Shown here one piece after another: positions 1 to 33,389 of a stretch of 33,389 bases of DNA. Below the pieces are notes generated by a model, which searched no databases, was not told where the DNA came from, and was given only the letters and a program-made list of their open reading frames with translations. Every line of letters begins with the position of its first letter. The stretch's first letter is position 1. Location of the stretch: NCBI GenBank assembly GCA_903883965.1, contig CAISCU010000040.1, positions 1 to 33,389 on the forward strand, in the 5' to 3' direction. The DNA is from an uncultured Bacteroidota bacterium (GTDB taxonomy: Bacteria; Bacteroidota; Bacteroidia; UKL13-3). The translations under genes and the position numbers were made by a program.

Positions 1-17
1 GCGCTTCTCTTTTTAAA

Positions 18-350
18 CTATTTTATCTTCAAATAAATAAAGTAGACCACTCCAATTAAACAAGCTAGCCATACCAATTTTAACATGGTTTTTACCAATA
101 TGGCTACATAGGCTAGTATTGCAATTCCAGCACAAACCAAGCCTATGCTCAACATTTGTTTTGGATAGTTTGATAAAAAACTAATATGGTCGTTTTCTAA
201 TTCCAATAACCATTTTTTGCCAAGGGGATAGTTTGGTTGCAATTCAAAAAAACGAATGCGCACCCATTCACTCAAAGCCTTATAGGCCACAAATGGGGCC
301 AATAGCATTAAAGCAATGCCAATTATTTTTGAAATGATATTTTGCAACAT
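18..350 (-). CDS. Small membrane protein, unknown function
   Basis: A 110-residue protein I do not recognise. Three hydrophobic stretches are visible, at about residues 7-25, 64-86 and 88-107. The loop between the first and second is rich in charged and aromatic residues, so a three-helix inner-membrane protein is likely. Its ATG lies 1 nt after the stop codon of the upstream formiminotransferase-cyclodeaminase gene, so the two are probably co-transcribed and translationally coupled. No catalytic motif is visible. A role in histidine or imidazole-derivative handling would be a guess from position only. Confidence 0.7.
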   Translation of the reverse strand: MLQNIISKIIGIALMLLAPFVAYKALSEWVRIRFFELQPNYPLGKKWLLELENDHISFLSNYPKQMLSIGLVCAGIAILAYVAILVKTMLKLVWLACLIGVVYFIYLKIK

Positions 351-351
351 A

Positions 352-2040
352 TTAATTGGCTAAAGCTTGTTCAACAATTGCCAATAATTGATCGGCCTCT
401 AAATGGTTTTTGGCTAAAAGATCTTTTGCCTTTTGAATCATCTCATTTGCCCATGCTTTGTCTTTTAATCCGTTGGCATTTACCAACACATTAAAATAAG
501 CACCTCTTACAGCAGTTTTCACACATAAAACACCTACACCAGCGTCTGTAATTGAATTGGGATTGCCTTTTTCTATCATTGCTTTTAACAAAGCCAAACT
601 TTCAAATGAAAGTTGCATGACTTGAAATGGCACTTCACAAGCATTTTTAGTGGCTTCTTCAATGGCATGAAGCCTTGCAGCTTTTTCTTCATCTGTTTGT
701 TTAGGCAAACCAAAACCTGCCATAATCTGGTTAAATGCATGCGTATCTTCATCAACCAATTTCAATAGACGGTCTTTGAGTGATTGACCCTTTTCGGCCC
801 ATTCAGAAAAATACACAATTTGATCTTCCCAGCCTCTTTTTCCGGCAGACAAATTGGCAACCATGGTTCCCAATGATATTCCCAAACTACCACAATAAGC
901 ACTAATAGAACCGCCGCCTGGTGCAGGACTTTCACTAGCTGTTTCATCAGCAAATTCGGTCAGTTTCATTTGCACCAATTTAGAATCGGCGTTATTTTTT
1001 AATTTGTATTCTATGATTTTTTTAGCAGGGTCAAACGGAGCCAACTCATCTAAACCCATAGATTTTACAGCAATTTGAATGAGTTCAGCCTCACTCACTC
1101 CAACCGAGCGGTTTTGGAGTTTCAAGTAATGTTTGCCCGCATCTAGTAAAGCTTGCAATGGAATCAATCCAACCAATTCGCTACCAGTTACTCGCATGCC
1201 TCTTTTTGAAGCGCTTTTACTTACCTCATCAAATGCTTGATGTACAGAAGTAATGTTGTAATTGGTAAGGTTCATGCTTATTTGTGCAATGCCGTATTCT
1301 TCAATGTACCAACCGATGGCCTTGCATGCCTTTAAAGTACCAGGAATACGTACTTCATTTCCTTCTGCATCTTTTACAATTTTACCTGTAATAGGATTGC
1401 CCTCTCTTTTAACCCTTCCTGCTTCTCTCACATCAAAAGCAACTGAATTGGCTAACCTAACCGATTTGGTATTTAAGTTTACATTGTATGCAATTAAAAA
1501 ATCTCTTGCTCCAATTACGGTTGCTCCAGATTTTACCGGAAATGTTTGTGGGCCAAAATCAGGTTTCCATTCTGGCAGTTTTATTTTATCAAAGAAGCCT
1601 TCGTATTCACCTGCTCTAATGACAGATAAATTGCTCCTGCTTTTGTTAGCTTGTGCATGTTCATATAAATATACCGGTATGGCCAATTCTTCTCCTACAC
1701 GCTTGGCTAAAACTTGAGCCCATTCAGCAGTTTCTTCCATTGAGATGCCACTAACTGGAATAAAGGGGCAAACATCGGTGGTTCCCATTCTTGGATGTTC
1801 GCCTTTGTGCTTGCTCATGTCTATTAAAGTTGCTGCCTTGCGAATACCTCTAAATGCGGCTTCAACAACCTGCTCAGGCTCTCCTACTATGGTTACAACT
1901 GTTCTGTTGGTTGCTTTTCCGGGGTCTACATCTAAAAGCAAAACGCCTTCAACGGCCTCCATTTCATCAGTTATTTGTTTGATGATATTTAAGTCCACTC
2001 CCTCACTAAAATTAGGGACACATTCGATGATCTTTTTCAT
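352..2040 (-). CDS. ftcD: Bifunctional glutamate formimidoyltransferase / formimidoyl-THF cyclodeaminase
   Basis: This enzyme performs the last steps of one histidine degradation route. It transfers the formimino group from formiminoglutamate to tetrahydrofolate, then deaminates it to methenyl-THF. At 562 residues it matches the usual length of the fused enzyme. The N-terminal transferase half starts with IECVPNFSEG and carries the KHKGEHPRMG motif, whose His82 matches the catalytic histidine of the animal enzyme. The cyclodeaminase half begins near residue 355 with ESPAPGGGS, its folate-binding signature. The protein is cytosolic. No other hut genes lie in the window. It is transcribed divergently from the Pif1-like helicase and is followed after 1 nt by a small membrane protein. 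The family call is secure. Confidence 0.95.
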   Translation of the reverse strand: MKKIIECVPNFSEGVDLNIIKQITDEMEAVEGVLLLDVDPGKATNRTVVTIVGEPEQVVEAAFRGIRKAATLIDMSKHKGEHPRMGTTDVCPFIPVSGISMEETAEWAQVLAKRVGEELAIPVYLYEHAQANKSRSNLSVIRAGEYEGFFDKIKLPEWKPDFGPQTFPVKSGATVIGARDFLIAYNVNLNTKSVRLANSVAFDVREAGRVKREGNPITGKIVKDAEGNEVRIPGTLKACKAIGWYIEEYGIAQISMNLTNYNITSVHQAFDEVSKSASKRGMRVTGSELVGLIPLQALLDAGKHYLKLQNRSVGVSEAELIQIAVKSMGLDELAPFDPAKKIIEYKLKNNADSKLVQMKLTEFADETASESPAPGGGSISAYCGSLGISLGTMVANLSAGKRGWEDQIVYFSEWAEKGQSLKDRLLKLVDEDTHAFNQIMAGFGLPKQTDEEKAARLHAIEEATKNACEVPFQVMQLSFESLALLKAMIEKGNPNSITDAGVGVLCVKTAVRGAYFNVLVNANGLKDKAWANEMIQKAKDLLAKNHLEADQLLAIVEQALAN

Positions 2041-2246
2041 ACAAAAAATTTGAATACAAGATTAAACCGAAACTAACAATTACGCAACAGCAATTGCTAT
2101 TCAAAATGCACAAGTGTTTCAGCATTGCCTTAAATAAAAGAATTCGCTAAATGAAACACCATGTAAAGAAAAAATCAGTTACTTCATTTTGAACAAGTTA
2201 TCCAATTGTAAAAAAATAACGCAAGAATATCTGCATTTTTGAATCT

Positions 2247-4367
2247 ATGTCTATAGATGCCGTCATACTTGCCAAATCCATCATCAACGAAACAGGTGCA
2301 CATCTATTTTTAACTGGTAAAGCCGGAACCGGAAAAACCACTTTTTTGAGAGACATTGTTCAACATTGCAAAAAGAACTTTGCAGTATTGGCTCCAACTG
2401 GAGTAGCCGCCATCAATGCTGGAGGAATGACCATTCATTCCTTTTTTCAACTGCCATTATCTCCTTATATTCAACCTGGAGCTACAGGTGCACTTTCAAA
2501 GTTTTTGCTGCTAAAACATTTGAAATACAATGACGAAAAACTGGCCTTGTTTCGCAACTTAGAACTGCTCGTTATTGATGAGGCAAGTATGCTAAGGGCC
2601 GATATTTTAGACGCAATTGATGATATTTTAAAACATATTCGCAACAATCCATTTGTACCATTTGGAGGCGTACAACTGGTATTAATTGGCGATTTATACC
2701 AGCTACCTCCTGTGTTAAAAGATACAGAATTACAGCTTGTACAATCTTACTATACGAGCCCTTTTTTCTTTGATGCGAAAGTGATGCAGCAAGCCAATTT
2801 TAGAACAATTGAATTGACAACCATTTACCGTCAACAAGATGTAACATTCATTGGTTTGCTCAATCATATCCGAAACAATACTTGTACATCAACAGAATTT
2901 GAACAGTTGCAAAGTATGCAACAAACCTTCCAACAAGACCCTGAAGATGGTACCATTATTTTATGCACCCATAATTTCCAGGCCGATGAAATTAACAAAA
3001 ATGCATTGCAAAAAATTGCAAGCGAAGCTTTTGTATTTGAAGCTGAACTAACCGGAAATTTTACAGAGAAAAATGCACCTGCAGACTTAAAACTAGAACT
3101 CAAATCTGGCGCTCAAGTGATGTTTACCCGAAATGATAGCAGTGGCAAAAACAACTATTTCAATGGTAAAATTGGCACCGTAAAATCAGTTGTAGAAAAC
3201 CAAATTATCATTGAAACTCAAGAAGGCAATACCATAGAAGTTAGTAAAGAAATTTGGAGCAACCACGAATATTATTACGACGAAGAGACCGAAGAAGTTG
3301 CTAAAAACGAATTGGGTAAATTTACACAATATCCATTGCGTTTGGCTTGGGCAATAACCATTCACAAAAGTCAGGGACTTACTTTTGACAAAGTTTGGAT
3401 ACATGCGGGTAAAGCATTTGCACCAGGCCAAGTTTATGTTGCACTGAGTAGATGTAAAACTCTCGATGGCATTCAATTGCTATCACCCATCCAACAAAAC
3501 CAAGTTTTTTCAGACCCTCAAATTGTGAGCTTTCTTAATAAACAAGCTCCAATTGATAGCTGGATAGGCAGTCTCGAAAATGAGAAACAACGCTATGCCA
3601 TTGGGAAAATTAACCATACTTTTAATTTAGCGATTTTAAAAGAAAAGGAAAGGCATTTTGCGCATCAATTAGCCACCAAAACTGCATTCAATGAAAACTT
3701 GTGGAGAGCAGAATGGAAAACTATGCACAATTGCTTGCACAATTTGCATGAAATGGCCGATAAACTCAAACACATTCTAGAACATAAATTCAAAGAGGAC
3801 CCCATACCTACTGCATGGATTGAACAAAAATTAAGGGGCGCCAAATTGTATTTTGTTGAACAACTCAACGAACAGTGTTTGAAAACACTCAAAGGAATCA
3901 AACACAAAACACAGGAACAAAAAAGAGTCAAAGGTGTAAATAAATTACTCGACCAATTTTACAATGAGGTTCACAATAAAAGAAAGCGGATTGCCCAAAT
4001 TTCAATTGAAGGAATGGATTTAACCATTGTCTACGATGAACTCGAAAAACACATTAAACCAGTTAAAGGCGACAGCAAATTAGCTACCTTAAACTTGGTA
4101 CAGGCCGGAAAAACCATTGAAGAAATTGCCAAAATCAGAGACATGACAATTGGCACGATTGAAACACATCTGGTAGAATTGTGTCTCGACAATTTATTAG
4201 ACCCCACCTATTTTATTACAGCAGCTGAAATTACCGAAATAGCAGCTGTGAATATTGAAAATGGATTGAAAAATATTCATGCATCTTTAAATGGTAAATA
4301 TTCTTATGCCAAAATTAGGCTGGCAATTGGCTTGCATACTCAAACCAAAACCTCAAACAATCAGTAA
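2247..4367 (+). CDS. Pif1-like / UvrD-C superfamily 1 helicase with C-terminal HTH domain
   Basis: A 706-residue superfamily 1B DNA helicase. Walker A GKAGTGKT is at residues 24-31, motif II DEAS at 111-114, and GDLYQLPPV follows as motif III. The C-terminal helicase half includes AITIHKSQGLTFD and VYVALSRC, typical of Pif1/RecD2 proteins. After about residue 430 there is a charged helical linker. The last ~90 residues contain TIEEIAKIRDMTIGTIETHL, which looks like the helix-turn-helix domain often found behind RecQ or Pif1 helicases in Bacteroidota. The likely role is unwinding during replication or repair, but the substrate is unknown. It is divergent from ftcD and followed 80 nt later by aat. 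Confidence 0.9.
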   Translation: MSIDAVILAKSIINETGAHLFLTGKAGTGKTTFLRDIVQHCKKNFAVLAPTGVAAINAGGMTIHSFFQLPLSPYIQPGATGALSKFLLLKHLKYNDEKLALFRNLELLVIDEASMLRADILDAIDDILKHIRNNPFVPFGGVQLVLIGDLYQLPPVLKDTELQLVQSYYTSPFFFDAKVMQQANFRTIELTTIYRQQDVTFIGLLNHIRNNTCTSTEFEQLQSMQQTFQQDPEDGTIILCTHNFQADEINKNALQKIASEAFVFEAELTGNFTEKNAPADLKLELKSGAQVMFTRNDSSGKNNYFNGKIGTVKSVVENQIIIETQEGNTIEVSKEIWSNHEYYYDEETEEVAKNELGKFTQYPLRLAWAITIHKSQGLTFDKVWIHAGKAFAPGQVYVALSRCKTLDGIQLLSPIQQNQVFSDPQIVSFLNKQAPIDSWIGSLENEKQRYAIGKINHTFNLAILKEKERHFAHQLATKTAFNENLWRAEWKTMHNCLHNLHEMADKLKHILEHKFKEDPIPTAWIEQKLRGAKLYFVEQLNEQCLKTLKGIKHKTQEQKRVKGVNKLLDQFYNEVHNKRKRIAQISIEGMDLTIVYDELEKHIKPVKGDSKLATLNLVQAGKTIEEIAKIRDMTIGTIETHLVELCLDNLLDPTYFITAAEITEIAAVNIENGLKNIHASLNGKYSYAKIRLAIGLHTQTKTSNNQ

Positions 4368-4447
4368 AGTGATGTACTGATAGTAAATGAGCAGTACAAC
4401 TTCCCATTTATTTTACAAAGAGCCTCGCATTTGACTTAAATTGCAGC

Positions 4448-5083
4448 ATGTATTATATTCAAGGAGATGGATTTCCGCACCCCAATGAAGCCAATGCCGA
4501 TGGGCTATTGGCAATTGGTGGAGACCTAAGCGTTCAGTCGCTCCTGAATGCATACAGTATGGGTATATTTCCATGGTTCAACGAAGACGAGCCCATTTTG
4601 TGGTGGCACCCAAACCCCCGATTGGTTTTGTTTCCTAAAGAAATAAAAGTGAGCAAGAGCATGAAACAATTGCTCAACAAACAAGTATTTGAATTCAGTG
4701 TAAACGAAGATTTTGAATCGGTTATTTTAAACTGTAAAATGCTGAGAGCCGAATCAGGTACCTGGATTGGCAAAGATGTTTTACAGGCTTATTTAGATTT
4801 ACACATAGCTGGCTATGCCCATTCATTTGAAGTGAGAAAAGAAGGCAAACTCATTGGAGGTTTGTATGGTGTTGGCATTGGGAAAGTATTTTTTGGAGAA
4901 AGTATGTTTAGCCTAGAAAGCAATGCCAGCAAAGCTGCTTTAATTTACCTGTGTTATTTTGCCATGCAAAACGGCATTGAGCTCATAGACTGTCAGCAAT
5001 CGACTGCGCATTTATTGAGCATGGGAGCCAAAGAAATTAGCCGAAATGACTTTTTAGACTTGCTAGAAAAATGGATTGAATAA
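4448..5083 (+). CDS. aat: Leucyl/phenylalanyl-tRNA-protein transferase
   Basis: Aat transfers Leu or Phe from charged tRNA to proteins with N-terminal Arg or Lys, marking them for ClpS/ClpAP degradation (N-end rule). The protein is 211 residues, normal for the family. Family motifs are present in order: FPHPNEANADGLLAIGGDLS near the N-terminus, then GIFPWFNEDEPILWWHPNPR, GYAHSFEV, GGLYGVGIGKVFFGESMFS and LIDCQ. Nothing is missing. It ends 9 nt from the convergent end of rodA. Confidence 0.96.
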   Translation: MYYIQGDGFPHPNEANADGLLAIGGDLSVQSLLNAYSMGIFPWFNEDEPILWWHPNPRLVLFPKEIKVSKSMKQLLNKQVFEFSVNEDFESVILNCKMLRAESGTWIGKDVLQAYLDLHIAGYAHSFEVRKEGKLIGGLYGVGIGKVFFGESMFSLESNASKAALIYLCYFAMQNGIELIDCQQSTAHLLSMGAKEISRNDFLDLLEKWIE

Positions 5084-5084
5084 G

Positions 5085-5105
5085 AGTTTGAACTAGAAAC
5101 TTTTT
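5085..5105 (+). terminator. Possible weak terminator between aat and rodA
   Basis: AGTTT at 5085-5089 pairs with AAACT at 5097-5101 across a 7-nt loop, and a T run (5101-5105) follows on the plus strand. The stem is only 5 bp and AT-rich, and it overlaps the end of rodA, so this is a tentative call. Confidence 0.25.
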
Positions 5106-6364
5106 AGCTCATTCACCCGGTTGGCATCTAACCTGATAAAAATAAAAAGCAAAACTGTAAAGCTCAACAAGGCCGAACCACCATAGCTAAAAAAAGGCAA
5201 TGGAATACCAATTACAGGCATTAATCCGAGGGTCATTCCTACGTTAATGAGGAAGTGAAAAAACAGAATACTCACTACACTATACCCATAAATTCTGTTA
5301 AATTTTTGGCGTTGCCTTTCTGCCATCATCAATAGTCTAAACAAGAGATACATGTATAAACCTATAAAAATAACTGAACCAACAAATCCATATTCTTCGC
5401 CTATGGTACAAAAAATAAAATCGGTACTTTGTTCTGGTACAAACCTGAATTTATTTTGAGTGCCTTGTAAAAAGCCTTTGCCCCAAAATCCACCTGAACC
5501 AATGGCAATTTTTGATTGTTGTACATTGTAGCCTGCTCCTTTTATATCTACTTCTTTGCCCAACAACACATTGATACGTGTTCTTTGATGCGCTTGTAAT
5601 ACATTCTGAAAAACATAATCAATACTATTTACCAAAACACCTGCAAAAAGTAACATTCCCATGGTAATTAAAACCAAAGACTTGGTTCGTCTAACCATTA
5701 ACAAGAAAAGCAAGGCAACAATAGCCAAACCAATTAAAATATAAGTGGCAGGAACCAATAATGCCAATATTGCCAATATGCCTAAAACCAATCCAGCCAA
5801 TAAAATCCAGCCAGGTAAACCTTCACGGTACAAAACAAAAATGAAAGAGAAAAAAACCAAGGTGGAACCCGTTTCGTTTTGCAATAAAATTATGACCATT
5901 GGCGCTAAAATAATAGCAGCCGAAATGTATTGATCTCTTCTCTTTTTTTCGAAATTTTTATTGTATCCACTAAGGTATTTAGCCAAAGCCAGCGCAGTAC
6001 CAAACTTAGCAAACTCTGCCGGCTGCATTCTAAACCCACCAATTTCTATCCACGATGATGAACCTTTTACAGTTGTACCAATTGCCAGTACTAAAACCAA
6101 TAAAAAAATAGTGATGGCATAAATAGGATAGGCAAATGCATAAAAGAATTTTTCGTCAATTAAGAGAATGAGTAGGCCTATAAAAACAGAAATGAATATC
6201 CAAATCAATTGTTTACCGTAATTCATTGAAGTATCCCAAATCATGGGTTTGCTTTCTACATAAACTGAGGCATATACACTTAACAAACCTATTGTTATGA
6301 ATATGAAATAAAGCAGTAAAGTGATCCAGTCGATACTACTGGGTTTGGGTTGCAGTGGTGTCAT
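5093..6364 (-). CDS. rodA: Rod-shape SEDS glycosyltransferase RodA
   Basis: RodA polymerises glycan strands of peptidoglycan from lipid II during cell elongation, working with PBP2. The 423-residue protein has about ten membrane helices and the SEDS motifs, including MQPAEFAKFGTALALAKYLS, FVPEQSTDFIFCTIGEEYGF and GIPLPFFSYGGSALL near the C-terminus. It is the last gene of the mre operon. Its start overlaps the end of the PBP2 gene by 29 nt, which implies translational coupling and fits a RodA-PBP2 complex. Confidence 0.96.
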   Translation of the reverse strand: MTPLQPKPSSIDWITLLLYFIFITIGLLSVYASVYVESKPMIWDTSMNYGKQLIWIFISVFIGLLILLIDEKFFYAFAYPIYAITIFLLVLVLAIGTTVKGSSSWIEIGGFRMQPAEFAKFGTALALAKYLSGYNKNFEKKRRDQYISAAIILAPMVIILLQNETGSTLVFFSFIFVLYREGLPGWILLAGLVLGILAILALLVPATYILIGLAIVALLFLLMVRRTKSLVLITMGMLLFAGVLVNSIDYVFQNVLQAHQRTRINVLLGKEVDIKGAGYNVQQSKIAIGSGGFWGKGFLQGTQNKFRFVPEQSTDFIFCTIGEEYGFVGSVIFIGLYMYLLFRLLMMAERQRQKFNRIYGYSVVSILFFHFLINVGMTLGLMPVIGIPLPFFSYGGSALLSFTVLLFIFIRLDANRVNELKSF

Positions 6365-8174
6365 TTCTGTGGTTTAAATTGCCTTTAATCATTCTTTCTT
6401 TCAAATCTTTTCTGGTATCGTGTTTACCTGTTAAGTATTGCTCAATCATGAGCGATGCAATTGGAGCAGCCCATGTTGCACCAAATCCAGCATTTTCAAT
6501 TACCACTGCAATGGCAATTTTAGGATTTTCAACAGGTGCAAAAGCAAAAAAGATACTGTGGTCTTTGCCATGCGGATTTTGTGCCGTACCTGTTTTACCT
6601 GCAATATTGATTCCAGGTATTCTAGCTACATATGCTGTACCACGTTCAACCACATCTTGCATGCCTTCTATCACCACCGGAAAATAACCTGTATCAATGG
6701 TGGTCCAATGTTTGTTTTGGTATAATGTATCGGGATTGCGCTTGCCTTCAATTCTTCTTACAATATGAGGTACTATGTAATAGCCTCTATTGGCAACTGT
6801 AGCCGTTGCGTTGGCCATTTGTAATGGAGTAATACCCAATTCTCCCTGACCAATTCCCAAAGAAATGGTAGTGGTTGCTTGCCACCTAAATCGGCCATAA
6901 ATTTTATCGTAGAAAGTTGCCTTGGGTAAAAAACCTGAACCTTCACCATATAAATCTACACCTAATTTACTTCCTAAACCAAAACTGGCAATGTGCTTAT
7001 AGAAAACATTGTAGGCATCTTCGGCATGTTTATAGCTTGGGTTGTTTACAATACTTCTGTATACCTGACAAAAATAAGCATTACAACTGACGGCAATTGC
7101 AGGCCTGAGTGGCAAAGGTGACCCATGCGGATGACAACCCACAAACATGTACCCATGGTGACAACCATAGGCTGTATTTGGAGTGAGCACATGTTCTTGT
7201 TGACCTGTCAAGGCCATTAAAATTTTAAAAATAGACCCAGGAGGATAGGGAGCTGCAAGGGTTCTGTTGAACAATGGCTTCATTGGGTCGCGCAACAATT
7301 CCATGTATTTTTTGCCTCGGTCTCTTCCAATTAACAAATTGGGATTGTAAGAAGGACTGCTTATCAAAGCTAAAATTTCGCCAGTTTTAGGCTCCAATGC
7401 TACCACACTGCCTGTTTTATTGGTGAGCAATTCTTCTCCCAATTGTTGCAAGCGGTAGTCTATGCTTAAGTTGATATTTTTACCAGCCACAGCAGGCGTA
7501 TCAAATTCGCCATTTTTATAGCGTCCCTGCGAACGACTTTTGCTATCAACCAACACATAGCGTGTGCCTTTTTTACCACCTAATTGTTTTTCATATGTTC
7601 TTTCAACACCACTGATACCAATAAAATCACCCATGCGGTAATAGCCATCACTTTTTTCAATGTCCTTGTCTGTTACTTCACCAATATAACCCATAACATG
7701 GGCAGCATTGTTGTGTTTGTATTTTCTGTCTGTTCTTACTTCAACAAAAAAGCCATGAAAATCAAACAGCCTTTCTTGGAAAGCAGCATAAGTTGGAATG
7801 GTAATTTGTCTTTCAAATACACATGGTTTCCATGGCGCATACCCTTTTTGGTGTTTGAGTCTTTCAAATTTTTTAATGAACTCTTCTTTGGTAATATTGA
7901 GCACTTTGCAAAATGCCAAAGTATCTAAATCCTTTACCTGTTCAGGCATTACTGAAAGGTCATAAATGGCATCGTTGTATACCAATAATTCTCCATTGCG
8001 GTCATAAATTAAGCCTCTAGCCGGATAAATGGTTTGCTCTTGCAACACATTGTTTTGTGCACTTAAAAAATAGCTGTCATCTATGATTTGTAAATAAAAC
8101 AGCCTACATATATAAATGAAAGCAACAACAATAAAGATAATGAGCAGCGTGTGTTGTTTGAAAGTTTTATCCAT
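6336..8174 (-). CDS. mrdA: Penicillin-binding protein 2 (elongation transpeptidase)
   Basis: A class B penicillin-binding protein that cross-links peptidoglycan in the elongasome. It is 612 residues, with an N-terminal membrane anchor at about 8-29 and a dimerisation/pedestal domain from about 48. The transpeptidase domain has SxxK with Ser314 and Lys317, SCN at 363-365 and KTG at 527-529, so it should be active. It overlaps mreD by 8 nt at its start and rodA by 29 nt at its end. The order mreB-mreC-mreD-PBP2-rodA is the classic elongation cluster. Confidence 0.96.
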   Translation of the reverse strand: MDKTFKQHTLLIIFIVVAFIYICRLFYLQIIDDSYFLSAQNNVLQEQTIYPARGLIYDRNGELLVYNDAIYDLSVMPEQVKDLDTLAFCKVLNITKEEFIKKFERLKHQKGYAPWKPCVFERQITIPTYAAFQERLFDFHGFFVEVRTDRKYKHNNAAHVMGYIGEVTDKDIEKSDGYYRMGDFIGISGVERTYEKQLGGKKGTRYVLVDSKSRSQGRYKNGEFDTPAVAGKNINLSIDYRLQQLGEELLTNKTGSVVALEPKTGEILALISSPSYNPNLLIGRDRGKKYMELLRDPMKPLFNRTLAAPYPPGSIFKILMALTGQQEHVLTPNTAYGCHHGYMFVGCHPHGSPLPLRPAIAVSCNAYFCQVYRSIVNNPSYKHAEDAYNVFYKHIASFGLGSKLGVDLYGEGSGFLPKATFYDKIYGRFRWQATTTISLGIGQGELGITPLQMANATATVANRGYYIVPHIVRRIEGKRNPDTLYQNKHWTTIDTGYFPVVIEGMQDVVERGTAYVARIPGINIAGKTGTAQNPHGKDHSIFFAFAPVENPKIAIAVVIENAGFGATWAAPIASLMIEQYLTGKHDTRKDLKERMIKGNLNHRNDTTATQTQ

Positions 8175-8691
8175 TAGTTTTATTGGCTACTCTGTAGAAT
8201 AAAATTTGTCCAAGACCAATGAGCAGCACACTAAAAATAGTGCTTAAAAACACCCTGAAGAAAGTTCTAAAGAATTCACTAAAACCATACACTTCAAAAT
8301 AGAACAACAACAAGTGGTGAAAAAACAACAGCACAAAAGCGTAGAATAAGAACCATGCCGGACCTTTTTTAGACAATGTAGGGCTGATTCTACTTTCAAA
8401 ATCTTCTTTTGTAGCAGCAAATCTTAAAAAATAAATTCTTAAGTAGCCCATAAAGGTTGTTGCTGCCATGTGTAAGCCTGGAGTGCTACTGAATGTATCC
8501 ATTGCCATACCAATTACAAACGAAATACATACCACTTGCCAAGGTTTTGTATTTACAGGCAATGTCAATACAAACAAGGGATAAATGTATGGGTTGATAT
8601 ACGTATTCAATTCAATGTTATTGACTACCAATAACTGAATGAGCAGTAAGAGCACAAAGCGCAATAAATATGTCAATAAATCAATGATCAC
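8167..8691 (-). CDS. mreD: Rod-shape determining protein MreD
   Basis: A 174-residue, highly hydrophobic protein with about five membrane helices, in the MreD position between mreC and the PBP2 gene. Sequence conservation in this family is low, so position and topology carry the call. The motif GMAMDTFSSTPGLHMAATTFMGYL is close to the conserved MreD G(xx)xD(x)FS(x)xPLG stretch. Its start overlaps the mreC end by 11 nt and its end overlaps the PBP2 start by 8 nt. It links MreC and the cytoplasmic MreB filament to the membrane synthases. Confidence 0.88.
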   Translation of the reverse strand: MIIDLLTYLLRFVLLLLIQLLVVNNIELNTYINPYIYPLFVLTLPVNTKPWQVVCISFVIGMAMDTFSSTPGLHMAATTFMGYLRIYFLRFAATKEDFESRISPTLSKKGPAWFLFYAFVLLFFHHLLLFYFEVYGFSEFFRTFFRVFLSTIFSVLLIGLGQILFYRVANKTNG

Positions 8692-9514
8692 CTTTTAAAT
8701 TGTTTTCAAGATTTTTTTGTTCGTCTTTTAAAATGTTTCTAATAACATATACTGTTTTCAAGGTATTGAAATCAGTAAATAATGCCACATCTAGGGTATA
8801 AAAATTGTCTTCAGCTTCTAAACTTTTTTCTTTGATGGTACCAATAGGAATGCCTACGGGAAACAAGGTCGAATAATTATTGGTAACAATTTCATCGCCA
8901 ATTTCAACTGGAACATGTTTGTTCACATGCAACAATGAAGAAACCCTTGGATTGTCTCCATTCCATTCCAATGAACCAAATGCACCATTCTTTTTAACCA
9001 TGGCTGAAATTTTGGTATTTGAATTCAAGGCCGATCGGATGGTTGCATAATGGTCTGAAACGCTGGTAACAATACCAACCACACCATTGCTCCCAATAAC
9101 ACCCATATCGGTTTCAATGCCATGTAAACGGCCTTTGTCAATGGTAATGTAATTGTTGCGCTTATTGATTGAATTGTTTACAATATTGGCTGATATATAC
9201 TGGTATTGTTGTTTGTATACGGTATCAACTATTGAGCTCAATGTAAACCCATTTTGGTAATACGCATTCAATTGCTGTGCCCTCAACCTCGCATTTTCAT
9301 ACATTAAACTGTCGTTGATACGCCTTAGGCTTAAATAATTAGAAGCGCTGTTTACACTTTCGTAAAACTTAGAAGCCATGCCTCCGGTATAATTTAAAAA
9401 ACTGGCTCTTTGGTAATTGTTGTAGCGATACAAAATCACCAACGACATCACTTCTAGAAAAAAGAAGAGAATAAAGGTATAGTACTTGTAAAGAAAAAAT
9501 ATCAGGTTCCTCAT
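8681..9514 (-). CDS. mreC: Rod-shape determining protein MreC
   Basis: MreC is a membrane-anchored periplasmic scaffold of the elongasome. The 277-residue protein has one helix at about 10-28, a coiled coil at about 55-85 (MYENARLRAQQLN), and a beta-barrel domain from about 105 with the family motifs YITIDKGRLHGIETDMGVIG and GVVGIVTSVSDHYA. It lies 16 nt downstream of mreB and overlaps mreD by 11 nt. No truncation is visible. Confidence 0.94.
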   Translation of the reverse strand: MRNLIFFLYKYYTFILFFFLEVMSLVILYRYNNYQRASFLNYTGGMASKFYESVNSASNYLSLRRINDSLMYENARLRAQQLNAYYQNGFTLSSIVDTVYKQQYQYISANIVNNSINKRNNYITIDKGRLHGIETDMGVIGSNGVVGIVTSVSDHYATIRSALNSNTKISAMVKKNGAFGSLEWNGDNPRVSSLLHVNKHVPVEIGDEIVTNNYSTLFPVGIPIGTIKEKSLEAEDNFYTLDVALFTDFNTLKTVYVIRNILKDEQKNLENNLKGDH

Positions 9515-9530
9515 GCTCGCTTTGGGAGAA

Positions 9531-10553
9531 TCAAGGCATCAAGAATTTGTAATTTTTAAGATTCTTCAAAGCCATTCCAGTGCCTCTTACAACTGCTCTA
9601 AGTGGATCATCTGCTACATGCACTGGCAATTTGGTTTTAATTGCAATGCGCTTGTCTAAACCTCTTAACAAGGCTCCACCACCAGTTAAGTATAAACCAG
9701 TAGAATAAATATCTGCAGAAAGTTCTGGAGGTGTTAATTCCAAGGCTCTCAAAATGGCTTCTTCAATTTTGGAAATAGATTTGTCTAACGCAGATGCAAT
9801 TTCGCTGTAGGTAACAATAATTTGTTTAGGAACACCCGTCATTAAATCTCTTCCACTTACTGCAAAATCAGGTGGCGGATTGTCTAATTCAGGCAATGCA
9901 GAACCTACTTCAATTTTAATTCTTTCTGCAGTTCTTTCACCAACTAACAAGTTGTGCTGTCTGCGCATGAAATCTAAAATGTCTTCTGTAAATTCATCTC
10001 CAGCTACACGAATAGATTGGTCGCAGACTATACCTGCCAATGCAATTACTGCAATTTCAGTAGTACCACCACCAATATCAATGATCATGTTGCCCATAGG
10101 CTCATCTACATCTATACCAATACCAATTGCAGCAGCCATTGGCTCATGTATTAAGTATACTTCTTTTGCACCAGCACGCTCAGCAGAATCTTTAACCGCT
10201 CTTTTTTCAACTTCTGTAATTCCAGAAGGAATACAAATCACAATGCGTTGTTGAGGCTTGATAAATTTATTGGTTTGAGGAATCATTTTAATCATTCCTC
10301 TAATCATGTGTTCTGCTGCTTGGAAATCGGCAATTACACCGTCTTTTAATGGACGAATTGTTTTGATATCCTCGTGTACTTTACCTTGCATTTGTCTGGC
10401 TTGGCTTCCTACAGCAATGACATTGCCATCTCTTCTGTTGACAGCAATAATAGATGGTTCGTCTACTACTACTTGATCGCGGTGTATTATCAATGTATTG
10501 GCAGTGCCAAGGTCGATTGCTAAATCTTGTGTTAAAAAACTAAAAACGCTCAT
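9531..10553 (-). CDS. mreB: Actin-like rod-shape protein MreB
   Basis: MreB is the actin homologue that guides the cell-elongation machinery. The 340-residue protein has the phosphate 1 motif DLGTANTLI near residue 15, phosphate 2 MIIDIGGGTTEIAVI near 160 and the adenosine motif LTGGGALLRGL near 290. The GDEFTEDI and SGITEVEKRAV segments are also typical. It heads the elongation operon. A GGGAG stretch 2-3 nt before the ATG may help initiation, although such sites are uncommon in this phylum. Confidence 0.97.
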   Translation of the reverse strand: MSVFSFLTQDLAIDLGTANTLIIHRDQVVVDEPSIIAVNRRDGNVIAVGSQARQMQGKVHEDIKTIRPLKDGVIADFQAAEHMIRGMIKMIPQTNKFIKPQQRIVICIPSGITEVEKRAVKDSAERAGAKEVYLIHEPMAAAIGIGIDVDEPMGNMIIDIGGGTTEIAVIALAGIVCDQSIRVAGDEFTEDILDFMRRQHNLLVGERTAERIKIEVGSALPELDNPPPDFAVSGRDLMTGVPKQIIVTYSEIASALDKSISKIEEAILRALELTPPELSADIYSTGLYLTGGGALLRGLDKRIAIKTKLPVHVADDPLRAVVRGTGMALKNLKNYKFLMP

Positions 10554-10620
10554 GCTCCCTGATAGGTTAGATTATTGCAAATTATAATATTTGTGCTTGA
10601 AAGTTAAGGAAATTATTCAA

Positions 10621-12126
10621 TTAATGTTTAAAATGTCTAATTCCTGTTAAATACATGGCCATTTTGTTGTTTTCGCAATAGGCAATAGATGCATCATCTT
10701 TGATTGAACCACCAGGCTGAACAACCTTGTCAATACCTGCATTGTGCGCTATTTCAACACAATCTGGGAATGGAAAAAAAGCATCGCTGCTCATGACCGC
10801 ACCCTTTAAATCAAAATTAAAATGATTGGCTTTTTCAATGGCATGTCTGAGCGCATCTACCCTACTAGTTTGACCACAACCAATACCCAACAGCTGTTTG
10901 TTCTTTGCCAAAACAATGGTATTTGATTTGGTATGTTTGGCAATGGTATCGGCAAAAATGAGGTCTTCTAAATCGGCATCATTTACAACATGAGTAGTAA
11001 CTGCTTTTAATGCAGATTTGTCTAAAACTACCAAGTCTTTCTCCTGCTCTAGCATGCCATTTAAGGCCGACCTAAATAAATTTTTATTGGGAAAAATGCC
11101 TGTTTGTTTTAAAATAATTCGGTTCTTTTTAGCGCTCAATTTTGCGATGGCTTCTTCGGTAAAATCGGGCGCAATCAATACCTCAAAGAAAATTTTATCT
11201 ATGGCTTCAGCGGTTTCAATGGCTATGGGTCTATTTAAAACTAAAACACCTCCAAATGCAGACACCGGGTCTCCAGCCAAAGCATCATTCCAAGCCTCTA
11301 AAATAGTAGCTCTTGAAGCCACACCACACGGATTATTGTGTTTAATGATAGCAACAGTAGGTGCTGTAAAATCAGCCATTAAGTTCATGGCTGCATCAAT
11401 ATCTAAAATATTGTTATAAGACAATTCTTTGCCTTGAATTTTAGTAAATAACTCGTTTAAATTGCCATGAAAAATGCCTTTTTGATGTGGGTTCTCTCCA
11501 TACCTCAAAACAGCTTGATTTGATGTGCCAATTTGCGCTGCAAAATAAGCGGCAATGTGTCCGTCGTAGGCAGAACTTGTTTTAAACGCTTTGGCTGCAA
11601 ATACTTTGCGTTGTTCAATGGTGCTGCTTGCCGATTGCGTGCTGATCAAATTTAAAAACTCAGGATAATCATTTTTATCAGATACAATGAAACTGTGTTT
11701 GAAATTTTTTGCAGCCGCACGGATCAATGAAATACCACCAATGTCAATTTTTTCAATAATGGTGGCTTCATCATTGGTTTGTGCTCTGGTTTCCTCGAAA
11801 GGATACAGATCAACCATTACCAAATCAAACAAAGGAATTTCATAAGCAGCAATTTCTTCTAAATCTTTGGCTTCTTCTCTGCGGGCTAAAATTCCACCAA
11901 AAACTTTTGGATGCAAGGTTTTTACGCGACCGCCCAAAATACTCGGATAACCAGTTAATTGTTCTACTGGAACAACAGGAATTCCCAATTGTTCTATGAA
12001 ACTTTGTGTACCACCTGTAGAATAAATAACTACACCATTTTGGTGAAGGGTTTGAACAATAGGCGCCAGTCCATCTTTGTAAAATACTGATATTAAGGCG
12101 GTTTTGATTTTAGAGAGCGCTTCCAT
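10621..12126 (-). CDS. purH: Bifunctional AICAR transformylase / IMP cyclohydrolase
   Basis: PurH carries out the last two steps of de novo IMP synthesis. The 501-residue protein has an N-terminal MGS-like cyclohydrolase domain (ALISVFYKDGL, STGGTQSFIEQLG, GRVKTLHPKVFGGILARR) and a C-terminal transformylase domain (RYGENPHQKG, AIIKHNNPCGVA with the catalytic Lys-His pair, SDAFFPFPD, QPGGSIKD). Length and motifs are complete. It lies 71 nt downstream of purN on the same strand but appears to have its own promoter element at 12149-12156. Confidence 0.97.
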   Translation of the reverse strand: MEALSKIKTALISVFYKDGLAPIVQTLHQNGVVIYSTGGTQSFIEQLGIPVVPVEQLTGYPSILGGRVKTLHPKVFGGILARREEAKDLEEIAAYEIPLFDLVMVDLYPFEETRAQTNDEATIIEKIDIGGISLIRAAAKNFKHSFIVSDKNDYPEFLNLISTQSASSTIEQRKVFAAKAFKTSSAYDGHIAAYFAAQIGTSNQAVLRYGENPHQKGIFHGNLNELFTKIQGKELSYNNILDIDAAMNLMADFTAPTVAIIKHNNPCGVASRATILEAWNDALAGDPVSAFGGVLVLNRPIAIETAEAIDKIFFEVLIAPDFTEEAIAKLSAKKNRIILKQTGIFPNKNLFRSALNGMLEQEKDLVVLDKSALKAVTTHVVNDADLEDLIFADTIAKHTKSNTIVLAKNKQLLGIGCGQTSRVDALRHAIEKANHFNFDLKGAVMSSDAFFPFPDCVEIAHNAGIDKVVQPGGSIKDDASIAYCENNKMAMYLTGIRHFKH

Positions 12127-12128
12127 GC

Positions 12129-12156
12129 GGGCTTTTGATTTGAGCCCACAAAGGTA
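12129..12156 (-). promoter_or_regulatory. purH promoter -7 element and 5'-leader hairpin
   Basis: On the minus strand TACCTTTG at 12156-12149 is an exact match to the Bacteroidota -7 element TAnnTTTG, 22 nt before the purH start. I could not find a good TTTG -33 partner at the usual distance. Between this element and the ATG, GGGCT (12047 would be too far; the arms are 12147-12143 and 12133-12129) forms a 5-bp hairpin with a 9-nt loop that would sit at the very 5' end of the mRNA and almost touch the start codon. Confidence 0.45.
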
Positions 12157-12197
12157 GTTAATTCAAAGCTGAATTGATTTGATTCTTGAAAATAATT

Positions 12198-12782
12198 CTA
12201 TGAAAGATTTAACAAAATAGTTTCAATCACAACTGGTACATGTATTTGTTCCAAATGGTGAATTTTTTCGGCAATGCCATCCGGAGTATCGGTATCAGAA
12301 AGTGGGGTTTTGAATTGAGCAATGAGCTTGCCTTCGTCGTAGTGTTCGTTTACATAATGCAAACTGATTCCAGTTTCTGTTTCACCCGCTAATTTAACTG
12401 CTTCATGTACATGGTGACCATACATCCCTTTTCCGCCAAATTTAGGCAATAACGCCGGGTGCAGGTTTAGCATTTGCTGTGGGTAAGCTTGAATTAAATA
12501 TGCTGGCACTTTCCATAAAAAACCTAACAAAGCAATGAGCGTTGGCTGATAGGTTTGTATCAATGGCAAAAATAAATCAGGATTTTCAAATTGTGCTTTG
12601 TTAAAAAGCACCAATGGCACTTGGGTTGATTTTATTTTTTCAATGATGCCCGCTTTGGGATTGTTACAAAAAACTGCTGCTACTTGAACGCCCGGATTAT
12701 TGGCAAAAAAAGCAATCACATTCATGGCATTGCTACCGCTGCCACTGGCAAAAATAACCAGTTGTTGAGGTTTAGAATTCAA
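12198..12782 (-). CDS. purN: Phosphoribosylglycinamide formyltransferase
   Basis: PurN adds the first formyl group (from 10-formyl-THF) in purine synthesis. The conserved core starts with VIFASGSGSN. Asn and His of LNLHPALLPKFGG and the Asp of HYDEG, the three catalytic residues, are present. The start is uncertain. An ATG exists at 12833, but it would add 17 residues lying entirely inside the end of the upstream lipoprotein gene. A TTG at 12782 (or 12791) gives a start near the usual PurN N-terminus with only an 11-20 nt overlap, so I chose TTG at 12782. It precedes purH on the same strand. Confidence 0.9.
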   Translation of the reverse strand: MNSKPQQLVIFASGSGSNAMNVIAFFANNPGVQVAAVFCNNPKAGIIEKIKSTQVPLVLFNKAQFENPDLFLPLIQTYQPTLIALLGFLWKVPAYLIQAYPQQMLNLHPALLPKFGGKGMYGHHVHEAVKLAGETETGISLHYVNEHYDEGKLIAQFKTPLSDTDTPDGIAEKIHHLEQIHVPVVIETILLNLS

Positions 12783-14301
12783 GTTGTTCAATAAAAATTT
12801 TCTGAAAAAGACTGTCTGTATTGCTCTTTCCATTCATTCTTTCAAGCGGAATGCTGGAAATGATAAAATTGCTTTTTTGGGTGCTCGGCTTATATCTTCT
12901 TGCAATGGTTACTGCGCCACCCTTCCATTCAGCAGCAGGTTGTGGAGCTGCTTTGCTTTCTATGATACCCCCTGAATACAAAGAATCGTAGGCTACGACA
13001 GCCCCATTGTTATTTGGCAAGTTAAATGGCCTTGCCGATGAAATAACTTGGGTAGAATTTAAAGTTGGCCAACCCGATTTTACTGCTGGCAAATCTGTAT
13101 TTGAGCCAATTCTAAAAACTGAACCTGTTGGGGCATTTACCAAGCTTTGTATGGGTGTCCAGTCTAGGTAATTGCTGAACACATTGTACGAAGAAGTAAA
13201 GGTAACCGCCATAAACAATTTGCCACCTGCATCAAAAAATGGAGCGGTGGTTCTTTGTCCCATAGACAATGAACTTTCAGCATCATCACTGAACCAAACT
13301 ATCTTTTTAAACAAAGAAAAAGTACGGCTTTGGGTTAAAAAATCGGGTTGCAATTGGGTGTAATTGTCGTTTATAATTTCGGAGGCCTGCAAGGTATCAA
13401 AGGAATTGATGCCAACAGCATTTAAGCGCTTGCAATAAAAATTTTGCACCAATAATTTGCTATTATTATAGCCGTTTACTACCAATACATCTGAGCTTAC
13501 TTTTTTAACCCAAACCTGACGGCTGGCTACATATGGTGATTTTGAAAATGCTTTGTCAACCGCTCTGATATAAATGGTATTGAATGCCCCTTGTTTTAAG
13601 CCACTGATTGTTTCGGAAAATTGATTGGTTGAGTTACCAATATAAATATCACATACTGCACTGTCGGCCCGGGGTTGTTTAGAAATGAGGGTAAATGCAG
13701 CACTGTTACCAGGAATCAATACAGGGCTATTGTTGGTATCGTTGATGTACAATTCAAAAGCTTGCAATACATCTCCATCAGGGTCTAAACCCGAAATGTT
13801 AAATTTGAGCACAGGAAAGGTGTTTTCAATGTTACGCGTTGCAATACCTGATTGAAAAACAGCATAAGAAAATGAGGCTACTGGAGGCGAATTTTTAATA
13901 GGAAATAAAGTAGATGCCGGGCTTGGATCTTTTTGCCCCAGTTGGTCAACGGCTCTAACCATAACCAAGGCATCGGCGCTATCTGAACCTATGGGTATTT
14001 CAAGTAAAAACAAACTGTCTTGTGAGGTGGTTGCAAACCAGGTAGCACCTTTGTTCAAAGACACTTCATAATACTTGATAATACCATTTGCAGAACTGCC
14101 CCACCAATGAGCCTCAACTTTAGTTGGCAACCTGTTTGGCCCTGTTCTATAAATAGAATCAACCACCATAAATGTTTCAGGTAAATCTGTAGCTTTAGGT
14201 GTTCCATCAAAACCCTTTTTACAGGCATTGATGGCAAGAATTCCCAGTAACAAAACCGAGAGTGCACAAACTTGAAATAAATTTGATCTTAAACGCATCA
14301 C
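12772..14301 (-). CDS. Large secreted lipoprotein with Ig/FN3-like domains, unknown function
   Basis: A 509-residue protein with a signal peptide and lipobox ending ILAINAC, so Cys27 is the likely lipidation site. Residues ~45-130 look like a fibronectin type III fold (WWGSSANGIIKYYEVSLNKG, then VMVRAVDQLGQKDPSP). A second beta-rich domain follows at about 140-265 (SGLDPDGDVLQAFELYINDT). The C-terminal half from about 270 (VLVVNGYN, KIVWFSDDAES, GGKLFMAVTF) resembles an alpha/beta glutamine-amidotransferase-like fold without an obvious catalytic Cys. It is probably exported to the cell surface or periplasm. It sits unexpectedly between ribH and purN and its end overlaps the purN start. I cannot name its function. 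Confidence 0.8.
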   Translation of the reverse strand: MMRLRSNLFQVCALSVLLLGILAINACKKGFDGTPKATDLPETFMVVDSIYRTGPNRLPTKVEAHWWGSSANGIIKYYEVSLNKGATWFATTSQDSLFLLEIPIGSDSADALVMVRAVDQLGQKDPSPASTLFPIKNSPPVASFSYAVFQSGIATRNIENTFPVLKFNISGLDPDGDVLQAFELYINDTNNSPVLIPGNSAAFTLISKQPRADSAVCDIYIGNSTNQFSETISGLKQGAFNTIYIRAVDKAFSKSPYVASRQVWVKKVSSDVLVVNGYNNSKLLVQNFYCKRLNAVGINSFDTLQASEIINDNYTQLQPDFLTQSRTFSLFKKIVWFSDDAESSLSMGQRTTAPFFDAGGKLFMAVTFTSSYNVFSNYLDWTPIQSLVNAPTGSVFRIGSNTDLPAVKSGWPTLNSTQVISSARPFNLPNNNGAVVAYDSLYSGGIIESKAAPQPAAEWKGGAVTIARRYKPSTQKSNFIISSIPLERMNGKSNTDSLFQKIFIEQLEF

Positions 14302-14338
14302 AATTCAAACTTAATGGAAAGCACCAACAAAAAATAGT

Positions 14339-14830
14339 TTAAACAATTGAATTCTTTAGCAAGCACATTTTTAAAGCAGTTTCGGCAGCTTCAATTCCTT
14401 TGTTGCCATGTTCGCCTCCACTTCTGTCTTGAGCTTGTGCAAGTGTATTGGTGGTTAATACCCCAAAAATAACTGGCTTGTTGTACTTTAAACCCACTTG
14501 TGTAATACCATCAGCACATGCAGAACAAATAAAATCAAAATGACGGGTTTGGCCTTGAATCACACAACCAATAGCAATTACGGCATCGGTATGTTGTTGA
14601 GCAGCCATCCATTGTGCGCCCAATGGCAATTCAAAAGTTCCGGGTACGGCATGCAAGTGGATTTGGGTATCTGGAACACCTTGCTCCTTTAAAAATTCAA
14701 TGGCAGCATCGCGCATTGCATGGGTAATTTCGGGATTCCAATCTGCTACAACCAAGGCAATGTGTAAGCTTTTAAACAGATCATGTGCAGTGAGGTTGCT
14801 GAGCGATAAATTTTTTAATGTAGTTGCCAT
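14339..14830 (-). CDS. ribH: 6,7-dimethyl-8-ribityllumazine synthase
   Basis: RibH makes the lumazine precursor of riboflavin and usually forms large hollow capsids. The 163-residue protein has the family pieces VVADWNPEIT, AVPGTFELPLGAQ, IAIGCVIQGQTRHFD (with the conserved catalytic His97) and ITQVGLKYNKPVIFGVLTTNT followed by RSGGEHGNKGIEAAE. No other rib genes are nearby. It starts 13 nt after a strong terminator for the upstream pdhA transcript, which leaves almost no room for a promoter downstream of that hairpin. Confidence 0.97.
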   Translation of the reverse strand: MATTLKNLSLSNLTAHDLFKSLHIALVVADWNPEITHAMRDAAIEFLKEQGVPDTQIHLHAVPGTFELPLGAQWMAAQQHTDAVIAIGCVIQGQTRHFDFICSACADGITQVGLKYNKPVIFGVLTTNTLAQAQDRSGGEHGNKGIEAAETALKMCLLKNSIV

Positions 14831-14842
14831 TGTAATGAAATG

Positions 14843-14871
14843 AAAAAGCCAATCTTAGAAAAGATTGGCTT
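14843..14871 (-). terminator. Intrinsic terminator of the pdhA-TPR transcript
   Basis: AAGCCAATCTT at 14846-14856 and AAGATTGGCTT at 14861-14871 form a perfect 11-bp stem with a 4-nt loop. Read on the minus strand, the stem is followed directly by a run of T (14847-14843). It begins 22 nt after the stop of the TPR gene at 14893, so it should end the pdhA operon before ribH. Confidence 0.82.
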
Positions 14872-14892
14872 CTTGGTTAAAATAAGTTAGGA

Positions 14893-15585
14893 TTAATTAG
14901 CTGAAGCAGCTGAAGCCCTTGCAATGTATTTGTCAATATCTGCAGCTTCTTGTGATTCTGCAAAATCAAATTTAATTTTTTCGTAAGCATCAACTGCTTT
15001 TTTGAATTCTTTGGTTTCTTCAAAAACCATACCTGCCTTTTTAAAGAAAATAGGCGAAGTAATTTTGTTTTTGTTCATGTTGCCTGCTTTCATGTATTGT
15101 GAACCAGCTTTATCTAAACTGCCACTTTCTACATAAGCATCTCCTAATAAACCAGCAGCAATAGGACCTACCAATGCATTGTCTGAGCTGAAGCTTTCTA
15201 GGTGACCAACGGCCTCATCAAACTTTCCAGTTTTCATGCAACAAACACCTGCATAATAATGTGCTAAATTGCCAGCTTTGGTTAAACCATAAGCTTCAGC
15301 AATTTGTTCAAATCCCATGGTTTCTCCTTGTCCGCTCAAAGCAACTGCAAAGCTGTCTTTTTCGAACCAATTTTGAGCTTGGAACATAGCTGATTGAGCT
15401 TCTTTTTCTTTAGGCTCAAGGTAAAATGATTTAAAGCCTGCATAAGCTCCAATCAATGCTACCAAACCAATCAACGCACGAAAAATGTTTTGTTTGTTGT
15501 TATGGTAAAATTGTTCAACCTTATGGGTTGTTTCTTCTAGTTTAACATCTAGGTTTAATTGTGATTTTTCTTCCGAGTTCTCCAT
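14893..15585 (-). CDS. Membrane-anchored TPR protein (YfgM/TPR_21-like)
   Basis: A 230-residue protein. An acidic N-terminal tail (residues 1-32) is followed by one membrane helix at about 34-53 (ALIGLVALIGAYAGF). The rest is helical, with TPR-like pairs (NLAHYYAGVCCMKTGKFDEA, GLLGDAYVESGSLDKAGSQYM, EETKEFKKAVDAYEKIKFDF). This layout matches the TPR_21/YfgM family, whose members act near the Sec translocon or as envelope scaffolds. It starts 16 nt after pdhA, so it shares that transcript, although no functional link to pyruvate dehydrogenase is apparent. Confidence 0.85.
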   Translation of the reverse strand: MENSEEKSQLNLDVKLEETTHKVEQFYHNNKQNIFRALIGLVALIGAYAGFKSFYLEPKEKEAQSAMFQAQNWFEKDSFAVALSGQGETMGFEQIAEAYGLTKAGNLAHYYAGVCCMKTGKFDEAVGHLESFSSDNALVGPIAAGLLGDAYVESGSLDKAGSQYMKAGNMNKNKITSPIFFKKAGMVFEETKEFKKAVDAYEKIKFDFAESQEAADIDKYIARASAASAN

Positions 15586-15601
15586 ATCTGGTTCTTAATT
15601 C

Positions 15602-16597
15602 TTATTCAATAATAAAAGGATAATTTGGTTCTGCATATACATCAGTAAATAATTCTGACTCGTCTGGGAACGGAGAATTTTCGCTGAAATCTACTGCATC
15701 TTGTACAATATTATTAATGTTTTCTTCAATTTTATCTAAATCTTCGGCCGAAGCCCATTTTTTATTCAAAATTGAAGTTCTCACTTGCTCCAAAGGATCT
15801 TGTAATTTGTAAGCTTCTACTTCTTCTTTGGTTCTGTACTTAGCAGGGTCGCTCATACTATGCCCTCTGTAACGGTAAGTACGAATTTCCAATAAAGTAG
15901 GACCATCTCCATTTCTGCCTCTTTCTGCTGCTTTTGCAACTGCTTCGTGTACTGATTCAGCTTTCATGCCATCAACAGAAAAAGAAGGCATATCAAAGGC
16001 CAAACCTGCTTTATAAAGTTCACCAACATTAGAGGTTCTTTCTACAGAAGTACCCATGGCGTAACCGTTGTTTTCGATGACAAAAATAACTGGCAGTTTC
16101 CACAACATGGCCATGTTAAAGGTTTCGTGCAATGCACCTTGTCTCATTGCACCATCACCAAAATAACAAACAGTTACTTGCTTGCCACCACGGTATTGGT
16201 CGGCAAAAGCAATGCCCGCTCCTAATGGAATCTGACCGCCCACAATACCATGCCCACCAAAGAAATTGTGTTCTTTGCTAAACATGTGCATAGAGCCGCC
16301 TTTGCCCTTAGAACAACCCGTTGCTTTGCCATACAATTCAGCCATTACAGCTCTGGCAGAAATACCACAAGCCAATGCATGGGCATGGTCTCTGTATGCA
16401 GTGATAAGTCTGTCATCTTTTTGAAGCGCACTCATGGTGCCAGCTACAACAGCCTCTTGGCCAATATACAGGTGACAGAATCCTTTAATTTTCTGTTGGC
16501 CGTACAATTGGGCTGACTTTTCTTCGAATCTGCGCATGAGCATCATCGACTCAAACCATTGCAGATACGTTTCTTTTGTAAATGTTAATTTTGCCAT
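15602..16597 (-). CDS. pdhA: Pyruvate dehydrogenase E1 component, alpha subunit
   Basis: PdhA binds thiamine diphosphate with PdhB and decarboxylates pyruvate, feeding acetyl-CoA synthesis. The 331-residue protein has LYIGQEAVVAG, the TPP-binding motif GDGA (147-150) to NN (176-177), and the loop RYRGHSMSDPAKYR with the conserved serines. Family length is normal. PdhB and E2 are not in the window, so the complex is encoded at scattered loci. A close match to the Bacteroidota promoter lies directly upstream, implying a very short leader. Confidence 0.96.
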   Translation of the reverse strand: MAKLTFTKETYLQWFESMMLMRRFEEKSAQLYGQQKIKGFCHLYIGQEAVVAGTMSALQKDDRLITAYRDHAHALACGISARAVMAELYGKATGCSKGKGGSMHMFSKEHNFFGGHGIVGGQIPLGAGIAFADQYRGGKQVTVCYFGDGAMRQGALHETFNMAMLWKLPVIFVIENNGYAMGTSVERTSNVGELYKAGLAFDMPSFSVDGMKAESVHEAVAKAAERGRNGDGPTLLEIRTYRYRGHSMSDPAKYRTKEEVEAYKLQDPLEQVRTSILNKKWASAEDLDKIEENINNIVQDAVDFSENSPFPDESELFTDVYAEPNYPFIIE

Positions 16598-16610
16598 TTT
16601 ATGAGAATTG

Positions 16611-16641
16611 CAAAACTAATCAAATTCTTGTGATTGCCAAG
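16611..16641 (-). promoter_or_regulatory. Bacteroidota-type promoter of pdhA
   Basis: On the minus strand CTTG (16641-16638) is followed after 19 nt by TAGTTTTG (16618-16611). The Bacteroidota primary sigma consensus is TTTG, 19-21 nt, TAnnTTTG, so the -7 element is exact and the -33 element has one mismatch. Transcription would begin only a few nt before the pdhA ATG at 16597. Confidence 0.6.
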
Positions 16642-16716
16642 TCAGATAGAACTATTGATTATCAGCACTAAAGGAATTTTAGGCTGTGCATTCACGGAAA
16701 AAACTAATTTTACAGC

Positions 16717-17826
16717 ATGCATTTGCGTCGATTAAAATTGCAAAACTTTAAAAACCACACATTTGTGGAATTTGACCTCTGCCAGCAAGTGAATTGCTTA
16801 ACAGGGCTCAATGGCATTGGCAAAACCAATGTACTCGACGCCATTTATTACCTGAGTTTTACCAAAAGTTTTTTCAATAGCCAAGACCAATATGCGTTGC
16901 AACATGGAGCAAGTTGGTTTACCATTGATGCCGAATTAGAAAGTGCTGCCGGCTCAAATACCCTCAAACTCATTTACCAAACAGGGCAAAAAAAACAATT
17001 GCTCATAGACCAAAATGAAGTAGAACGCTTTGCCGATTATATTGGCACGGTGCCCCTAATTATGATTTTACCGGGTGACATTCAGCTCATTCATGAAACC
17101 GCAGAAGCCCGCAGAAAACTCATAGATTCGGTGATTGCGAGCTGCAATAAAAAATACCTGGCCAATTTGATGGCCTACAACAAATACCTCGATCAACGTA
17201 ACAAATTGTTGAGAGATTTTGCCAATGGCATAACCTACGACGAATCGTTGTTGAGCATTTACAACCAACGCTTACACGAATACGGGCAGTTGGTTTTTGA
17301 GGTAAGAAAACAGGTATTAGAAGCCATTCAAAGCAATTTTCACAGCCACTACAAAGACATTTCGGGCGCCAAAGAACTGGCACAACTGGTATATGTTTCT
17401 GATTTGCATGAAATGGATATGCAAACTTGGCTTGCGCAACAATCCTTTACCGATAGGCAAGCACAACGTACCACCAAAGGCATACACAAAGACGATTTTT
17501 TGTTTTTGTTAGATGATTTTGCCATTAAAAAATACGGCTCACAGGGGCAACAAAAATCGTTTGTTATTGCACTCAAGCTAGCCTTGTACGATTACCTACA
17601 AGCACAAAAAGGGGTTCAACCTTTGTTGCTCTTAGATGATATTTTTGAAAAATTAGATGCCCAACGCTTGCGCTTGCTCATTCAACGCATTAGCCAACAA
17701 GCATTCGGACAAATTTTTATTACCGACACCCACCAACAACGCGTAGCCGATGCATTTGCCAGCCTGCCACATGTGCAAGTGAAATATTTTGAGATTGCTG
17801 CATTTAAACCTACCTTAGACCGATGA
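16717..17826 (+). CDS. recF: DNA replication and repair protein RecF
   Basis: RecF helps load RecA at gaps together with RecO and RecR. It is an SMC-like ABC ATPase of 369 residues with Walker A GLNGIGKT at 30-37, ABC signature YGSQGQQKS at 273-281, and Walker B LLLLDD at 303-308 followed by IFEKLD. All are intact. It overlaps the following DUF721 gene by 4 nt (ATGA), so the two are translationally coupled. It runs opposite to pdhA and to the umu operon. Confidence 0.96.
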   Translation: MHLRRLKLQNFKNHTFVEFDLCQQVNCLTGLNGIGKTNVLDAIYYLSFTKSFFNSQDQYALQHGASWFTIDAELESAAGSNTLKLIYQTGQKKQLLIDQNEVERFADYIGTVPLIMILPGDIQLIHETAEARRKLIDSVIASCNKKYLANLMAYNKYLDQRNKLLRDFANGITYDESLLSIYNQRLHEYGQLVFEVRKQVLEAIQSNFHSHYKDISGAKELAQLVYVSDLHEMDMQTWLAQQSFTDRQAQRTTKGIHKDDFLFLLDDFAIKKYGSQGQQKSFVIALKLALYDYLQAQKGVQPLLLLDDIFEKLDAQRLRLLIQRISQQAFGQIFITDTHQQRVADAFASLPHVQVKYFEIAAFKPTLDR

Positions 17827-18113
17827 GAAATTCCAACGAACAAAGTTTAAAAGAAATTATTGGAACTTTTTTAACTAAAAACCAATTGGGCAACCAACTC
17901 AAAGAAGCACAATTGATAGCCGATTGGTCAAAAATTGCGGGTGATATGATTGCCAAATACACCACCAAAATGTATGTCAACAAAGGGGTTTTGTACTTGT
18001 ACATTCAATCGCCGGCACTCAAACAAGAATTGAATTTTCAAAAAACACAGTTAATAGAACTCACCAACCAACACATGGGTGCTGAGTTTATCAAAGACAT
18101 TGTGCTGAGGTAA
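17823..18113 (+). CDS. DUF721 / DciA-like protein
   Basis: A 96-residue protein of the DUF721 family, which includes DciA, the helicase (DnaB) operator of bacteria lacking DnaC. The segments EIIGTFLTKNQLGNQLKEAQ, ADWSKIAGDMIAKYT and GVLYLYIQSPALKQELNFQK match the family's helix-plus-KH-like layout. The gene overlaps recF by 4 nt. The recF-DUF721 pairing is also known from other phyla, which supports a replication role. Bacteroidota versions are short, so this is full length. DciA activity is inferred from the family. Confidence 0.85.
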   Translation: MRNSNEQSLKEIIGTFLTKNQLGNQLKEAQLIADWSKIAGDMIAKYTTKMYVNKGVLYLYIQSPALKQELNFQKTQLIELTNQHMGAEFIKDIVLR

Positions 18114-18126
18114 CACGCCAAGGCAT

Positions 18127-18738
18127 TTATACTTCACGGGCCAACAAATCTATTTCAGGCTTGGCAAAATCAAACACATTTTCACCCGACAACCAAGCTT
18201 GTTCTGTTTGGGGGTTCAATACCACCGGCATGCGTTTTTTGCTGTTATGAATTTCGGCCATCAGGCCCACAGCCTCTGTGGTAACAATGGCATAGGTTTG
18301 TAACAAGTTGCCCGTTTGTGGATGCACACAACTGTTGTAAATACCTGCCAATGCAAAAGGAGCATCGTTTGCCATGCCAATTAAAAATTGCTGCTTTTTT
18401 TGTCCTTTGGGGTCGAGCCATTGCCATTCGTAAAACCCATCTGCCAAAATTAGGCAACGCTGTTGCACAGCATCTTTAAAAGAAGGTTTTTGGTGTAAGG
18501 TTTCTATGCGGGCATTTAAGGTATGTGTTTGTATGCTAAGGTCTTTGGCCCATGAAGGAACCAATCCCCAAACAAAGTGTTGAATGTGTTGCGGATCATG
18601 CTTACAAATAACTGGCGTTTGCGGATGGGCAAATCCAACATAGCGGTCTGTGGGTTTGTAAGCAGGCTTGTCGAATTGCGCCTTAAACCTTTTTTCGATG
18701 CTTTGTGCATCGGCACTTAATTTAGAATGGAAACACAT
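18127..18738 (-). CDS. yedK: SOS response-associated peptidase, HMCES/YedK family
   Basis: HMCES/YedK proteins form a stable thiazolidine crosslink with abasic sites in single-stranded DNA, protecting replication forks. The first residues are Met-Cys, so removal of Met exposes the catalytic Cys2. Asn75 (in LNARIET), Glu104 (in DGFYEWQW) and His164 (in EIHNSKKRMP) complete the known active site. It is 203 residues. Its ATG overlaps the umuC stop by 1 nt (TAATG). This makes an umuD-umuC-yedK operon in which a translesion polymerase and an abasic-site shield are made together. Confidence 0.95.
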   Translation of the reverse strand: MCFHSKLSADAQSIEKRFKAQFDKPAYKPTDRYVGFAHPQTPVICKHDPQHIQHFVWGLVPSWAKDLSIQTHTLNARIETLHQKPSFKDAVQQRCLILADGFYEWQWLDPKGQKKQQFLIGMANDAPFALAGIYNSCVHPQTGNLLQTYAIVTTEAVGLMAEIHNSKKRMPVVLNPQTEQAWLSGENVFDFAKPEIDLLAREV

Positions 18739-19997
18739 TAGGCTTTTACATGAATGACATCGTTGATACGTGTAGAATAACGGGGCGATAGTTTTTCTTG
18801 CCGCATTTTCCAGGTGCGGTCTTTGTCTTGTGCGCCTAATTTTACTTTCACCACCCCAATGGCATCGTTTACTTGGTCCATAACCTGCATGAGCTTGCGG
18901 TGCTTAGGGTTGCTGTTTTGAAACAGGTTCAATTGAACTTGGCTACTGGGTTGCAAGTCCATCACAATAACCCCAGCTTTTTTATAGGCATAGCCTTGTT
19001 TAAAAATTTTTTCTAAACCAATGCTAGCATACTTGGCCAGTTCAATGTCTGAATTGCTCGGAAAAGGCAATTGCAACACCATGTTTTTAGCATACTGCGG
19101 TAAGTCGGGGCGATGCGCATTGGTATGCACAAAAACCATTATGGCATTGGCTACTGTTTCTTGTTTGCGCAGTTTCTTGGCGCATGCCGTTGCAAAAGTA
19201 ACCACCCGCTCTTTTACCAAGTTGATGTCGGTGTACTGCGTGTCGAAACTACGGGCAGTGGTAATGTGCTTTTTGGTTTGGGGCTGCTCCAATTCAAAAC
19301 AAGGAATGCCTTTGAGTTCTTGCTGCAAACGCAAACCCATAATGCTCAAGTGTTGCTTTACCCAAGCTTCGGGTAATTTTGTAAAATCATACGCGTTCTG
19401 AATGCCTTGTGCCCTGAGCTTTTTGGCATACCTACGCCCTATTCCCCACACATCTTCTATGGGCAACCATTTGAGTGCTTTTTCTATTTTTTGTGGCGTA
19501 TCAATGACGTGCACATGCCCTGTTTTTTCAGGAAATTTTTTGGCAATTTTATTGGCCAATTTTGCCAATGATTTGGTAGCCGCTACCCCAATGCTAACAG
19601 GAATGCCCGTACCTTGTGTTACCTGCTTGCGTATTTGCAAAGTATAGTTGAGCAGTGCCTCAGCATCTAAACCTTTGATTTGCAAAAAAGCCTCGTCAAT
19701 AGAATACACTTCCATTTCGTCGGCAAAGGGCGCAAGTGTTTGCATGACCCTATTGCTCATGTCTCCGTACAAGGCATAATTAGAAGAAAACACTTGTATA
19801 TGCTGTTGCTCAAAAAGGGCCTTGTATTGAAAAGCAGGCGCACCCATTGGCACCCCTAATTTTTTGGCCTCGTTGGAACGCGCAATGACACAGCCATCGT
19901 TGTTAGATAAAATAACAACAGGCTTGTTGCGGAGTGACGGTTTAAAAACCCGCTCGCAAGAGGCGTAAAAATTATTGCAATCAACTAAAGCAAACAT
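18738..19997 (-). CDS. umuC: Y-family DNA polymerase V catalytic subunit UmuC
   Basis: UmuC is the error-prone translesion polymerase subunit activated by processed UmuD. The 419-residue protein starts MFALVDCNNFYASCERVF, with Asp6 as a metal ligand, and has YSIDEAF with Asp101 and Glu102 for catalysis. The thumb has DVWGIGRRYAKKL, and the C-terminal little-finger and DUF4113-like region follows. It starts 3 nt after umuD and its stop overlaps yedK. All catalytic residues are present. Confidence 0.96.
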   Translation of the reverse strand: MFALVDCNNFYASCERVFKPSLRNKPVVILSNNDGCVIARSNEAKKLGVPMGAPAFQYKALFEQQHIQVFSSNYALYGDMSNRVMQTLAPFADEMEVYSIDEAFLQIKGLDAEALLNYTLQIRKQVTQGTGIPVSIGVAATKSLAKLANKIAKKFPEKTGHVHVIDTPQKIEKALKWLPIEDVWGIGRRYAKKLRAQGIQNAYDFTKLPEAWVKQHLSIMGLRLQQELKGIPCFELEQPQTKKHITTARSFDTQYTDINLVKERVVTFATACAKKLRKQETVANAIMVFVHTNAHRPDLPQYAKNMVLQLPFPSNSDIELAKYASIGLEKIFKQGYAYKKAGVIVMDLQPSSQVQLNLFQNSNPKHRKLMQVMDQVNDAIGVVKVKLGAQDKDRTWKMRQEKLSPRYSTRINDVIHVKA

Positions 19998-20000
19998 GTA

Positions 20001-20441
20001 TCAATGTCTTTGAATAGAATAGGTAACCATACCCCATATTTCAAAGTCATTAAATTCGGTAATTTTTGTGGGTTTAAAAGCAGGATTTGCTGGCATGAGC
20101 CAAATACCCTCATTGTCAACCCGTAATCTTTTTAACACAAACTCTCCATCTAAAATACAAACTGCAATTTTGCCGTCGGTGGGTTCTAAAGATTTGTCTA
20201 TGATGAGCAAGTCTTTGTTGGCAATGCCCGCGTCCATCATTGAATGGCCATCGGTTACCGCAATAAAGGTGCTCGATGGGTTTTTAATTAGGTATTTGTT
20301 GAGGTCTATGCCTGCATCTAAAAAGTCGGAAGCCGGCGATGGAAAACCAGCACTAATGCCTCCCTCAACTAAAGGTAGTTCCAATTCGGTGGCATTGGAA
20401 AGCGGATAAATCCGCAGGCCTTTTTGCATTTTTTTGTCCAT
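20001..20441 (-). CDS. umuD: UmuD-like S24 self-cleaving protein
   Basis: The UmuD-like subunit cleaves itself when stimulated by RecA filaments, then partners UmuC. The 146-residue protein has a cleavage-site region ISAGFPSPASDFLDAGIDL, with the Ala31-Gly32 bond matching the Cys-Gly bond of E. coli UmuD. It has the nucleophile Ser67 in DGHSMMDAGI and the general base Lys104 in EFVLKRL. There is no HTH domain, so it is not a LexA. Two Met codons (1 and 5) could start it. I see no recognisable SOS box upstream, but the LexA motif of this organism is not known to me. Confidence 0.93.
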   Translation of the reverse strand: MDKKMQKGLRIYPLSNATELELPLVEGGISAGFPSPASDFLDAGIDLNKYLIKNPSSTFIAVTDGHSMMDAGIANKDLLIIDKSLEPTDGKIAVCILDGEFVLKRLRVDNEGIWLMPANPAFKPTKITEFNDFEIWGMVTYSIQRH

Positions 20442-20556
20442 TGTTGCTGCGCTGTTCTGGGGCTCAATATCGTTAAAATGCGCCGAAATGGAAACAGGTA
20501 AAGTGCATGAGCGCCCATTGCTTCAGGTTCAGGCAAAACACAACACCACCCTACAT

Positions 20557-20640
20557 TTATTTGCCAAGAAGCATATAGGTAGATGGGCTGCATTGCGCAA
20601 ATTTACGAGGCGCTTGAATGGGATAATCAACAGATTCGAT
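20557..20640 (-). pseudogene. 3'-end stub of a paralog of the 163-aa secreted protein (repeat copy R1)
   Basis: On the minus strand this stretch reads, in frame to a TAA at 20559-20557, DYPIQAPRKF, then AQCSPSTYMLLGK. The intact gene at 21728-22219 ends DYQIAIKAPRKF, then AQCSPSTYMPLGK. The 41-nt core (20564-20604) is nearly identical to R2 (21124-21164) and R3 (21735-21775), but the sequence differs just upstream. It is therefore a diverged paralog end, not a simple copy. Nothing upstream of about codon 28 from the end is preserved. It lies in the promoter region of umuD. Confidence 0.8.
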
Positions 20641-20666
20641 TGATTCTCATATTAAGGGGATTGAAA

Positions 20667-20720
20667 TTATTTTAATTCCCAACCTGATTTTATGAAGAAT
20701 GTTTTACAAAAGTTTGAAAG
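20667..20720 (-). pseudogene. 3'-end stub of a second archaemetzincin gene
   Basis: Read on the minus strand this ends FCKTFFIKSGWELK and TAA at 20669-20667. The intact archaemetzincin at 22351-22998 ends CKTFLIKSGWELK and TAA. Similarity continues ~25 nt past the stop codon. Only about 17 codons remain, and then the sequence changes abruptly to the half-element at 20719. Together with the stub at 20557-20640 it preserves the same gene order and strand as the intact pair further along, so the whole pair was once duplicated. Confidence 0.8.
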
Positions 20721-20776
20721 GAGCACTCCGCTTCAATTTTGCAATCACCGCCAATTGAGGCAACACGGTGTTAGCT
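20719..20776 (+). repeat. Half copy (A) of the cassette-border element
   Basis: GGAGCACTCCGC, then CACCGCCAATTGAGGCAAC and GTGTTAGC, line up with the right half of the complete elements at 31664 and 26025 (GCGGAGCACTGAACCGCCAC, TTGCCAAA, CTGTTA). The left half is missing. Its place is taken by the archaemetzincin stub. It marks the 3' border of the orphan antitoxin-like gene at 20805. The call rests on partial similarity. Confidence 0.5.
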
Positions 20777-20804
20777 GTGGTTTTTTCTTGGTCAACAAAG
20801 TCCG

Positions 20805-21107
20805 TCAGAGTTTGATGGAGAGTTCTAGGTGTCCACCAAGTCCTAACTCTACAATTTTTTGAAGGGTCGAAATGCGAACTTCTTTAATGTTGTTCTCAAT
20901 CTTTGAAATATATCCCTTATTTGTTCCACATTTCTCTGCAAGTTCTTCTTGTGTCAAGCCTCTTTCAAGTCTTGCTTGTTGTATTAGGACACCAAGTTTA
21001 AACAATTCATAACCTTTCTCAAACTTGTCACGTTTGGGTGTTCCTTTCTTGCCATATTGCTCGTCAACAAATTGGTCAAGTGATTTTAAATTACTTTTCG
21101 CTTTCAT
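20805..21107 (-). CDS. Orphan XRE-family HTH protein, HigA-like antitoxin
   Basis: A 100-residue protein with a helix-turn-helix of the XRE/Cro type at about residues 38-92 (LIQQARLERGLTQEELAEKCGTNKGYISKIEN). The N-terminal part (LKSLDQFVDEQYGKKGTPKR) and length match HigA-type antitoxins, which normally follow a HigB toxin gene. Here there is no toxin gene upstream. Instead the repeat R2 abuts it, and an artificial longer frame starting at 21134 reads out of R2. I chose the ATG at 21107 because the extra nine codons are repeat sequence. It may be a remnant left by loss of its toxin, or a stand-alone regulator. Confidence 0.75.
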   Translation of the reverse strand: MKAKSNLKSLDQFVDEQYGKKGTPKRDKFEKGYELFKLGVLIQQARLERGLTQEELAEKCGTNKGYISKIENNIKEVRISTLQKIVELGLGGHLELSIKL

Positions 21108-21123
21108 ATTCTTTTTTAATTTC

Positions 21124-21180
21124 CCAAGAGGCATATAGGTGGTTGGGCTGCATTGCGCAAATTTAAGAGTTAGCGGTCAT
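21124..21180. repeat. Repeat copy R2 joined to cassette core B
   Basis: Positions 21124-21164 repeat the 3' coding end of the 163-aa gene (minus-strand frame KFAQCSPTTYMPLGK) with three changes from R3. Immediately after it comes GAGTTAGCGGTCATGC, a right-border-like core (GTTAGCG). The spacing to R1 is 560 nt and to R3 611 nt, all in direct orientation. The repeat therefore flanks both small gene units in this junction. Confidence 0.75.
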
Positions 21181-21237
21181 GCTATCAAATAGCACACAAC
21201 AGATAATCATCTTGGTAAAAAGGTAGATTTTTCTTAA

Positions 21238-21486
21238 CTTAGATGGGAAAAAAAAGGAAAGAAAAAGCTTTATAAAGGAGTTGCTGGAAATCTGGTTGCT
21301 TTTGCTTGTAAAACCTCATTTGAAAACGGTTATGGCGGAATTGTCTCATTTGTTGCCAAGACCCAACTCATTGAACATTACTCACAGACCTTGGGGGCAA
21401 AGGTTTTTGGGGGCAATAGAATGTTTATTGATACAAAAGAAGCCCATATCCTTACATTAAGATACTTTAACTATTTTCAATTATGA
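21238..21486 (+). pseudogene. Truncated remnant of an unrecognised protein (possibly acetyltransferase-like)
   Basis: The frame is open from 21238 to a TGA at 21484-21486 and reads YKGVAGNLVAFACKTSFENG, then FVAKTQLIEHYSQTLGAKVF and RMFIDTKEAHILTLRYF. I recall similar C-terminal pieces in Bacteroidota proteins annotated as acetyltransferase-like, but I cannot confirm the fold. There is no ATG before the conserved part and the expected N-terminal ~60 residues are absent. A frame change in the A-rich stretch at 21249-21265 is possible. Its stop overlaps the next ORF's start (ATGA), so the pair was once a coupled two-gene unit. Confidence 0.55.
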
Positions 21487-21641
21487 TAGACTTCAAAAAA
21501 ATGGACGACAAAGACTTTGTTTTCATCAACAAACCGCTAAGCGATAAAGATGACAAAGCATTTAGCGACTTTTTAAAAAGCCGTAAGACAAAATCACTGG
21601 GTGCAAGAACACAGAAAAAGATTAAAAAATTACACGCCTAA
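21483..21641 (+). CDS. 52-aa charged protein coupled to the truncated upstream gene
   Basis: Too short for usual gene calls. It reads MIDFKKMDDKDFVFINKPLS and ends in a lysine-rich tail KTKSLGARTQKKIKKLHA. The start overlaps the upstream frame's stop by 4 nt. The middle (LSDKDDKAFSDFLKSRK) is charged and probably helical. Size and coupling would fit an antitoxin or accessory subunit of a toxin-like partner, but that is a guess. The stop codon lies inside CGCCTAACAA, which resembles a left-border core. The stretch from here to 21727 contains no other gene. Confidence 0.5.
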   Translation: MIDFKKMDDKDFVFINKPLSDKDDKAFSDFLKSRKTKSLGARTQKKIKKLHA

Positions 21642-21727
21642 CAATAAGCACGAACAGCTGTATGTAAATTCAAAAGGTATCAGCAACCAAGGTTCAAACT
21701 TTCACCAACAGGGGTTTGATATTTTTT

Positions 21728-22219
21728 TTATTTACCAAGAGGCATATAGGTAGATGGGCTGCATTGCGCAAATTTGCGAGGCGCTTTGATGGCAATTTGG
21801 TAGTCTTTGATAAATGCATTGAGCAGTTGCGTAAATTGTTTTTCTCTTGCTGCTGAAGGTTTGTCGGTAGGCTTCCCTAAAAAATTAAACAGAAAATAGT
21901 CAATTGTGCCATCTGCACTGAAATAAATTCGGTTGAAACATTTGGTTGGGCGCTCCCATTTAAAATTGTTTGCACTTAAAAACTTGCCAAAGTCTTGAAG
22001 CAATTTCACATAAGCTTCATATAGGTGTTGTTGTTCTAGTTCGGTTTTAAACACAGCCTCTGCCGAGTCAACATGCATGGCACTTTGGTACATGCTGTCT
22101 AAATAGGGCTGGGTAAGCCCAGTTTTTTCTGCCTCCTGAAAAGTAAGGCCCAAGTGCTGCCCAAAAGAGGGTAAACTCAGCAGCAGCAAAACAAATAACA
22201 AGCTTATGGTTAATTTCAT
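21728..22219 (-). CDS. Secreted 163-aa protein, unknown function
   Basis: A signal peptide (LLFVLLLLSLPSFG, cut before QHLG) precedes a ~143-residue soluble domain. The conserved-looking part is near the C-terminus: CFNRIYFSADGTIDYFLFNF, then REKQFTQLLNAFIKDY and KFAQCSPSTYMPLGK. I do not recognise the family. Two cysteines (about 103 and 153) could form a disulfide in the periplasm. Its last 41 nt are copied at R1 and R2. It lies 131 nt downstream of the archaemetzincin gene on the same strand, and the paired stubs near umuD show that the two genes were duplicated together. Confidence 0.75.
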   Translation of the reverse strand: MKLTISLLFVLLLLSLPSFGQHLGLTFQEAEKTGLTQPYLDSMYQSAMHVDSAEAVFKTELEQQHLYEAYVKLLQDFGKFLSANNFKWERPTKCFNRIYFSADGTIDYFLFNFLGKPTDKPSAAREKQFTQLLNAFIKDYQIAIKAPRKFAQCSPSTYMPLGK

Positions 22220-22350
22220 TGGGTTGGGTTTAAAATGCAGTCAAAGAGCTTGGAGGAAAAGTTGCAGGGGGGAGGGTAAATGGCAGGTATTATTTTTTAA
22301 GCGTCAACATTTCTTTGAGTCGCTTGCTTCTATTATTGAGGCTATTGTAA

Positions 22351-22998
22351 TTATTTTAACTCCCAACCTGATTTGATTAAGAATGTTTTACACTTTAAGC
22401 AAAACTCCTTTTCATCATTTAGATTGTCTTTCCCTTTTGCATCTCTCATCAGGCAGGTTTTTATTTGACCATGTTTCAAACCCTGAGTATGTCCCAGCTC
22501 ATGAATTGCTACCTTAAATAATTTTTCAAGTTTATTCTTCCCTTTCAATCTATAGGAAGAAGCTATACAAGACTTTCCAGGGCAATAACCAAGTCCAAAA
22601 ACACCCCAATCTTTGTTTGTACCTTTGGTTGTACTCATGTCTTTTTGGGTTAAACCTATTGTTAGGAAACCATCTGCAGTTTTGCTGCTAAGGTATCGGA
22701 TCAATGAATCGGCCCTGTATCTTGTTTGGGTTTGATTCAGGGTATGAATAGGAAAAAGTATTGGTTTTCTAATGACTACAGCACCTGCATACATTACCTT
22801 TAATTCATTGGCAATACATTTAGTGAATGAAATTGGAAAGTCTTCAAAAGGCTGAATGACTATCTTAATTTTTTTATTTTGTAATTGACTCGTTTGGCTT
22901 ATTGACTTTGATTCATGATGGTTCTCAGAATTGTTATCCTGACAACAAATGAACATTGACAATAACATAAAAACTTTTACAGTAGCTATCGTTCTCAT
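22351..22998 (-). CDS. Archaemetzincin-like zinc metalloprotease, exported
   Basis: A 215-residue protein with a lipoprotein-like signal (MLLSMFICC, Cys18 or Cys19). The zinc site is HELGH at 166-170, then GLKH with His176, and Met184 for the Met-turn region, as in archaemetzincins (HExxHxxGxxH). The family normally has a second zinc site of four cysteines, C-x4-C and C-x2-C. Here the first one, right after His176, is Gly177, while Cys182, Cys200 and Cys203 remain. The catalytic zinc site is complete, so activity is plausible. Its substrate is unknown. Confidence 0.87.
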   Translation of the reverse strand: MRTIATVKVFMLLSMFICCQDNNSENHHESKSISQTSQLQNKKIKIVIQPFEDFPISFTKCIANELKVMYAGAVVIRKPILFPIHTLNQTQTRYRADSLIRYLSSKTADGFLTIGLTQKDMSTTKGTNKDWGVFGLGYCPGKSCIASSYRLKGKNKLEKLFKVAIHELGHTQGLKHGQIKTCLMRDAKGKDNLNDEKEFCLKCKTFLIKSGWELK

Positions 22999-23084
22999 TT
23001 TGCAATTATTTTTGAGTTTGGCAAACTAACTATTAATAGCACTTATATACGTGTTTCGGAATAACTATAGTTAATACAAGCACA

Positions 23085-23152
23085 ATTCCTATTGCTATCG
23101 GGATGATTTAACCACTACACCGCCAATTTATTGCAGGTACTGTTGTTAGCGC
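23085..23152 (+). repeat. Half copy (D) of the cassette-border element
   Basis: TTTAACCACTACACCGCCAA, then TTGCAGG and CTGTTGTTAGCG, resemble the right half of the complete elements and are closest to copy A (CACCGCCAATT, GTGTTAGC). I find no clear left arm in 23030-23085. The final core overlaps the stop codon of rluF (23146-23148). This could be a decayed border between the archaemetzincin unit and rluF. Confidence 0.4.
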
Positions 23153-24021
23153 CTACCTGATCTGCGTGCAGGTTTGCCTTTTGTATTCCTGTTAAAATTG
23201 TACGAATGACCCTGTACAGGTTTTTTTGAACCAGATTTTTTGGGTAGCTCTGGTTTGCCTTTTTGAGTGGGCTTTTGTGACTTTGTTTTTCTTTCATCTA
23301 CACCTGATGATTCTTCCAGCAAACTGAAAATGATCTCCATTTCTCTTTTGGTTAAATCTCTCCAATCTCCAACCGGTAAGCCTTTCAAATCAATATTCAT
23401 AATGCGAACCCGTTCCAGTTTAATGACATCATATCCAAAATGTTCACACATTCTGCGAATCTGACGGTTGAGCCCTTGTATCAAAATAATCCTAAAGGTA
23501 TTTGCTGATTCTTGAACAACCTTACATTTTTTGGTAGTAACACCAAGTATGGGAACGCCATTTGCCATACCGGTAATCACATTTTGGGTTAAAGGCTTGT
23601 TCACTGTTACAACATATTCCTTTTCGTGATTGTTTCCGGCCCGTAAAATCTTGTTTACCATGTCGCCATTGTTGGTTAAAAAGATGAGTCCCTCTGAATC
23701 TTTATCCAAACGGCCAATAGGAAAGATACGTTGGCTGTGGTTTACATATTGTACAATGTTATTGCGCACATTTTCTTCGGTTGTTGATGTTACACCAACA
23801 GGTTTATTCAATGCAATAAAAATAATATCATCGCCTTGTAATGGTTGCAATTTGTTGCCATTTACTCGAACGCTGTCACCTACATTCACATGATCTCCTA
23901 TATTGGCTCTGCGTTCGTTGATGAATACAACGCCTCTTTCAATAAAACGGTCGGCTTCTCGCCTGGAGCAAAGACCGCTTTCGCTAATAAATTTATTGAT
24001 GCGCATGGAACTTTGTTTCAT
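23146..24021 (-). CDS. rluF: 23S rRNA pseudouridine synthase RluF
   Basis: RluF converts uridines of 23S rRNA (around 2604/2605) to pseudouridine. The 291-residue protein has an S4 RNA-binding domain at about 7-60 ([20 protein letters not shown]) and the catalytic motif [10 protein letters not shown] with Asp106. It also has HEKEYVVTV and [20 protein letters not shown], which favour the RluF/RluB branch. Residues ~240-291 form a basic, disordered tail rich in K, P and R, common in Bacteroidota homologues. It lies between border elements D and E, but as a housekeeping gene it is probably a neighbour of the island rather than cargo. Confidence 0.9.
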
Positions 24022-24046
24022 GTAGCTATGGTGATTTTTGTTAATG

Positions 24047-24190
24047 CCCTGTAATGGTTTGGGGCTTTGCGAAGATGGTATTTTTTAATACAAATATTGC
24101 TGCAGAGAACTAAACTTTGATTCACCACAGATGTGTCATACGAAGTACAACAACTAACACTATGCCAAACCGATACTTTTCTGTTCTTTA
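24047..24190 (+). repeat. Cassette-border element E (degenerate)
   Basis: This has the same layout and orientation as the elements at 26025 and 31664: GGCTTTGCGAAG at the left, ACAAATATTGCTGCAGAGAAC, then ACTTTGATTCACCACAGATG, then ATGCCAAACC and CTGTT at the right. The arms pair mainly through GGTTTGG (24056-24062) with CCAAACC (24165-24171). Pairing elsewhere is weak and the outer cores are eroded, so this looks like the oldest copy. It runs up to the stop of hipT. Confidence 0.7.
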
Positions 24191-25120
24191 TCATTTTAGA
24201 AGTTCTATCCTTTCCAAAACCATTTTTTTAAAATCGTTTTTATGTTCCGTAGGCAGAAAAGAATGATCAATCCACCAATTTAATTGTGTTAACCTATCAA
24301 TAATTAAATTGTAGCAATTCTGAATTTGTTTTTCTGTCAACTGTAAATTAAAACCTAAGGCATCAAAGTCCTTCCTTGAAATTTTATTTTTCTTACCATT
24401 TACATTCAAACTCATTTGCTCGGTTTCGTCTTTTATAACAAGATTCGTGCTAACTAAGTCATATGCAGGACTAAGGCAAAATGTCCCATCTTTTTTCTCA
24501 ATCATAGAAATATTTTTTAGGTGCATATCTGCATTACCCGAAATGAAACTAAATAATACCAATTGAAAATAATGCAAAATATCCAATCCAGACTGTGTTG
24601 AATATTGATTGATAGTTTTGCCAATTTTTTCGTAGCTACCTCTGTATTTATGTTCTGTAAGTGTTTCTGTAAGTTGACACAAGTCTTCGCAAGCTATTTT
24701 GTTTGTTTTTTCTCGGTCAAATCGCTTTGTCATGTAAGCAAGTTTTCCGCTCTTTAATCTCACCAAACTATGTATTGCTACTTCAATTCCTAATTCATTT
24801 GCAAGGTGCATACACAAGTCCTCATTTTCAGGTAAACATAAATAAGTTTCACTTTGAGGTTTGATGATGTAGTTGCTTTTATCATCAACAATTGTAAATC
24901 GGATACTTTTTTTTGTTTCTTCAAGCCATAAACTTAGTTTTGGTTGAACACCAGTTATAGCAGTGTTTGCACCAATAATTTTCTTTGCGTAATCACTTAA
25001 TTTATTTTCGTCAATATCAAATTCTGGCATTTGTTTTAAGCCAAAAATACTGGCTATACACTTCTCGTGATAGTCAGTTTCTTGTAGCGTTAACGGTTTA
25101 TAGCAAATTAAACAATTCAT
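24191..25120 (-). CDS. hipT: HipT-like serine/threonine kinase toxin (HipA C-terminal domain)
   Basis: This is the kinase core of a split HipA toxin. In characterised HipA/HipT systems such kinases phosphorylate aminoacyl-tRNA synthetases and stop growth. From the ATG at 25120 it is 309 residues. A short zinc-ribbon-like start has Cys3, Cys6, His18 and Cys21. The ATP loop is ITGVQPKLS at 55-63, the ATP-binding Lys87 is in YIIKP, the catalytic Asp198 is in GNADMHLKN and the metal Asp221 is in SPAYDLVS. All are intact. I chose this start because it lies 5 nt after the hipS stop. An upstream ATG at 25159 would overlap hipS. Confidence 0.9.
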   Translation of the reverse strand: MNCLICYKPLTLQETDYHEKCIASIFGLKQMPEFDIDENKLSDYAKKIIGANTAITGVQPKLSLWLEETKKSIRFTIVDDKSNYIIKPQSETYLCLPENEDLCMHLANELGIEVAIHSLVRLKSGKLAYMTKRFDREKTNKIACEDLCQLTETLTEHKYRGSYEKIGKTINQYSTQSGLDILHYFQLVLFSFISGNADMHLKNISMIEKKDGTFCLSPAYDLVSTNLVIKDETEQMSLNVNGKKNKISRKDFDALGFNLQLTEKQIQNCYNLIIDRLTQLNWWIDHSFLPTEHKNDFKKMVLERIELLK

Positions 25121-25125
25121 TGTTT

Positions 25126-25440
25126 TTAGTTTTGAATAATAGAGATATCGCCTATACAATCTTTACAAAGTGTTAGCAAAAGGCTCATGCGGTTTCTTGG
25201 GTTAAGTTTCCAATTTTCAACTGCTATTTGTAATAGCCAACCTTCGGGAATTAGTCCATCAAAGAAGGGCAACATTTCATTGCTTGTAAATACTTCTTGG
25301 CGCAACGGCAAAGTTCTACTTACGTCTCCATAAATAGGATTAGACAAATAGTCTTTATGGTATTGAAAAGAATAGCCATTGTCATCTTCCCATATCAAAC
25401 CCACCAATTTGTCTTTTTTATAAACCAATCCTTGTTTCAT
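25126..25440 (-). CDS. hipS: HipS-like protein (HipA N-terminal subdomain)
   Basis: A 104-residue stand-alone version of the N-terminal subdomain of HipA. Typical segments are YGDVSRTLPL, EMLPFFDGLIPEGWLL and LLLTLCKDCIGDISII. In the E. coli O127 HipBST system the equivalent small protein HipS acts as the antitoxin of the kinase HipT, while HipB boosts it and binds DNA. The gene sits 11 nt after hipB and 5 nt before hipT, in the order B-S-T. Which protein neutralises the toxin here is inferred from that system. Confidence 0.85.
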   Translation of the reverse strand: MKQGLVYKKDKLVGLIWEDDNGYSFQYHKDYLSNPIYGDVSRTLPLRQEVFTSNEMLPFFDGLIPEGWLLQIAVENWKLNPRNRMSLLLTLCKDCIGDISIIQN

Positions 25441-25451
25441 TACTAATTCAT

Positions 25452-25883
25452 CTATTGATTTTCGATTGAGAAGATATCTGAATGATTAATTATTTCAGTC
25501 AGTTTATCATCGGGTTTTTGTTGAAATTGTATGGCGTTATTGTTTGGGACGAATTTCCAAGCATCAATTTTGTTTTCTTTTTTGTTTATCATTTCCTGTA
25601 CAATAATGCCATATTTAACTACTTTATTGAACAATGTAATTTTTACACCTTTGTTCAGATAATTCCAAAATATGTCATAAGGGTCAATTTGTTGTTTGTT
25701 TGGGGTTAGTTGAAAGCCAAATAAATGAAGTACCTGTTCAACTTTGTCTAATTGCAGACTTTCCTTACCCTGTTCTAACTCACGAATAAAGCGAATGCCT
25801 ACACCCGCTTTTGTTGCAAGCTCTTCTTGGGTGATGCCAAGTTTTTTCCTTTGAAATCGGATAAATGACGACAGATTGTTCAT
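25452..25883 (-). CDS. hipB: HipB-like HTH protein with C-terminal extension
   Basis: A 143-residue protein. Residues ~4-60 form an XRE-type helix-turn-helix (FIRFQRKKLGITQEELATKA, then RELEQGKESLQLDKVEQVLHLFGF), as in HipB. The other ~80 residues (DPYDIFWNYLNKGVKITLFN and beyond) are unusual for HipB and I do not recognise them. It is first in the hipB-hipS-hipT operon and probably represses it through the repeated sites directly upstream. The C-terminal extension could be a binding surface for the kinase, but this is unproven. Confidence 0.85.
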   Translation of the reverse strand: MNNLSSFIRFQRKKLGITQEELATKAGVGIRFIRELEQGKESLQLDKVEQVLHLFGFQLTPNKQQIDPYDIFWNYLNKGVKITLFNKVVKYGIIVQEMINKKENKIDAWKFVPNNNAIQFQQKPDDKLTEIINHSDIFSIENQ

Positions 25884-25890
25884 TATATTA

Positions 25891-25986
25891 TACCTTTACG
25901 GGTACAAATATAGTAAAAAACTAAATAAACAAACCGTTCGGGTATAAAATATGAAGAAAGTGCGAATCTCGTCCTTTTCGGGTATA
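25891..25986 (-). promoter_or_regulatory. Three evenly spaced probable HipB operators
   Basis: CGGGTA occurs at 25899-25904, 25939-25944 and 25979-25984, exactly 40 nt apart, each preceded by CC and a T-rich stretch (CCTTTA, CCGTT, CCTTTT). The copy nearest the gene is a dyad, TACC, 6 nt, GGTA. The spacing of about four helical turns puts the sites on one face of the DNA, as expected for an autoregulating antitoxin. The hipB start is 8 nt away. Confidence 0.6.
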
Positions 25987-26024
25987 ATGATTGGATTTTT
26001 TTTGGTTTGATATTGAAGGATTGC

Positions 26025-26166
26025 TAGTAAGGGGTTGAGGACTTTGCGAAGGTGGCGATTTTCACCAAAAATGTTGATGCGGAGAACCAAACTTTGATGA
26101 ACCACAAATGTGTCTGAGGAGCACTGAACCGCCACTTTTGCCAAACGCCTGTTGTGGGTTCGTTGT
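26025..26166 (+). repeat. Cassette-border element F
   Basis: A nearly identical sister of element H: TTTGCGAAGGTGGCGA (26043-26058) on the left pairs with CCGCCACTTTTGCCAAA (26129-26145) on the right. The centre has the two unit copies CACCAAAAATGT (26063-26074) and AACCACAAATGT (26100-26111), each followed by TGCGGAG or TGAGGAG. The right core is CTGTTGTGGG. The left core is eroded. It lies between the 3' end of the AAA ATPase and the hip operators. Confidence 0.85.
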
Positions 26167-26175
26167 TTACATACT

Positions 26176-27624
26176 CTAATTTTGATTCTTCATTTTCAAT
26201 GTTATGTCTCCAATATTATAACTATATATTGAAGCTGGTAAAAATGAAAATAATAAACCTTCTATTTGCTTTATTCCTAGTTGGTCTATTGATGTTACTA
26301 AAGCATTTTTAAAATTGTTGCTTTTACAAAAACGTATTAAACTTTTTAATTCGTTTGGTTTTTCAAAATATCGATTACTCCATTTTATCTCAACACCCCA
26401 TTGAGGCTTATATTTTTTATCATCAACTAATACTAAGTCTACTTCACCTTCATTTCTTCCTTCTTTCCATCGGGCATAGGTTAGATCTAATTTTTCTCTA
26501 TGCATCCATTGCGATAACACTGCTGTTTCCACCATATTTCCCATTTCACTGTCTGTTTCACTAATTGGTGAAAATAAGGCTGTCCGCAATGATGGATTTG
26601 TCAAGTACACCTTGAAGCTAGTTATTCGTTTTAGTCGTTTTGCTGTTACGTCAACTTTGTTTAATACTTTGATTAAGAATGCAGCTTCTAAATATTCTAG
26701 GTATTTTTTCAAAGTGTCTTTTTGTATACCACTTTCTTTACTCATTGTTTCATAAGAAAATTCATTCCCAGTATTGTAGGCTATGTATGTAAAAAATCGG
26801 TTTAACTCTTGTACGTCTTTTATCCCGTATAAGCTTGGTAAATCTCTAAGTAATACTTTATCTACAATATCGTTTTTTACGTAACGTCCCATATCACTTT
26901 GTATCTTATCACTTAAAACAACTTCAGGGTAGCCACCGAAGTTTAAGTAATGTACAAACTCTTTATTTAAAGCCTTTATATCGTGTGAAAGACAATACGG
27001 TATTTGATTTTCTCCATAGCTAATTTCTCCATTGTACATTAAGTGGTTCATTTCCTTGAGATGAATGTATTCCTGAAATGTAAGTGGAGGTAACATAAAA
27101 TCTGTAAATCTACCCGCTCCACTTTCCGAGCTATGCCATTTTAATGCTGCTGCGGCTGAACCTGAAACAATAAATTTTGTTTCAGGAAATGAATCAACTA
27201 ACACCTTAAGGTGGCGTTCCCAATCTTTCAGGTATTGTATTTCGTCAAAAAAAACGTAGCAACCTTTTAGATTGTCTTGATTGAGTGATTGCTTACATAA
27301 ATTTAAAATGTCTTCTAAACTTAACTGCACATAAATAGGGTTGTCTATGCCTATGAAAAATATTTTTTGCGGATTTACATTTTCAGTCAATAATTGTTGA
27401 ATGCTGTGAAATAACATTACAGTTTTTCCAACACGTCTTGGCCCCATAAGAACCAATGCTCTTTTTACATTTTTTTCAATTACAAATGGATAAAACAAGT
27501 TAAAATATAGTCGCTTGGCCATTGCGCTATACACTTCAGGTATTTGTTTGTTAACCCACCAAGGATTTTCATACCGTAAGCGTGCTTTTATTTTTTCTGT
27601 TGGAATAAGACTTATACTGCCCAT
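26176..27624 (-). CDS. AAA ATPase with DUF4143 nuclease-like C-terminus
   Basis: A 482-residue protein of the AAA_14/DUF4143 type. Walker A is GPRRVGKT at 61-68, Walker B is YVFFDEIQ at 123-130, then sensor SGS at 154-156 and GAGR at 169-172. A winged helix follows at about 286-320. The DUF4143 part has EVD at 394-396 and EIK at 412-414, a PD-(D/E)xK-like arrangement, so a nuclease activity is possible. The function of the family is poorly known. Here it stands alone between border elements F and G, beside restriction and toxin-antitoxin genes, which makes a defence or conflict role plausible but unproven. Confidence 0.85.
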   Translation of the reverse strand: MGSISLIPTEKIKARLRYENPWWVNKQIPEVYSAMAKRLYFNLFYPFVIEKNVKRALVLMGPRRVGKTVMLFHSIQQLLTENVNPQKIFFIGIDNPIYVQLSLEDILNLCKQSLNQDNLKGCYVFFDEIQYLKDWERHLKVLVDSFPETKFIVSGSAAAALKWHSSESGAGRFTDFMLPPLTFQEYIHLKEMNHLMYNGEISYGENQIPYCLSHDIKALNKEFVHYLNFGGYPEVVLSDKIQSDMGRYVKNDIVDKVLLRDLPSLYGIKDVQELNRFFTYIAYNTGNEFSYETMSKESGIQKDTLKKYLEYLEAAFLIKVLNKVDVTAKRLKRITSFKVYLTNPSLRTALFSPISETDSEMGNMVETAVLSQWMHREKLDLTYARWKEGRNEGEVDLVLVDDKKYKPQWGVEIKWSNRYFEKPNELKSLIRFCKSNNFKNALVTSIDQLGIKQIEGLLFSFLPASIYSYNIGDITLKMKNQN

Positions 27625-27778
27625 AAAATCATTTGTTTTTACAAATTTAGATAAAATAGATAGATTTTAACCTACTTATTTTTTACTTTTATGTAATTAT
27701 AAGAAGTTTATTACCTAATAACTCATCCATTTTATCGATTTCAAGTAAGTCAGTACTCAGACGGTTCGTATTAAAATG

Positions 27779-27934
27779 ACGCACAACGTTTTGCAGCTAC
27801 CCGAAGGGCGGGACTTTTAACACAAATGTTGATTTGAAAAACTAATGTTTGATTAACCACAAAACTGTCTTTGGAATACGAATTGAAAATCAGCGAAGCT
27901 AAATCCCGCCTTTTGGGTAGGTGCTGTTATGCGT
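27779..27934 (+). repeat. Cassette-border element G, long imperfect palindrome
   Basis: This is the best folded copy. ACGCACAAC at 27779-27787 pairs with GTTATGCGT at 27926-27934. AGCTACCCGAAGGGCGGGA pairs with TCCCGCCTTTTGGGTAGGT (27904-27922), with an unpaired GTTTTGC at 27788-27794 on the left arm. The centre has ACACAAATGTTGAT and TTTGATTAACCACAAA, shared with elements E, F and H. The arm sequence, however, is quite different from theirs. It separates mcrC from the ATPase gene. The remaining 27625-27778 contains nothing I recognise. Confidence 0.85.
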
Positions 27935-27981
27935 TCGGGCTTCTTTCTCTATCGTTAATTTTCTGTCTGAATTCGATGTTG

Positions 27982-29322
27982 TCATTGAAGTAATTTGTTT
28001 AATTGTGTTTCAATAGTCTCATATAACATTGAGTCTAATTCGTTAAAATTTGTCAATGATGAAAAAGGAATCTCCATCGCTGTTATTGTTATTTCGTCTG
28101 CTCCACCAAACCCTGAAATAATTTTAAAGTTGTCTGATGCATTTAGGTCATCTGCAATGTTTGGGTAAACTAATATTATATCTGTGCAACCTCTCTTAAA
28201 AGCATAACTAACCATTTGATAAAGGTCTGATTGTGCTACACCTTTTTTTGGGTCTGTTTTGAAATTGTCTTGGCGTAATTTGTATTTAGTGTCAATGATA
28301 ACTTTTCGTTTTGAACCATGTCTTGCCGTAAGAAATATGTCATGTTGCATATTGAATACTCTAGGTATATTTGACAAGTATTCGTCTGATTTTTGATATT
28401 CAATTTTCCAATCTTTTGAAAATTTGTTTTCTAAGAACCCTGCAAGAAAATCTTCAAAAATATATTCCATTGGGAAAAGTAAACACCATTGAGAAAGGTC
28501 ATATGTATTACTTGAATAGAGTTGTTGACTAAGGATAAGTTTGCAACTGTTAAGTAGATTAGTGTAATCTGAAAAGAAGGTATTTAGGGAAATGTTTTCA
28601 ATGTCGTGAATAGTGCAATGTAAATCCTCAACTTCGTCTAGGATGAATACAACATCTTGAAGCATTCGCAAATTTTCTGAAAACTTTGTTTGCTTCATCA
28701 ACAACCGTGAACAATATTTAATTACTCTGTTTACTTTATTGTCAAACAGAAATGGTTCATAGTCACATTCAATATTTTGAAAATTTCCGTGTGATATACT
28801 ACTGCTTAAATACCGTTTGAAATTTATTGAACCTCTTGGAGTAATTAACGCTTCCTCCACTTCTTGATACATAGTCAAAGGTTGCTTTGAAACAGTTTCT
28901 AAAAACTGATTTGCTATTAAGTTTATAATCAACTCTGGGAATTCGTTAATGTCAATTGTATCAAGAGAAGCTTGATTAAAAGGGAAGTTCCATTTACGAC
29001 AATAGCTAAACCAATAAAAGATGTGGCGAAGCATCAACATCTTTTCATTCTCGGATGGGTTTGGTAAATGTTGTCGAAATACTTTTGGGTAAATCTCAAT
29101 TACTTCATCTCCGTTTTGAATGAAACCAACAAAATTGTTTGCTCTTATTTGGTTGTCGTCAAACTGTAGGAATGGTTGATAATGATTGTCTGTTTCAGCT
29201 TCTGTTAATTCAGAATCTGTTTCAACAAACATGCGTTGCTTCCAAATGCCTTTCAACATTTGGTGTAAAGCATTTTTGTCTTTTATGCTCTGCCATTTTC
29301 CGTATTCAAAAAGTAGAGCCAT
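27982..29322 (-). CDS. mcrC: McrC-like nuclease subunit of type IV restriction
   Basis: McrC is the endonuclease that, driven by McrB, cuts modified (methylated or otherwise marked) DNA. The 446-residue protein has the N-terminal FVGFIQNGDEVIEIYPKVF and a C-terminal PD-(D/E)xK nuclease with Asp328 (MQHDIFL), Asp344 and Lys346 (IIDTKYK), followed by QSDLYQMVSYA. All are intact. Its start is 1 nt after the mcrB stop, so they form one operon, as is usual. Confidence 0.94.
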   Translation of the reverse strand: MALLFEYGKWQSIKDKNALHQMLKGIWKQRMFVETDSELTEAETDNHYQPFLQFDDNQIRANNFVGFIQNGDEVIEIYPKVFRQHLPNPSENEKMLMLRHIFYWFSYCRKWNFPFNQASLDTIDINEFPELIINLIANQFLETVSKQPLTMYQEVEEALITPRGSINFKRYLSSSISHGNFQNIECDYEPFLFDNKVNRVIKYCSRLLMKQTKFSENLRMLQDVVFILDEVEDLHCTIHDIENISLNTFFSDYTNLLNSCKLILSQQLYSSNTYDLSQWCLLFPMEYIFEDFLAGFLENKFSKDWKIEYQKSDEYLSNIPRVFNMQHDIFLTARHGSKRKVIIDTKYKLRQDNFKTDPKKGVAQSDLYQMVSYAFKRGCTDIILVYPNIADDLNASDNFKIISGFGGADEITITAMEIPFSSLTNFNELDSMLYETIETQLNKLLQ

Positions 29323-29323
29323 T

Positions 29324-31606
29324 TTATCTTTGTGAAATATCCCAAATGAAATTTGTTGTATCGTAAGTTACATTCCAATTGGTGTCTGCAAATATTTTTG
29401 AAACGATGTCTGTTTTGCCTGAAAAATATTCCATCAATAGGGGGACAACTTTGTTTTTCAAAACAATTTCAATTGTTTGACCTTTCATGAAGTAAGCATG
29501 CCCAATCAAATAGTCAGCAGATTTTTTTTCCTTGAAAACTGCTTCATTGACTTTTCTTAGTAGTGTAGATTCTTCTTCATTCAACTCTTCGTAATCAGGA
29601 TAATAACCAATGAACTCAAATCTTCTCCTTAAAGCAATATCAATTAAAGCAATAGACTTGTCTGCTGTATTCATTGTGGCGATGATGTAAAGATTTGGCG
29701 GAACGCCAAATTCTTTTTCTCCATTCGGTAAAGTAATTTTCAATTCGTTCTCACCACCCAATCTTTTATCATCTTCAAGTAGCGTAATCAATTCACCAAA
29801 CACTTTTGAAATGTTTGCCCGATTAATTTCATCAATAATCAGAACAAAATTTTTCAATTGTTCGTCTGCTGATTTTTGTGGTTCAAGTGTTTCAGCAAAC
29901 TCTTTTAAATGTTCTACAAGTGGATTGTAGTAAACTCCCAAACCCTCAACACCATAATCTAAGCTGCCTTCGTAAATCGCTTTGAGATTCTTTACAAGCA
30001 AGTCGTGTCCTGTTCCTCCGCTTTGTTTAGTAAACTTTATTCTTCCCTCATCAACGTCAATTTTAGTTATTTTAAACTTGTAACCTTTGCTCTTCATGGG
30101 TATTTCAACCTCCTTTACTTCTTCTTCAATCAACTTTGAAAAGAAAGTATTGAAAACAAAATTGAAGTCAATTGTGATTTCTTTTTTGTTAGTTGTTGCA
30201 ATCCAATTTTGTTTTGCTCTTTCTGATAACAGCTTGAAAATACCTTCTCGTTTGTCAAAACGTAAAGTTCCAGATGTAACATCGGGAGAAATCCCAACTA
30301 CAAAATCTTCATAGGAATAATTTTGGTGGAAAGTAACGAACTCAATTTGCCCAGCCTTTCTTAATTCGTCAAAAATATTTTTGTTGGCTGTATGATTGTT
30401 CAGATTAAACCTATCTCTTGAAGCAATCTCAACTGCCTTGTCAATGCTGTTGTAAGTCTTTCCTGTTCCAGGTGGTCCGTAAAGGATTATATTTTTTGGT
30501 TGCATTTCTTCTGTGTTTTCTGATTCTCTAGAATCTTTGATTAAATCGTAAATAGTTTTGTATTCCTTTTTTGTTGCAGAAAAATTTGTTCCTTGATTTC
30601 CAACTTTTAAGTTTTCTAAGCCCTTAGTCCCTTTTATTTTAATCCAAAGCAATGGATTGTCAATTATGTTGTGAGTAATTTTTATACCTGCCTTAATTGG
30701 ATTTTTATCCTCTGTTTTCCAAAGATGTGAATCTTTGGAGTTCGAAATATTATGCGGTTCACTTGTTATTTCGGCAAGGGAATAACAACCAGAATTTTTT
30801 CCTGAAATCCATAAAATTACTTTGTCACCAATTTTGATTTTATCTTTGTGAGCAGATACTGTCCAATCTTCAAGCAAGTTATTTCTTATCGCTGTTTCAA
30901 AATCAAATGCGTTTGGATTGCCTTGAAAAATCCAGTAGTTAGAATTTCTGTTGTTCCATAAGTCAATAACTCTTTGTTTGACTTTCGAATCTTGAACTTT
31001 CCGAATTCCTGCTTGAAGTTGATAAGTGAATCTTTCATCTTCATCTAATTCGTACCATTCAACATTGGAAATATTAATCCAATCTTCAAAGGGAATATTT
31101 AGTGACTCAAATGGCTCCTCAAATTGTTTGGTTTTAGTTACCAATTGAGGGGATTCTAAAATTTTAGCGATTGACATTGCATTAAAACCTTCGGTTACCA
31201 GTATTAAATCACCAACTGCATATTTCTTGTCTTCAACTCCAACTACAATTTCATTCTCTTTTATTAATTCATAGAAACTTGGATTACCCTTGTCCCAGTT
31301 ACAACCTAATTTCCAAATGTTACCAGTAATTGGTTGTTCATTCAAAATTGAATCTGATTTACTTTTGATTTGAAAACCTAGAGCAGTAAAATATTTGTTG
31401 GTTGGTTCACCACCACTCCGTTCCCAAATATGTTCACCATTCATTAACTCGTGAGCATATCGCATTACTTCTTTAGGTGGGTAGGCTTTGCCATTAACAA
31501 TTACATCAAACCTTGTCGAAGGTTCTAGAGGGATAGACTCGCTGTCTATTTTCTTGACTGCGTCAAGTACATGCTGTTTAGTTATTTTGTCTGGTTCAAA
31601 AGCCAT
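29324..31606 (-). CDS. mcrB: McrB-like GTPase with two N-terminal reader modules
   Basis: A 760-residue AAA+ motor that recognises modified DNA and powers McrC. Residues ~1-85 resemble the DNA-binding head found at the start of ScoMcrA-like proteins. Residues ~93-215 are a region I cannot name. Residues ~222-355 look like an EVE/PUA-like domain (NYWIFQGNPNAFDF, KIKIGDKVILWISGKNSGCY). The motor has Walker A GPPGTGKT at 377-384, Walker B LIIDEINRA at 589-597, the McrB GTPase signature MNTADKS at 645-651 and arginines in ALRRRFEF. An EVE domain suggests that bulky modified cytosines (5mC, hmC, glucosylated) could be the target. That is inference. Confidence 0.93.
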   Translation of the reverse strand: MAFEPDKITKQHVLDAVKKIDSESIPLEPSTRFDVIVNGKAYPPKEVMRYAHELMNGEHIWERSGGEPTNKYFTALGFQIKSKSDSILNEQPITGNIWKLGCNWDKGNPSFYELIKENEIVVGVEDKKYAVGDLILVTEGFNAMSIAKILESPQLVTKTKQFEEPFESLNIPFEDWINISNVEWYELDEDERFTYQLQAGIRKVQDSKVKQRVIDLWNNRNSNYWIFQGNPNAFDFETAIRNNLLEDWTVSAHKDKIKIGDKVILWISGKNSGCYSLAEITSEPHNISNSKDSHLWKTEDKNPIKAGIKITHNIIDNPLLWIKIKGTKGLENLKVGNQGTNFSATKKEYKTIYDLIKDSRESENTEEMQPKNIILYGPPGTGKTYNSIDKAVEIASRDRFNLNNHTANKNIFDELRKAGQIEFVTFHQNYSYEDFVVGISPDVTSGTLRFDKREGIFKLLSERAKQNWIATTNKKEITIDFNFVFNTFFSKLIEEEVKEVEIPMKSKGYKFKITKIDVDEGRIKFTKQSGGTGHDLLVKNLKAIYEGSLDYGVEGLGVYYNPLVEHLKEFAETLEPQKSADEQLKNFVLIIDEINRANISKVFGELITLLEDDKRLGGENELKITLPNGEKEFGVPPNLYIIATMNTADKSIALIDIALRRRFEFIGYYPDYEELNEEESTLLRKVNEAVFKEKKSADYLIGHAYFMKGQTIEIVLKNKVVPLLMEYFSGKTDIVSKIFADTNWNVTYDTTNFIWDISQR

Positions 31607-31663
31607 TATTATTTTCTTTTTCTGTCGTATTTTTTATTATGTATGGTCGGCTTTTAGCCTGAC

Positions 31664-31797
31664 GCATAACGTTTTCGGGCTTGGCGAAGGTGGCGATTTT
31701 TACCACAAATGTTGATGCGGAGAACCAAACTTTGATTAACCACAAATGTGTCTGCGGAGCACTGAACCGCCACTTTTGCCAAATGACTGTTACCTGC
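31664..31797 (+). repeat. Cassette-border element H
   Basis: The outer core GCATAAC at 31664-31670 faces GTTACCTGC at 31789-31797. The inner arm TTGGCGAAGGTGGCGA at 31681-31696 pairs with CCGCCACTTTTGCCAA (31767-31782) with two G-T wobbles. The centre holds two direct copies of a 21-nt unit at 31702-31722 and 31739-31759 that differ in three adjacent bases: ACCACAAATGT, then TGA or GTC, then TGCGGAG. They are separated by TTTGATTA. A small extra hairpin, GTCGGCT (31646-31652) with AGCCTGAC, lies between it and the mcrB start. Confidence 0.85.
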
Positions 31798-31809
31798 ATG
31801 TGCATCTCC

Positions 31810-33260
31810 TTATTTGATATTGGAAATAGTAATTGTATTCTTCTGGTTGTCAATAATGATTTTCCCGTATTTACTTAGAGCACTCTGTCCAAAAAGAAGA
31901 GGTGCTGTTTTATTATTTACAACGGATGCTGATACATTTTTTAAAACCAAACCACCAAATTCCACTTTCCTTAATATTATTTTCGTTCCGATTTCTATAT
32001 CCCCATTAGCATCCATGTAACGTTGATTCGAGCCAATGTCTGTTGAATTTAAATATCCATTTTTGAGCATAAAAAGTGCTTCGGTTTGTGAAATGGAAAT
32101 GTCACTTGCACCAGTGTCAAAAATGAAGTTTAAACGCAAATCGTTTACCTTACAAGACACCTCATATATTCCAGACCCTTTAGGTGTCATGGGAATTGTA
32201 ACTGTCTCAGCTTTGTTTTCAGTCACACTAGGTTTCTGATTGGCTTCCTTTTTTAATGACTCATCAAAGTTGGTTCTCCATTCTTGAACAAGGTTCTTAA
32301 ACTCAGGCATATTTCTGATATTATCCAAATCATCATCAATAGATAAATGGACAAAATCTCTATACCCTTTTGTAAATGCAATTTTCAAATTTGATAAAGC
32401 CTCTGTTGAATTATTCATTAATGAATACAAACATGCAGCATCATAGTAGTTTCCTTCATTGGGGTATTGCTCTATAATTTTATCCAACCATTTTATTGCA
32501 TCATCAATACGTCCTAAATGGAAAAGTGCATACTGTCTACAATTGCCTTGCTCATCAATTGTAGTGTCAATTGATAATATATTTAAATAATCTTCTTTTG
32601 CTTTGTCGGTTTTTTTTAATTGGGATTCATATAAACGCCCTCTATTCAAATATGTGTATACGTATTTGTCGTTTATCGATATAGACTCATTATAGTCATT
32701 CAGTGCTTCTCCAAACTCTTTCAAAAACTCTCTTGTCCAGCCTCTTCTATAATAAAACCAGGACTCTCTTGGTTCAATTTCAACAGCTTTGGTGAAGTCT
32801 TGAATCGCACCGGTGTAGTCACCCATCAATCTTTTAGCATCTGCTTTATAAGCATAATTATATGCGTCAGTTGAATCAATTGAAATTATTTCATTATAAT
32901 CAGAAATTGCCAATTCATACATTCCAGAATTTGAATAGCATTTTGCTCTATAAGCTAATAGATCGGGCTTGAAACTTATGTCAGACAATTCTAATACTTT
33001 ATTGTAATCTTTAATAGCTGCAGCGAAATTGTATTTTCCTTCATACAACTGTGCCCTAATAAAATACCAAAGTTCTTTTTCTGGATGGGCAGAAATTTGT
33101 GAATTAACTTTAGAGAGCGACAACGAATAATTTTTTTCAGAATACGAAATAAAAATACTGCGCATTATTTTATCTGAATCGTCTAAAAGAAAAGCATAAA
33201 AAATATCCTCAATGGCATCATTATATTTTTGCAGCTCATAATAATAACTATAATACTCCC
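31810..33260 (-). pseudogene. TPR protein with C-terminal retropepsin-like domain, 5' end cut by an IS
   Basis: The C-terminal ~125 residues are an aspartyl protease-like domain with FDTGASDIS (the Asp of DTG is residue 350 counted from the ATG at 33165), and LLFGQSALSKYGKIIIDN closes the fold. About 270 residues of TPR repeats precede it (RAKCYSNSGMYELAISDYNE, ADAKRLMGDYTGAIQDFTKA). The frame stays open and TPR-like upstream of the internal ATG, reading REYYSYYYELQKYNDAIEDI, up to about 33260. It then runs into sequence belonging to a mobile element and a stop at 33282-33280. The original start is therefore lost. It is on the far side of border element H from mcrB. Confidence 0.8.
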
Positions 33261-33389
33261 TGAATCCTGGACCAGAGGTTTAGTTAAAAAATCACTTAAT
33301 TTGACTAAACGATATGACCAAACAAACCCGACGCAAATTCACGCCTGAATTCAAGGCAAAAGTTGCATTAGAAGCGGCTAAAGACCAAC
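33261..33389 (+). mobile_element. Left end of an IS3-type insertion sequence (continues beyond the window)
   Basis: The sequence changes character near 33261-33268 (TGAATCCTGGACC or TGGACC could be the IS end), and a transposase OrfA begins at 33314. TTTAGT and ACTAAA (33279-33284 and 33303-33308) may be part of the terminal structure. The other end and any target duplication lie outside the window, so the exact boundary is uncertain by about 10 nt. Confidence 0.75.
33314..33389 (+). CDS. IS3-family transposase OrfA, N-terminal fragment
   Basis: Twenty-five residues are visible before the window ends: MTKQTRRKFTPEFKAKVALE, then AAKDQ. This is the standard start of the helix-turn-helix OrfA protein of IS3-family elements, which joins OrfB by frameshifting to make the DDE transposase. 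The truncation is due to the window edge. Confidence 0.85.
   Translation, partial: MTKQTRRKFTPEFKAKVALEAAKDQ

Follow-up and report, generated by a model that had tools for sequence, protein, structure and literature searches.

A probable integron-like gene-capture system in Bacteroidota with attC-like hairpin elements and its own integrase family

The window analysed here, a stretch of 33,389 nucleotides, carries an array of genes separated by palindromic elements, with all genes and elements on the minus strand. Read in gene orientation, the array starts with a TPR/aspartyl-protease gene (31810..33165), its upstream unit, which has its start beyond or near the contig end. It is followed by element E4 (31663..31797), a cassette with mcrB and mcrC (27787..31669 from crossover to crossover, its element included; McrBC and AAA_5/EVE), element E3 (27780..27934), a cassette with an AAA_14/DUF4143 ATPase gene (26031..27786), element E2 (26024..26159), a cassette with hipB, hipS and hipT (24055..26030; HTH_3, Couple_hipA and HipA_C) and element E1 (24048..24184). 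An rRNA pseudouridine synthase gene (23146..24021) forms the chromosomal flank, which is kept in the genomes G001 and G003. These Pfam assignments confirm the gene content given in a preliminary description of this DNA, i.e. hipBST, AAA/DUF4143 and mcrBC units with a TPR-protease gene beyond them. The ATPase also matches the PADLOC candidate family PDC-S01 (E 1e-59). The window also has two other sets of repeats, unrelated to the elements, in the stretch that separates the array from the upstream genes, namely a 66-nt family of three copies (20556-20621, 21116-21181 and 21727-21792; 76-92% identity) and a 76-nt pair (20633-20708 and 22317-22392).

The preliminary description counted four complete elements in the same orientation. 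A repeat search indeed joins the four into one family (99-115 nt, 64-93% identity), and a covariance model of the element (R1), built from 15 relatives, finds all of them on the minus strand with 68-153 bits, but only two can be called intact. These are E4 (152.6 bits), which ends the TPR-protease unit, and E3 (120.7 bits), which ends the mcrBC unit and has a longer loop, giving it 155 nt. E2, at the end of the ATPase unit (132.2 bits), has one good core, its R' core being degenerate (C|TTAC), while both cores are degenerate in E1, the last element of the array, which ends the hipBST unit (67.6 bits). Read in the direction of the genes, each unit carries its element at the 3' end.

The elements form a family, about 135 nt long, whose sequence is strongly conserved and whose hairpin covaries strongly. 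The imperfect palindrome has the form GxxTAAC-AC-GGGTTTGGC-AAAA-GTGGCG, about 65 nt, and CGCCAC-CTTC-GCCAAGCCC-GAAAAC-GTTAxxC. Over the 30 pairs of the hairpin, 129 copies display 637 double-change cells compared with 220 in shuffles, and the covariation score is 0.454, against 0.04-0.07 with the pairing partners slid; fitting the alignment to the model biases it towards the structure, yet the contrast remains large. The spacer between the outer and the inner stem is asymmetric (2 vs about 6 nt), resembling the unpaired central spacer of integron attC sites (PMC2727003). The inner (L) stem of the element does not clearly show the extrahelical bases typical of classical attC sites, and an Rfam search of the array region of the window gave no match. 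For the closed-circle form, the bottom strand is predicted with DNA parameters to be slightly more stable (-35.9 vs -29.7 kcal/mol).

A model search across Bacteroidota, which had been proposed together with the initial observation, reveals head-to-tail arrays of the element in most of the related genomes (48/58). With a single element as DNA query, copies are recovered from 39/58 genomes of the class, many of them 93-99% identical. The strandedness is strict, as none of 86 loci, with 237 elements in total, is of mixed strand, and the spacing within arrays is mostly 0.6-3 kb.

The ends of the elements had been likened to the core sites of attC. The sites are attC-like, but the inverted-repeat partner of an element's right core is the left core of the next element and not that of the same one. 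The start of a unit complements the bases just before the unit's own element over about 15 nt, e.g. GTTACCGCCAATATT...AATACTGGCGGTAAC, and a perfect match of the 6-nt variable core is found between the two ends of 67/122 units, compared with 1.6% of random pairs. The two ends within one element pair only at background level (8/201 perfect cores). In the window, the R' core of E4, GTTATGCG, pairs with the R'' core of E3, CGCATAAC, such that the mcrBC unit reads TTATGCG...CGCATAAC; similarly, the unusual core GTTGTG is common to E3 R' and E2 R'', and the ATPase unit has TTGTG at both ends. Since the ends of a unit are inverted repeats and those of one element are not, it is the unit rather than the element that, judging from the sequences, recombines, crossing over at G|TTA (G|TTR). 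This pairing follows the logic of integrons, where the crossover lies in GTTRRRY between G and TT and the cassette start is complementary to its own R'', and it argues strongly against an element that inserts itself.

The mobility of the units can be followed in several genomes. A 1.31-kb cassette is 94% identical between Flavobacterium denitrificans and a Bacteroidia MAG, with both borders exact. In F. denitrificans it is the first cassette, at the attI-like site discussed below (ACTAG|TTAGTGGCAAGG), and in the MAG it lies within an array (AACCG|TTAGTGGCAAGG); the identity continues through the element and stops at CG|TTATG. One cassette of F. saccharophilum is present in two copies that are 99.7% identical with exact borders. 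Identical cassettes also occur in different orders, again with borders exact at G|TTA. Compared with the array of G001, which belongs to the same genus, that of the window is 95-97% identical as far as the element borders and unrelated past them; the two have hipB in common up to the E2 border and differ beyond it. Single units and empty sites, for which the preliminary description had asked, were also found. In G094 the mcrBC cassette stands alone, GCAGCAG|TTATGTGTC...GAAACCG|ATGTTC, with the insert split over two contigs, and in its congener G415 the flanks are joined contiguously as GCAGCAGATGTTC (86% over 501 nt) and nothing is duplicated, i.e. the site is empty. Classical IntI inserts after the G of GAT at secondary sites, and the insertion in G094, at G|AT, is of the same kind. 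We also considered the homologues of the ATPase unit (89% identical, in G161, with its ends close to the borders of the unit) and of the hipBST unit (84%, in G113) as additional proof of mobility. However, although the homology stops near unit borders, there are no detectable flanking elements in either genome, and the two cases were set aside.

Directly upstream of the arrays and on the same strand there is a gene for a tyrosine recombinase of 345-370 aa, together with an attI-like site, which answers the earlier call for a recombinase that co-occurs with the elements. Mostly in a single copy, this integrase family is present in 38/58 related genomes (E up to 1e-35), the genome of the window not being among them. 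In the set of relatives, some 19 of the 48 element-bearing genomes, the window's own included, have no integrase at the threshold used. At least 564 stretches of the genome collection encode relatives of the integrase, and the best 80 were retained for the work on loci. Within 10 kb on each side, elements lie downstream of the integrase on the same strand in 39/54 loci from these best 80 of at least 564, and upstream of it in 1/54. Matches on the opposite strand near integrases are palindromic shadows of stronger matches, except for one marginal match in L206. Many draft contigs break 100-600 nt past the integrase stop, as expected where variable cassettes start. Two of them, L147 and L151 (the ends of G009:C41 and G011:C14), break exactly at the GTTA of attI, which suggests that the first cassette varied in the sampled population.

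The attI-like site, TATAWRCNAG|TTA (TTR), is located about 100 nt past the integrase stop, and the strict motif is present in 64/79 integrase loci, again from the best 80 of at least 564. As in integrons, the site is beside the integrase gene and the first cassette is joined there: the unit at attI and the R'' of the first element are perfectly complementary in 17/26 loci and match at five or more of six positions in 20/26. Ahead of the site there are repeats, both inverted and direct, with sequences that vary from species to species. At 17/58 sites these include perfect inverted repeats of 9 nt or longer, compared with 1.7% in shuffles, part of the motif being imposed by the search. Within a species, the copies of the repeats, some 70 nt ahead of the attI cut in L171-L250, match one another, as though they were co-evolving with the integrase. 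Systems of integrase and attI are also carried by Chryseobacterium plasmids. On one of them (NZ_CP041688.1, L166:14001-27761), six same-strand elements follow the integrase and attI, the weaker ones being near the threshold; on another plasmid (NZ_CP094530.1, L167:12001-13990), a VOC-family gene starts at attI.

The closest solved relatives of the integrase are archaeal XerA and XerC-like recombinases (PDB 4a8e and 5hxy; E 5e-41, and also by fold), followed by Vibrio IntI4. The integrase scores just over the cut-off of NCBIfam NF040815 (XerA, tyrosine recombinase/integron integrase), and on TIGR02249 it reaches 203-211 bits, under the cut-off of 265. The latter model was rejected as an integrase finder, as XerC/D and other tyrosine recombinases make it respond in nearly every genome; among 395 genomes of the class, a single true IntI is above its cut-off (L068:1219-2448, G172:C40). 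IntI integrases have a specific additional domain around patch III (PMC9668308). In the alignment, the true IntIs have ALERKYP..W.WFWVF or a variant of it at this place, and there is a gap in 19/19 array integrases. In a quick midpoint-rooted tree, IntI forms a separate clade (SH-aLRT 99) and the array integrases are outside it, with other Bacteroidota recombinases. An AlphaFold model based on an alignment (pLDDT 85; the single-sequence model, with pLDDT 43, was discarded) adds a predicted N-terminal domain of about 60 residues with the order beta-beta-alpha-beta-beta-alpha. This domain (residues 1-70 of P0001) contains GARWSxxLKAWHxPDTxENR and is weakly DUF5710-like, the best E value of 3e-4 being below the cut-off. 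One may speculate that it takes part in site recognition. Phages were considered as main carriers and rejected, since the viral relatives are distant (36-48% identity only) and mostly without the N-terminal domain.

The preliminary description saw no recombinase in the window, and none of this system is present there or elsewhere in the genome, which has two Xer genes only. The suggestion of integron-like cassettes served by an integrase from elsewhere is supported, an integrase family lying upstream of the arrays of relatives, but this family is not IntI, and it is absent from the window's genome. That genome has lost the integrase or never had one, which means that its array is a stranded, CALIN-like remnant with one decayed element.

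Taken together, the element family and its structure, the same-strand arrays, the pairing of unit ends, the attI junction, the adjacent integrase, the exact borders in unrelated hosts and the empty site, all read from sequence, make it highly probable (about 0.88) that an integron-like gene-capture system, equipped with an integrase family of its own, has the elements as its attC-like sites. A cassette would consist of one unit and the element that terminates it 3'. The first 15 nt or so of the cassette (TTAxxxxx..) and the last 15 nt or so before the element are inverted repeats that would, in the excised circle, close a long hairpin stem of which the element forms the inner part. The integrase, which probably performs the reaction, would excise cassettes as circles and insert them, with G|TTR as the point of exchange, at the attI-like site or in another element. 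The substrate would be the folded single strand. Repeated insertion would build the head-to-tail arrays, with the orientation of the cassettes set by the asymmetry of the site.

The recombinase could instead be a bystander, with host XerC/XerD or homologous recombination between the repeats acting on the elements. Many arrays without integrase, and the two Xer genes in the genome of the window, would agree with this, and elements that are up to 95-99% identical could recombine. However, homologous exchange would not produce an exact switch at G|TTR, a scarless empty site or an insertion where there is no element, and the integrase gene lies immediately 5' of the arrays, in the same direction, its attI junction matching the first cassette; we regard this option as quite improbable. 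The elements might also be transposon or MITE-like repeats that have inserted themselves between genes many times, being palindromic and present as 93-99% identical copies in different families. Such repeats would be scattered independently on both strands, which is not seen, the ends of one element are unpaired (8/201), and the empty site has no target duplication while the mobile segment is the unit. This makes a self-inserting repeat hardly credible.

A different question is whether the system is a true but divergent IntI integron missed by standard detection. The layout, the GTT core, attI and the cassette borders are all in line with this, as are the TIGR02249 scores of 203-211 bits (cut-off 265) and the name of NF040815, tyrosine recombinase/integron integrase. 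The IntI-specific domain is, on the other hand, missing in 19/19 array integrases, and IntI is a separate clade with 99% support, so that we consider this explanation unlikely. With the integron-like system with its own integrase as the preferred reading, we lean, with some reserve, towards a broader view: a second integron type may have evolved independently, with a XerA-like recombinase that lacks the IntI domain and probably recognises hairpins by its N-terminal DUF5710-like domain, and with a cassette economy across Bacteroidota parallel to that of IntI integrons.

IntegronFinder 2.0 reported one complete Bacteroidetes integron, in Salinibacter ruber, after earlier reports of integrases without cassettes only (PMC9024848); Bacteroidota are listed by name only in PMC8618304 and have no model in the taxon-specific attC set of PMC8352920. 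In the open-access literature we found no description of the present system, subscription papers and preprints being outside that search. Present in dozens of Bacteroidota species, both chromosomally and, in Chryseobacterium, on plasmids, a complete system of integrase, attI and array, with cassettes that carry restriction, toxin-antitoxin and other adaptive genes, would give a major phylum thought to be almost integron-free an added route of gene capture. It also makes testable which part of the integrase is needed for recombination of hairpin sites, because the family lacks a domain held essential. The system may furthermore bear on why xerD adjoins tet(X) genes, a lead only and no answer; whether xerD mobilises tet(X) is left open in PMC7473080. 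On Acinetobacter plasmids (L168:5001-7240, NZ_CP041297.1; L169, NZ_CP104735.1), the xerD neighbouring tet(X3) is 50% identical to the integrase over the catalytic part, residues 109-345, and the start of tet(X3) is cassette-like (CACTTG|TTATGTGCC). Nevertheless, tet(X3) was rejected as a proven cassette of this system, as no significant model match follows it (the best, 11 bits and E 0.04, is located elsewhere) and its integrase is outside the array clade.

The system shares with integrons, such as the Vibrio superintegron and class 1, an integrase beside attI, cassettes arranged head to tail in one orientation and each ended by a palindromic site, and the crossover at G|TT. Its sites resemble attC in folding as hairpins whose loop is large and variable and whose outer and inner stems are set apart by an asymmetric spacer, though with no clear extrahelical bases. 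We do not class it as an IntI integron, because the defining feature of the integrase was tested for and is lacking. The recombinase is outside the IntI clade, has no IntI-specific domain and carries an extra N-terminal DUF5710-like domain. In further contrast to IntI integrons, its gene points in the same direction as the cassettes, the outer pairing reaches about 15 nt, the sequence of the element is strongly conserved, and attI consists of TATAWRCNAG with species-variable repeats. XerA/XerC-like recombinases, which act on dif-like chromosome or plasmid sites, resemble the integrase in sequence and fold (4a8e, 5hxy) but have neither array, attI nor the extra N-terminal domain. The pdif/Xer modules, in which dif-like sites of about 28 bp flank each module, were rejected as a match, the sites here being 135-nt hairpins always in one orientation. 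The array of the window compares best with a CALIN, having four sites, where at least two are called for, in a genome without integrase; these sites, however, belong to the Bacteroidota element family described here, which is likened to classical attC and not equated with it.

Follow-up and report, generated by a model that had tools for sequence, protein, structure and literature searches.

The repeat element studied here is very probably an attC-like recombination site of a Bacteroidota integron-like cassette system, which would be served by a tyrosine recombinase of a provisional sister family to IntI. It occurs in several copies in the window, the whole stretch of 33,389 nucleotides that was analysed. 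The assignment draws on sequence evidence, namely covariation, orientation, shared cassette junctions, an attI-like motif, the linkage of element and recombinase and their joint occurrence in genomes, and the position of this recombinase in the tree. Catalysis would be carried out by the array recombinase on a single strand, which we infer to be chosen by means of an asymmetric spacer and conserved G·T wobbles.

Architecture of the element and its array

Site G (27780-27932, minus strand), detected by nhmmer and by a covariance model (106 bits, E 4.8e-22), sits at the end of an McrBC cassette. The recombining R'-like outer box (27781-27787, minus strand) reads GCACAAC as written, i.e., GTTGTGC in the canonical sense, and the R''-like outer box (27926-27932, minus strand) reads GTTATGC as written. 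This outer pair, absent from the earlier sequence-only reading, flanks a 15-bp inner stem composed of a left arm, TACCCGAAGGGCGGG (27798-27812), and a right arm, CCCGCCTTTTGGGTA (27905-27919). Judging from the cassette junctions of related loci, the crossover of site G would fall between A27786 and C27787 (G^TT). The gene-sense canonical orientation of the site is the minus strand, with the plus strand being the better-folding “bottom” strand; all four copies in the window share one orientation, and the intervening genes lie on the other strand. Site H (31663-31797, minus strand; nhmmer, 122 bits by covariance model) is accompanied by two copies of lower score, one at 26026-26158 (minus strand, 89 bits; TAAG at 26028-26031) and the most degraded one at 24050-24183 (minus strand, 52.6 bits; TAAT at 24052-24055). 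The crossover base has changed to G at 26031 and to T at 24055, in two of the four copies. Across its own genome, the covariance model found ten elements on contigs C40, C7, C8 and C46, with a single orientation on each contig.

Applying the junction rule from crossover to crossover, we delimited putative cassettes, all on the minus strand. The cassette ending in site G (27787-31669) would comprise an McrC-like gene (27982-29322, minus strand; PF10117, E 8e-73) and an EVE/AAA McrB-like gene (29324-31606, minus strand; PF07728/PF01878). The next one (26031-27786) would carry an AAA_14/DUF4143 ATPase gene (26176-27624; PDC-S01, a candidate defense family in PADLOC) and its attC-like site, followed by a third (24055-26030) with genes for a HipB-like HTH protein (25452-25883), the HipA N-terminal part (25126-25440) and the HipA C-terminal part (24191-25159), in addition to the degraded site. 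A TPR and aspartyl-protease-like gene (31810-33165, minus strand) adjoining site H represents either a further cassette or the array edge, with the contig ending at 33389. Of such recombinases, the metagenome-assembled genome (MAG) has XerC/XerD-like proteins only and no canonical IntI. As it also has no array recombinase, and two of the four sites carry an altered crossover base, the array in the window is probably an orphan that has partly decayed.

Two further features were noticed in the window. At 33280-33389, the minus strand appears by eye to carry the beginning of orfA of an IS3-type transposase, and an insertion sequence may have cut the array at this contig end. Around 21156-21660, direct repeats at 20556, 21116 and 21727 all end in AAATTT-n2-GAG; two of them run on into GCGCTT and the middle one into TTAGCGGTCATGC, which resembles a cassette start and is followed by broken small ORFs. 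The segment 21156-21660 resembles a cassette that was inserted at a secondary G^TTA site and has since decayed.

Covariation, fold and strand preference

The sequence-only reading had proposed that the arms of G and H differ in sequence and retain their pairing. The arms were located at 27795-27813/27904-27922 in G and 31681-31696/31767-31782 in H, and both sides have indeed changed together, with G·T wobbles at the same two positions in the two sites and, beyond them, conserved across 78 divergent copies. An alignment of these copies, covering the 15 pairs of the inner stem and four outer-box pairs with shuffles and slid registers as controls, revealed strong covariation. Cells are paired at 92.3%, compared to 72.8% in the shuffles, and 244 cells are changed on both sides, compared to 82.5. 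The covariation score of 0.465 drops to 0.143 upon shuffling and collapses to at most 0.123 in all slid registers. Double-sided changes occur in 12 of the 15 inner pairs, and RNAalifold finds the inner stem unaided, along with three outer pairs. The inner stem is thus inverted and variable in sequence yet paired, as in attC sites, and the outer boxes are attC-like as well, with AAC and GTT conserved at 96-99%. On the bottom strand, 98% of the copies have a G after AAC, the base that most attC sites carry at this place (PMC2727003).

The two wobbles differ in constraint. Pair 28-169 is almost strictly conserved as G·U (73 of 78 copies), whereas at pair 24-172, 42 copies have G·U and 29 have G-C; on the opposite strand, both G·T positions turn into A·C mismatches. 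The left-arm asymmetry noted earlier is conserved, at a smaller size than claimed: the spacer between outer box and inner stem is 10 nt on the left and 6 nt on the right, which leaves four extra bases, mainly from a G-T-T-T-T run, instead of seven. The unpaired central spacer therefore differs between the strands, a further attC feature. With DNA parameters, site G folds at -28.6 kcal/mol as written and at -20.5 kcal/mol on the opposite strand, a difference of 8.1 kcal/mol. Among 95 representatives, 69 reach the lower energy on the strand as written (p 6e-8). The mean difference is modest, at 1.8 kcal/mol, and on average the better-folding strand is the one antisense to the cassette genes.

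On their R''-L'' arm, attC sites bear two or three extrahelical bases (PMC2727003). In the 78-copy alignment, by contrast, no conserved unpaired column is seen along the right arm of this stem. The strand may plausibly be chosen through the bulge, with the asymmetric spacer and the wobbles being conserved and this canonical strand marker being absent. Since the recombinase also lacks the additional domain of IntI (see below), the strand mechanism may differ from the known single-stranded one.

Cassette organization and junctions

Neighboring elements are co-oriented in all 109 pairs across the loci, and 164 of the 175 enclosed ORFs are placed with the element at the 3' end of the gene, which is the integron direction (11 are opposite). 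The loci thus present one-orientation cassette arrays in which each cassette ends in an attC-like site. For instance, one contig (L217) bears 12 elements in one orientation together with a recombinase within 17 kb.

Junctions were analysed at the far ends of four cassettes common to unrelated contigs, leaving aside some pairwise displays in which the left edge of an element is shifted by one base. The tightest bound comes from the pair L118/L140, where homology ends after TAA, i.e., TAA^C, or G^TTA on the gene strand. In the other pairs homology ends after TAAC (L049/L132), TAACG (L136/L162) and TAACGTT (L145/L155); because most elements have TAACG in common, the letters beyond TAA may match via the core rather than the cassette. 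Separately, a 4.1-kb segment starting from an element left border is 99.9% identical between L052 (1021-5149), from a MAG with the label Algoriphagus, and L068 (1766-5894), from a Paracnuella aquatica isolate, pointing to either recent transfer or misbinning. Most of the genomes are MAGs, and some shared cassettes could be products of misbinning.

Recombinase linkage and the attI-like site

In loci picked by the element alone, 0.755 Mb in total, there are 16 tyrosine recombinases, all from a single family, compared to about 0.14 expected from a rough genome-wide frequency. Fourteen of them lie at the upstream end of an array and two inside an array; 13 are on the cassette strand and three on the opposite one. 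At one array end (L162, 5606-6763), the recombinase is divergent from the cassettes, which is the classical integron layout. Downstream of 26 of 30 recombinases, an invariant TATA is followed by four bases and AG^TT (TATA-n4-AG^TTA), giving an attI-like site, as judged by sequence, with a G^TT core next to the recombinase gene. Several contigs end exactly at AGTTA (L184, L194, L196, L200 and L206) or AGTT (L192 and L201) of this core, breaks which would reflect different first cassettes in different cells.

In the reverse direction, the covariance model R1 was run on loci chosen by protein alone, around 12 sister recombinases and 12 IntI genes. It matched near eight of the former and none of the latter (p 0.0013); two of the 12 sister-recombinase genomes (G277 and G251) had already been used in the protein alignment. 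A separate IntI locus (L167) gave a marginal element match (E 0.008). Strong recombinase hits tend to fall in the same genomes as the elements (66/18/78/132 among 294 genomes; odds ratio 6.2, p 1e-10), also outside the own family of the window genome (odds ratio 4.9, p 1.6e-6), both values ignoring kinship. Among the 144 element-bearing genomes, 51 have no recombinase at E<=1e-70, and 64 genomes have a recombinase and no element in a single-query BLAST search.

Identity of the array recombinase

The score of the array recombinase is close to the cut-off that NCBIfam sets for XerA-type recombinases, and under that for IntI; with TIGR02249, the eight array recombinases scanned reached 178-223 bits, compared to a cut-off of 265. 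Structure prediction by AlphaFold2 yielded a model with a mean pLDDT of 84 and a pTM of 0.55, and a structural similarity search using Foldseek returned VchIntIA bound to VCR DNA (PDB 2A3V) as its best match. The cores align, except that VchIntIA has ~42 more residues at profile positions 257-277. Both sequence and PDB alignments indicate that the additional domain of IntI (I2, or the intI patch), by which intI is defined in PMC2426708, is absent from the array recombinases. In a tree of 55 rows, including 36 array recombinases, IntI and five Xer proteins, the array recombinases form a clade (support 97/93), as does IntI (100/99), and the two group together apart from Xer (99/97). By this sequence comparison, the array recombinases are provisionally a sister family to IntI, given that the outgroups are few and long-branched.

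Most members possess an extra N-terminal domain of ~60 residues with a conserved W-S...W motif. Pfam gave weak HARP matches in three of 32 members and DUF5710 in 12. The top row of the Foldseek search with this domain was the HARP domain of SMARCAL1 at an E of 0.37, and HARP was not among the 50 matches listed by VIA-align 2, where other folds took the best Z of 4.6. Kinship with HARP is therefore unproven.

Distribution and alternative explanations

In a BLAST search with copy H, 144 of the 294 Bacteroidia relatives proved to have the element, with some matches in other families being 97-99% identical over ~117 bp. An exact 36-mer occurs in at least 115 stretches of GTDB contigs, with titles that nearly all refer to Bacteroidota. 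One element contig each (L059 and L119) is found in MAGs titled Candidatus Staskawiczbacteria and Rhizobium, by misbinning or wider spread. The sister recombinase is present in 157 of the 294 relatives, compared to only two with a true IntI over the cut-off. In a phylum-wide sample, IntI is found in 84 of 296 genomes, all except one (G201) labelled as outside class Bacteroidia. Published surveys describe integrons as occurring in Bacteroidota, but rarely (PMC9024848, PMC8618304, PMC9668308); in Bacteroidetes, one survey met In0 only, and one complete integron was then reported in Salinibacter ruber (PMC9024848). By comparison, roughly half of the 294 Bacteroidia genomes have the sites or the recombinase, and near-identical sites recur in different families. 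One element-bearing Bacteroidia genome (G042) has an IntI-like ORF of 273 aa, apparently truncated, and nhmmer found no element within this 3.7-kb locus (L168).

These counts bear on the idea that canonical IntI, present transiently or acting in trans, mobilizes the elements as ordinary attC sites, which are left behind as CALINs. The overall architecture is alike, true IntI is common in the other classes of the phylum, and G042 holds elements along with the truncated ORF; however, the scarcity of IntI beside the abundant elements and sister recombinases, the lack of element matches near IntI genes, and the missing conserved extrahelical bases make this explanation improbable. Host XerC/XerD could also move the sites, with the linked recombinase being a passenger. 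There is a published precedent in the integration of CTXphi by XerCD (PMC4792948), and the only such recombinases in the present MAG are XerC/XerD-like. Nevertheless, the linkage and position of the recombinase at array ends and the attI-like site far exceed chance, and this recombinase belongs to a separate clade beside IntI, so we regard a purely Xer-driven system as quite improbable.

Explanations without site-specific recombination fare worse. A stable, covarying and intergenic hairpin is also what a structured RNA or a transcription terminator would offer, and the sequence-only reading had left the choice between attC and structured RNA open when it argued for a selected folded single strand. 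Its attC branch stands, on the covariation, uniform orientation, gene direction, TAA^C junctions, G after AAC, and the attI-like site with its recombinase. The RNA branch is not supported: no Rfam family matched the element at either of the two thresholds tried, on which ground a structured RNA was rejected, and the favored strand is antisense. Moreover, the cassette junctions fall within the outer box, and the element moves together with the adjacent gene, leaving an RNA or terminator highly improbable. Multiple near-identical dispersed copies would suit a transposase-mobilized repeat of the MITE or REP type, but uniform orientation, junctions that take in a gene, and linkage to a tyrosine recombinase speak against it so strongly that we dismissed it, and it is hardly credible. 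A phage or plasmid origin was also set aside, since the phage and plasmid collections gave no match; one viral contig came up besides.

Proposed mechanism and implications

In the integron-like system that we favor, an array would begin with the IntI-sister tyrosine recombinase and the attI-like site; the cassettes behind them would each contain one to a few genes closed by an attC-like site. On the strand antisense to the cassette genes, a hairpin would extrude with a TAAC/GTTA outer box, an asymmetric spacer, a 15-bp stem with conserved G·T pairs and a long variable top. The recombinase would then exchange this strand, at the point between the A and the C of TAAC, with attI, another attC or sometimes a secondary site, so that cassettes are captured, lost and shuffled, always in one orientation. 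Machinery of this kind for shuffling genes has probably gone unnoticed in about half of these Bacteroidia genomes. We found no earlier description of the system in the open-access literature searched, so its novelty is provisional.

On balance, we lean towards a second, class-wide integron lineage, in which an IntI-sister clade recombines folded single-stranded sites without I2 or extrahelical bases, using conserved wobbles, the asymmetric spacer and perhaps the N-terminal domain. Escudero et al. describe I2 and the extrahelical bases as having co-evolved, and call the question of which came first a chicken-and-egg paradox of integron origin (PMC4792948); the second lineage may retain the stage that preceded this co-evolution, or may have solved it independently. 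If true, cassette capture would be a major route of gene exchange in Bacteroidia, including defense and toxin-antitoxin genes like those in the window, and the origin of single-strand cassette recombination would become testable by comparing enzymes with and without I2. Survey tools that need the IntI domain, or attC models from other phyla, are expected to miss the system. A system that lacks both I2 and extrahelical bases, yet has cassettes, an attI-like site and folded sites, is thus worth a bench test.

Comparison with known systems

The Bacteroidota system shares with the Vibrio cholerae superintegron a recombinase gene, an adjacent attI-like site and one-orientation cassettes with a palindromic end site; the G^TT crossover, the G after bottom-strand AAC and the long top also resemble those of VCR. 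Compared to IntI integrons, its recombinase is without the additional domain but extended by a further domain at the N-terminus, whereas its sites lack conserved extrahelical bases, keep the G·T wobbles, and have a sequence common to many families. As in Treponema integrons, where intI is transcribed toward attI (PMC3607928), the recombinase is mostly on the cassette strand, and its 3' end adjoins the attI-like site (the 13 of 16 linked cases on this strand); the Treponema enzyme, however, is a canonical IntI. The array in the window resembles a CALIN in having no recombinase in its genome assembly, but related Bacteroidia genomes hold complete platforms with a non-IntI recombinase. With the single-stranded integration of CTXphi by XerCD (PMC4792948), the system has in common a tyrosine recombinase without I2 and a folded site without extrahelical bases; it differs in possessing a dedicated recombinase, an attI-like site and cassette arrays.
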